A program made the position numbers and the translations under genes. 41,919 bases of DNA from a virus. A model generated the notes under the pieces. The model saw only the letters and a list, made by a program, of their open reading frames with translations, was not told the origin of the DNA and did no database searches. Every line of letters begins with the position of its first letter. Within the stretch, counting starts at the first letter, position 1. The stretch lies in the IMG/VR virus record IMGVR_UViG_3300017917_002418, positions 1 through 41,919 of that record. The stretch is one strand, 5' to 3'. Of the stretch, positions 1-41,919 are shown in pieces.

Positions 1-1095
1 AGAAGCGATCAACATATCTAAGATCTCAAGATCAATCTCTAAAGAGATGTACTCAGACATTACAGCTGTTAATTCAGCTTCAGCATCCAATGAATGGTAA
101 GCATTCAAGTCTTGAGCGAATTCAGGAGTCCATTGAGATTTCAACTTCTTAGTTTTAGCTACGATAGCTTCAGATCTCATTTGAACGTTGATTTGAGGAA
201 TTACAATGCTAGTAGCAGATTCTCCGTTAGGAGTAGAATAAGAAGCACCAGCTTCAAAGTCACCTCTTGCATTGTCTTTAGTTACTTTGTTGTATTCTAC
301 CAAATAAGTGAAAGCACCTGCGAAAGAAGCTAACGCTTTGTTGATGAAGAATACTACAGAAGTACCACCGGTTGAACCAGAAACGTAAGTGAATTGTTGT
401 AACACATCACTGAAAAGTACAGTTGAACCAGAAGTTAAAAGGAATCCTCTTACTCCTAATAAATCTACATCAGCAGAGATAGAAGAAGTTGGAACAGCAA
501 CACGAGTGATAGTTTTAGCAGCAGCAGAAGCTGAGTAATCACTGTCGAAGTTCAATTCAGACCAAGCAGCAGAAGCTGATGAAAATGCAGCAACTGAAGA
601 AGATACTGAAGAAGAGAATTGGTTAGTAGAGTAAGTGAAACGACCAGCTCCGTATAAAGCACCAGTTGAGGTGTTACCGAAGTTAGCAGAAGAGTTACCA
701 TACATTGAGCTATCTCCAGGGAAAGGATTCTTATCAGTTCCGTATTGGAAATCTAAGAAGAATACAAGACCTGAAGGTAAATTCATTGGCTGAACGCTAA
801 CGAATTCTTTAGCAGCGATCTGTCCGAATACCTTTCTTACTAAAGGTAAAGCGATACCAGCCCATTGCTCACCAGTACCAGTTGTGAAGCTAGCACCAGT
901 TCCAGTTTGTGATTGCTCAACAACCAATTGTTTTGCTTGGTTCTCAAGAATCATTGACATATTATTCTTTTCAGTCTCACTACCCATACCTTCTAAAAGG
1001 CCTGTAGCACCCCATTTTTTTGCCAATCTAGCAGCGTCAGATTGCAAAGACTGCCATGGGTTAGCAGATTCTAATAATGATTGTACGTTTGACAT
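1..1095 (-). CDS. 23: Major capsid protein gp23 (3' end outside window)
   Basis: This is the T4-type major head protein that forms the hexamers of the capsid shell. The first 365 codons are visible and the gene runs off the left edge. Residues near the visible end read LKAQWTPEFAQDLNAYHSLD, followed by AEAELT and LEIDLEILDML, a conserved gp23 signature. An N-terminal stretch of about 60 residues includes ENQAKQLVVE. In T4, gp23 is cut by the prohead protease after a hydrophobic-x-Glu near residue 65, so Glu60 is the likely cleavage point here (inference). The start is the ATG at 1095, 25 nt after the scaffold gene stops. No Shine-Dalgarno or CTATTTATA motif lies in that gap, so it is probably co-transcribed with the scaffold gene. 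Confidence 0.97.
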   Translation of the reverse strand, partial: MSNVQSLLESANPWQSLQSDAARLAKKWGATGLLEGMGSETEKNNMSMILENQAKQLVVEQSQTGTGASFTTGTGEQWAGIALPLVRKVFGQIAAKEFVSVQPMNLPSGLVFFLDFQYGTDKNPFPGDSSMYGNSSANFGNTSTGALYGAGRFTYSTNQFSSSVSSSVAAFSSASAAWSELNFDSDYSASAAAKTITRVAVPTSSISADVDLLGVRGFLLTSGSTVLFSDVLQQFTYVSGSTGGTSVVFFINKALASFAGAFTYLVEYNKVTKDNARGDFEAGASYSTPNGESATSIVIPQINVQMRSEAIVAKTKKLKSQWTPEFAQDLNAYHSLDAEAELTAVMSEYISLEIDLEILDMLIAS

Positions 1096-1120
1096 TTTTA
1101 TTTAATGTAGTTTTTTTGTT

Positions 1121-2035
1121 TTATTTTAAGCCTGCAAGTTTTCTCATTCTTTCGAATACCGGATTTACTTCTACCACAGGCTGTTTTGGTGAAGTTCCGA
1201 CGGGTTTTGAAGCAAACCCTTTGCTTTCTCTTACCAACTCTTTTTTGTCTGTTTTGTTTAAACCAGCACTTAGAGTCTCGTAAACTAACTTAGCTTCTTT
1301 TACTGTTTCAGCATTATCAAATGCAGCAAGTACTTGTACTTTTTGTGCTTCTGATAAGTTCTTAGCTTTGAAAATTTTGTTAGTGTAAAGTAATTTAGAA
1401 TTAAGAAGATTAACTTCCTGTAATTCTGATCTTAAGGTTTTAATTGCTTCTAAAGCTTCAGCTAAGTCGTTTTCAAGAGTTCTCATTTTTTCTGTTTCTC
1501 TCTCTTCTTTCTCATCTTCTACTTTTTCTGCCATAATTTTACCTGGTTCTTCTATAGGCTCTTCATCAGCTTCACCTAAGTCTACAGTTTCTTCTTCTCC
1601 GGGCTCTTCTTCTGTTTCTTCTTCGGCATGTTCATGTCCAGCTTCTAGCTCACCAGCTTCAATCATCTCGTCAACCACACTTTCAATAAACTTTTCCAAA
1701 TCTTCGGCAGTCATGTTATCGAAGTCGATTTCTTCTTCCTCTTCAGTTTCTACTTCTCCGTCAGGCATTTCCTCAGTTTCTTCTTCTGATTCATCTTCTA
1801 ACTCTCTAAGTAATTCTTCAAGGTTGATTTCCTCCATAGAATCAGCATCTTCGTGTTTTACTTCTTCCATGTGAGTTTCATCTTCTTCTTCCATTTCTGA
1901 CAATTTTTGTTCAAGCATTGATTTCAAGTGAGGAGTGAAGGCTTCCTCTAATGCAGCTTTAGCATTAGTGATAGCTACTTCCTTTACAGCTTTTGCATCA
2001 GCAATCGCTTCTTTTAACAATTCTCTGTTTGTCAT
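1121..2035 (-). CDS. 22: Prohead core scaffold protein, gp22-like
   Basis: This is probably the main internal scaffold on which gp23 assembles and which the prohead protease later degrades. The 304-residue product has a helical N-terminus (ELLKEAIADAKAVKE, then NAKAALEEAF), a long Glu/Asp-rich middle at about residues 45-180, a coiled-coil region at about 180-260, and a short C-terminal tail ending FERMRKLAGLK. Extreme acidity, predicted coiled coil and position directly before gp23 match gp22 of T4-like phages. Several LxE and IxE tripeptides are possible gp21 sites. A 191-nt leader precedes it, with an upstream terminator, a CTATTTATG motif and a small hairpin, so it probably has its own promoter. 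The start ATG at 2035 has an AGGA-like element just upstream. Confidence 0.88.
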   Translation of the reverse strand: MTNRELLKEAIADAKAVKEVAITNAKAALEEAFTPHLKSMLEQKLSEMEEEDETHMEEVKHEDADSMEEINLEELLRELEDESEEETEEMPDGEVETEEEEEIDFDNMTAEDLEKFIESVVDEMIEAGELEAGHEHAEEETEEEPGEEETVDLGEADEEPIEEPGKIMAEKVEDEKEERETEKMRTLENDLAEALEAIKTLRSELQEVNLLNSKLLYTNKIFKAKNLSEAQKVQVLAAFDNAETVKEAKLVYETLSAGLNKTDKKELVRESKGFASKPVGTSPKQPVVEVNPVFERMRKLAGLK

Positions 2036-2112
2036 TTTTTCCTAATAATAAGTTTGTTTTGGAAATACGCTTAATATAAAGAGCGTAATAAGTGTTTGTG
2101 TAAAAATTGGGG

Positions 2113-2134
2113 GTACCGTATTTAGAACCGGTAC
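2113..2134 (-). other. Hairpin in the gp22 leader
   Basis: A 6-bp inverted repeat (GTACCG and CGGTAC) with a 10-nt loop lies between the CTATTTATG motif and the gp22 start. It has no immediate U-run, so it does not look like a terminator. It may be a leader structure or chance. Confidence 0.3.
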
Positions 2135-2141
2135 ATATACT

Positions 2142-2150
2142 CATAAATAG
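2142..2150 (-). promoter_or_regulatory. CTATTTATG motif upstream of gp22
   Basis: This is a one-mismatch copy of the recurring CTATTTATA motif. It sits just downstream of a terminator and 106 nt before the gp22 start, where a promoter for 22-23 would be expected. Its function is inferred. Confidence 0.45.
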
Positions 2151-2160
2151 TATTACTTTT

Positions 2161-2197
2161 TTCAAAAATAAAAACCCCCCGGTTTTAAAGGAGGGTT
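2161..2197 (-). terminator. Rho-independent terminator after the HNH gene
   Basis: On the minus strand, AACCCTCC pairs with GGGGGGTT (one G-U pair) around a 9-nt loop and is followed by a T-rich tract. It lies about 30 nt after the HNH gene stop and just before the gp22 promoter-like motif. Confidence 0.75.
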
Positions 2198-2226
2198 GGT
2201 CTAAGGAACTGTTACCCAAGGAGGGG

Positions 2227-2952
2227 TTAGAGTATCTTATCTAGTTTATTTCTATTTCCTTTATAATTTTTATACCCGTACTGTTCTGCAATCTTACCGG
2301 TTATAAAAAGTGGCTGTAAGTTTTTATAGTTAAAGCATTCCTTTTGTTCTTCTACATCCTCTAAGTTATACGAAGCACAGGGTCTTATATGATCAATCTC
2401 CCATACTTTGCCATGATTGCTCCAATTCATTTCCGGTAAAAACTGTTTTTCCAAATGTTCGACCGCTTGCTCTATTGTACAGCCAAGAAGTGTTATTGCT
2501 GAATGTTTTTTATTTACATTTCCTCCGGAAGTGTGTCTCTTTATTGCATCTAGTAGTCTTAACCTCAGTAGGTATTTTACCTTGTGGTTAGGATCGTTCT
2601 CTTTTCTACTTTTACTATATGCGTTTTCCCATTCTTTACCAGTTAGCTGCCTCCATTTATCATGAGCTATTGCAGTACAGACTTTACATCTTGCTGCTAA
2701 TCCATACTTACCTGCTTTTAATTTACTATACTCTGCAAATGTTTTGACTTCTTTGCAAGTTGTGCAGGTCTTGTATCCCGGTAAATCTGGTGTTTTTAAA
2801 CGGGTTGGTGACTTTTTACTATAGTAATGCTTATCATGATTTACTTTACAGCAAACCTTACATTCTCTTTGTAAACCGTCTTTTCTAAGTTTATTTCTGC
2901 TAAACTTTTCAACAGATTTTGTTTCTTTGCAGGTTGGGCATGTCTTTTCCAT
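2227..2952 (-). CDS. HNH endonuclease with two zinc-ribbon modules
   Basis: This is a probable free-standing homing endonuclease. Two similar N-terminal modules each carry two CxxC knuckles (Cys5/8 with Cys31/34, and Cys63/66 with Cys89/92), suggesting tandem zinc-binding DNA-recognition units. The C-terminal half carries an HNH/ββα-metal core: WEIDHIRPC at about residues 184-192 with the Asp187-His188 pair, and NLQPLF at 211-216 supplying the distal Asn. It sits between protease gene 21 and scaffold gene 22, which are adjacent in T4. It has a CTATTTATA motif 4 nt before its ATG and a terminator after it, so it looks like a self-contained insert. The HNH call is firm. Homing is inferred from location. 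Confidence 0.9.
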   Translation of the reverse strand: MEKTCPTCKETKSVEKFSRNKLRKDGLQRECKVCCKVNHDKHYYSKKSPTRLKTPDLPGYKTCTTCKEVKTFAEYSKLKAGKYGLAARCKVCTAIAHDKWRQLTGKEWENAYSKSRKENDPNHKVKYLLRLRLLDAIKRHTSGGNVNKKHSAITLLGCTIEQAVEHLEKQFLPEMNWSNHGKVWEIDHIRPCASYNLEDVEEQKECFNYKNLQPLFITGKIAEQYGYKNYKGNRNKLDKIL

Positions 2953-2956
2953 CTAT

Positions 2957-2965
2957 TATAAATAG
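2957..2965 (-). promoter_or_regulatory. CTATTTATA motif 4 nt before the HNH start
   Basis: Exact copy of the recurring motif, ending 4 nt before the ATG of the HNH gene and 30 nt after the gp21 stop. That spacing leaves no room for a Shine-Dalgarno. Confidence 0.5.
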
Positions 2966-2995
2966 TTGGATTTTGAAAAAGTATGTTGGGTTTTA

Positions 2996-3613
2996 TTAAA
3001 ATAATGGACAGTTGCCGTGTGCGCAAAGAATTTCTCGAATGATCTCGTTAGCTTTTGTATAGTGTGTATTACTTATAGTTAAAGATTCATTCATACTCTG
3101 CTTACCGGTAGGATACATCCAAGATCCAGGATTTGATGGAGTAGATACAAAATCGAAGCATAGTAATTCAAAATCCGGCTGTACTTCTAATGTTTCTCCC
3201 ATCTGTTTAACTGATCCCATTCCTCTTGAAGAAACTCCAACAGTGATTCCTGACTGTATTAATGCTTTTAGAATATTACCTGAAGGTGTTGGAAGGATTT
3301 CAATCTTACCCATAATGTGATCACCGTCCCACCAAATGTCTTTAATGTTATGACATACGTTCTTAAGGTTAATTACGGTAGATTCTGGATGGTCTAATTC
3401 ACCAACTGCTCTGTTTTGCTTAACAGAATCCATATACTTATTGATTTCCCTGTCCCAGATCTTCTTGCTATAGTATCTCCCGTTGCCGTTCTTTACTTCG
3501 GCAGTAGCTAAGATACCCTCAACAAGAGGCATTCCGGATTCACTTCTACCCTCAGTTAAGGTTACTGTGCTGGGTTTAAATGAGATGGTTTCAATAAGTA
3601 AATTTTTGTTCAT
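2996..3613 (-). CDS. 21: Prohead core protease gp21
   Basis: This is the T4-type prohead maturation protease (peptidase family S77), which cleaves scaffold and capsid proteins after hydrophobic-x-Glu. The 205-residue product shows the expected His in GELDHPE (His75), the catalytic Ser in VGVSSRGMGSV (about Ser128/129) and an Asp in CFDFVSTPS (about Asp154). I chose the ATG at 3613, giving MNKNLLIE, because it follows the previous stop by 2 nt. A start at 3661 would overlap that gene by 46 nt and add a lysine/arginine-rich leader with no family match. It sits between a 450-residue head-region gene and the HNH insert, in the T4 gene 21 position. Confidence 0.93.
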   Translation of the reverse strand: MNKNLLIETISFKPSTVTLTEGRSESGMPLVEGILATAEVKNGNGRYYSKKIWDREINKYMDSVKQNRAVGELDHPESTVINLKNVCHNIKDIWWDGDHIMGKIEILPTPSGNILKALIQSGITVGVSSRGMGSVKQMGETLEVQPDFELLCFDFVSTPSNPGSWMYPTGKQSMNESLTISNTHYTKANEIIREILCAHGNCPLF

Positions 3614-3615
3614 TA

Positions 3616-4968
3616 TTAATATCCTTTTTTCTTTAACACGCTTTTCATTGCTTCTTGCCAAACTGGTTTCTTTTCTTTAGCTTCATCAATGATTTCTTCT
3701 CCACCTGCTGCAGTTGGTTTTACGCTGTCTCCAGAAACTCTCTTTGCTGCTTTAGCTTTTTGAGCTTCGTACATCTTTTTCTTCTTTTCAAGTACAGCAA
3801 TATCTTTCTTAATTTCTTTTACTGTGTTTTTATCAACCATTTCTTTCATGTCTTCGCTTTCAGTCATGGCTAATTTGTTTTTTAGTTCTTCGATTTTTTC
3901 TTGAACTTTGTTTGCTTTATATTCATAAGCAGCAACTTCACCTAACTTTTCAATTTCCTTAAGGTGCTTTTCAATTGCTCTTTTCTTAGCTTCTGTTAAA
4001 GTATTCATATTTTCTTCTAGGGATTCATGTTGACTAGCAAAATAAGCTTTTAGGCCTTTTTCTGCATCTTCTTTAGTATCGTAATGTGCTTTCCACATTT
4101 TACCAGTTTTACCGGAAAGGATTCTCCACTTGTCTCCAACTTTTTTAATGTTAGAACCAGGTACTTTATCTTCTTCTAAAGAAGAACCTGTTGCTTTTTC
4201 ATAAGGAGGTAAATCTTGTTCTGTCCAACCTAAATAACTTCCGTATCTTAGAGCAGTTGTGTAGTATCTTTCTGCTTTTAAAAAGTCTCCTTCCCCGTAA
4301 GCTTCAAGCCCCTTGTCGTAGTTGTAATAAGCCATCTGCTCATCCTCTTGATCAGCATCATAATCCCCATCAGAGCTTCCGTAAAATACCTCGTTTAGTT
4401 TAACTGGTTCCATTCCGGATGATTTGTATTTACCTGTTACTTCTTTAGTTGGACCTAAACCAGGAGCATCCTCAGTATATCCGATGCCTTTAATACCAAA
4501 TACTCCATCTTTAATGTAGTGCATTGGATCTTTTTCAAGGTTCTTAAATACGATCTTCTTAAGTTCCTCTTCTGTCTTATCTGCATTCTTAGGATCTTTC
4601 ATTTCAGCATAATACCCTTTTAGTATTTCTGCTGTTGAAATGTTATTGTTATTTGATTTATCTTCATAATCATACCCTGCAATTTCTTTTTCTTCAACAG
4701 ATTTGTCGGTCTTTTTAAGGTCTGATTTTATTTTTTCTGTGTTTTCATTAAAGATTTTAAACCAGTTAGGTTCGTTTTCTCTTTGTACTAGTACTCCGGT
4801 TATACCTTCTGAGATAATTCCTCTTTCGGTCAAGTTGTGAATTGCTTGATCAAATGTAAGTGCACCAGTTACTACGTTAGGAAACATAGTTCTAGCTTCC
4901 TTAATAAAAAGTTCTTTATTACCTTTACCTTCTTTAATAAGGTTGTATTTATTTTGTAGGCTTTTCAT
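3616..4968 (-). CDS. Unknown head-region protein, 450 aa
   Basis: I do not recognise this protein. It occupies the place of T4 genes 67/68 (prohead core) between portal and protease. Visible parts are an N-terminus with NLIKE and LFIKE tripeptides that fit the gp21 cleavage pattern, and a glycine-containing segment at about residues 155-185. There is also a TPR-like helix pair (YNYDKGLEAYGEGDFLKAER, about 215-235), a short segment with KWRILSGKTGKMWKAHYD at about 285-305, and a Lys/Glu-rich coiled coil over the last 130 residues ending KSVLKKKGY. A packaged core or internal head protein is plausible from position and composition, but this is inference. Confidence 0.8.
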   Translation of the reverse strand: MKSLQNKYNLIKEGKGNKELFIKEARTMFPNVVTGALTFDQAIHNLTERGIISEGITGVLVQRENEPNWFKIFNENTEKIKSDLKKTDKSVEEKEIAGYDYEDKSNNNNISTAEILKGYYAEMKDPKNADKTEEELKKIVFKNLEKDPMHYIKDGVFGIKGIGYTEDAPGLGPTKEVTGKYKSSGMEPVKLNEVFYGSSDGDYDADQEDEQMAYYNYDKGLEAYGEGDFLKAERYYTTALRYGSYLGWTEQDLPPYEKATGSSLEEDKVPGSNIKKVGDKWRILSGKTGKMWKAHYDTKEDAEKGLKAYFASQHESLEENMNTLTEAKKRAIEKHLKEIEKLGEVAAYEYKANKVQEKIEELKNKLAMTESEDMKEMVDKNTVKEIKKDIAVLEKKKKMYEAQKAKAAKRVSGDSVKPTAAGGEEIIDEAKEKKPVWQEAMKSVLKKKGY

Positions 4969-4972
4969 ATGT

Positions 4973-4981
4973 TATAAATAT
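4973..4981 (-). promoter_or_regulatory. ATATTTATA motif 4 nt before a start
   Basis: Copy of the recurring motif, 4 nt upstream of the ATG of the 450-residue head-region gene and 7 nt after the preceding stop. Confidence 0.45.
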
Positions 4982-4988
4982 CTATAAG

Positions 4989-5210
4989 TTATTTCCAAAG
5001 GTCTTTATATTCCATTCCCTTGGCTGCTTTCCTGGTCTTAGCTTTGTCTACAAGTTTCCACCCCATTTTTAGGTAGTAGTTACGTGAAGTACCTTTAGCA
5101 TTCTTATTAGGATTAAAAGCATAAGGGGTGTTATAAGCACCAGCAGCTCCAGAGGTTGATTCTTCCTCAAGTAATTCTTTAAGTTGGTGCTTAAACTGAG
5201 TCCTAGTCAT
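4989..5210 (-). CDS. Small head-region protein, 73 aa
   Basis: This is a small basic protein of unknown function. The first 18 residues are amphipathic and end LKELLEE, again matching the hydrophobic-x-Glu pattern. A Ser/Gly/Ala linker follows, then AGAYNTPYAFNPN and a Lys-rich tail. It lies 2 nt after the 5213-6046 gene stop, inside the portal-protease interval, so a small core or internal protein like T4 gp67/gp68 is conceivable. No motif confirms this. Confidence 0.72.
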   Translation of the reverse strand: MTRTQFKHQLKELLEEESTSGAAGAYNTPYAFNPNKNAKGTSRNYYLKMGWKLVDKAKTRKAAKGMEYKDLWK

Positions 5211-5212
5211 GG

Positions 5213-6046
5213 TTATAATTGATTGACTAGTTCGTAGTACTGTAGTAAATCAATGATTGAATCATTGGTTACTTTTTCAGTCTTAGAAACTGGTTTGATG
5301 TACTTTAATACTTCGACAAGTTTAATTTGCATTACTTTGTCTGCATTGGTTTTAATTTTCTGCTTAAGTAAATCTCTCACCTCTACAATCTTGATATTGT
5401 AATACTCTTTTAATTTATCTGTATTATCAACAGAAGTAATAACTTCTCTTAGAATGTCTTTCTGCTGGGTGTTTAAATGATCATACTTCTCATTAAATTT
5501 TTCAAGAAGTAATTTATAAGTTAATACTCTTAAGTCTTTACCGTACCCTTTATATTCTTCAAGTAGTGTATCTGCAGGTAGGGTAGCAGGTGCTTTAGTT
5601 AAATGCTCTAATAATGTAAACTTATTATTGATTACTACTTGAGGAGCTACTTTTTCTGAAGATTGATTTTCAATCAAGTTGTTTAATGCTGCAAATATTT
5701 TGTAGTTGTTTACTTTTACTTTGAAAAATTTCTCAACATTGTAATTATCTCGAATTTCTTTTACTAGGTTGTATTTTTGTTTTCTGATTTCTGATCTTTT
5801 TAACTTTGTTGAGGTCTCAACTAGAGTATTAATAATCATCTCAGCTTTTGATTCACTAAGGTTCTTAAAAGAAGTTAGTTGCTCGTATAATTTATACTCT
5901 TTTCCTAATTCTGTATTAACAAAATACTTTTTTAAGATATTGATAGCGACAGAATTTTTACCTTCTAACGTATCAGAGGTAATCTGTCTTACCAGAAGTT
6001 CAAAAAGAAGTCCTGTGTTCTTGAATTTCGAGTGTTTGATTTGCAT
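5213..6046 (-). CDS. Unknown helical head-region protein, 277 aa
   Basis: This is probably a conserved phage protein of unknown function. It begins MQIKHSKFKNTGLLFELLV and is almost wholly helical and Lys/Glu/Asn-rich, with no signal peptide, membrane segment or enzyme motif I can name. The in-frame TTG at 6049 adds one residue, but the ATG at 6046 is the better start. It lies between portal and the 73-residue gene, and an ATATTTATT motif precedes it by about 15 nt. A role in head assembly is inferred only from its neighbours. Confidence 0.8.
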   Translation of the reverse strand: MQIKHSKFKNTGLLFELLVRQITSDTLEGKNSVAINILKKYFVNTELGKEYKLYEQLTSFKNLSESKAEMIINTLVETSTKLKRSEIRKQKYNLVKEIRDNYNVEKFFKVKVNNYKIFAALNNLIENQSSEKVAPQVVINNKFTLLEHLTKAPATLPADTLLEEYKGYGKDLRVLTYKLLLEKFNEKYDHLNTQQKDILREVITSVDNTDKLKEYYNIKIVEVRDLLKQKIKTNADKVMQIKLVEVLKYIKPVSKTEKVTNDSIIDLLQYYELVNQL

Positions 6047-6061
6047 CAATGTGTATTTTCT

Positions 6062-6070
6062 AATAAATAT
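6062..6070 (-). promoter_or_regulatory. ATATTTATT motif in the portal-5213 gap
   Basis: Degenerate copy of the recurring motif in the 34-nt gap after the portal gene, about 15 nt upstream of the next ATG. Confidence 0.35.
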
Positions 6071-6080
6071 GTATTAATTT

Positions 6081-7970
6081 TTATTCCCTAATTTGTCTTT
6101 CATCTAATAAACTAGATGCTTTCTTTTCTGCTTCAAAAATCATCTTCTTCTTTGCTGGTATTTCTTCCAACACTCTGGTGTATTTAGAGAATTCTCTTCT
6201 GGTTGCTTCTAAGGCATAAGGTGAAGTTTTATCTCTTCCATATCCTTGCTGGTCATCAACTTTGTTAGCTTTTCTACCAAGTCTATCTTGTCCTAGAGGA
6301 TCATCTGTACCGTTAATGAACGATGCTTTTTCTTTAGGACGTCCCATTTCAGGTTCATCTTCATTGTATCCATCAGGTACGTTACCGGGTCTAGTGTAGA
6401 CTCTACCCTTACCATAAGCTGTTGCAATGTCATGAGGAGTACCGTAAGTCTCTCCAGATTCTAAAGGATCATTTCCTTCATTTTCAATCTGAGATAATCT
6501 GAATTTACGTTTAGCATCTTCTCTAACTAAGTCTCTCATTTCTTCATATTCATCTTGACTTAAGTGGAAGATGTTGTCGTAAATCCAATCTGAAGAAATC
6601 AATTGAGATTCCATCATCTGGGTAGCGAGATCCATTTTTTCTTTTAGTAATGCTACTCTTTCTTGATCATAGATAATAGAAGGAGTTGTTAGAGATAATT
6701 CAAAGTTAGTTAATGCTTCATCTCTATATCCTTGAATGTACAAATGAACAAATGCAATCTTGTACAGTTCAGAAACTATAATTCTCTGTATTTTTTCAAT
6801 GGTTCTACCAAAGCGAATATCTTCTGCAGCCAATGTAGCTTTTCCTTGTAATTTTTCATCATAACCAAGGAATGCTTTAGGTATTCTTAAGGCAGCAAAT
6901 AACTTATCTCTTAAATAATTAACGTCTGTAATACCGTCATACTGTAATCCGCCTAAGGTTTCAATCTTAGTTGATGTATCGTTTCCTCTCATAGGGATAT
7001 AAAAATCCTCCATAAGGTTCTGCATGTTGTATTTAAGGTTATACTCACCTGTTTGCTGGTCGATGTAAGGAGTTCTCTTCATTTTAGAGATTGCCTTCTG
7101 CATAAATCCTTCTACTTCATTTGGAGGAATACCACCAACGTTCATATAGAAAATACGCTTCTCAGGAGCTCTTACAATTCTATGAACTAACATTGCATCT
7201 TCCATTAAAGTATACTGCTTAAATAATTTTCTAGCAGGTTCAATGTAAGAACGGCCATAAGGTAAGAAGTTTACATCTGTTAAAAGACGGAAATGAGCTA
7301 TTTCGTAGTTATCAAAATAGATAGATTTGCCATCATGCTGATTAGGAGTCTTAAAGTATCCATAAGTATCAGCGGCTAGACCGTCTGGGTCATAACGGAA
7401 TCTAACAGCAGTTGGATTTTCTGGGTCATAATGTTCTTGTCTTTCTATGTTAAATGCTGCAAAAGGAATTACATTGTATACGCCAAACTTCTCTGAAGCT
7501 TCTAGTTTCAAGAAAAAGTCGCCGTATTTACACATATTCCTAATCCACCAACTTAAATTAAACTCAACGTTTAGTACATCGTAAAATAAGTTATAAAGGA
7601 TTTTTTGCACATTCTCATCATTTGATCTAATATGCAATACTTCTCCCATATCATTCTTCAAAGTAGATTCTTCTGAAAGAATATCTAAGGCTGAAGCGAT
7701 GATTGCATCAGTATCCATAGCATCGTATTCAGAGTAAAGCTGGGTTCTTAAAGTCTGATAATTAAAAGATGACTGATAGCCGTATAGAGATGTTGGAGAT
7801 GTTGTGTAAATTCTATTATACCTTGCAACCAGAGAGTTATTCTCTAGCTCTCCAGACATCTGAATTTGATTTGTGTCGGCGACTTTAAGTTGATCACCCC
7901 CAACATTCCTTATAATTACGTCTGTTGAGAATAGTCTACGTAGTCTCGAAAATACACTAGTGTCTGCCAT
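6081..7970 (-). CDS. 20: Portal vertex protein gp20
   Basis: This is the dodecameric portal at the unique head vertex, through which DNA is packaged and where the neck attaches. The 629-residue length is somewhat above T4 gp20 (about 524). Family signatures are clear: DAMDTDAIIASALDILSEES near residues 83-102, WWIRNMCKYGDFFLKLE, PERKIF-like APEKRIFYMNVGG, and the crown/stem segment DKLFAALRIPKAFLGYDEK then KATLAAEDIRFGRTIEKIQR. The C-terminal 130 residues are polar and Gly/Asp-rich and look like an extension. It lies 28 nt after the terminase gene with a CTATTTATA motif 19 nt before the ATG. Confidence 0.96.
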   Translation of the reverse strand: MADTSVFSRLRRLFSTDVIIRNVGGDQLKVADTNQIQMSGELENNSLVARYNRIYTTSPTSLYGYQSSFNYQTLRTQLYSEYDAMDTDAIIASALDILSEESTLKNDMGEVLHIRSNDENVQKILYNLFYDVLNVEFNLSWWIRNMCKYGDFFLKLEASEKFGVYNVIPFAAFNIERQEHYDPENPTAVRFRYDPDGLAADTYGYFKTPNQHDGKSIYFDNYEIAHFRLLTDVNFLPYGRSYIEPARKLFKQYTLMEDAMLVHRIVRAPEKRIFYMNVGGIPPNEVEGFMQKAISKMKRTPYIDQQTGEYNLKYNMQNLMEDFYIPMRGNDTSTKIETLGGLQYDGITDVNYLRDKLFAALRIPKAFLGYDEKLQGKATLAAEDIRFGRTIEKIQRIIVSELYKIAFVHLYIQGYRDEALTNFELSLTTPSIIYDQERVALLKEKMDLATQMMESQLISSDWIYDNIFHLSQDEYEEMRDLVREDAKRKFRLSQIENEGNDPLESGETYGTPHDIATAYGKGRVYTRPGNVPDGYNEDEPEMGRPKEKASFINGTDDPLGQDRLGRKANKVDDQQGYGRDKTSPYALEATRREFSKYTRVLEEIPAKKKMIFEAEKKASSLLDERQIRE

Positions 7971-7989
7971 TACTATTAATTAATATAAG

Positions 7990-7998
7990 TATAAATAG
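7990..7998 (-). promoter_or_regulatory. CTATTTATA motif before the portal gene
   Basis: Exact motif directly abutting the terminase stop codon (TAA followed at once by CTATTTATA), 19 nt before the portal ATG. Confidence 0.5.
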
Positions 7999-9573
7999 TT
8001 AATAAATCCAGCTTATATCTTCTTTTCCTCCTTTTCCATTGTCTATTTCATAAGGATTTACTACATTAGACGGTAGGTAAGCTGCTTGATAAGTTGGTTT
8101 TGATGTTGTAATATTGTTTAAAATATTGCGAGTAAGGTCCATTCCCTGCTGTCGGAATTTTAAAGCAGTATCTCTAATGTACATTCCTATACCAAAAGAC
8201 ATTACCAGGTCATCATTATAACCGTGCTGGGCTTCTGCTCGGCCATTCTTCCATACAAACACTTTCATCTCTTCAATTAAACGCCTGGATTGAATGGTTA
8301 CTGCTTTCTCATTAACATACTCTTGGAATTTACCTACTATAATAGGCCTAGTTCTTTGGTTTGTTGAGAAACCAGCTACAAGACTTGAGTTTGGATCGTA
8401 TTGATCGAAGTAAGTTTCGGCTGTTATGTTACCGTTTCTAGGTGAATAGTAAAGATTAGCATAACCTCTATCAATAATAGTCTGGATTGTTGACCAACCT
8501 ACAGATGCATTCTCAACTACAAGTAAAGCATCATTATATTCACTAGCAATTCCGACAAGTAAATGTCCGAACTCCTTAGTTCCTAGCTGTCCTCTATATT
8601 CCCCTACTTGAACATTGTTCTCAATATCAATAATATGGAAGGCAGAATAGTCTTTTCCATCACCTCTTGCTACGTCGGCTACTACCATATAAGATCTTGA
8701 ATAGTCTGCCGGTTCCCAGATCCATAAATTCTGGTCAGCACCACGTCTTTCCATTGGTTCTTTAACGTAGGTCTGTTGATAGAACTCTAAATACTCACCG
8801 TAAAAGACTGTATCCCCTGAAGTACTAAAATCACAATCACACTCCTGTGCTGCAAGTCTTGGATCTCCAAGTAATTCATCTTGTCTTCTTCTCCAATCAT
8901 CGTTTCTCTCCGGGTGAACGTACCAAGGTAATTTAATTGGTAGGAAATCATTCTCTCCAGATTCAGCTCTTACCCAGGTTTGGTGAAACCAGTTACCGGT
9001 ACCGTACGGAGTTGATAAAACTATCGCTCCTCCTCCGGTTGCCAGGGTTTGCTGAGCTGATGCCCAGGTTTCTGCAATGTTATCAATGAAGGCTGCCTCG
9101 TCAATTAACAGCAGTGATACAGCTTCTGAACGTGCAGAGTCTGAATTTGATGATTTAGCTTGTATTTTAGATCCGTTTGATAGTCTTAAAGACAGTTTAT
9201 TGTGCTCAACTGCCGGTACTGTTAACCAGGATGGTAGGTTTTCGTACATAAACTGCACTTTTGATACAAGATTTCGTGCAGTTGCCTGTGTTGTTGCAAG
9301 GGTTAGTACGTTTTTATCCTTGTGAAAAAGCATTAACCATAGTGCATATCCTGCCCCTAAAGTGGAAATACCTAACTGTCTTGACTTTAAAACAATAGAA
9401 TACGGGTGATCTTGGAAGTGTTTTAATACTTTTTCCTGAAAAGGGTATAGGTGAAATAAGATTCTACCTCTTTGAGGATGCTGAATGTAGCAGTATTTTT
9501 TCATAAAATGTACCGGATCAACGACACATTTAACGTACTCCTGCCTGATTATCTGTTTTAAATCTTCACTCAT
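7999..9573 (-). CDS. 17: Terminase large subunit gp17
   Basis: This is the packaging ATPase and headful nuclease. The ATPase domain has a Walker A-like LKSRQLGIST (residues 62-71), a Walker B LLLIDEAAF (154-162) and a coupling motif LSTPYGTGN (187-194). The RNase H-like nuclease domain begins at MVVADVARGDGKDY with Asp300. It continues through LLVVENASVGW with Glu353 and ends with a C-terminal NDDLVMSFG carrying a further acidic residue. The 524-residue length is a little shorter than T4 gp17 (610). The start ATG at 9573 lies 2 nt after the upstream stop. In T4, genes 18 and 19 separate 17 from 20. Here 20 follows directly. Confidence 0.97.
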   Translation of the reverse strand: MSEDLKQIIRQEYVKCVVDPVHFMKKYCYIQHPQRGRILFHLYPFQEKVLKHFQDHPYSIVLKSRQLGISTLGAGYALWLMLFHKDKNVLTLATTQATARNLVSKVQFMYENLPSWLTVPAVEHNKLSLRLSNGSKIQAKSSNSDSARSEAVSLLLIDEAAFIDNIAETWASAQQTLATGGGAIVLSTPYGTGNWFHQTWVRAESGENDFLPIKLPWYVHPERNDDWRRRQDELLGDPRLAAQECDCDFSTSGDTVFYGEYLEFYQQTYVKEPMERRGADQNLWIWEPADYSRSYMVVADVARGDGKDYSAFHIIDIENNVQVGEYRGQLGTKEFGHLLVGIASEYNDALLVVENASVGWSTIQTIIDRGYANLYYSPRNGNITAETYFDQYDPNSSLVAGFSTNQRTRPIIVGKFQEYVNEKAVTIQSRRLIEEMKVFVWKNGRAEAQHGYNDDLVMSFGIGMYIRDTALKFRQQGMDLTRNILNNITTSKPTYQAAYLPSNVVNPYEIDNGKGGKEDISWIY

Positions 9574-9575
9574 AA

Positions 9576-9974
9576 TTAATAAAGAATTCCCATAATAAGA
9601 ATAATACTAGATACTCCGTATGCAATATACTTCTGTAATCTCTGTGCAAGGTATGCAGCTTTGTATTCTTCTATGATAGAATCTTTATTAGTGATGATTT
9701 TTTTGTAATTATCTTCATTCTTTACATAAACTTGAATTGTGCTATCCTTGTATGAGAGCATGGTATCTTTGTGTTGAATAACTTGTCCTAAGACTGTGAT
9801 TGAATCTCTTGCAAAACCTAGCTGCTTGCCGCAGTAAGTTCTTTCTTCTTTAATGATTAATGCCTTTCTTAATGTACTACAAGGCACACAGCATGTATCA
9901 GTCGAAACTTTCTGTGAATAGAGCGGTGATGTCATTATTAGACATAGCACCAATACGCTTAATATCTTCTTCAT
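9576..9974 (-). CDS. Exported coiled-coil protein with C-terminal membrane anchor
   Basis: This 132-residue protein has a clear signal peptide ending PLYSQ; the final Ser-Gln is typical of Bacteroidota signal sequences. A Cys-rich start (Cys28, Cys29, Cys32), a charged coiled-coil region at about residues 45-112, and a C-terminal hydrophobic helix (YGVSSIILIMGILY) follow. The start lies inside the preceding gene in another frame, with a 77-nt overlap. Such an overlap between two coiled-coil envelope proteins just before the terminase gene resembles a spanin pair. There is no lipobox, and the C-terminal anchor is not classical for an o-spanin. The exported nature is well supported. The lysis role is speculative. 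Confidence 0.78.
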   Translation of the reverse strand: MKKILSVLVLCLIMTSPLYSQKVSTDTCCVPCSTLRKALIIKEERTYCGKQLGFARDSITVLGQVIQHKDTMLSYKDSTIQVYVKNEDNYKKIITNKDSIIEEYKAAYLAQRLQKYIAYGVSSIILIMGILY

Positions 9975-10245
9975 GTTTTTTATGTTCTTGTGCAGCAGTA
10001 ACTGCGGTGTTGCTTAATCTTACATTTAACTTCTTAATTTTTTCTTCCTGAAGGTTATTCAAGGAATCATATTTTGCAATTTCTTTTTTATTAAGTAAAA
10101 TTGCATTGTTAAGAGAGTCAATTGTTTTTTGGTACTTGTCTATATTAGGAGTACCTACTGTGTTTTTGATACTTAAAGTGTACATTGCTGCACCGCCAAA
10201 AACAACCAGTAAAATAATAACTATGTTTTTTATATTGTCTTTCAT
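9898..10245 (-). CDS. Membrane-anchored coiled-coil protein (i-spanin-like architecture)
   Basis: This 115-residue protein has one N-terminal transmembrane helix (IVIILLVVFGGAAMYTL, about residues 8-24), then a long heptad-like region (YQKTIDSLNNAILLNKKEI onward) and a polar C-terminus. It is a type II membrane topology with an extracytoplasmic coiled coil, as in Rz/i-spanins. The next gene, also membrane/exported and coiled-coil, starts inside its 3' end. Its own ATG overlaps the previous TGA as ATGA, so it is translationally coupled. The family cannot be named from sequence alone. Confidence 0.75.
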   Translation of the reverse strand: MKDNIKNIVIILLVVFGGAAMYTLSIKNTVGTPNIDKYQKTIDSLNNAILLNKKEIAKYDSLNNLQEEKIKKLNVRLSNTAVTAAQEHKKHEEDIKRIGAMSNNDITALFTESFD

Positions 10246-10535
10246 GACTTGTATATTTTTAATTTTAATTTTCCTTTTCCTTTAATAACACGATGCCATT
10301 CGTGTCTAAATATACATATTAGCATATTTGGTTCAAATTCCCAAGGTAGTTCATTATCAAATTGAAATTGCCAACCACCACCATGTTCTAATACCTCTAC
10401 TGATCTATCTTCATCGTCACGATGCCACATAAGTTCAATAGGATCTATATTTTCGTCAAACTCACGAATAATATATTCCTCAGTAACTTCTAAGTCTTTA
10501 TAAGGTTTTACTTCAAGTGACTCTCCTTGTTCCAT
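10242..10535 (-). CDS. Small cupin-like protein, 97 aa
   Basis: The protein is rich in β-strand patterning and aromatic residues: ELMWHRDDEDRSVEVLEHG, then WQFQFDNELPWEFE, then IFRHEWHRVIKGKGKLKLKI. The order His...Glu (first strand pair) and a later HEWHR before a GxGxLxLxI strand resembles the two cupin motifs, so a small cupin/jelly-roll fold is plausible. The likely metal ligands are the His/Glu in each motif, but no substrate can be proposed. It overlaps the preceding gene by 28 nt and the next by 4 nt (ATGA). Confidence 0.72.
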   Translation of the reverse strand: MEQGESLEVKPYKDLEVTEEYIIREFDENIDPIELMWHRDDEDRSVEVLEHGGGWQFQFDNELPWEFEPNMLICIFRHEWHRVIKGKGKLKLKIYKS

Positions 10536-11152
10536 ATAATAATTTTAAATTTCTCAGGCTCTACTCCAAAAAAATTACACTTCCAATCGCTTTGTTCAAA
10601 GAAAGATAAGGAATTCCATTCAGATTTCCTACTTAAAAGAGATTTAGCTGCATCATTCCAATCTGTATTTAGTGCTAATGTTTCGATTTTTTCTTTCATT
10701 TCTAAGACTGAATCGTAGTCAAACCCGTCCCATTCGTAGTGGAAAACTTCAAAAACATTACCTTCTTTATCTACATAATCAATAGACAAATCAATTCCCC
10801 ATTTCGGATTAATTTGTATGAGTTTGTAGACTAGTGGATTCTTTCTAGACCAATGTTGTAATTGACCTAAAGCAGCTCCAGTGTAACCTTTTCTTTCAAA
10901 TAATAGAGCATGGTTAATATGGGCACCTTCTGTGATCGGTTCAGAAGTAAACCAGGGGTATTTTAAGGCTAGTTTATAACGGTGTTGTGAAGCAGGTGTA
11001 TTGGATAATGCATACTGCTGCTCTAATAGGGTCAGGTCATATCCATTACTATCAAATAATTCAACCTCTAAGGCTGTTGGTGTCTCTAATTTACCTATGG
11101 GAAGGTTCCAATAGGGGTTAGGGTTTAAGGTATTACTTGTTAAGGTTAACAT
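10508..11152 (-). CDS. Conserved hypothetical phage protein, 214 aa
   Basis: The function is not recognised. The protein begins MLTLTSNTLNPNPYWNLPIG and includes HRYKLALKYPWF, GAHINHALLFERKGYTG (about residues 77-94), a Trp-rich middle (KWGIDLSIDYVDKEGN) and a C-terminal helical part with WNDAAKSLL and FFEQSDWKCNFFG. It is soluble, with no enzyme motif I can defend. I chose the ATG at 11152 because it is preceded by a GGAGG at good spacing, rare in this window, and limits the overlap with the upstream gene to 20 nt. A start at 11221 would overlap by 89 nt. Confidence 0.75.
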   Translation of the reverse strand: MLTLTSNTLNPNPYWNLPIGKLETPTALEVELFDSNGYDLTLLEQQYALSNTPASQHRYKLALKYPWFTSEPITEGAHINHALLFERKGYTGAALGQLQHWSRKNPLVYKLIQINPKWGIDLSIDYVDKEGNVFEVFHYEWDGFDYDSVLEMKEKIETLALNTDWNDAAKSLLSRKSEWNSLSFFEQSDWKCNFFGVEPEKFKIIIWNKESHLK

Positions 11153-11393
11153 TTTCCTCCGGCATAAACCAATTTGAACACCATTTAGTAGGATCTTCAA
11201 TAGGGTTACCTTGTTCGTCAACTAGTTCATTAGTCCCCATGTAATTCATATAATCTGTATTACTACATTTGTGAATACCATCTTCTATAAAGTGAAACCT
11301 ACAAACATGACAACTAAAACCCACTGGGGAAAACATATAAGGTTTATATTCTTGATCCTCAGATTCTTTTATAAGATTTATTAACTTAATCAT
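11133..11393 (-). CDS. Four-cysteine HiPIP-like small protein
   Basis: This 86-residue protein has four cysteines in the order Cys28-x2-Cys31-x11-Cys43-x28-Cys72, the last in KWCSNWF. This CxxC...C...WCxxW spacing resembles high-potential iron-sulfur proteins, where the four Cys bind a 4Fe-4S cluster. A zinc site is the alternative. The N-terminus MIKLINLIKES is an amphipathic stretch ending in Ile-Lys-Glu, the pattern of a capsid-targeting/cleavage sequence. The ATG overlaps the previous TGA (ATGA), so it is co-translated with its neighbour. Cluster binding and packaging are both inference. Confidence 0.75.
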   Translation of the reverse strand: MIKLINLIKESEDQEYKPYMFSPVGFSCHVCRFHFIEDGIHKCSNTDYMNYMGTNELVDEQGNPIEDPTKWCSNWFMPEENVNLNK

Positions 11394-11707
11394 TTCTTAT
11401 TTCTAATTAAAAGTTCCCCTAAAACCTCTAGTCGACCAACTTCTTTCTGAAATTCAATCGGTGTCATACTTAAAGAAATTTTACCAAGGGTTTGTTGAAA
11501 TTCTTGCTCTGCTTTTTTATTATCAAATTTACCTTTTGCTGCTTTATCATAGTAAGGTAGTTTCACCTTAAAGTGATGCCAGGTTAACATTGCCAATCCT
11601 CCGGTAGATTCTGCATTTTCTGCAATTTTAGAAGCTCCTTTACCTCTGGTGGCTGCAAAGTCTTGGAATGTTTCTTTAGCTTCTTTAAGTAGGTCTAATA
11701 GTTTCAT
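11390..11707 (-). CDS. Small unknown protein with capsid-targeting-like N-terminus
   Basis: This 105-residue protein starts MKLLDLLKEAKETFQDF. The first ten residues closely resemble the T4 internal-protein capsid-targeting sequence (short amphipathic peptide ending in hydrophobic-x-Glu before Ala). The rest is helical and basic, with GLAMLTWHHFKVKLPYYDKA in the middle. I chose the ATG at 11707 because it makes an ATGA overlap with the upstream TGA. The longer version from 11728 only adds MEKKEKE. No known domain is visible. A packaged internal protein is a reasonable guess. Confidence 0.75.
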   Translation of the reverse strand: MKLLDLLKEAKETFQDFAATRGKGASKIAENAESTGGLAMLTWHHFKVKLPYYDKAAKGKFDNKKAEQEFQQTLGKISLSMTPIEFQKEVGRLEVLGELLIRNKK

Positions 11708-12144
11708 TTCTTTTTCTTTTTTCTCCAACCTCCGCCTTTTTGTTTATACCATTTGGAAGCCCAGAGATTGGCGTAGGCTGATGGATATTTATCAAACTTT
11801 GCTCTAGCAGCTGCTTTAGCTCTAGACCATAAATCTTTATTAGTTGGTGTATAATCTGATTCTAAAATTTGTAATGCTTCAGTTACTTTTGCTTTTTTAG
11901 TATTGGAAACAAATTGGCCAGATGCTTTTTTCTTCTTCTGTGCAGTGGCTGCTCTTTCAGATTTAGATAAAGACTGTGCTTTAGCTTGAGGTAGGCATCT
12001 ATCCGGTCTTTGTTTATTTTTTGAAGTACCACAAGGTCCGGCTATATCACCATCAGAATCAATACGGACCCACTTCTCCTTGACCCAGTCTCTAAGGCTG
12101 CGTTCTTCTAAGACTTTTCTTACCAAGAGTTGTAGGTTTTCCAT
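11704..12144 (-). CDS. Basic protein with a recurring viral Lys-rich domain
   Basis: This is a 146-residue, strongly basic protein. The N-terminal part has DWVKEKWVRIDSDGDIAGPC, then GTSKNKQRPDRCLPQAKAQS and LSKSERAATAQKKKK. The C-terminal part has AKAAARAKFDKYPSAYANLW followed by ASKWYKQKGGGWRKKKKK. Both halves look like small domains I have seen repeatedly in phage proteins, but I cannot name the families reliably. High positive charge suggests nucleic-acid contact, for example inside the head (inference). It begins MENLQLLVRKVLEE, again amphipathic and ending in LEE. Confidence 0.8.
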   Translation of the reverse strand: MENLQLLVRKVLEERSLRDWVKEKWVRIDSDGDIAGPCGTSKNKQRPDRCLPQAKAQSLSKSERAATAQKKKKASGQFVSNTKKAKVTEALQILESDYTPTNKDLWSRAKAAARAKFDKYPSAYANLWASKWYKQKGGGWRKKKKK

Positions 12145-12150
12145 ACCGGT

Positions 12151-12252
12151 TTATATACGTCCTTGTATCATCAATGATAAACTTGCATAAAACGGAAGTT
12201 TAATTACCGGCTGTTTCTTAGCGATGCTCTTTCTTTTTCTTGGAATTTTCAT
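12151..12252 (-). CDS. Tiny basic protein, 33 aa
   Basis: This short ORF is easily missed. It encodes a 33-residue peptide that begins MKIPRKRKSIAKKQPVIKL and ends in a hydrophobic SLSLMIQGRI. It fits exactly between the ferritin stop (1-nt gap) and the next gene (6-nt gap), filling what would otherwise be an unusual hole in a packed operon. That spacing and the Lys/Arg-rich composition support it. The function is unknown. Confidence 0.6.
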   Translation of the reverse strand: MKIPRKRKSIAKKQPVIKLPFYASLSLMIQGRI

Positions 12253-12253
12253 A

Positions 12254-12808
12254 TTATCCTTGTTCAAAATATTCGTTCTCAAAATAAAGAACCTCAAAAG
12301 GATTCGAAACATTAACCAACTGAGCAGCATTCAGTAAATCTGAATACTCAGCTACTGATTCGGTTTGTATTTTTCTTAAATCTTGTAAAAAATCAAAAGT
12401 CGATAAGCACATAGAGAATATTGTCTGTGAATTTGAATTATAAGACATTAATAATCCAAGTTCCATATCGTATGCTTTATTGATGATATCTATAAGGTTT
12501 GCAAAATTTGGAATAGATTTGATCGGTGCAATAACAGGAAGTACATTCCAATCCACTAAGTATTTCTGAAGTTTTTCTGCATGTGTTAATTCGCTTGCAG
12601 CCTCTGCTTCAAAGTAAGCAGCAGCATTATTATAAGCTTTATCTTTACACCAGTTAGCAGCATTTCTATAAAAATAATGGGCAGTGTACTCATCTTTTAG
12701 TCTTTCCATCAGTAACATTACTACTTGAGGTTCTAAAGTAACAGGAAGTCTTACGTCTGTTTGAGCTGCAGCCTGTATTTCGTTTAGTGATTTTAATTTT
12801 GTTTTCAT
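12254..12808 (-). CDS. Ferritin-like iron-binding protein
   Basis: This is a four-helix ferritin. The ferroxidase ligands are visible: Glu40 in LKDEYTAHYFY (helix A), Glu73 and His76 in ASELTHAEKLQKYL (helix B), Glu116 in DMELGLLMSYN (helix C), and Gln148/Glu150 in FLQDLRKIQTES (helix D). The run AANWCKDKAYNNAAAYF aligns well with bacterial FtnA. The 184-residue length includes a 20-residue N-terminal extension absent from FtnA. It would oxidise Fe(II) and store or detoxify iron. Whether it acts in the cell or in the virion is unknown. A CTATTTATA motif lies 10 nt before the ATG, and the gene sits among unknown accessory genes. Confidence 0.9.
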   Translation of the reverse strand: MKTKLKSLNEIQAAAQTDVRLPVTLEPQVVMLLMERLKDEYTAHYFYRNAANWCKDKAYNNAAAYFEAEAASELTHAEKLQKYLVDWNVLPVIAPIKSIPNFANLIDIINKAYDMELGLLMSYNSNSQTIFSMCLSTFDFLQDLRKIQTESVAEYSDLLNAAQLVNVSNPFEVLYFENEYFEQG

Positions 12809-12818
12809 GAGATGTTAT

Positions 12819-12827
12819 TATAAATAG
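12819..12827 (-). promoter_or_regulatory. CTATTTATA motif before the ferritin gene
   Basis: Exact motif, 1 nt after the preceding stop codon and 10 nt before the ferritin ATG. Confidence 0.5.
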
Positions 12828-12828
12828 C

Positions 12829-13443
12829 TTACCAGTATCCTGAGTAAGTTCCTTTTAAGCCTAGTAGTTTAGCGTATCTTGGAAGACGGCAAGCCCAGTA
12901 TCCTGCCTTAGTTTTGTCTTTTTTGTCTTTGCAGTTGTGACGTTCAGCAAAAGCTTTACGTGCTTTTGGGTTATTGATTTTAGCTTTTAATCCTGTGGTG
13001 TCTCCAAAAGATACTTTTTTAATATTCTTAGTTTTTGGGTCTCTTACATATACGTAAAATTTCTTAGAGCCTCCACGGTGTGGTTTGTTTAACTGTACGT
13101 TCTCACCTTTGTGCTTAACTTCCTCTAAGGTATTTTCTTCTAGCATTGGTAAATCTAAAGGTACTAAGTCACCTTCAAATAAAGCATATTCTCCTAAGTT
13201 AGTCTCTAGTAGAATTTCTTTATCCTCTGGTCCAACATCAAGAATATTTCTTGCATATAAAGTTCTAGCTTCTTTCCATAAGTTTAAAAAAGCAGGAGAA
13301 CCATACCGGAAAGTATTCTCAGTCAACGGCTTCTTGTTTTTAATATGGTACAAAAGGTTTTCTGATAGAGGCTGTTGGAAGGTTATTCCTTCAGTGATGA
13401 TTGGAGCTTTTCCTCCACAGGTGTTACATCCACAACTACACAT
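12829..13443 (-). CDS. Unknown Cys-leader protein with conserved C-terminal phage domain
   Basis: This 204-residue protein starts with a Cys cluster (MCSCGCNTCGG) that could bind metal. A middle acidic region (about residues 60-110) leads to a C-terminal domain with KFYVYVRDPKTKNIKKVSFG, then ARKAFAERHNC, then KAGYWACRLPRYAKLLG. The C-terminal domain looks like one common in large-phage proteins, but its function is unknown to me. It contains PIITEG near the N-terminus, a possible gp21 cleavage site. A CTATTTATA motif ends 4 nt before the ATG. Confidence 0.8.
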   Translation of the reverse strand: MCSCGCNTCGGKAPIITEGITFQQPLSENLLYHIKNKKPLTENTFRYGSPAFLNLWKEARTLYARNILDVGPEDKEILLETNLGEYALFEGDLVPLDLPMLEENTLEEVKHKGENVQLNKPHRGGSKKFYVYVRDPKTKNIKKVSFGDTTGLKAKINNPKARKAFAERHNCKDKKDKTKAGYWACRLPRYAKLLGLKGTYSGYW

Positions 13444-13447
13444 ATAT

Positions 13448-13456
13448 TATAAATAG
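13448..13456 (-). promoter_or_regulatory. CTATTTATA motif 4 nt before a start
   Basis: Exact motif directly abutting the stop codon of the upstream gene and ending 4 nt before the ATG at 13443. Confidence 0.5.
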
Positions 13457-14080
13457 TTATCTCCTGCTATTAAACCATTTTACCAGAACCTCAAACTGCT
13501 TTGGTGTGCATATGTAGTTTTGCCTCTTAATAGTGTCTAGAACATCCGAAACGAATTTGTCATGCCTGTTTAGATTAAGCCATTTCTTCCAGTGGTTCCA
13601 GGCAGCTTCTCCTTCTAAAGAAACACCTCCACTTTTAAAACGGATAGGGAATCTATCCAGACCTTCTGTAACTGTGAAGATTTGTTTATCCATTTTTACA
13701 TCCCCTATTGTGTTAAGATTAACAGTTCTATAGCCTTTAGCTTTTAGGTCGTAAAGTATAATATAACCGTACTTATCAGGGTCGTAAGTTAAACCTTTTC
13801 CGGTTATGTTTTTACGTACCCCTGTTACTGTGTTAATTATTCGCAAAGATCCATCTTTTTTTCTATAGGCAATAGTGAGCATTTTACCCCTTTTACCTTT
13901 TAGTATCTTTACTAAATCTTCTCTAGAGATTGGCTTCTTACCTGGTTTAACCCCTACTTTTTTATCTACATCTGTGTCAGGATCTACAGGGGGTGTTTCC
14001 TCCCCTGTTTCTTCCTGATCTTCTGCTTCTAGAAGTCTGTATAATTCATTAATGTAATCCTCTAATAGTACCTGTGCCAT
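13457..14080 (-). CDS. Unknown protein with WYL-like β-barrel segment
   Basis: This 207-residue protein has an amphipathic N-terminus ending RLLEAEDQ, then an acidic Pro-rich linker (about residues 22-45). A central β-rich region follows: MLTIAYRKKDGSLRIINTV, then YGYIILYDLKAKGYRTVNLN. This resembles the SH3-like barrel of WYL domains, which bind ligands or nucleic acid. The C-terminal third is Trp/Lys-rich (WNHWKKWLNLNRHDKF). The fold assignment is by pattern only. It lies 5 nt upstream-coupled to the metallophosphoesterase gene. No regulator function is claimed. Confidence 0.75.
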   Translation of the reverse strand: MAQVLLEDYINELYRLLEAEDQEETGEETPPVDPDTDVDKKVGVKPGKKPISREDLVKILKGKRGKMLTIAYRKKDGSLRIINTVTGVRKNITGKGLTYDPDKYGYIILYDLKAKGYRTVNLNTIGDVKMDKQIFTVTEGLDRFPIRFKSGGVSLEGEAAWNHWKKWLNLNRHDKFVSDVLDTIKRQNYICTPKQFEVLVKWFNSRR

Positions 14081-14085
14081 TTATA

Positions 14086-15174
14086 TTAAATATTGAAATA
14101 AGTCTGGTTTTGCAGACCTTTCTCAAAATCCCATAAAAATGCCTCTGCTGATTTTCTGGCTCCAATGTATCCTTTCTTGTGATGCCAGCTATCAGTACCT
14201 GATAAGGAGTTCATGTGTCTTGTAATAACCCCCTGGTATTCGTTAGTTGATTTTAGCTGTGTTTCTTTCTTGTGGTGTAAGTGACCTAGGTGAAATTCTC
14301 TGTAGATAGTCTTAGCCCACCCGGCTGGGTTTTCCTGAGCCATTAACATAGGTAGGTCAGAAATTTTTTCGTTATTGCCATGTGTGTAACCGATTAAACA
14401 TTTACCGTAGATAAAATACTTTCTAGGATTTGCTCCATTATCGATAACAACATTTTCATTATTGTGAAACCATCCCTGTAATGAATCTCCAAGGTAGAAG
14501 CTTCTTTCATAGTCGTGGTTTCCAGGTATTACTTTCACCTCAACAGGGGCAAGTGTAGTTAGTTTTTGAATATTCTTTATCAATAATTCTCTACCCTTTC
14601 TAAATGTATTTTGCCATCTTGTATCTTCTTCCTGAGGAGTCCCTGAGGTGGTACTGTTAAAAGGATGTGAACGATCTGAATTAAAGAAGTCGTTTGAGAT
14701 TGGGAAAAGGATTTTCTCTATGTTAAAATTTTTATAAGTATCGATAAAATAATCAATACAGTTGTTAAATCTTTCTGTTGCTATTTCAATATTATAATTT
14801 TCTCCAACTTCTTCATGCCAAGCAACCTTGCCAAAATGTAAATCAAAGATATTAATTTCAAGCAATTTACCTGGTTCTGCGCTAAAAGGTCTTTTAATTG
14901 CTTCTACCTTTGGAGATAATGCTTTAAGATCGTCTACAAACTGCTCTCTTAAAACCTGTAAGTCGGAGGCTGCTTGTTTTTTCTTAAGCCAAAGCTTAAC
15001 TTGAAATAGTGGAGTTGTTGTGATTTTATTATCAGGTCCTTTTGCTCCTACTTCCCAAGTGTTTACAACTTGTTTTTCAATCTCCCAAATACCTAAATCA
15101 ATATTGTAGATTTCAAGTAGTTTTTCAACAGTGACAATTCTATCAGTCACTTCTGATGATATAACTTTTTCCAT
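14086..15174 (-). CDS. Calcineurin-like metallophosphoesterase
   Basis: This is a two-metal phosphoesterase of about 362 residues. All core motifs are in order: IFDLHFGK (Asp111, His113), SNDFFNSD (Asn161/Asp162), PGNHDYER (Asn219, His220, Asp221), IGYTHGN (His265) and HLGHLHH (His295-His301). The second motif has SND in place of the usual GD. About 100 residues before the catalytic domain contain a WEIEKQVVNTWEV-type segment and may be a DNA-binding or adaptor part. Substrate is uncertain: DNA ends, nucleotides or phosphoprotein are all possible. It is not a clear gp47/Mre11 homologue, and no gp46 partner is visible. It lies between the ART-like and WYL-like genes. Confidence 0.88.
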   Translation of the reverse strand: MEKVISSEVTDRIVTVEKLLEIYNIDLGIWEIEKQVVNTWEVGAKGPDNKITTTPLFQVKLWLKKKQAASDLQVLREQFVDDLKALSPKVEAIKRPFSAEPGKLLEINIFDLHFGKVAWHEEVGENYNIEIATERFNNCIDYFIDTYKNFNIEKILFPISNDFFNSDRSHPFNSTTSGTPQEEDTRWQNTFRKGRELLIKNIQKLTTLAPVEVKVIPGNHDYERSFYLGDSLQGWFHNNENVVIDNGANPRKYFIYGKCLIGYTHGNNEKISDLPMLMAQENPAGWAKTIYREFHLGHLHHKKETQLKSTNEYQGVITRHMNSLSGTDSWHHKKGYIGARKSAEAFLWDFEKGLQNQTYFNI

Positions 15175-15199
15175 ACTAAGTTTGTTTAAACATACGATT

Positions 15200-15916
15200 T
15201 TAATCGGTAGAAGGCAACTTCTCCAAGCTTGTTGGTTTTACAACAAATAAAACAGAACCTACTCCATAGTTATCTAACGGCGTATTTGTATTGTCTATAC
15301 CTTGATAACCCAATCTATCCAGTAGTCTATTAGATAACATTACTCCGTTATTTTTTTCTCTAACATCTTTAATAAATTTTACTAAGATGCCTATAACGGT
15401 TCCTTCTTGTAAGGGTAGTCCCAGCTCTTTTGTTATTATGTCTGTAATTTCATGTAGGCCTTCTTGTATTGCAGGATCTTGTAGATCTTCTTCTGATACT
15501 TCAGGGGCTATTTCACCTAGTTGTTTAGTAATGTCCCTAATTGTTTCGTAGAAGTTTTCTGCGTTGTCTGGTCTATATAGTTTGTATTGCGATAGGTCTA
15601 TTTCTGTAATTTGAGGTTCTCGTGTTTTACTTAAGGTCATGAGATCCTCTTTAGCATTATTCAAATCTCCATAAAAGTAATAGCCGGTACCTAAATAACC
15701 TGTCATATTTCCAAAGTACCAGTTCCTACTTTCTAGAGTCTCTGTAGGGGTGTCAAAAGAACTAATACTGTAGCCCTTATGTTCTTTTGGTTTTAAATTT
15801 GTTTCTTCTTGTATCAGGGAAAATAGCAATGCTTTATCCTCAGGGTCATTTATATCTGGATAACCTTTTTTAAATTTATAGCTGTTTAATCTTATGAATT
15901 TCTCTAATGAATCCAT
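15200..15916 (-). CDS. Putative ADP-ribosyltransferase-fold protein
   Basis: This is a 238-residue protein with a pattern resembling ART-fold enzymes. HKGYSIS (about residues 46-52) could be the first NAD-contact strand. LGTGYYFYGDLNNAKEDL (about 75-92) matches the G-x-Y-f...A element. A later ITEIDLSQYKLYR and the C-terminal LGYQGIDNTN then YGVGSVLFVV resemble the closing strands found in many phage polyvalent-protein ART modules. The catalytic Glu cannot be fixed confidently. T4 packages ADP-ribosyltransferase Alt in its head, so a packaged effector is conceivable. Its stop overlaps nothing, but its ATG overlaps the upstream stop as TAATG. Confidence 0.72.
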   Translation of the reverse strand: MDSLEKFIRLNSYKFKKGYPDINDPEDKALLFSLIQEETNLKPKEHKGYSISSFDTPTETLESRNWYFGNMTGYLGTGYYFYGDLNNAKEDLMTLSKTREPQITEIDLSQYKLYRPDNAENFYETIRDITKQLGEIAPEVSEEDLQDPAIQEGLHEITDIITKELGLPLQEGTVIGILVKFIKDVREKNNGVMLSNRLLDRLGYQGIDNTNTPLDNYGVGSVLFVVKPTSLEKLPSTD

Positions 15917-16395
15917 TATGCTTCTAATTCAGGGGTTTCTTCTTCTGCCGGTAATGGTTCTTCAAGCGCAGCTTCCATACTTCCACCTCCGCCTAGAGTG
16001 CCTTCACCGCCGGTATCGGCTTCATTTTGAGGATTAACCGCTTTACCGTATTTAAGTAACCTAGCGATAGAATCTATTGCTTGATCTTCTTCCCCTAAAT
16101 TTAAAAGGTAGTATTTTTTACCTTCCACTTCTGCCACCCAAGACCTACCTAAGTCTGAAAGATAAAATGAAAAGTCGTTTTCTAGGATAACTCTGAAGGT
16201 TGGTGGTTTAGGTGCTACCCAGTGTATGTCTTTAACAAATAAATTAAACTGAGGAGACATTAGATCAGTCAAAATAGATATAAGGTCAGGTACTTGATTG
16301 AGTATTTTATACTCTTGGTACTTGTTAATACCTTCACTTTTCATCTTCTTGATGATAGTCTTTTTGATTATTGATCTCAGTTCTTGTTTGTTCAT
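15916..16395 (-). CDS. Conserved hypothetical protein with acidic tail, 159 aa
   Basis: The N-terminus is helical and basic (KQELRSIIKKTIIKKMK). A compact core follows, with PQFNLFVKDIHWVAPKPPTF and RVILENDFSFYLSDLGRSWV, a β-rich region. The last 40 residues are a Gly-rich linker and an acidic Glu/Pro tail. I do not know its function. No catalytic or metal motif is visible. It is translationally coupled to the ART-like gene (TAATG overlap), which hints at a shared role, for example an immunity, chaperone or packaging partner (speculative). Confidence 0.75.
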   Translation of the reverse strand: MNKQELRSIIKKTIIKKMKSEGINKYQEYKILNQVPDLISILTDLMSPQFNLFVKDIHWVAPKPPTFRVILENDFSFYLSDLGRSWVAEVEGKKYYLLNLGEEDQAIDSIARLLKYGKAVNPQNEADTGGEGTLGGGGSMEAALEEPLPAEEETPELEA

Positions 16396-16415
16396 TTTAT
16401 GTTAAAAATACGTTA

Positions 16416-17615
16416 TTATTTTACAAACCCGCCTTTTGTTTGAGTATGTGGCATTACTTTGTACATTTTTTTAGTGATTGACATTCCATCTTCGCTAATG
16501 TTGTCAAAGTAGTGTCTTTCTCTTAAGTTTGTAGGTTTTCTCTTTTTTAAATCAAAAGGAGTTAAGAAAGGCTTACCTTCGGAGTAAGAATGTACTGCTT
16601 GGTAGATTCCACCGTCAGCAGCTCTAACTACATCTCCAATATTTAAAGTAGTTCCTTCATCATCTCTTGCAGGTTCATTATTGACCATTAAGGGAGCAGT
16701 GTTTGAAATCGATTCTCCTTCAAGGTAGCTTCTAACAGCATTAAGGTAGTCTTCTGCCTTAGTTAGTTTAGATTGTACCCAAGATTGTAACTGTGTCTTA
16801 TCACTAATAGAATCAAATAGAGATTTGGCATTTTTTACAATTGAAATTAACTGTGTTCTAGCCATTTGACCTTCGTAGTCGTATTCTTTTGCTTCTAAGA
16901 TCGGATGCTTTGCTTCTGTAATAGGAGCACGGTGAGGAGTGGTTAGGTCTGGGTTCCATTCTTTAATCATGGTAATCCAGAAAGTCTTGATTGCTTTTAG
17001 GCCTGCTTGTCTAGATTCCTCTGGTATTTCTTTTAGACGTTCTTCAAACTCCATAAGAAGTTCTTCCATAGTCATTTCTACGGATGGACCAGAAACATCA
17101 ACATAAGCATCGTCATCCATATTATCTTCAAAGAAGTCGTAATTTTCTTCTATAGTCTCATCTCCTCTTTGTAGGTTCTGTATTCTATGCTGTGCTGCTT
17201 TAATCTTAGCCTGTTGGGCTTTAATTTCCAAATCAGTAGCTGCTTTATCTTCTGGGCTCATTGGGCCTGCTTCCTTTAATTTACCTAATACTTTGCCGAT
17301 GATTGCTTTTTGTAAATTATCTGGAAGTTTTTTCTGACCTCCTTTTAATTCTGGAGCATCATCATACTTGTCGGTCATTTCAGCTTCTTTAATAAAAGGT
17401 CTAGGACATGGAGTTCCTTTAACATGAACGTGTCCACATCTTCCGCAAAGTGTAGCTTTAGCTTCTTCCATTTTTTTCTTATCCATGGCTTGTAATTTTG
17501 CAGCTACAGCCATTTGAACTCTTTTCTCTTTAGATTTACCTTTAAATTGAGGAGCATCAGACTTTTCAAAGTCTTTAATATATTTCTCCATAGAAGCGTT
17601 TTTTCTGATGGGCAT
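16416..17615 (-). CDS. Unknown modular protein with a zinc-knuckle-like motif
   Basis: This protein of about 399 residues starts MPIRKNASMEKYIKDFEKSD and continues APQFKGKSKEKRVQMAVAAK, a Lys-rich helical motif recurrent in phage proteins. ATLCGRCGHVHVKGTPCPRP follows at about residues 56-75, a one-sided CxxC...C site. The middle is acidic and helical, and the C-terminal third has GDVVRAADGGIYQAVH, an SH3-like strand run. I chose the ATG at 17615, 4 nt after the previous stop. A start at 17678 overlaps that gene by 59 nt and adds no conserved residues. The function is unknown. Confidence 0.75.
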   Translation of the reverse strand: MPIRKNASMEKYIKDFEKSDAPQFKGKSKEKRVQMAVAAKLQAMDKKKMEEAKATLCGRCGHVHVKGTPCPRPFIKEAEMTDKYDDAPELKGGQKKLPDNLQKAIIGKVLGKLKEAGPMSPEDKAATDLEIKAQQAKIKAAQHRIQNLQRGDETIEENYDFFEDNMDDDAYVDVSGPSVEMTMEELLMEFEERLKEIPEESRQAGLKAIKTFWITMIKEWNPDLTTPHRAPITEAKHPILEAKEYDYEGQMARTQLISIVKNAKSLFDSISDKTQLQSWVQSKLTKAEDYLNAVRSYLEGESISNTAPLMVNNEPARDDEGTTLNIGDVVRAADGGIYQAVHSYSEGKPFLTPFDLKKRKPTNLRERHYFDNISEDGMSITKKMYKVMPHTQTKGGFVK

Positions 17616-17619
17616 TTTA

Positions 17620-18213
17620 TTAATAGTTTTTGTTAAAGTATCTTTGTAGTTCTTTATGGAAAGCGTAAGCAGTATCATCGTCCATTTCTCTGGAGTATTT
17701 TTTAACGACTTTTCTTATTAATTCCATAGCTTCAAGAATTTTGCTAGTATCAACCTCCCCTTCTTCAATAACCTCTTTCATGAGGTCTTCAGCAGTCTTA
17801 GTTGAAGTTTCGTCTAAGTCACTACCTACGTTAGGGTGATTTCTCAAAGATGCCATTATAGATTTTACTCCCTCTGGTGTAAAATACTTGCTATAAGTTT
17901 CGTCTAAGTATTTTTCAGCAGCAACTCTCCAATCACTTTCTTCTTCAAAAGGTAGCTCATCTTGTCTAGACCATCTTCTAAGATCTTTAAAAGATACATG
18001 AATTTCTTTAGCATTTGTTTTGTCTTTTTCAGTTCCTACAGTAATAATTACCTCTGTAGGTTCTTCTTCTGGTTCAAAATAGACATCTTCATAACTGGTA
18101 ATCATACCGTGTATCTTAGGATCATATTCTGAGATGCTTTCTGGGTTACTGTCATTTTCTGCCATTAAGACGTACTTGTGTCTCCAGTCAGACATATTAA
18201 AAGGGTTGCTCAT
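17620..18213 (-). CDS. Acidic hypothetical protein, 197 aa
   Basis: This is a soluble acidic protein of unknown function. Residues 1-20 carry MSNPFNMSDWRHKYV, then an acidic linker with EPEEEPTEVIITV. A region with KEIHVSFKDLRRWSRQDELP and two C-terminal helices (ILEAMELIRKVVKKYSREMD onward) follow. No signal peptide, membrane helix or enzyme motif is visible. A CTATTTATT motif precedes the ATG by 3 nt, so it may begin a transcription unit. Confidence 0.72.
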   Translation of the reverse strand: MSNPFNMSDWRHKYVLMAENDSNPESISEYDPKIHGMITSYEDVYFEPEEEPTEVIITVGTEKDKTNAKEIHVSFKDLRRWSRQDELPFEEESDWRVAAEKYLDETYSKYFTPEGVKSIMASLRNHPNVGSDLDETSTKTAEDLMKEVIEEGEVDTSKILEAMELIRKVVKKYSREMDDDTAYAFHKELQRYFNKNY

Positions 18214-18216
18214 ATT

Positions 18217-18225
18217 AATAAATAG
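18217..18225 (-). promoter_or_regulatory. CTATTTATT motif 3 nt before a start
   Basis: One-base variant of the recurring motif, 2 nt after the preceding stop and 3 nt before the ATG at 18213. Confidence 0.4.
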
Positions 18226-18227
18226 GT

Positions 18228-18797
18228 TTATTTCTTTAACTTTTCAAGATATTCTATTGCTTCTTGTTTTTGCTTTAATATTTGTTCTTTATTGATCTTA
18301 CTCCAATTTTCAACTTCTCCAGCTTCTGTCACAAAACCATTGTCGCTGTTGTTAATCAAATCATCAACCCAAACCTCGTAGTTGTTTATTATGCCATCAA
18401 TTTCTGAGTTGTGGATACTTTTTTGATATTCTTCCCATTTGCCGGTTGCTTTTAATTTTGTTTCGAACTTAATCTGACAATCAAAGCAGTGGTGATGTAT
18501 GTTGTAAAATTGAGCATCAAAGCGGTTTTTCATAAGGGTCTTACATTCCGGACAGAATAAAGGCATTTTACTTAAGTCCCTTGCTTTCTGAAGCTTAGGT
18601 ATTGTTTGTTTAACTCCGCTCTTGATAGTCCACTGTCTTCCATCTTCTTCCCAAATTTCACCTTCTTGCCTATCAATAATGTTTTTTGTATAACCAGAAG
18701 AAACACTGGTCTTTTCCCCAGTTTTACCCTGTACTAGATTTCTTAATCTCTGCAGGTCTGCTTCTTTAAATTCTTTTTTTAAAACTGATTCGGTCAT
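18228..18797 (-). CDS. Zinc-ribbon hypothetical protein, 189 aa
   Basis: The N-terminus has KEADLQRLRNLVQGKTGEK, followed by QEGEIWEEDGRQWTIKSG. A zinc-ribbon at about residues 80-105 has two CxxC knuckles: LFCPECKTLMKNRFDAQFY and HHHCFDCQIKFE. The C-terminal half is helical (WEEYQKSIHNSEIDGIIN). The metal site is convincing, but the biological role is not recognised. It lies 1 nt after the upstream gene stop, clearly within an operon. Confidence 0.8.
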   Translation of the reverse strand: MTESVLKKEFKEADLQRLRNLVQGKTGEKTSVSSGYTKNIIDRQEGEIWEEDGRQWTIKSGVKQTIPKLQKARDLSKMPLFCPECKTLMKNRFDAQFYNIHHHCFDCQIKFETKLKATGKWEEYQKSIHNSEIDGIINNYEVWVDDLINNSDNGFVTEAGEVENWSKINKEQILKQKQEAIEYLEKLKK

Positions 18798-18798
18798 T

Positions 18799-19311
18799 TT
18801 ACTTTTTTATATTTTTTCTGCTTAGTATTTCGGATACTATTTTTTTAAGTTTTTGCTTCTTACCTTCTGTACTGTGTCTTAGTTGGTATGGTATACCTGC
18901 TGTGGTCATTACTGTATCTATAACGTTTTTTAATTTTCCTCTCTGCAGGTTTCTTTCGACTGGAAATACTAGGCTGTCTCCTTCTACTTCGTAGTTAACG
19001 ATATCAGGTGTTTTTATTCCTGCTTTTACAAAATCGTCAATTGCTTGTTTAGTCTTAATTGGGAATGGTTTTCCTCTTTCTTTTTCTAAGGTTGCTTTAA
19101 CTCTCGGACTGCTTGGCCCAAAATAAGCTTCCATGTCTTTATCAGTTACTTTTCTACCTCTCATACTTGAAATGTAGATACCGTAGTTGTTTACATCCTC
19201 AAAGGCTTTAATTGCATCTTGAATTGTATAAGGTGCTTTTACGGTTAGTATTTGATCTCTGTCTAATAAAAGGCCAACCTGTTCTTCTTCGTTTTCAAAT
19301 ATATTTTTCAT
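18799..19311 (-). CDS. Hypothetical protein, 170 aa
   Basis: No family is recognised. The protein begins MKNIFENEEEQVGLLLDRDQ and has mixed α/β patterning, with YGIYISSMRGRKVTDKDM in the middle and a basic C-terminus (GKKQKLKKIVSEILSRKNIK). I prefer the ATG at 19311, 2 nt after the preceding stop. The alternative at 19356 lies inside that gene. It follows the double-zincin gene directly, so the two are probably co-expressed. Confidence 0.72.
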   Translation of the reverse strand: MKNIFENEEEQVGLLLDRDQILTVKAPYTIQDAIKAFEDVNNYGIYISSMRGRKVTDKDMEAYFGPSSPRVKATLEKERGKPFPIKTKQAIDDFVKAGIKTPDIVNYEVEGDSLVFPVERNLQRGKLKNVIDTVMTTAGIPYQLRHSTEGKKQKLKKIVSEILSRKNIKK

Positions 19312-19313
19312 GT

Positions 19314-21167
19314 TTAAAATTGGGGTAGTGATAATGCTTTTGCTCTTTTTCTCCAAAGGTCCAAAATAGTTTCTTTTTCTTCAGGTGTTATATCCTGCAT
19401 ATCTAAATAGTTATTCAATACGTCCTTAAAAGGAGTTTTTGTTTTTTTAGCTTTTAAGTACATACCCTGAAGCATTGGTTCTAATTCAGATTGCAATGTA
19501 AAATAGTCCGCTTTAGAAAGTAACTCCCAGTCAATCATCTGCCTGAGGATTTTATCGTCTGGGGTTTCTTTTGCGGATACTAGGTTGACTCCCATTTGTG
19601 TTAAGTGTTCAAGTTCATGACGTACTACATCAGTCAAATCTTCGTAGATTTTAGACCAAAACTGAGGTAGTGATCTAGGATCAACTTGAAATCTAATCTC
19701 AAGGTAGGCAAAGTCTGTATCGTCATCATCGTCTTTTTCCTGCGGTTCAGCATCTGCTCCTCCATCTACCTTGTAAGTACCTTCCTCAGTTTCTTTTACC
19801 AGTAGATCAGCACTTAGTATAAAATCCATTGGCCGTCCTTTTGCATCTTGAGTTTCATATTCTTCATCAAAGCTTAAAGTACCCTCTTCTCCGTTATATT
19901 CTTCTTTCCAAGAGGCTACTATATCTTTAACAACTCTCCTAGTTAATGAATCATAGGCTCCTTCAGCAATGATCGGTTCATCATTTTGATCTCCAGGTGC
20001 AAAGCCTTTAATATTCCTAATGCTGTTATTTCCTACCCTATCATTTTCCCAGGCCCTGAAAAGCATATTACCGTTATTGTAGGCTTCACTTTCGATGTCT
20101 GCTAGGTATTCATCCTCATTGACATTCGTGGTGTTGATTCCTGTCAGTCTTCCTTCAAGGTTTTGACAGTGGTGAATCATCTCATGAGCAAAGGATCTTA
20201 AAATATCTTTAGGGTGCCTGTCGGTAATATAAAGTACAATTACTTTATTATTAGGGTCGTAATACGCGGTTCTCCCTAAGGTATTTTTTGCATTGTCTTC
20301 ATCCTCTACGTATTGAACTTCAGGTGCAGGAAGAATGTTTAAACCTTGCTCAACCATGTAGTTAGTTAGTTCCTCAATAAGAGGTTCTAATTCTTTTTGA
20401 ACTGGCGGTTCAAAGGTATAGTCTGTGGTGTATAACCCTTCTTTAACCGGGGCGGTAGGTAGTATAGCGACTACCATATCCCCTCTTTGTTCAAATGTAA
20501 CTCCTGGGAATGCTTTGGTAATAAAAGCTTTGTATAGGTTATCTCTCTGAGTTCCAAAATTTTCACTCGATTTTTTGGAAGGTGAATAAATAATAGCTTG
20601 AGCTTTAAGTTTTTTAAGGTACTTTTTAATTATGTCTGTTATAGTAGCCATTACTTTATACATCTCACCTTTGTTAACTACTACTTTAGCAGATGAATAA
20701 TAACTACCGTCAGCATCTATTAAGCCTGCTGTAAATTCAATATTCAATGCTTTAACACCCGATGTTGAATCTTTAGGTGTATACGTTAGGGATTCTAAAT
20801 CTACATCGTATATTGTTCCAGAATCTGTTCTAAATCTAACATAGGTAAAGTACCCTTCTCTATCCATTTCATACCATACATACTTAGATGCTGTTGCTTC
20901 ACCTACTTCGTTTAATCCTTCATTCTTAGAATGAAAATTAATAAACCAATTCGCTTGTTTTTTATCTAAAGGTGTTGCATTTTCTCTCTCCTTAAACTTC
21001 TTAGCTTTTTCAATAGTTACATCACCACCGTATGCTTTTGTAATTTTAGCTTTAAAAGTGCCCGGTGCTCCATTATCTGTCTTTTTCCCTTTATAAGTCT
21101 CGTGTAGTATAGAGTCTTCCGGAAGTAGGTCTTTTATAAGCTCGTATGTCAGTTTATTGATATCCAT
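19314..21167 (-). CDS. Multidomain protein with two zincin (HExxH) protease motifs
   Basis: This is a roughly 617-residue protein. An N-terminal Lys-rich domain has FKAKITKAYGGDVTIEKAKK and ATPLDKKQANWFINFHS. A domain at about residues 95-240 has VNKGEMYKVMATITDIIKKY and SPSKKSSENFGTQRDNLY. The first zincin is FAHEMIHHCQNLEG (about 326-341) with downstream EYLADIESEA supplying a possible third ligand. The second is VVRHELEHLTQMG (about 514-526) with a later SELEPMLQGMY. Both retain the full HExxH. Targets may be host or prohead proteins, which is unknown. I chose the ATG at 21167. An in-frame ATG at 21179 overlaps the CTATTTATA motif. Confidence 0.85.
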   Translation of the reverse strand: MDINKLTYELIKDLLPEDSILHETYKGKKTDNGAPGTFKAKITKAYGGDVTIEKAKKFKERENATPLDKKQANWFINFHSKNEGLNEVGEATASKYVWYEMDREGYFTYVRFRTDSGTIYDVDLESLTYTPKDSTSGVKALNIEFTAGLIDADGSYYSSAKVVVNKGEMYKVMATITDIIKKYLKKLKAQAIIYSPSKKSSENFGTQRDNLYKAFITKAFPGVTFEQRGDMVVAILPTAPVKEGLYTTDYTFEPPVQKELEPLIEELTNYMVEQGLNILPAPEVQYVEDEDNAKNTLGRTAYYDPNNKVIVLYITDRHPKDILRSFAHEMIHHCQNLEGRLTGINTTNVNEDEYLADIESEAYNNGNMLFRAWENDRVGNNSIRNIKGFAPGDQNDEPIIAEGAYDSLTRRVVKDIVASWKEEYNGEEGTLSFDEEYETQDAKGRPMDFILSADLLVKETEEGTYKVDGGADAEPQEKDDDDDTDFAYLEIRFQVDPRSLPQFWSKIYEDLTDVVRHELEHLTQMGVNLVSAKETPDDKILRQMIDWELLSKADYFTLQSELEPMLQGMYLKAKKTKTPFKDVLNNYLDMQDITPEEKETILDLWRKRAKALSLPQF

Positions 21168-21178
21168 TTGGTATATCA

Positions 21179-21187
21179 TATAAATAG
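21179..21187 (-). promoter_or_regulatory. CTATTTATA motif before the double-zincin gene
   Basis: Exact motif directly abutting the upstream stop codon, 11 nt before the ATG at 21167. It overlaps the alternative ATG at 21179, which argues for the downstream start. Confidence 0.5.
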
Positions 21188-21982
21188 TTACGCCTCTAAC
21201 TTAACGGATGTAGGTAGCAATTCACTGTAAGGTTTAAGCTCTGGGTTTTTTGCTTTGAAGATTTCAAATAAGTGTTTGAAAAGGGTTATATTTTCTTCGT
21301 AGTTATCCCCGTTGGGTTTTAACTGCCAACCGTCTCCCTGTATCTTTTTTCCTGATTTATCTGGTCCTCTAGTAGCTGCTTTTAACCAAAGAATTCCTGT
21401 TTCTTCTATTTTAGTATCAAACAATTCATTCCACGCTTTTCTATAAACTGAAAGTTGAAGGTCGTAGCTCTCATGTAAGGAATTTGAAGTTTTAATATCT
21501 AATAGCCAAAGTTTACCGTTTAGTTTTACCACCAAGTCTCCGGTTCCCGCTACCTGTAGTTCATCTGAGAATAGATGTGTTTCTGATGCAACTAATTCTG
21601 GTTTGTGTGTTGTCCAGAAATCTACAAACTTTAGAATCATTTTCCAGACCTCTAAATTATACTTTACATTTCCATTATCATCAATCCAAGTTATTTCTTC
21701 TCCTGCTAGATATGCTTCAACTGCATTATGTACTTGTGTACCTTCTTCTCCAGCACGTCTCATAATAATATCTGCATTATGCCCTACATCTTTCATCCAG
21801 GATTCAAAAAATTTATCTTTAGGCAGGTGAGATAATACATAAGTTACAGAAGGGTAGAATACTCCTTCCTTTCTTTGGTAGTATCTAGAATCTAGAATTG
21901 TTATCTGTCTTGCTGTTGGATCTGCCTGTACTATTCTATTAATACGTTTGTCCTTAGTAATGTTGTTATTTTTTTCGATCAT
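21188..21982 (-). CDS. PD-(D/E)XK (RecB/Cas4-like) nuclease
   Basis: This 264-residue nuclease has the RecB-family motif order: His85 in GTQVHNAVEAY, Glu134 in ASETHLFS, Asp149 in GTGDLVV, the DIK catalytic triplet LLDIKTSN (Asp162, Lys164), and ESYDLQLSVYRKA (Tyr173, Gln176) as motif QxxxY. No Cys cluster of the Cas4 iron-sulfur type is seen. Its ATG overlaps the primase stop by 4 nt (ATGA), so the two are co-translated, suggesting a role in DNA replication, recombination or host DNA degradation. Confidence 0.9.
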   Translation of the reverse strand: MIEKNNNITKDKRINRIVQADPTARQITILDSRYYQRKEGVFYPSVTYVLSHLPKDKFFESWMKDVGHNADIIMRRAGEEGTQVHNAVEAYLAGEEITWIDDNGNVKYNLEVWKMILKFVDFWTTHKPELVASETHLFSDELQVAGTGDLVVKLNGKLWLLDIKTSNSLHESYDLQLSVYRKAWNELFDTKIEETGILWLKAATRGPDKSGKKIQGDGWQLKPNGDNYEENITLFKHLFEIFKAKNPELKPYSELLPTSVKLEA

Positions 21983-22905
21983 AATTGAAATTTTTTCTCC
22001 ATTAAAGTTTTAAAGGTCAATGGAGTACTTTTATGTAGTAGTTTAGTGAATTCTACAAAACCAAGCTCTGAAGGATCTTTCTGATCTAGATCGACTAAAA
22101 ATACTTCTTTTCCGTGGTTTAATAGGGTTTGGCAATACTCTAATGCTTGTTTTAATGCATCATTATCTAATGCAATAAAAACCTGTTTAACACTTGAAGA
22201 TACAATTTTCTTCATAAGTTTTTCTGATAGGGTTTTTCCTAGAAGTGGAATTGCATTACGCTTGATTGCCATTGCATCAAAAGTACCTTCACATAGTACT
22301 ATTGGACTATCCCAGTTTATAAGGAGGTCAAAAGCAATAATGTTCTTAGATGCCTGTGGATTTTTATATTTAATATCTGTAGGTCCGAAATTACGTCCAA
22401 CAAAGTAGTTTAATGCTCCGTGTTCGTCGTAACTAGGAATAATGATCATATCACTGTAGCGACCTGAATCACAGTATCCTAAATTATAACGTTTAATGTC
22501 TGTGGGTGTTATGTTACGCTCTCTCAAATACCTCAAAGCCTGTCTAACCTTTACGTCCTTAGTGTCAGCGTCGTATAGTGCTTTATATTCTTTAGGTAAT
22601 GCTAGAGCTTCAGTTTTAACTCCGTGCTCTTCTTGAAAAGAAATCTTAACATAATTCTTAAGTTCCTGGATTTTATGGTCAGGAGCAGAAACTGCTTTGA
22701 ATAAACTAACTAATTTTTTACCTTTTTTGTTGCAGACCCAACAATGCCAGTGGTTAATCCCTTCCTCATTTTCCTTGAAGTTAACTTCTAACTTTGGTTT
22801 GTAATGATTACAGAAAGGACATGGATAAGAATAATTATCCCCAGATGTAGCTTTTCCTGCTCCTAAAACACTATTTACCAGATTTACTAGTAGGTGATTG
22901 ACCAT
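21979..22905 (-). CDS. DNA primase (zinc finger plus TOPRIM)
   Basis: This 308-residue DnaG/gp61-type primase has an N-terminal zinc finger with Cys29-x2-Cys32 (PCPFCNH) and Cys55-x2-Cys58 (HCWVCNK). A linker region with RYLRERNITPTDIKRYNLGY resembles the DnaG RNA-polymerase core entry. The TOPRIM domain has Glu206 in VLCEGTFDAMAI, then ALDNDA (Asp247, Asp249) and LVDLDQKDPSE for metal binding. It would make RNA primers for lagging-strand synthesis. No helicase gene is in the window. It is followed by the RecB-like nuclease with an ATGA overlap. Confidence 0.92.
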   Translation of the reverse strand: MVNHLLVNLVNSVLGAGKATSGDNYSYPCPFCNHYKPKLEVNFKENEEGINHWHCWVCNKKGKKLVSLFKAVSAPDHKIQELKNYVKISFQEEHGVKTEALALPKEYKALYDADTKDVKVRQALRYLRERNITPTDIKRYNLGYCDSGRYSDMIIIPSYDEHGALNYFVGRNFGPTDIKYKNPQASKNIIAFDLLINWDSPIVLCEGTFDAMAIKRNAIPLLGKTLSEKLMKKIVSSSVKQVFIALDNDALKQALEYCQTLLNHGKEVFLVDLDQKDPSELGFVEFTKLLHKSTPLTFKTLMEKKFQL

Positions 22906-22922
22906 TAAGTAAATATATGAAA

Positions 22923-23357
22923 CTAACCGGGAAGGTGCAAGTCTTTTCTAAAGTATTTTCCTGTTATATTATCATTATAAGAATTAGAAGTAAGTACTTC
23001 ATGTTTACATTGATATTCTATCTCATAATATGTGAGTTCTTTCTTAGATTTGCAAAGTTTAAGAATTTTTCTTTCGAAGTTTTCTACTCCATGGACTTTG
23101 ATATCTGCTAGAAGTTCTTTATTAGAACCCCAGTACATCATCCAATTTGATTCTTTAGTAATTATTTTATGAGTAGGTTTTCTTCCAGGTCCGGTCTGTT
23201 CTGAGATTTCTTTTTTAGTTAATTTGGTTTTTGTATTATTCCAAAATACTTTTTTACCTATGTAAAATTTTCCTGTAAGTTTGTTTTTTATTATGTATAC
23301 AAACCCAAACCAATCCTCCGGAGAGAATGGGTCAATATAAATCCATTTCTGGGTCAT
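22923..23357 (-). CDS. GIY-YIG-like nuclease
   Basis: This 144-residue protein has the GIY-YIG pattern: GFVYIIKNKLTGKFYIGKK (about residues 18-36) with the Tyr and YIG signatures. A WMMYWGSNKELLADI segment (about 72-86) and NFERKILKLCKSKKELTYYE (about 93-112) with a candidate catalytic Glu follow. No DNA-binding domain is fused, so it is a minimal form. Its ATG overlaps the stop of the upstream tail gene as TAATG, so it is translated with the tail operon and lacks its own promoter-like motif. A homing endonuclease or a repair/recombination nuclease are both possible. Confidence 0.82.
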   Translation of the reverse strand: MTQKWIYIDPFSPEDWFGFVYIIKNKLTGKFYIGKKVFWNNTKTKLTKKEISEQTGPGRKPTHKIITKESNWMMYWGSNKELLADIKVHGVENFERKILKLCKSKKELTYYEIEYQCKHEVLTSNSYNDNITGKYFRKDLHLPG

Positions 23358-24325
23358 TATCTGTCTATGTTGATTATTATGTTGGTATCTGTTACGTTAT
23401 TTAACGGTAACGGTTTTGCAAGTTTTGCAACTGCAAGTAAGTCTTGTTTTTCATTATAAAGCCCCACTGTAGTTACATATGGGTTAAAATAAGAACCTGT
23501 TACAAAGTCATACACTATTCCATCTGTTGATCCTGATATTAAGCTAGGGTTCAAGCTGAAATTAAACTCAGATGAGTTTATAGTGCATTTATATTGTGTT
23601 TCAAAAATAGTGTACGAACTAGAGAAGGAACAAGTAACGTATGGGGAACTTATGAATCCAGGTATAAAATTAGTATCATTTCCACCATAAGTATCTACTC
23701 CGTAATTTGCTGTTCCATAAAAAGAACCTGAAGATGCATCTGATGTTATTACAGCTATTCCGTGCTGGTATGTGATTATCCCGCAAAGTTCATTACCTAC
23801 TGTTATTAAATTACCATTACCGTCGTCTGTAATACTCCCTGAAGGTCCTTCTAGTTTAAAAGATCCTGGTTGTATTTTTTCTCCAAATAATTTAGTGGGT
23901 ATTGAAATTACTCCAATCACTGCATCAGAAGCTGTTGGAAAATACCTCTGGTAGGTTAGGGTGTTTTGTAGGTAATTCTCATAACGGCCAGCACTTGAAG
24001 TAGGTCCTACTAATACGTTTCCTGTAGGGTCATTTCCTGGGATTGTGTATGGGGTAGAAACTGGATCTCCGTAGCTTGAACTAAGGTAATTTGAATAATA
24101 TAATTCCTTTATTGAATTATAAATTAACCTCTTGTATTCCGTAGCTACTTGTCCGGTTGTGCTTTCACTTAGTGAAAATAAACCTTGTATGTTCTGTCCT
24201 AAAAATCTATCAATACCAACATCAGATCCAGTTAAAGCAGCTGCACCTTTAAAAGTAAACGCTTTGTTTACTTCAAAGGGAGTTACTATGATATCCGAAG
24301 CCAGTAGTTGTTTGTATGCACTCAT
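23357..24325 (-). CDS. Tail/baseplate structural protein, paralogue B
   Basis: This 322-residue, Ser/Thr/Gly/Tyr-rich, β-rich protein is typical of virion structure. Its C-terminal third shares an obvious pattern with the next upstream gene: FNFSLNPSLISGSTDG, then YVTTVGLYNEKQDLLAVAKL, then AKPL. The N-terminal third is different (AYKQLLASDIIVTPFEVNKA). It lies 5 nt after its paralogue and at the end of the tail module. A baseplate or tail-fibre attachment role is inferred from position. I cannot assign a T4 equivalent. Confidence 0.85.
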   Translation of the reverse strand: MSAYKQLLASDIIVTPFEVNKAFTFKGAAALTGSDVGIDRFLGQNIQGLFSLSESTTGQVATEYKRLIYNSIKELYYSNYLSSSYGDPVSTPYTIPGNDPTGNVLVGPTSSAGRYENYLQNTLTYQRYFPTASDAVIGVISIPTKLFGEKIQPGSFKLEGPSGSITDDGNGNLITVGNELCGIITYQHGIAVITSDASSGSFYGTANYGVDTYGGNDTNFIPGFISSPYVTCSFSSSYTIFETQYKCTINSSEFNFSLNPSLISGSTDGIVYDFVTGSYFNPYVTTVGLYNEKQDLLAVAKLAKPLPLNNVTDTNIIINIDR

Positions 24326-24330
24326 TCATT

Positions 24331-25323
24331 TTAGAAATCAAGCTTAACTCTAATCAAAGATTCTTTTGTAAAGTCTTTAACCAAAGGCTTAGACAATTTT
24401 GCTACTGCTAATAAATCGTTAGTATCGTTGTAGAATCCTACAGTTGTGATGTAAGTCTGTGGTGAGTTAATAAATGCACTGTATAAAACATCTCCTGTTG
24501 AACCTGAAATAAATGATGGGTTCTCAGAATAGTTAAATTCGGCATTTCTTGATCTTACAAACACATAGTCAGAAGTTACTGTTTCTTCGCTGTTTAATTG
24601 GAAGGAAGCAGCTCCAGAAATTGCTACAAAGATTTTTTGTATGTTCAATCCATCTGCATCTGAAACTCTATAAGGCTCAAGGTTGATTGACTGTGATACT
24701 GCTAATGGGTTTAGAATAATGGTTGCAATATCCGGTAAGAATAGTCCATAAGATCCTGAAGAAGGTGAGTACCCTGTTCCGCCGTTATAAGATATTCCAT
24801 TTGATCCAGAAATGATTTGGTAAACTCTACCGCAATCTAAATAAGTATCTGTCGATACCATTCCAGAATTATCTGTTAATGAAATAGTACTACTTCCGCT
24901 TTTTAGCTGTAAATTAAAAGTACCTTTTAGTAAATGCTCTTTATATCTTGCTCTATCAACTGATATTGCCCAGAAATCAGAAGCAGTTACTGTACCGAAA
25001 ATAAACTGTGCATTTTCATCTCCATACACTAAATTACGGTACTGACCATAAACAGTTCTTGTTGGAGATGCTCCGGGTACTAGGTCATTATAGTTTGCAC
25101 TTCCTGAACCTGCTTTATTCCCATATGCAATTGCAAATTGAACTGCAGATCCTGAAGCTGTTGAACCAGTTTGGTAAACATTTTTATAGTATGAATCATT
25201 AGTAGATGATACTGATGATGTCCAGAAAGTACTTAATATAGGACTGTTAGTAGACCAGGCTGTTGCTGTTACTGAATCTATACTTACTAGAAAATCTTCT
25301 GGGTCGAGTCTTTTATATGACAT
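24331..25323 (-). CDS. Tail/baseplate structural protein, paralogue A
   Basis: This is a 330-residue β-rich structural protein. The C-terminal region has FNYSENPSFISGSTGDVLY, then TYITTVGFYNDTNDLLAVAK, then LSKPL, matching paralogue B in the same order, so the two arose by duplication. The central part has ARYKEHLLKGTFNLQLKSGS, which also parallels paralogue B (GEKIQPGSFKLEGPSGS). No enzymatic motif is present. It is flanked by tail genes on both sides, with a 10-nt gap upstream. Confidence 0.85.
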   Translation of the reverse strand: MSYKRLDPEDFLVSIDSVTATAWSTNSPILSTFWTSSVSSTNDSYYKNVYQTGSTASGSAVQFAIAYGNKAGSGSANYNDLVPGASPTRTVYGQYRNLVYGDENAQFIFGTVTASDFWAISVDRARYKEHLLKGTFNLQLKSGSSTISLTDNSGMVSTDTYLDCGRVYQIISGSNGISYNGGTGYSPSSGSYGLFLPDIATIILNPLAVSQSINLEPYRVSDADGLNIQKIFVAISGAASFQLNSEETVTSDYVFVRSRNAEFNYSENPSFISGSTGDVLYSAFINSPQTYITTVGFYNDTNDLLAVAKLSKPLVKDFTKESLIRVKLDF

Positions 25324-25333
25324 GCTTTATATC

Positions 25334-25990
25334 TTAGTTTGTTTTAACAATTGTTACTGGGATTTGTAATCTTGCTCCTGAATCTCTTCCTATTACTTGT
25401 AAGGTTGCAGATAATGAAGTATTTGATCCGAATAAGGTATTTACTGTGGTTGCACTTATGTTTAAAGTAGTTCCAATCACTGTCTTAGATACATTAGTAC
25501 CTACGGTTGTGGTTGAATTTAAAGCAACAACGTCTGGTGTATTAATTCCTACTCCTGTAAATGAATTAAATAACCTTACATCAGAGATTGTGAATGTATA
25601 TCCTGAAGCTTCGTATAATGAAGTTTGAGAAAGGTAGTTTAAAGTTTGTGGAGTAATTGCAAGACTTGCTCCTTGTTTCAAAGTGATTGAAGAATAACCA
25701 ATATTCAAAACTGGCATTCTAGCAGTACCTCTAGGTAAGGTTACAAGTTTGTATTTCATGATTTGAGTTTCATCAGGAAATGCTTCTAAAAGAGGCATAT
25801 TCTCGATTGCTTCTCCGTAAAATGCAGAACCTGATGGCTGTGAAGGATTATAAAGAGTATAATCGATTTCATCGTCTGATAATGCAAATTGTGTAATTCT
25901 AAAAGAACCATCACCCTTGGCAAGAAGTTCTCTTCCTTTCTTGGTTAAAATTGCATCTACTGTAACTGCAGTATTATTTAGGTATGCCAT
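25334..25990 (-). CDS. Tail/baseplate structural protein, 218 aa
   Basis: This virion-type protein starts with a conserved-looking N-terminal domain: VTVDAILTKKGRELLAKGDG, then FALSDDEIDYTLYNPSQPSG, then ENMPLLEAFPDETQIMKYKL. The C-terminal half is Thr/Ser/Val-rich with Ig-like strand patterning. I recall similar proteins near baseplate genes of other large phages, but no function is known to me. It has an ATATTTATA motif 7 nt before its ATG and probably heads the unit that includes the paralogue pair. Confidence 0.82.
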   Translation of the reverse strand: MAYLNNTAVTVDAILTKKGRELLAKGDGSFRITQFALSDDEIDYTLYNPSQPSGSAFYGEAIENMPLLEAFPDETQIMKYKLVTLPRGTARMPVLNIGYSSITLKQGASLAITPQTLNYLSQTSLYEASGYTFTISDVRLFNSFTGVGINTPDVVALNSTTTVGTNVSKTVIGTTLNISATTVNTLFGSNTSLSATLQVIGRDSGARLQIPVTIVKTN

Positions 25991-25997
25991 AATATAT

Positions 25998-26006
25998 TAT
26001 AAATAT
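25998..26006 (-). promoter_or_regulatory. ATATTTATA motif before 25334-25990
   Basis: Copy of the recurring motif, 7 nt before the ATG and 16 nt after the stop of the 1,492-residue gene. Confidence 0.45.
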
Positions 26007-26022
26007 GTGAATGTATAAACTT

Positions 26023-29000
26023 TTATGAAATAAGGCCAGCTGCTTTTGCTATACTTATCGGATCATAGTTTGAATTAAAGTTTTGAGGTATTAATAAACC
26101 GACTTCTCCAGATGTTATGTTGATTTGAGGGTTAGTTGAAACTACCACTGTGGTTTCATCTGGTATACGTCTGAAGATTCTATAACTCTGGTTTGCACTA
26201 TCGTTTAGAACTATACTACCTGAATTTATAGTTTGTGTAAGTACTAAGGAGCTAGTCTGGCTCGCAGTAGGAGCTGTAATAATAGTTCTAATTGTGTATA
26301 GATCTAAACCACTAAAAGTATTATCTAGAGAACCGCTATCTGAACTAGAACCGGTTGTACCTAATCTTACATAGTCATATACTTGTAAAGGTAATAGTGT
26401 ATCTGTATATTGTGTGATTCCTTTGTTTGTATCTGTGTATACTGGGAAGGATTCTGTTTTTGTATTGTAGAAGTAAAAAGTTTGATTGACTGAGTCTGGT
26501 CTAAAGTATTGTACAGGTCCTAGATTTACATCACTTTGAGTAATCATTGGAAATAACCAGTTTTGATAATTATCAATCAATACATTAACAGCAGATGCTG
26601 TAAAATACACCGGAGTATAAGTTCTTGTTAAATTATCATTAGTCCATTTCAAAGTGAATTGTCCGATATCAGATCCGGTCTTAAATAAAATAGTTTGGTA
26701 CCTAGCTCCTCCTTCTATAACGTTTAAATTATTGTATGTATTTTCATTACTAACATCTTTAGAAAAAGCAGTTATAATATCCCCTTTTTTAAAGATATTA
26801 GACACAAAATTTAAATATTGACCTTTACCTGTTAAAGGGTATATTTCTCCTGCTGTATTAACGATACCTGTTAATTTAAAAGTACTACCGCCTGGGTATT
26901 CTGGGTTTGTAGATGTATTGTTTGAGAATATAGCGAAATAGTCTGTAAAATTATCGATAGGGTATCCCGGTGCTTGACTTTGAGGAGCAAATAAACTCCC
27001 TGTATTATATTGTCCGGTATTTTTTACCCCTTGATACCTTACTCTGCTCCAAGAGCTTCCTGAGCTGTAATTTGAATCTTGAATTTCTGCTTTGTAAGCA
27101 CTTCCAGATAAAATTAAAGAATAATTTGTAGGAACGTATGCATTTGCTCCATAATCAACATCTTCATAGAAAATAGACTTTCTACTTTCAGAAACGTTGT
27201 TTAATAATGGTGTAGTGTTTAATTCATAAACTAACTGTGCAGTTACAGATGATCCAGAATATTCACCGTTGTAAAATTCATACTGTGATGAATTAATTTG
27301 ATCTACAATACCGGCCTTAGTGTTTAATGAAGAAGACCATGATTGTGTTAGATTGGTTAATACGTTAACTGATCCTCCGGCACCACCTGTGAAAACCTCG
27401 ATAGACCCTGTTTGATAATCTCTGGCTGCAGATGTTACAGATGCTGTATATTCAGGTTGGGTATATGAAGTTTGAGCCGGTCTCTGTCTGTTTCTTTCGA
27501 GTAAGTGTTGTTTAATAACAACTCCGGTTGATACTCCTGCTCTTGCAGGAATAAAATCTTTTATCATTCTAAAGACTGCATTGTCAAAGTATTTTGCAAG
27601 TCTTGTATAATCATTCCAGTTGTAGGAATCAGAGTACTTTTGAAAATAATTTCTAGATAAAGAGTCTAGGTCTGGGTAGATTAGAGAATCTGAACTTATA
27701 TTTCTAGGATCTCCGATATACTCCCCTAGGTTGAAATACCCTAAAGATGAATTTATATCATCATTGATTTCATTTTGAGGAGATAGAGCAATCTCAACAT
27801 AATTTACATCACGGGTATAGCTACTTTCTGAAGTTGCTTTTTGTTGGATTGAGCCTAATGTTGATAATATTGTATTTTCGGGTAGGTTGTTAGAACCGGT
27901 AGGTGGTAATATTACTGTACCTAAGTGAATCTTATCAGATACTGCATTTTGAATACCTACAGGTACTTGATCAAAGAATACTGTCTCTACATTCGGTTCG
28001 TAGTACGGTGTTGATTTTATATAAAATGTACTTGTTCCTGAAAATGAAGAAGTGGTTGTCCAAGTACCGGAAACTTTTGGATGTACTGAGATAGAACTAG
28101 TGTATAGTTCTCCTCCTAGGGTTGCTCTAAATGCTAATTCATCTACTGAGCTTGTAAAGCTATTACCTTCAATCGAGCTAGGATTCATCACATAATCATC
28201 GAAAACGCTTTCACTTAATGCGTTTTTATAGTATCTTATTTCTTGTAATGACCCTGTGAATAAGTTGGCAGAGAAAGAAGAACTTCCAAAGAATGACTTA
28301 GTGGCTGTAGACCATCCGCTAGTACCTGTAACACTTGCTTCACCTTGGAATCCTAATGTATTACCGTCTACGCCGTTGTAAATTTTATTTTTAGCATAGA
28401 CTGTGAAGTTTGAACTTCCGTTATTATTAATTAACACAGACCACCAACCTCCATCAAAGAACGGTAGGTAGATACTGGCTGTTGTATTTAGGTTGGATGC
28501 GGTTGGGTAAAATTCAAGAATACCGTACTGATAATACGGGTCGGTTGTAGATCCTGAATAAGATCCTGAGATCATTCCTGAACCTGTATATTTTAAAATT
28601 AAACCTACTTTGTTATCTGTTGACCACAAACTCTGTGAGTAATATCCTACTGCAGGTAAACCCGGGGTTTTAAATCTAAATTCAACTGCACCCGGTCTGT
28701 TACTTGCAGCTCCCCAATCTGAATTTAAAACAAAAGAAGAAGTTATGTAATTTGATCCTGATGTGGTAAATGCATAGTTGAATTCTGATTGCCAGTTATC
28801 CCAGGTATTACTGTTTTCATCTTTTCCTCCAAATTCATTTATTCTTAAAATTGTATCTGGAATACCGAAACAATTTAATAATACTTTTAATCCTGCAATG
28901 GTTCCTTTTTTCTTTAGTAGGAATGGGAGGTTGTGGTAGAGTCTTTTGTAAACTAATTTTTGGGCATCATTAAAAGGAGTAGTGTCTGCAGACGCAGTTA

Positions 29001-30501
29001 CATAGCTTGTAATTAATTCACTACCTGTTGGCGGTAGAGTTGAACCTCCTGGTGTAATTCCTAGGTAGGATGTGTACAAGTCTCCGTTTGAGAAATTACT
29101 TTCGTATAAAGTTATTCCGTAGGATCTTAATGCATCCGCAACTAAGTCTATTGAAATACCTCCACCTAAACTATTATCACCGTCTTGTCTATTTTCAATT
29201 GCTTTGGTATATAGCCAAATTTGATCAAACATCTGACCTACTTCTTCGTTGAAAAGTTTGAATTGATCGTTGTCTGCATCTTCTGTAATATAGCTTGGGT
29301 ATATGTTATAGATGTAGTTTTGATTGAACTCATCATACAAAGAAGCAGAATTCAATTGACTGGTATACCAAGTTATAACCTGAGAAGATCCTGTGGAGTA
29401 TAGTAGGTAGGGCTTAGTTGATGTTGATTTTGGCCATGCTGTTGAACTTGATTCAAAGTATAGGTAGTAATCGTAACCATCAAAATTAGTTATAAGCTTA
29501 TTAATTTCTGTCTGGTAGATTGCCTTACTTGCAGATACTTCTGTTGTTGTTGTTAACGTATTTAAAGCTGCAATTTGGTTATTGTAGTTTTCAATCTGTG
29601 AAACTTTATAATAAAAATTAGACAATCTCTGCTCTGCTGAGCTGAAGAAGATAAAGTTTTCAAAGTTGCTATAGTCTGTATTTAGTTCCGCTCTTCTTTC
29701 TACTAAAATGCTGCTAAGTTGGTCTGTTAAACTTCTTGAAGGTGCATTAAGTAGGGTTGAAAAGTTTTGAAATTCTGTAGAGTTATTAGTCGTTTCTTGT
29801 ACCTTGATGTTTAAATTAGGTCCTTGTAGTTTTATACTACTATCTACAGGTATTTCTTCTATTGGGTATTCTACACTGTAAGCAACCGGTTCTGATATTT
29901 TCTCTACGAAGGTAAAGAAAGAATTTAGTCCGTTTGTAGGTGGTAGCGGTTCATAAAGCTTTACCAGGATTGTATTATCTTGATATCCAAAATTAACTAC
30001 TAGTAGTATAGTATCTAACCCTAGGTTTAGGTAGACTCCTTTAAATAACTCTCCGGTATTTAAAATAGTTTGTAGTGTGGTTACAGCTTCTTGAGTTTGT
30101 GCTACTGTAAAAGATGAGTTTTTAATTTTTAACTCTGTTCTATCAGATGAAATAGCAGAAATATAGAAAGCAGGGTTATTACTTAAGCTAGGTCTTAAAA
30201 AATTATAATTAACTCGATACTTTCCTTGAGTGTATCCGTTTTGTAGTAAGTCTTGTTCCGGATCTAGGTTTAACTCTGATACGTTGTTGTTTACTACTTT
30301 TCCGCTTATGACGGAGTAGTCTGTTGTTAGTCCCCCTAGTAAAACATCTGCACTGTCGTAGACATAGGCTTGAATTACATCCGTATCGACATTGAAAACA
30401 TTTTGCAATGTAATGTTTGATATGCTAATGTTATCCACCGGGCTTATATCTTGTCCGGCAATGTTAAGTGGTACAATAGGTGTTATTATAGGAGTTGCCA
30501 T
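26023..30501 (-). CDS. Giant tail/baseplate protein with LamG-like domain (1,492 aa)
   Basis: This is the largest gene in the window. The N-terminal third has immunoglobulin-like strand runs and GYTQGKYRVNYNFLRPSL. At about residues 500-570 comes a conserved-looking segment, YHNLPFLLKKKGTIAGLKVL and FGIPDTILRINEFGGKDEN. Directly after it, about 565-775, is a concanavalin/LamG-like jelly roll (strand AVEFRFKTPG, later WWSVLIN and GSLQEIRYYKNALSESVFDD). The C-terminal half is Ser/Thr/Tyr-rich β structure. It occupies the position of large baseplate wedge proteins such as T4 gp7 or gp10, but I see no homology to them. The LamG part suggests glycan binding (inference). It overlaps the previous stop by 1 nt. 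Confidence 0.88.
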   Translation of the reverse strand: MATPIITPIVPLNIAGQDISPVDNISISNITLQNVFNVDTDVIQAYVYDSADVLLGGLTTDYSVISGKVVNNNVSELNLDPEQDLLQNGYTQGKYRVNYNFLRPSLSNNPAFYISAISSDRTELKIKNSSFTVAQTQEAVTTLQTILNTGELFKGVYLNLGLDTILLVVNFGYQDNTILVKLYEPLPPTNGLNSFFTFVEKISEPVAYSVEYPIEEIPVDSSIKLQGPNLNIKVQETTNNSTEFQNFSTLLNAPSRSLTDQLSSILVERRAELNTDYSNFENFIFFSSAEQRLSNFYYKVSQIENYNNQIAALNTLTTTTEVSASKAIYQTEINKLITNFDGYDYYLYFESSSTAWPKSTSTKPYLLYSTGSSQVITWYTSQLNSASLYDEFNQNYIYNIYPSYITEDADNDQFKLFNEEVGQMFDQIWLYTKAIENRQDGDNSLGGGISIDLVADALRSYGITLYESNFSNGDLYTSYLGITPGGSTLPPTGSELITSYVTASADTTPFNDAQKLVYKRLYHNLPFLLKKKGTIAGLKVLLNCFGIPDTILRINEFGGKDENSNTWDNWQSEFNYAFTTSGSNYITSSFVLNSDWGAASNRPGAVEFRFKTPGLPAVGYYSQSLWSTDNKVGLILKYTGSGMISGSYSGSTTDPYYQYGILEFYPTASNLNTTASIYLPFFDGGWWSVLINNNGSSNFTVYAKNKIYNGVDGNTLGFQGEASVTGTSGWSTATKSFFGSSSFSANLFTGSLQEIRYYKNALSESVFDDYVMNPSSIEGNSFTSSVDELAFRATLGGELYTSSISVHPKVSGTWTTTSSFSGTSTFYIKSTPYYEPNVETVFFDQVPVGIQNAVSDKIHLGTVILPPTGSNNLPENTILSTLGSIQQKATSESSYTRDVNYVEIALSPQNEINDDINSSLGYFNLGEYIGDPRNISSDSLIYPDLDSLSRNYFQKYSDSYNWNDYTRLAKYFDNAVFRMIKDFIPARAGVSTGVVIKQHLLERNRQRPAQTSYTQPEYTASVTSAARDYQTGSIEVFTGGAGGSVNVLTNLTQSWSSSLNTKAGIVDQINSSQYEFYNGEYSGSSVTAQLVYELNTTPLLNNVSESRKSIFYEDVDYGANAYVPTNYSLILSGSAYKAEIQDSNYSSGSSWSRVRYQGVKNTGQYNTGSLFAPQSQAPGYPIDNFTDYFAIFSNNTSTNPEYPGGSTFKLTGIVNTAGEIYPLTGKGQYLNFVSNIFKKGDIITAFSKDVSNENTYNNLNVIEGGARYQTILFKTGSDIGQFTLKWTNDNLTRTYTPVYFTASAVNVLIDNYQNWLFPMITQSDVNLGPVQYFRPDSVNQTFYFYNTKTESFPVYTDTNKGITQYTDTLLPLQVYDYVRLGTTGSSSDSGSLDNTFSGLDLYTIRTIITAPTASQTSSLVLTQTINSGSIVLNDSANQSYRIFRRIPDETTVVVSTNPQINITSGEVGLLIPQNFNSNYDPISIAKAAGLIS

Positions 30502-30851
30502 TACTTAGTTGCTGTTAATTTAACGATAGATTGTTGTAATTCCAAATTTTCTTGTCTAAGAGCTGTAATTTCAGATTGAAGAGCTTGTATTTCTACGTTT
30601 ACAGTGGTTCCTCCGATATACTCCGAACTTTGCTTAACTAAATACTCGTGAGAATTAATATCTCCCATTTTTGGTATTTGGTAAAATAAAGTGTTGTAGT
30701 TATTAAAAAATTCTGATACTGTTATAGTGTTACTGGTCGGCTGTTCTGCAGTCGATACAGGCGTAGTAAACTCACTGAATGCAGTGTTTATTGTGTTGTT
30801 CAGTTCTGTTCTGTTATACCCTATTACCTCTATGTTAATAATTTCTGCCAT
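30501..30851 (-). CDS. Small baseplate-module protein with C-terminal coiled coil
   Basis: This 116-residue protein has a central EFFNNYNTLFYQIPKMGDIN then SHEYLVKQSSEYIGG, followed by a coiled coil (IQALQSEITALRQENLELQQ). It is coupled to genes on both sides by 1-nt overlaps, so it must be co-translated with the giant protein and the DNRLRE-like protein. A trimerising or adaptor role in the baseplate is plausible from the coiled coil. No named family is recognised. Confidence 0.82.
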   Translation of the reverse strand: MAEIINIEVIGYNRTELNNTINTAFSEFTTPVSTAEQPTSNTITVSEFFNNYNTLFYQIPKMGDINSHEYLVKQSSEYIGGTTVNVEIQALQSEITALRQENLELQQSIVKLTATK

Positions 30852-31978
30852 TACCCGTTAACAACTTTAAAAATATAATTATCATCAAATACTATGGTTG
30901 ATGTTCCGATTGTGCTTTGAATCATTATCTTATAGTATCTTTCTGGTTCTAGTCCGTTCATATAGAGTGTGAAGTAATTTCCAGTAGCATCACAGCTCAA
31001 TTTTGTGTAAGTGGTATCAAAATCAATTACATACTCATCAGTATCTACATCTTTCACTGCATAGTAAGAAGCTGTAGGTAAAGCGTAGTTGTTTGTGTAG
31101 ACAGAAGCTGTCTGCCAGGTTCTAGCAGGGTATGTAGGTCTTACATTTACTCTAAAAGTATTAATACTATCTGGGTAGAAAACCCCGGGGTTGTCTTGTA
31201 TACCCACTGTGGCCGGTAGTGTTGTTAATGTGCTTAGGCTTCCTGTAGTGTAACTAAAGTCATTCCATTTTACCTCTAATTGAGGAGGGTATATTGTATG
31301 AGTATCTCTTGAAAAGAACTGTAAGGTTACACTTCCTAAAATATTATCAATAAATTCTTGAGAACTAGACTGTCTGACGATTACTCCGTAATTTTGGAAT
31401 GCGCTTGAAGACCAGTTGGCTACAATAGATGTAATATTAGTATTAATATCTAAATCTGAATAATAGTCAAAGCTTTGGCTTGCTTGAGAAGCAGTATACC
31501 AGACTCCTCCTCCAGCTGAGTTTGGATTTTTAGATAAGTTAAAAGATCCGGTAGTTCCTGGTGCAAAACCAGTAGTAGTCCAAGCATTACTTCCAGAATA
31601 AGATCTGTAGTACCACGATACTCCGTTTGCATTTTCAGGTAGATCTAAAAATTTACCAGTACCCATCGCCCAGTCTTCTGCAAGAGCATTAATACTTAAA
31701 GCAGTTGTTCCTGATAGTCCTGTCGAGTTTGCTACAAAACATCTTAGATTTGCTTGCCAGGTCGAAGTTCTTATTCTAGAACTGAAAAGAGATTGTAATT
31801 CCGGTTGGCTAAATTTGATTAAAAATCTAGAAGCCTGTGGATAAGATCCGTCAATTTGAAGTTGTGTTGTTTTATAATTACTAGATACATCTAAAATTTC
31901 ATCTAGTCCGGTATTCATTGTAGGATATCCGGTGTAGATAGTTGCATCTGCAATTGGAAATAGTTTATATACTGCCAT
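30851..31978 (-). CDS. Baseplate-module protein with DNRLRE/CBM-like domain
   Basis: This is a 375-residue β-sandwich protein. The start, LFPIADATIYTGYPTMNTGL then SRFLIKFSQPELQSLF, followed by SINALAEDWAMGTGKFLD, NGVSWYYRS and a later IVANW...YGVIVRQ, follows the order seen in DNRLRE-type carbohydrate-binding modules. The C-terminal part has further Ig-like strands (YALPTASYYAVKDVDTDEYV). It could be a receptor- or glycan-binding element of the baseplate. It lies between gp6 (11-nt gap) and the coiled-coil adaptor. Domain assignment is by pattern. Confidence 0.82.
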   Translation of the reverse strand: MAVYKLFPIADATIYTGYPTMNTGLDEILDVSSNYKTTQLQIDGSYPQASRFLIKFSQPELQSLFSSRIRTSTWQANLRCFVANSTGLSGTTALSINALAEDWAMGTGKFLDLPENANGVSWYYRSYSGSNAWTTTGFAPGTTGSFNLSKNPNSAGGGVWYTASQASQSFDYYSDLDINTNITSIVANWSSSAFQNYGVIVRQSSSQEFIDNILGSVTLQFFSRDTHTIYPPQLEVKWNDFSYTTGSLSTLTTLPATVGIQDNPGVFYPDSINTFRVNVRPTYPARTWQTASVYTNNYALPTASYYAVKDVDTDEYVIDFDTTYTKLSCDATGNYFTLYMNGLEPERYYKIMIQSTIGTSTIVFDDNYIFKVVNG

Positions 31979-31989
31979 CTTATTTTAAT

Positions 31990-33849
31990 TTATAAAGGTA
32001 CCACTCTTCCTTTAATATCTGTTTCTGGATATTTAACTTCAAAAATACAAGGGTCTAAAGAAGGGTATACAACGTTGTTTTGTGTTGCAGATGACAGGTC
32101 ATAAGAGTATTTAGAATATCCTAAGTTTTCTCCGGTTTTATTATTTAGTGTAACCGACTTAACTGTCTGCACTCCTGGTATTTTATCTAGAAGAATATTT
32201 AAATCTTTTAACATGATGGGCTGGTTGAATTGCCATTTTTCTATGTTAAAGTAGTTTTTTAATTCTGTTAAACAGTTGATTAAAACTTCATTATTATTAA
32301 AGTTAGGTCTTACAACTATTTCAAAATCTACTCCTACATTAATTATAAAACCATCCTTAATAGTCACTCTATCCCCTACCATTCTGTATTCTGATAGGTA
32401 TGTTGAAAGATTTTGTTTAACTGTGTTAGAAACAGTTCTTAAATGTTTATTTGCATTATACCCCAACACATATAGGGTTAATGTACTTGCAATTTCTCCT
32501 GGGAGTGTTACCTGGTTTGCTTTGGTAGGTTCTACAAATGCTTTAGCAATTGATCCATAATTAGAAGGCATAGATAATGCTCTAACTAAATAATCGTTAG
32601 GAGTGACATTTCTTAATTGTGACTGGTAGGCAACTAGTGTGTTTTGTCTAATTTCTTCTAAAGTATCCCCTCCTGCTCCTCCGTCTGCTGCTTTGGCATT
32701 GTTGATAGCAATTGTTGAAAAAATATAATTTGCAGTAGTTCCGTTAAGATTATTTCCTAAGAAATTAATTCCTGCAGTTGTACTAAAAGTAGTTAATGTG
32801 TTTGCTTCAATATTAGATTGAACTCCTCCACCGGTTAAATAACGGACTGTTAAAGTGGTGTTTGCAGGAGCAATACCGTAAGTATCGGTATAAAGGAAGT
32901 TGGTAGGGTCGAAAGCTGTTGTTAGCTTAGATTGTTCATACGGTAATCCGATACCCACATTATTTGCATCTGGTGTGATTGCTTCATCAACATCGTTAGT
33001 TGTACCTGAACCGAATTGAATATCTAGATTAGTATTTGATCTAAAACGAGTTACAAAACGTCTTGCTTTTTTATCTAATTGTAAGATGTAAGGAGCATCT
33101 GTATCCTGGTAGGAATTCGGGTCATTAGGGTTAGTATTCTTTATTGAATTAAATACCATTTCTTGCCCTAAGTAAGGAACTTCATACCAAGTATTTCCTT
33201 CAGAGTCTGTAATATCTAAAACCTGGATTATATTCGGTGTTGTTAATGTGACTGTAGAAAAAGCTTGAGGTGCTCCAAAAGAGAATGTTTCTGTCTGTAT
33301 TTGTGCAGAAATTGCTTTTCTGGTTTTCTTAAGTAAGTAGTACTGTGGATTTCCAGCAGAGATTTGGTATACTGAGATTTCTGTAGGGTCTAATGAGCTT
33401 GACACTGAAAAATCTACGCTATCCTGTATTAAGAAGTTAGAAGTTCCTCCGGCGTTTCTTACCTGTGTGTTTTCAGGGAAAAATAAAGCATAGTCAAAAT
33501 CAGGTATGTAAGTTGATCCAGATAGTTTAGCAGGTACCTGTTGGTATAATTCAATTTCTACAGTAGCTGCTTTTGTTACCTTTGGTTTGTACCCTAACAT
33601 ATAAGCTAAATCATAAAGACTTCCTTCTTGCTTTGCATACTGTAAAAATGTTTCCTGTATTTGATTATCTAAGTAAAAAGATAATACATCACCCACATAT
33701 GCGGATGTTTCAAGAAACATCATACCAGGGGAACTGGGACTGAAATCATTGTACGTATTTGGAAAATACGTTTTAGTGAAATCAATAAGTAGGTTTTTTA
33801 ACCCTGCAAAATCCCTATTGAAGTATTTTATGTCTTTATTTTCAGCCAT
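31990..33849 (-). CDS. 6: Baseplate wedge protein gp6
   Basis: This is the T4 gp6/P2 gpJ-type wedge subunit that forms the inner baseplate ring. The 619-residue product shows the N-terminal family signature DFAGLKNLLIDFTKTYFP then SSPGMMFLETSAYVGDVLSF, then ELAYMLGY-like YDLAYMLGYKPK. The core has GGDTLEEIRQNTLVAYQSQ and RNVTPNDYLVRALSMP, and the C-terminus has KNYFNIEKWQFNQPIMLKDL. It overlaps gp25 by 8 nt, and wedge genes 25 and 6 are usually adjacent in such phages. It begins MAENKDIKYFN at the ATG at 33849. Confidence 0.95.
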   Translation of the reverse strand: MAENKDIKYFNRDFAGLKNLLIDFTKTYFPNTYNDFSPSSPGMMFLETSAYVGDVLSFYLDNQIQETFLQYAKQEGSLYDLAYMLGYKPKVTKAATVEIELYQQVPAKLSGSTYIPDFDYALFFPENTQVRNAGGTSNFLIQDSVDFSVSSSLDPTEISVYQISAGNPQYYLLKKTRKAISAQIQTETFSFGAPQAFSTVTLTTPNIIQVLDITDSEGNTWYEVPYLGQEMVFNSIKNTNPNDPNSYQDTDAPYILQLDKKARRFVTRFRSNTNLDIQFGSGTTNDVDEAITPDANNVGIGLPYEQSKLTTAFDPTNFLYTDTYGIAPANTTLTVRYLTGGGVQSNIEANTLTTFSTTAGINFLGNNLNGTTANYIFSTIAINNAKAADGGAGGDTLEEIRQNTLVAYQSQLRNVTPNDYLVRALSMPSNYGSIAKAFVEPTKANQVTLPGEIASTLTLYVLGYNANKHLRTVSNTVKQNLSTYLSEYRMVGDRVTIKDGFIINVGVDFEIVVRPNFNNNEVLINCLTELKNYFNIEKWQFNQPIMLKDLNILLDKIPGVQTVKSVTLNNKTGENLGYSKYSYDLSSATQNNVVYPSLDPCIFEVKYPETDIKGRVVPL

Positions 33850-34252
33850 TATTTAAGTTTATTTCTAAAGTATCTGTTATTCCTGTATTTACAATATTGT
33901 ATGTAATTTGAATGTATATAGTATTATAGTCTGGGGATGTCTGTATGCTTACTACTCCTTGGATGTTGGGGAAATATTTTTCTATCAAACTACTAATGTA
34001 TGTTTCTATTTCTGATACACCCAGGGTAGTTATCTGCTCAAAAACAAACTTTCGCAAACCTGCTCCGAATGTTGGATTAAAAACTTTCTCCTGAGGTCCG
34101 GTTAATAGGAAATTAATTAGGTTGTTTCTAATAGCATCTTTGGTAGTAAATGTCGGTTTAAAAACTGCATTAGCTTTGAATGGTAAAGACACTCCTACTG
34201 CCTTGTTAGGATTTTGGTCTATAGGAGCTATCTTAACAAATCCAAATGCCAT
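33842..34252 (-). CDS. 25: Baseplate wedge protein gp25
   Basis: This is the 136-residue gp25-like baseplate wedge component (related to the TssE/GPW family). Key features are LPFKANAVFKPTFTTKDAIR, then NLINFLLTGPQEKVFNPTFG (the EKV/RxxxFG-type signature), then AGLRKFVFEQ and IEKYFPNIQGVVSI. It couples to gp6 by an 8-nt overlap and to the previous gene by 1 nt. Together they form the wedge core of the baseplate. Confidence 0.94.
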   Translation of the reverse strand: MAFGFVKIAPIDQNPNKAVGVSLPFKANAVFKPTFTTKDAIRNNLINFLLTGPQEKVFNPTFGAGLRKFVFEQITTLGVSEIETYISSLIEKYFPNIQGVVSIQTSPDYNTIYIQITYNIVNTGITDTLEINLNNG

Positions 34253-34650
34253 TATTTTTTATTTATTAAACTCATTATTTGGTTTAAGTTTACTTCCCCT
34301 GGAGGTAGTGAAGAACCCTCTCCTGCTGTGTTTATAGTTGCAGGTGGTCTGTATTCTTGTGAAGCTCCAAAAGACATAGCATCTGCCGATGATAGGTTTA
34401 AATTACCATTTCTGGATTCCATCATACCGTTAAGTAAAGATGCGTACTTCTCTCTAGCATTTATAGCAGGTGCTGTGGGTGTAGTATGCATTACTGTTTC
34501 TGTAATTGTTTGATTAGGTACACCATAACCACCTACCGCTACGGGTACTTTAGGAGAACGAACTGCTTCTAAAAGAACATCTTTCAATTCTTCTTGGATT
34601 GCTTCTTTTACAGTTTCTTTAATGATTTTTTTTAATGTCTTAATATCCAT
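34252..34650 (-). CDS. Small baseplate-module protein, 132 aa
   Basis: The N-terminus is a strong amphipathic helix (MDIKTLKKIIKETVKEAIQE then ELKDVLLEA). The rest is Pro/Asn/Gly-rich and probably extended, with GGYGVPNQTITETV and a C-terminal EVNLNQIMSLINKK. The function is unknown. Its place immediately before gp25, and an ATATTTATA motif 4 nt before the ATG, suggest it opens the wedge transcription unit. Confidence 0.78.
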   Translation of the reverse strand: MDIKTLKKIIKETVKEAIQEELKDVLLEAVRSPKVPVAVGGYGVPNQTITETVMHTTPTAPAINAREKYASLLNGMMESRNGNLNLSSADAMSFGASQEYRPPATINTAGEGSSLPPGEVNLNQIMSLINKK

Positions 34651-34654
34651 TTTT

Positions 34655-34663
34655 TATAAATAT
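34655..34663 (-). promoter_or_regulatory. ATATTTATA motif 4 nt before a start
   Basis: Copy of the recurring motif ending 4 nt before the ATG at 34650 and 3 nt after the previous stop. It would serve the gp25-gp6 unit. Confidence 0.45.
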
Positions 34664-34666
34664 TTC

Positions 34667-35617
34667 TTAGTTAGCTTTTAGATTATCTCTGTTTATTATT
34701 AGTTTTAACTCCTCAATAAGCACTTGAGGATTCTGAGTAAAGGATGGTTCTGTTTGTAGTAATATAATTCCTTGACTATTTTTTGCTACAGCATACTTTT
34801 GATTCACCGTAGAAGAGAACGGCTTTTCCAATATCTCAAAAGTAAATCCTCGGTAGGTAGATTGTATATTAGAGGTTTCAGCGAGTTTAATCACATTAAG
34901 TAGTGTATTTACATCTTCCCCTAGTTGTTCTGGGGTTTCTCCACATTTTACAAGCACTTGGTCTATTATAGATAGTAACCCTACTATGAATTGCATTATT
35001 GAAGCAGCACTACTAACGTACTGTGTTCCTAGTTGTATTGCTCTTTTAAATTTAGTTAGTCTTGGTGTTCCATCAGGTTGAAAAGTGAGTGAGGTTCTAA
35101 CATCATCTAAATCGCTTATAATAGCTACTGCTGCCCCGGGTACAGTCGGTGTAAACTTATTTGCAAGAGATGTAGCGGTCTTTAATAGGTTTAAGGTTGT
35201 AAGAGTATCTTCTGTTCCTGTAATTAACGGGGTTAAAGTCTGTAAGGAGATATCGATAACATTAATGTATTTTGCTGTTTTCTCTATGTCTGATTTTAAA
35301 GCATTTCTAATTGTTAGAACTTCCGATAAGATTGCTTTAGACGGGCATAAGTTTGGTAATTGCGGGTTTCCTGCTTCTAGTCCTGTAATACCTAGCTTAG
35401 ATGCTTGAGTTAGTAAGGATGTTACTGCTTTAGACTTTAAATCTTCAATTTTAGTATTTATAGTCTGATTTACTTTATCTAAAGGGCTATCTTCAACAGC
35501 GGTTTCAATAGCTACACCAGTTGCAAGAATTGCCTGAAAGGCAAGCTTACGTTTTTCAGCTGCTCTCTTACTAGCTTCTTGCTTTCTTTGTTTTTCTAAT
35601 TCTTCCGGTGTTATCAT
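34667..35617 (-). CDS. Baseplate-module protein, mostly helical, 316 aa
   Basis: The N-terminus is a Lys/Glu/Arg helix (PEELEKQRKQEASKRAAEKR). A long Leu/Thr-rich helical middle follows (SLQTLTPLITGTEDTLTTLN, then TSLANKFTPTVPGAAVAII). Near the C-terminus is a β-hairpin-like region with STYRGFTFEILEKPFSSTVN and YAVAKNSQGIILLQTEP. No signal peptide is seen. It is located between the spike and the gp25 unit, with a 4-nt overlap (ATGA) with the spike gene. A hub- or tube-associated role is inferred only from position. Confidence 0.8.
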   Translation of the reverse strand: MITPEELEKQRKQEASKRAAEKRKLAFQAILATGVAIETAVEDSPLDKVNQTINTKIEDLKSKAVTSLLTQASKLGITGLEAGNPQLPNLCPSKAILSEVLTIRNALKSDIEKTAKYINVIDISLQTLTPLITGTEDTLTTLNLLKTATSLANKFTPTVPGAAVAIISDLDDVRTSLTFQPDGTPRLTKFKRAIQLGTQYVSSAASIMQFIVGLLSIIDQVLVKCGETPEQLGEDVNTLLNVIKLAETSNIQSTYRGFTFEILEKPFSSTVNQKYAVAKNSQGIILLQTEPSFTQNPQVLIEELKLIINRDNLKAN

Positions 35618-36756
35618 ACTGTGAAGTTGTATTTGGATTTAAAAATGCTAGTGTCTATTGCAGTCAATCTGTTGATCCAACCTGGTGCTTTTTGATTTAA
35701 AGTTGGAATTGGCCCTCCGGAATTTGCTGCAGTAGCAGAAGCTATGGAAATTTCTCTTATGATAGAGATTAACTCTTTTACAACTGCTTCTAAAGCATCA
35801 CCTAGTACTAGAGGTTCAGTTGCTGATTTGGAACCTAGGTAGATATTTTCTGTCTGGAAGGTTGCTTGACTTGTATCGATGTTTAATCCTCCGTTTGAAC
35901 TTAAGCTTATGCTCTTATTAGAACTCAACAATAAATGATCTTCTGTAGAGTTGAGCACTAACCTACCGGAATTAATTAATATCTGCTTACCTGCATACCG
36001 GTCTGGAAGAGTGGGGGTATTTTCACTATAAGAAAAGTAATTTGAACTTGCTACCTGGAGTGGTATTTTTTGAGTAGATGTTAAGTAGATAGATGAAGGA
36101 TCTTGGTTTATATTCTCTATAGTTGGTAAAAACCCTACCGACCCCGTATCTCCTTGTCCGTTTCGTAGTATAAAAATTGGATCACCTTGGTACCCTAGCT
36201 CCGACCAGTTATTAACTGCTTTATTGTTTTTCTGAACGGTAGAACCAAGTCTGATAGAGTTTCCTAATCTCCCTTCTAGTATAATATCTCCTTCAAATTT
36301 TTGAAGAGGTTTTATATTTGATCTTTCTTGAAAAGTTTGTCCTAGTACAATATCAGAGGATCCATCTTGCACTCTTCTAACAGCTCCGACTTGAGTTTGT
36401 TGGTAATCCCGTCTTTGCGAATCTGGTAGATTTTTGTTTTCAAAAATGTTGGGGATTCCATTATGGTGATTGCTGTTCCAAATACTTAAAGGGGTTAGGT
36501 AATAATAAACCTCTTTGAAGTTATTTGTTTGTATATCCGGAGAGGGTAGTGTGAAGATGTAAACTAACTCTTCAAGAAGCGGAAAGTTACTAAAATTGGA
36601 AAAGTAGGGTTTTGCAAAGCCTTCAGATTTATAAGTATCTCCTTTTACTTTCTTAAAGTAGACTGTTCCGATACCGTTCCATTCTCCTACATTAGAAAAA
36701 TATTTACTAGTATCATCTAATACGATATCTTTGACTACTGCAACTTCAAAATTCAT
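35614..36756 (-). CDS. gp5-like baseplate central spike protein, no lysozyme domain
   Basis: The N-terminal region with GEWNGIGTVYFKKV looks like an OB-fold entry. The middle has VGAVRRVQDGSSDIVLGQTF and FEGDIILEGRLGNSIRLGST, the pattern of gp5/VgrG-type spikes. The C-terminal third has repeated short strands (GRLVLNSTEDHLLLSSNKSI, then SLSSNGGLNIDTSQATFQTE) as in the gp5 β-helix needle. T4 gp5 carries a lysozyme domain between OB fold and needle. No such catalytic sequence (for example Glu...Asp...Thr) is seen here in 380 residues. The spike identity is likely but is based on pattern. Confidence 0.82.
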   Translation of the reverse strand: MNFEVAVVKDIVLDDTSKYFSNVGEWNGIGTVYFKKVKGDTYKSEGFAKPYFSNFSNFPLLEELVYIFTLPSPDIQTNNFKEVYYYLTPLSIWNSNHHNGIPNIFENKNLPDSQRRDYQQTQVGAVRRVQDGSSDIVLGQTFQERSNIKPLQKFEGDIILEGRLGNSIRLGSTVQKNNKAVNNWSELGYQGDPIFILRNGQGDTGSVGFLPTIENINQDPSSIYLTSTQKIPLQVASSNYFSYSENTPTLPDRYAGKQILINSGRLVLNSTEDHLLLSSNKSISLSSNGGLNIDTSQATFQTENIYLGSKSATEPLVLGDALEAVVKELISIIREISIASATAANSGGPIPTLNQKAPGWINRLTAIDTSIFKSKYNFTV

Positions 36757-37091
36757 TATTCGATTGCTTTAATGTTGTTGATTTCTCTCATCAACTGTTC
36801 TCTCTCTTCTTCTGAAATGCCAAATGAATCTGTTGCAGATTCCTGATTTTGGAATATACGCTGTATGATTGTTGCTATTTTAATTAACTGTTCATCGTTT
36901 TTAACTCCAATTTCTAAATACTCTTTAATTAGCGGTACAATCAAAGTAGCATCCCCAGTATCTTCGATAAGGGGTCTTAGTTCGGAAATAAGGGTAGAGA
37001 TTTGCTTTTCTTTTTTCTTTTGATTATCGTAAATCTCTTCTAAAAGATCACCAAATTTCTTATTCTTAAAAATTAACTTATCTAAACTCAT
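36756..37091 (-). CDS. Hypothetical helical protein, 111 aa
   Basis: This is a small helical protein: KFGDLLEEIYDNQKKKEKQI, then LISELRPLIEDTGDATLIVP, then LIKEYLEIGVKNDEQLIKIA. It overlaps the spike gene by 1 nt and starts 37 nt after the gp55-like gene, with a CTATTTATA motif 15 nt before the ATG. Position suggests a baseplate or tail assembly factor, but no family is recognised. It probably opens the baseplate operon. Confidence 0.78.
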   Translation of the reverse strand: MSLDKLIFKNKKFGDLLEEIYDNQKKKEKQISTLISELRPLIEDTGDATLIVPLIKEYLEIGVKNDEQLIKIATIIQRIFQNQESATDSFGISEEEREQLMREINNIKAIE

Positions 37092-37106
37092 AATAGGTCT
37101 ATTTTT

Positions 37107-37115
37107 TATAAATAG
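37107..37115 (-). promoter_or_regulatory. CTATTTATA motif at the head of the baseplate operon
   Basis: Exact motif in the gap between the gp55-like gene and the baseplate genes, 15 nt before the ATG at 37091. Confidence 0.5.
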
Positions 37116-37128
37116 AAAGCGGCACGGT

Positions 37129-37860
37129 TTAGAAAGTAGCGTATCCGTTCTCTAAATAGTATACGTAGTGTTTTTTATATAATTCCCCCAGTTCGTTAGC
37201 TATTTTAGTAATCTTAGGTGTTTTTACATCGATTTGTTCTCTAATATAGATGTAAAGTGCCTTTTTGTTAAAGATAGAAATCTTTTCTTTCTTTCTAAAT
37301 ATATCTAAAATAGCATCAGCAATCCTAGCATCCTCAGTTTTAGGGAATAGTAGGTAAATATTTTCAGTACAGTAGTCTACGAACATATCTAGAAATTCTG
37401 AAATTTCATCTACTGGATGTATTGTTTGATTGTCTGCTTGTATGCCATTGGTATCCAAAATATCCCCATACACATATTCTCCGTCTTCTTGTTCGATGTT
37501 TAAATTATCTAGAGAAAGTAATTCCATTCTCTTTTTATAATTTTTTTGATTTGAAGCTATTAGGTATCTTTTTGCTATTGTTCCAAAATATGAATAAGCT
37601 TTAGCGCCATTTGCAGGATTAAACCTGTCTAGTTTGGTCAATAGAAAGGTAATTACCTCATGTTGTAGATCCTCTAAGTTAGTTTCTTCGGTGTAGTAAA
37701 ACTTAAAGGTGTGAATTAGGTTTTGTGTTAATTTAAAGAGAGCATAATGAATCTCCTCTCTGTATATTTTATTTCGCTCTATTTGATCCTCTGATTGTGT
37801 GTATCTGATTATAGCAAGTTCAGTATCGTGAGTGAAGTAGTTTTTATTCGTTGCTTCCAT
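37129..37860 (-). CDS. 55: gp55-like late sigma factor
   Basis: This 243-residue σ70-family region-2 protein resembles T4 gp55. The key segment is NLEDLQHEVITFLLTKLDRF, then NPANGAKAYSYFGTIAKRYL then IASNQKNYKKR, which matches the core-binding and -10 recognition helices of region 2. There is no region 4, as in gp55. In T4, gp55 directs host RNA polymerase to late promoters with TATAAATA, together with gp33 and the gp45 clamp. Neither partner is in this window. Its stop precedes the baseplate operon by 37 nt. It overlaps the upstream membrane-protein gene by 17 nt. Confidence 0.9.
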   Translation of the reverse strand: MEATNKNYFTHDTELAIIRYTQSEDQIERNKIYREEIHYALFKLTQNLIHTFKFYYTEETNLEDLQHEVITFLLTKLDRFNPANGAKAYSYFGTIAKRYLIASNQKNYKKRMELLSLDNLNIEQEDGEYVYGDILDTNGIQADNQTIHPVDEISEFLDMFVDYCTENIYLLFPKTEDARIADAILDIFRKKEKISIFNKKALYIYIREQIDVKTPKITKIANELGELYKKHYVYYLENGYATF

Positions 37861-38128
37861 TGATTATTTTAAAGTTATTTAAACGTTCTTGAATAACCTT
37901 AATTTCTTCAAAAAACCACCCTATCTCATCATCACTTTTAAAAGTTTCTTTAGCATCAATTTTCTTCAAACGTGCATCACTGTGCTCTATGATTTTAGAA
38001 AGTTGATCCAGGTATTGTAGATATTGTGCTAGAATATCTTCTTGCTTCTCGTTTTTACGTAGAAGGTTATAGGTGGTGTAACCTAAAACTAAAATTAGGA
38101 TGATGAGAGAGGTGATTAATGTTGCCAT
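37844..38128 (-). CDS. Small membrane protein upstream of gp55
   Basis: This 94-residue protein has one N-terminal transmembrane helix (ATLITSLIILILVLGYTTY), then a coiled coil (QYLQYLDQLSKIIEHSDARL) and a C-terminal motif SDDEIGWFFEEIKVIQERLN. The overlap with the sigma gene by 17 nt implies translational coupling. Why a membrane protein should be coupled to a late sigma is not clear. A regulator or a chance neighbour are both possible. Confidence 0.8.
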   Translation of the reverse strand: MATLITSLIILILVLGYTTYNLLRKNEKQEDILAQYLQYLDQLSKIIEHSDARLKKIDAKETFKSDDEIGWFFEEIKVIQERLNNFKIINGSNE

Positions 38129-38130
38129 GT

Positions 38131-38916
38131 TTAGTTAAAAATAGAATCCATTGCATCTTTTAAGCCATCGCTTCCAATATTAGAAAGCGCTTTGTTTTTA
38201 GCGGCTTGTTGATGAGTGTTTGGATTTTTCGTTGTTGTTTCTTTTGAAATTGCAAATTGCTTTGATTTAGGTTGCTCAACAGGGTTAACAGTCATTTCAA
38301 CCACTGATGCCATTAAATCTGCCTGATGTAAAATGTAAACAATTGCTGATTTAGGTTTGCTTTCTGGTACTCTAGAAATTAAGTAGGGTTTGTTACTATC
38401 ATCATAAAGGCCGTCATGAGTTCTGATAGCAATCATTTCATTTATAGAATACTTGATACCTGCATCCTGAAGTAAGAATAAAGAACGGTCTGGGATGGTC
38501 ATGAAACCCACTGCTGTATTATAAGTATAAACTTCACCTAAATTCTTTCTTCTCCATTCATCTTGTCCTGGAATGTAAAGATCATTTTCAGAATCCCCTA
38601 CCTTACCTAAGTCGTGATTCATAGCTGCAAAGACTAATTCTTCAATAGTAAAGGTAGACATATCACAACCAAACTTCTCCCAGAGTTTTGCAAAATGTAA
38701 AGAAGCTTTAATAACACGGTTGACATGCTCAATATAACCTCCAGGAAAACAGTTGTGATATTTTGTAGTATGGGAAGCAGGCATTAAAATAAACCGATCT
38801 GCTCTTTCTTCATAGAAAGCACGCAATGCTTCTTTTCTAGGAGAAGAAATGTAACGATCAATGTAACCTAAAAATTCTTCCCAATTTGCTTGGATTTGCT
38901 CTGCCGATAAATTCAT
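38131..38916 (-). CDS. HD-domain phosphohydrolase
   Basis: This is a 261-residue HD-superfamily metal-dependent phosphohydrolase. Ligands are visible: His64 in GGYIEHVNRV, the His101-Asp102 pair in AMNHDLGKVGD, His167 in RTHDGLYDD and Asp200 in LHQADLMASVVE. The length and motif spacing resemble nucleotide phosphohydrolases or RelA/dGTPase-like HD proteins, but the substrate cannot be set from sequence. The last 40 residues are a Lys/Asn/Thr-rich tail ending DAMDSIFN. It lies 2 nt before the TM protein and 2 nt after the coiled-coil gene. Confidence 0.88.
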   Translation of the reverse strand: MNLSAEQIQANWEEFLGYIDRYISSPRKEALRAFYEERADRFILMPASHTTKYHNCFPGGYIEHVNRVIKASLHFAKLWEKFGCDMSTFTIEELVFAAMNHDLGKVGDSENDLYIPGQDEWRRKNLGEVYTYNTAVGFMTIPDRSLFLLQDAGIKYSINEMIAIRTHDGLYDDSNKPYLISRVPESKPKSAIVYILHQADLMASVVEMTVNPVEQPKSKQFAISKETTTKNPNTHQQAAKNKALSNIGSDGLKDAMDSIFN

Positions 38917-38918
38917 AA

Positions 38919-39113
38919 CTAAGCCGAAATTTCATCATTAGTGATAGGTTCAATACTAATAAGACTTTTTACATCTTCTAATACCAATTTAGTTCTTTCT
39001 AAAGTTTCTAAATATTCCTTAATAGGTTGTTGTCTTTGAACTATTTGTTCTAAAGATCTTAAGTTATTTTCTAAAATATCTAACTTAATATTTACTTGAT
39101 TTCTATATCTCAT
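38919..39113 (-). CDS. Small coiled-coil protein, 64 aa
   Basis: Nearly the whole sequence is a heptad-like helix (NQVNIKLDILENNLRSLEQI then VQRQQPIKEYLETLER). It is acidic at the C-terminus and has no other motif. It directly precedes the HD-domain gene (2-nt gap), so it probably shares its transcript. The function is unknown. Confidence 0.72.
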   Translation of the reverse strand: MRYRNQVNIKLDILENNLRSLEQIVQRQQPIKEYLETLERTKLVLEDVKSLISIEPITNDEISA

Positions 39114-39210
39114 ACTACTAATATAATAACTTATTACTTAATAACCAACTTATCTTCCCCCCTTTAGACTTTTTTTTAAAGCCCTATGTATGTATGATAA
39201 GACCTAAAAA
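39114..39210 (-). other. Intergenic gap without clear elements
   Basis: A 97-nt A+T-rich gap. It contains a run of T on the plus strand near 39170, but I find no convincing hairpin terminator and no CTATTTATA motif. A promoter for the downstream genes may be here but is not identifiable by eye. Confidence 0.4.
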
Positions 39211-39651
39211 CTATAAAGGCAACTTCTTTTTAGAAAAGTTTATAAAATCTATAAAATTTTTTATGTATGCACACTTTTCGTATTCTTCAAGATCTGAAAA
39301 GTATTGAATGCTTTTATTACAAGCGAGTATAAACTCATCGTTTGCCTGCTGTAGTAAAGTCTCTTGATGTTTAGGATCTTCTAAAGTTAGTTTCTGCAAA
39401 TGTGCAAAGCCGTTTGTAAAAACCATATAAGTGTTAAGCTCCTTAACATTATCAATATCGACATCAGGGTTAATAGCCTTTAAGAAATCTACGGAATTTT
39501 TTATAGCAGCTTCTCCTTTTAAGATCATCTTAGTGAATAATCCCATTAATACATAAGGATGTTCAGAAAGGTTAGTAATCTCCTTTGTAGGTGTCTCACT
39601 AGGGTTTTCCGATTCAGAATCAAAGAGACTAAATATACTATCCGGATTCAT
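39211..39651 (-). CDS. Hypothetical helical protein, 146 aa
   Basis: The N-terminus is polar and acidic (MNPDSIFSLFDSESENPSE), followed by a helical domain with EHPYVLMGLFTKMILKGEAA and TYMVFTNGFAHLQKLTLEDP. No catalytic motif or signal peptide is visible. It lies just after a strong terminator, so it must have its own promoter or be expressed by readthrough. The promoter element is not obvious. Confidence 0.72.
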   Translation of the reverse strand: MNPDSIFSLFDSESENPSETPTKEITNLSEHPYVLMGLFTKMILKGEAAIKNSVDFLKAINPDVDIDNVKELNTYMVFTNGFAHLQKLTLEDPKHQETLLQQANDEFILACNKSIQYFSDLEEYEKCAYIKNFIDFINFSKKKLPL

Positions 39652-39673
39652 ATTATAATGTTGTATAACCTAT

Positions 39674-39703
39674 ATAAAAAAGGGATACCCTAAGATATCC
39701 CTT
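39674..39703 (-). terminator. Strong rho-independent terminator
   Basis: On the minus strand a perfect 8-bp stem (AAGGGATA with TATCCCTT, 8-nt loop) is followed by TTTTT. It ends the unit containing the acidic 179-residue gene. Confidence 0.88.
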
Positions 39704-39725
39704 CTAGTTTGCATTGGGGCTATGC

Positions 39726-40265
39726 TTATCCTTGACTTAGGATAATATTTTTATTGAAGTAGGTAATTGTATTTGCAATTTGACGAATCAATTTCTCATC
39801 ACCTAATTCTTTAGCTGCACGGTAGGCATCTGTTAATTCACTGAATGCTTTCTTAGATTCTGAAGATCCTGCATCAATATCCTCAGTGCTATCCATGTCC
39901 ATATCTACCTTAGTATCTCCGTCAGTTGTATCTAAATCCAAATCTAGATTATCTACATCATCACTAACATCCACATCGGTATCTTTCTCCTCTTCTTTTT
40001 TCTTAGCTTCATCCAAGCTATCTACTTCATCATAAGCATTAATACCGGCAGTAGTTTCAAGTTCTGCAAGGATTGCTTCTTTAATTTTCTTTTTAGCTTC
40101 TTCCTTAGACATCTTACCAGAAATTCCTTCTTTGGTCATCATGTCTAACGCCATTCCAGCAGACTTATCATCAATATCCGGGTTACTACCAGGAACATAA
40201 ACAGGACCGGTTGACTCTGTCAAAATACCGGCAAGTTTCTGCATTCTTGTAAATTCTCTATTCAT
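39726..40265 (-). CDS. Acidic scaffold-like protein, 179 aa
   Basis: The protein starts MNREFTRMQKLAGILTESTG. The tripeptide Leu-Thr-Glu before Ser fits the gp21 cleavage pattern, and RMQKLAGI resembles the RMRKLAGL that ends the scaffold protein gp22. A Lys/Glu helix (KMSKEEAKKKIKEAILAELE) leads to an Asp-rich tract (DVDVSDDVDNLDLDLDTTDG) and a helical C-terminus. Composition and N-terminus suggest a packaged core or internal head protein, but it is far from the head genes. A CTATTTATT motif precedes the ATG by 19 nt, and the strong terminator follows. Confidence 0.78.
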   Translation of the reverse strand: MNREFTRMQKLAGILTESTGPVYVPGSNPDIDDKSAGMALDMMTKEGISGKMSKEEAKKKIKEAILAELETTAGINAYDEVDSLDEAKKKEEEKDTDVDVSDDVDNLDLDLDTTDGDTKVDMDMDSTEDIDAGSSESKKAFSELTDAYRAAKELGDEKLIRQIANTITYFNKNIILSQG

Positions 40266-40284
40266 TTTTAAAAAGCGCTTTATT

Positions 40285-40293
40285 AATAAATAG
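40285..40293 (-). promoter_or_regulatory. CTATTTATT motif before the acidic 179-aa gene
   Basis: One-base variant of the recurring motif, 19 nt before the ATG and 8 nt after the preceding stop. Confidence 0.4.
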
Positions 40294-40301
40294 TAGATTC
40301 T

Positions 40302-40532
40302 TTAGGAAAGTTCCTTTAGGGATAATAAAGTTGCTCTTGAGACTTCTGGAATACCGTGTAGCCTAACTGCACCACATTTAACAAACATAGAACCTTTGCT
40401 AACCATGAATGCTGAAATAGGGCCATGGGGTGTAGGATCCCCTATGTAAAATTTTTTATTATCTGATAACCTCCAAACCCCGCCAATACGTTTTTCAGGA
40501 TCCAAAGCAATTATTCTCCATGAGCTGTTCAT
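40302..40532 (-). CDS. Small hypothetical protein, 76 aa
   Basis: This is a compact β-rich protein: SWRIIALDPEKRIGGVWRLS, then FYIGDPTPHGPISAF, then GSMFVKCGAVRLHG. No family is recognised. It follows a terminator after the 50-aa basic gene, so its own promoter must lie in or near the 38-nt gap, but none is evident. Moderate support comes from clean reading and spacing. Confidence 0.65.
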   Translation of the reverse strand: MNSSWRIIALDPEKRIGGVWRLSDNKKFYIGDPTPHGPISAFMVSKGSMFVKCGAVRLHGIPEVSRATLLSLKELS

Positions 40533-40557
40533 AAGCTAAAGATAATAATAAGAAGTG

Positions 40558-40581
40558 AAAAAGGCAAGGATTAACCCTGCC
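40558..40581 (-). terminator. Terminator overlapping a stop codon
   Basis: On the minus strand GGCAGGG pairs with CCTTGCC (one G-U pair) around TTAAT, followed by TTTTT. The TAA stop of the 50-residue gene is inside the loop, so the hairpin includes coding sequence. Confidence 0.75.
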
Positions 40582-40723
40582 CTCTAGACACCTTAACGTA
40601 ATTTTTAGAATTTTTATTTTTAGACATCTTAGTCTTGGCATGAATGCCTTTTCTAGAAACCTTCGGTTTTGCAATCTTTACAATAACAGAGGCGGTTTTT
40701 GATTTTCCTTTAGATGGTGCCAT
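40571..40723 (-). CDS. Very basic 50-aa protein
   Basis: This small ORF is easily missed. It encodes 50 residues, MAPSKGKSKTASVIVKIAKP and then KVSRKGIHAKTKMSKNKNSK, ending YVKVSRGQG. About a third of the residues are Lys or Arg. The Ser-Lys repeats and the RGQG end look like short basic proteins I have seen in other phages, perhaps nucleic-acid binding. The start is backed by an ATATTTATC motif 7 nt upstream, and the stop lies in a terminator loop. The gene fits exactly between its neighbours. Confidence 0.75.
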   Translation of the reverse strand: MAPSKGKSKTASVIVKIAKPKVSRKGIHAKTKMSKNKNSKNYVKVSRGQG

Positions 40724-40730
40724 AGTTACT

Positions 40731-40739
40731 GATAAATAT
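40731..40739 (-). promoter_or_regulatory. ATATTTATC motif before the 50-aa gene
   Basis: Degenerate copy of the recurring motif that overlaps the upstream stop codon by one base, 7 nt before the ATG. Confidence 0.35.
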
Positions 40740-41065
40740 TAAGAAGTGCCTTTAATGCGTAATTGTGAACCGGTAATAGGAACTGCAGTAACAAAAGTAA
40801 TAGTTCCACCACCCGGTGCAACTACTGCTGACATTTTATAGTTATCTGCAATCAGATTTATAATACCGGCAGAAGTAGTAAAAGAGCCTGAGATAGAAGG
40901 AGTGGAGCCTGAATAAAAACCAGAAGCGTTTGTAATAGTCTCTAAAGAATAATATGATGCACCTGCTAAAGAATTAGTAACTGCAAAAATAGTCGTATCT
41001 CCGACATTCAAATTAGTAGGAAAGAAAGAAGACGAGTCTACTACATTAACCGAATAGGTAGCCAT
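40739..41065 (-). CDS. Small Ser/Thr-rich β-protein, 108 aa
   Basis: This protein is Ser/Thr/Gly/Ala-rich with alternating strands: MATYSVNVVDSSSFFPTNLN, then DTTIFAVTNSLAGASYYSLE, then GGTITFVTAVPITGSQLRIK. It could be a small virion decoration or fibre component, but no specific family is seen. It begins after a CTATTTATA motif at exactly 4 nt, so it probably opens a unit that runs into the 50-residue basic gene. Confidence 0.75.
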   Translation of the reverse strand: MATYSVNVVDSSSFFPTNLNVGDTTIFAVTNSLAGASYYSLETITNASGFYSGSTPSISGSFTTSAGIINLIADNYKMSAVVAPGGGTITFVTAVPITGSQLRIKGTS

Positions 41066-41069
41066 ATAC

Positions 41070-41078
41070 TATAAATAG
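41070..41078 (-). promoter_or_regulatory. CTATTTATA motif 4 nt before a start
   Basis: Exact motif ending 4 nt before the ATG at 41065. Together with flanking bases it forms a near-palindrome (ACTATTTATAGT). Confidence 0.5.
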
Positions 41079-41080
41079 TA

Positions 41081-41093
41081 GACATTCTTTAAC
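41081..41093. repeat. 13-bp inverted repeat, left copy
   Basis: GACATTCTTTAAC, an exact reverse complement of 41439-41451, lies just downstream of the TM coiled-coil gene. The purpose is unknown. Confidence 0.4.
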
Positions 41094-41101
41094 TTTAATT
41101 G

Positions 41102-41413
41102 TTATCCTTTTAATACCTCCTTCTTAGAAGATAATTTATCAATACGAGAATCAATATAAGATATAATATCTCTTTTTTGATCTTCCATAAGAAGTAGATA
41201 ACGTTGTTCTAGACTTTCTATTCTAGAATTTAAATATCTAACCTCATCAGATATAGTGTTATAAATATTTGAGTTATTTTGTTGAATTACTTGCTGAATG
41301 CTTTCCTGCTCCTTCTTCAAATTGTGCATCTTAACCATACCCACAACTACTAGCGTAACAGTCGCTACACCAATAACTGCAAGCATACCTAAAACGAATG
41401 ATATAATTTCCAT
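41102..41413 (-). CDS. Membrane-anchored coiled-coil protein, 103 aa
   Basis: One N-terminal transmembrane helix (FVLGMLAVIGVATVTLVVVG) is followed by a coiled coil (LKKEQESIQQVIQQNNSNIY, then LNSRIESLEQRYLLLMEDQK) and a basic end. The topology is like i-spanins or other phage envelope proteins, but I see no specific match. It lies 54 nt after the tRNA-Met gene and is flanked by a 13-bp inverted repeat. The function is unknown. Confidence 0.8.
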   Translation of the reverse strand: MEIISFVLGMLAVIGVATVTLVVVGMVKMHNLKKEQESIQQVIQQNNSNIYNTISDEVRYLNSRIESLEQRYLLLMEDQKRDIISYIDSRIDKLSSKKEVLKG

Positions 41414-41438
41414 GTTGTTTTTCCTTTCTATTTTTTAA

Positions 41439-41451
41439 GTTAAAGAATGTC
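41439..41451. repeat. 13-bp inverted repeat, right copy
   Basis: GTTAAAGAATGTC, exact reverse complement of 41081-41093, in the gap between tRNA-Met and the TM coiled-coil gene. Confidence 0.4.
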
Positions 41452-41467
41452 AAAGAACGTCTACTAG

Positions 41468-41541
41468 TGGACCATACTGGACTCGAACCAGTGACCTTCG
41501 CTTTATGAGAGCGCTGCTCTAACCAACTGAGCTAAAGGTCC
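41468..41541 (-). tRNA. tRNA-Met (anticodon CAU)
   Basis: A full cloverleaf is visible on the minus strand. The D arm is GCTC with GAGC, the anticodon loop CTCATAA gives CAU, and the T arm is ACTGG-TTCGAGT-CCAGT. The acceptor is GGACCTT with ATGGTCC and carries a U6-U67 mismatch. There is also a G27-A43 mismatch at the top of the anticodon stem. The 1-72 pair is G-C, so it is an elongator type. A lysidine-modified Ile2 tRNA has the same anticodon and cannot be excluded. CCA is not encoded. Confidence 0.9.
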
Positions 41542-41547
41542 ATATTG

Positions 41548-41628
41548 TAGTTAAGATGGGACTCGAACCCATAACAATGCAACCATTAAGGGTGTGATAA
41601 CCATTTTCACATTACGCATTACTTAACT
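41548..41628 (-). other. tRNA-like element with intact acceptor and T arm but aberrant middle
   Basis: The 7-bp acceptor (AGTTAAG with CTTAACT) and T arm (ATGGG-TTCGAGT-CCCAT) are perfect. The 47 nt between them do not make a normal D and anticodon arm. A 5-bp helix AATGC/GCATT encloses a hairpin with stem TGTGA/TCACA and a D-loop-like AAATGGTTA, and a weak ACC/GGT hairpin with CTTAAT. It ends 6 nt before tRNA-Met. It may be a degenerate tRNA (a UAA Leu anticodon is possible) or a tRNA-like structure. An active tRNA is not excluded. Confidence 0.55.
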
Positions 41629-41844
41629 AACATTAAACCGACGTAGGGTAAAATTAAATGTTCGCTGAAAAGTCTTAAAGTTTAAGTTTTTCCTCTCTTG
41701 AACTTTGAATTCTAAATCTTAAGGCGCAAAATCAAAATCAGTATCTAAGCATCATGTCTTATGTAGATAGTCTCCTATCGAAGTTGTTGTAGATCTGCAA
41801 GCAGATCAACGGCGCTACTGATTCAATCTCACCCTTTAACTCGG
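41629..41844 (-). other. Structured non-coding region (216 nt)
   Basis: No ORF of useful length lies here. On the minus strand there is a perfect 7-bp hairpin, GATCTGC-TT-GCAGATC (41792-41807), and 12 nt later a GATAG-GAGA-CTATC hairpin with a GNRA-type tetraloop (41766-41779). There is no U-run after either, so they are not terminators. The region may be a 3' UTR, a processed tRNA precursor leader or an unknown small RNA. Confidence 0.4.
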
Positions 41845-41919
41845 TTATATCTTTGTGATGGCATTAAATGCCTCAATCTCTTCTTGAATAGTTTCAATTT
41901 CTTGTTCCCAAGAAGCAAC
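41845..41919 (-). CDS. C-terminal end of an unknown coiled-coil protein
   Basis: The last 24 codons of a gene enter from the right edge and end in TAA at 41845. Visible residues are ASWEQEIETIQEEIEAFN and then AITKI, an acidic heptad-like helix. The identity cannot be set from this fragment. An open reading frame to the edge, plus A+T and codon use like its neighbours, supports it as real. Confidence 0.6.
   Translation of the reverse strand, partial: VASWEQEIETIQEEIEAFNAITKI

What the first reader, a model, noticed from the sequence alone, without database searches (positions are those of the whole stretch)
12254..12808. Phage-encoded ferritin with complete ferroxidase site
Glu40, Glu73, His76, Glu116 and Gln148/Glu150 fit the FtnA centre, so it is probably active. 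Ferritin genes in phages are uncommon and bear on iron control during infection, or on iron carried in virions. It has its own promoter-like motif and sits among unknown accessory genes rather than with metabolic genes.
Basis: partly seen in the sequence, partly recalled or inferred. Interest (0 to 1): 0.6.

Follow-up and report, generated by a model that had tools for sequence, protein, structure and literature searches.

The report
Phage-only ferritin with altered iron centre
A virus that probably infects Bacteroidota bacteria carries its own iron-storage protein (ferritin), one of a large, purely viral branch of ferritins that keeps the iron-oxidising site but has rebuilt its surroundings, so these viruses may control their host's iron during infection.

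Summary
The ORF at 12254-12808 lies on the minus strand and encodes a 184-aa ferritin: Pfam Ferritin E=6.5e-17; AlphaFold pLDDT 94; top fold matches are bacterial non-heme ferritins. The di-iron ligands Glu40, Glu73, His76, Glu116 and Gln148, plus Tyr47, are present. Two corrections: Glu150 is not conserved, and the site is not the complete E. coli FtnA centre. Sites A and B are intact, but third site C (Glu49/Glu126/Glu130) is gone and FtnA His46 is replaced by Glu69.

The gene is not a one-off. At least 133 IMG/VR contigs carry it. All 83 distinct phage proteins examined form one fully supported branch apart from 13 cellular-type ferritins (at most 33% identity), and all have Glu or Asp at FtnA position 46. 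No relative was found in 50,697 catalogued phage records; the two hits among 84,980 species genomes are stray phage contigs. dN/dS is 0.04-0.13.

Genomic context varies, often with a TATTTATA promoter-like element. Best reading: a late-expressed ferroxidase cage that sequesters Fe2+ in the infected cell. Virion iron cargo and ribonucleotide reductase supply are less supported. Activity, 24-mer assembly and timing are inferred, not shown.

The parts
12254..12808 (-). ferritin gene, 184 aa, stop codon included
12819..12826 (-). TATTTATA promoter-like element, begins 18 nt before the ATG
   Evidence: 13 of 50 genes in the window have TATTTAT within 30 nt of the start, 4 copies elsewhere on that strand; also before the ferritin in about half of the relatives examined
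12689..12691 (-). codon of Glu40 (= FtnA Glu17, site A)
   Evidence: 83/83 in the family
12602..12604 (-). codon of Glu69 (= FtnA His46; position of diatom PmFTN Glu44)
   Evidence: Glu 82, Asp 1 of 83 phage proteins; Gln or His in 13/13 cellular-type ferritins
12590..12592 (-). codon of Glu73 (= FtnA Glu50, bridging ligand)
   Evidence: 83/83
12581..12583 (-). codon of His76 (= FtnA His53, site A)
   Evidence: 83/83
12461..12463 (-). codon of Glu116 (= FtnA Glu94, site B)
   Evidence: 83/83
12365..12367 (-). codon of Gln148 (= FtnA Gln127)
   Evidence: 82/83
12356..12358 (-). codon of Ser151 (= FtnA Glu130, the lost B/C ligand)
   Evidence: Ser 70, Ala 10, Glu 3 of 83
12269..12301 (-). C-terminal helix E (residues 170-180)
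   Evidence: secondary structure of the AlphaFold model
12737..12808 (-). N-terminal extension, residues 1-24, with a short helix 2-10; length varies in the family and is almost absent in the 162-165 aa members
12829..13443 (-). upstream neighbour of unknown function (phrog_7595 domain); directly upstream of the ferritin in 15 of 70 loci, but also present in phages without ferritin

Best explanation
The gene encodes a ferroxidase-type ferritin subunit of a phage-specific lineage, carried as a portable stand-alone gene by T4-like (gp23-capsid) myoviruses and their kin; the window's phage probably infects Bacteroidota. Shown: ferritin fold; conserved A/B di-iron ligands with the site B tyrosine; loss of site C; Glu at FtnA position 46; purifying selection; a single viral clade in the sample; shifting gene neighbourhoods. 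Inferred: subunits form a 24-mer; Fe2+ is oxidised at A/B with about 2 Fe per O2; without Glu130 the Fe3+ is passed quickly to a mineral core. The protein is probably made late, from a TATTTATA element shared with the portal gene and other genes of the window. It sequesters the iron set free as the host's metabolism is dismantled, so limiting Fenton damage to phage DNA and buffering iron for phage enzymes until lysis.
For: Fold and family. Ligands: with ligand roles from PMC7762939. Consequence of losing Glu130: the diatom PmFTN E130A variant still oxidises Fe2+ fast and mineralises about ten times faster than wild type (PMC4653698); EcFtnA site C variants keep activity at 2 Fe per O2 (PMC3663513). 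Selection: dN/dS 0.035-0.13 in 12 pairs. Single clade: support 100/100 against 13 cellular-type ferritins. Family size and viral restriction. Stand-alone portability: neighbours include tail tube, gp23/scaffold, dUTPase, Pol A and endolysin genes. Own promoter-like element.
Against: No expression, assembly or activity data. The late-promoter reading of TATTTATA is statistical only. PmFTN and EcFtnA are distant analogues, so transfer of their kinetics is uncertain. The benefit (protection of DNA or buffering) is not tested by anything here. FtnA Trp122, present in 10 of 13 cellular-type ferritins, is lost.
Confidence: 0.55

Rival explanations
1. Virion cargo: the ferritin, or a ferritin-loaded iron core, is packaged in or on the particle and delivered to the next host, or protects the particle against oxidants.
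For: In some relatives the gene lies between tail tube and baseplate genes (L019, L020, L040) or between prohead protease and scaffold/gp23 genes (L021, L046). BFVD holds long phage proteins named prohead protease that match the ferritin fold (ranks 15, 19, 25). The 'Ferrojan horse' idea of iron in phage tails exists in the literature.
Against: No fixed structural neighbour; many relatives have it by dUTPase, polymerase or endolysin genes. No conserved packaging tail was seen: the C-terminus is the ferritin helix E, and the N-terminal extension is of variable length and almost absent in some.
Confidence: 0.13
2. Iron donor for a phage iron enzyme, above all the class I ribonucleotide reductase.
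For: 7 of 27 ferritin-bearing records carry a class I RNR small subunit.
Against: Four ferritin-bearing records (G061, G063, G064, G069) carry the B12-dependent class II RNR and no class I subunit was found in them; some may be fragments. In L058 the ferritin lies just downstream of a class II RNR and a dUTPase gene.
Confidence: 0.12
3. Anti-host or anti-defence withholding: the ferritin starves host enzymes or iron-dependent defences, or blocks competing phages.
For: Accessory, patchy gene: not found in the related Immutovirus.
Against: Nothing specific; no defence gene was recognised as a neighbour.
Confidence: 0.08
4. Non-catalytic remnant or a ferritin-like protein without ferroxidase function (FtnB-like or scaffold role).
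For: Site C, Glu130 and Trp122 are lost.
Against: The A/B ligands are near-invariant over a family that diverges down to 29% identity, dN/dS is low, and a truly degenerate FtnB-type sequence loses these very ligands (L163).
Confidence: 0.07

Closest known systems
Bacterial non-heme ferritin FtnA (E. coli 1eum, Vibrio 3qz3, Helicobacter/Campylobacter Ftn)
   Same: Four-helix bundle plus helix E, Foldseek TM (target) 0.86-0.92; ligands E17, E50, H53, E94, Q127 and Tyr24
   Different: Site C (E49, E126, E130) lost, His46 to Glu, Trp122 lost; 22-28% identity in the fold alignments; far below the NCBIfam FtnA equivalog cut-off (45.5 against 178 bits)
Animal H-chain ferritin (HuHF)
   Same: Two-iron centre with Gln on helix D and no Glu at the position of FtnA 130 (Ala in HuHF)
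   Different: HuHF keeps Glu at FtnA 49 and 126 and has Gln, not Glu, at FtnA 46; very distant in sequence
Diatom ferritin PmFTN
   Same: Glu at the FtnA 46 position (PmFTN Glu44), said in 2013 to occur only in diatoms and cyanobacteria (PMC3663513)
   Different: PmFTN keeps Glu130; the phage proteins mostly have Ser or Ala there
Already recorded viral ferritins: 'Ftn ferritin-like protein' of uncultured Caudovirales (A0A6J5MFB8), ferritin of giant viruses (PMC7136201), bfr of a Bathyarchaeia virus (PMC10904782)
   Same: Virus-encoded ferritin superfamily; A0A6J5MFB8 is 52% identical over 125 columns and is probably a member of this same clade
   Different: Recorded as single annotations or as other ferritin types; no description found of a phage-wide clade or of the changed iron site

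Membership tests
Ferritin (24-mer, non-heme Ftn) | Four-helix bundle with a fifth C-terminal helix | tested here: met
   helices 27-56, 60-86, 105-131, 135-162, 170-180, pLDDT 94
Ferritin (24-mer, non-heme Ftn) | Intra-subunit di-iron ligands E17, E50, H53, E94, Q127 and Tyr24 | tested here: met
   (by alignment; side-chain geometry not measured)
Ferritin (24-mer, non-heme Ftn) | Pfam Ferritin gathering score | tested here: met
   62.2 against 24.5 bits; 53 of 53 members match the family
Ferritin (24-mer, non-heme Ftn) | 24-mer cage and ferroxidase activity | not testable with these tools
   only a single chain was modelled
FtnA equivalog of bacteria | Third iron site C (E49, E126, E129, E130) | tested here: not met
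   positions are N/S/A, I/G, variable, S/A in 83 phage proteins
FtnA equivalog of bacteria | NCBIfam PRK10304 cut-off | tested here: not met
   45.5 against 178 bits
Bacterioferritin | Glu127/His130 on helix D and haem ligand Met52 | tested here: not met
   Gln148, Ser151 and Leu74 at these places
Dps mini-ferritin | No helix E, ferroxidase site between subunits, 12-mer | tested here: not met
   helix E present, intra-subunit ligand set present; oligomer not tested
Rubrerythrin | Rubredoxin Cys4 domain | tested here: not met
   184 aa with only two Cys, far apart, no CxxC; Pfam Rubrerythrin match is weak, 23.3 bits

The most novel reading that the evidence does not exclude
Phages hold their own old ferritin lineage whose iron centre has been rebuilt (Glu130 and site C lost, His46 to Glu) into a fast-mineralising iron trap used late in infection by many uncultured Bacteroidota myoviruses, making host iron a managed resource of the infected cell and releasing mineralised iron at lysis.
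Probability: 0.35. Interest if true: 0.7.

Novelty: new variant of a known kind. Interest (0 to 1): 0.5.

Why it matters
If right, a large set of uncultured phages manages iron with a dedicated ferritin rather than one borrowed recently from a host. It gives a concrete, testable viral link to iron cycling: iron taken out of the labile pool in infected cells and released as ferritin mineral at lysis. It also offers a natural experiment on what site C of ferritins does, since a whole clade has dispensed with it while keeping the di-iron site.

Tried and rejected
Catalogued phage relatives: none with two family queries. An FtnA query found only host-type ferritins in unverified 'phage' records and a chance RecA match. 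Sigma-70 promoter scan: no excess. T4 late promoter TATAAATA in sense orientation: the matches lie on the opposite strand, so the motif was re-read as TATTTATA. Structure in the 110-nt gap downstream of the gene: none beyond shuffles (z -0.6). Upstream neighbour 12829-13443 as a functional partner: rejected, because it occurs in Immutovirus and Methylophilales phages, whose records gave no ferritin match. RNR supply as a general role: weakened by class II RNR carriers. Relatives in the order of the MAG that holds L071: none besides L071 itself. Literature searches for a phage ferritin clade: nothing on point in the held library.

Full report
What was checked. The reported interval is an ORF on the minus strand, 12254-12808, ATG start, 184 aa. 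Pfam Ferritin matches at 62.2 bits, E=6.5e-17; the phage library places it in phrog_16594, function unknown. A profile of the family finds bacterial non-heme ferritins first among solved structures. AlphaFold, from an alignment of 53 members, gives pLDDT 94.1 and the ferritin layout: four long helices and a fifth short C-terminal helix, plus a short N-terminal helix. The best Foldseek matches are the Vibrio and E. coli ferritins, TM (target) 0.90-0.92. The observation therefore stands.

The iron site. Against E. coli FtnA, Glu40=E17, Glu73=E50, His76=H53, Glu116=E94, Gln148=Q127 and Tyr47=Y24, without gaps between helices A and B and with one gap in the loop before helix D. Ligand roles are as given in PMC7762939. 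In 83 distinct phage proteins the residues are invariant, except Gln148, which is Asn in one. The site C set is lost: FtnA Glu49 is mostly Asn, Ser or Ala; Glu126 is mostly Ile or Gly; Glu130 is Ser (70), Ala (10) or Glu (3). FtnA His46 is Glu in 82 and Asp in 1, while 13 cellular-type ferritins have Gln or His. A Glu there was reported in 2013 only from diatoms and cyanobacteria, with Glu130 called conserved in prokaryotic ferritins (PMC3663513). In the diatom protein, Glu130 holds Fe3+ at the centre, and its removal leaves fast oxidation but speeds mineralisation about tenfold (PMC4653698). By analogy, and only by analogy, the phage site is a fast pass-through centre.

A viral family. One query found 69 IMG/VR relatives at 38-88% identity; the alignment-based scan found 133, of which the best 80 were kept. 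No relative was found in 50,697 catalogued phage records. In one genome per species for 84,980 prokaryotes only two loci matched; both are phage fragments, L071 with homologues of the window's tail, primase and exonuclease genes and L072 with a dUTPase gene beside the ferritin. The scan used motifs specific to the phage family, so it shows that hosts lack this family, not that they lack ferritin. A maximum-likelihood tree separates all 83 phage-family rows (two of them from MAG contigs) from 13 cellular-type ferritins with support 100/100 and a long branch. Phage to cellular identity is at most 33%, median 21%; within the phage family the median is 53%. The cellular sample is small, so the sister group is not known. 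dN/dS is 0.035-0.13 in twelve pairs, several with high dS, so the ratio is approximate.

The phage. The window is a 41.9-kb IMG/VR fragment with T4-type terminase, portal, prohead protease and baseplate genes. The terminase is 61.7% identical to that of Flavobacterium phage immuto. The host is therefore probably a Bacteroidota member (inference). Immutovirus has the upstream neighbour, but no ferritin was found there. Many large relatives carry a gp23 capsid gene (11 of 18 with a match over the cut-off).

Neighbourhood and expression. Across 70 loci the ferritin sits in at least six settings: beside the unknown gene 12829-13443 type (15 loci), tail tube/baseplate, prohead/scaffold/gp23, dUTPase with class II RNR, Pol A, and endolysin. 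It is almost always co-directional with its neighbours. The window shows TATTTAT in the 30 nt before 13 of 50 genes and only four times elsewhere on that strand (Fisher p 3e-16 before correction for choice of motif). The portal gene and the ferritin are among them. About half of the relatives have the same motif before their ferritin in unrelated settings. I read it as a late-type promoter element; this is inference.

How it probably works. Late synthesis, assembly into a cage, oxidation of Fe2+ at A/B, quick transfer to a core, so that iron freed during takeover is kept from Fenton chemistry and from waste. Shown: fold, ligands, selection, clade, context. Inferred: cage, kinetics, timing, benefit. 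The rivals, virion cargo and RNR supply, are weaker: no constant structural neighbour or packaging tail was found, and four ferritin-bearing records carry B12-dependent RNR with no class I subunit found. These records may be fragments, which weakens that negative.

Novelty. Viral ferritins are on record: giant viruses (PMC7136201), a Bathyarchaeia virus bfr (PMC10904782), and an uncultured Caudovirales fragment 52% identical to this one. I found no account of the phage clade or of its changed centre in the held literature, which lacks most subscription journals and preprints. Hence a new variant of a known kind.

Noticed in passing
window, upstream of starts at 2952, 4968, 6049, 7970, 12808, 13443, 18213, 21179, 25990, 34650, 37091, 40265, 41065 (minus strand): TATTTAT(A) is strongly concentrated 7-27 nt before start codons, most often exactly 12 nt, which would make near-leaderless transcripts if it is a -10 element. 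TATTTATA is the exact reverse complement of the T4 late promoter motif TATAAATA.
   Followed up: partly
BFVD entries A0A6J7WPK9, A0A6J7WIS1, A0A6J7XDU5: Long uncultured-phage proteins named prohead protease align with the ferritin-like fold, suggesting protease-Dps fusions that could bring a ferritin-like domain into the capsid.
   Followed up: no
window 12829-13443: Neighbour family of unknown function with a conserved C-terminal domain (..ARxxFAxRHxC..DKTKxGYWxCR..); also in Immutovirus, Methylophilales and Pelagibacter phages.
   Followed up: partly
L029, L032-L036, about 7300-9650: A run of small proteins sharing a similar N-terminus (MKxxxLFExFxxE) follows the ferritin in this phage group.
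   Followed up: no
window 2227-2952 and 22923-23357: HNH-like (Cys-motif containing) and GIY-YIG-like endonuclease ORFs among structural and replication genes, possible homing endonucleases; judged by eye only.
   Followed up: no
GenBank OR845001 / OR850087: Unverified 'Staphylococcus phage' records hold a cellular-type ferritin gene, probably host contamination.
   Followed up: partly
L071 and L072 (MAG contigs): Phage contigs binned into bacterial MAGs of the species-genome collection.
   Followed up: yes
L100, residues equivalent to window 147-148: The only family member with Asn in place of Gln148, with Gln one residue earlier.
   Followed up: no
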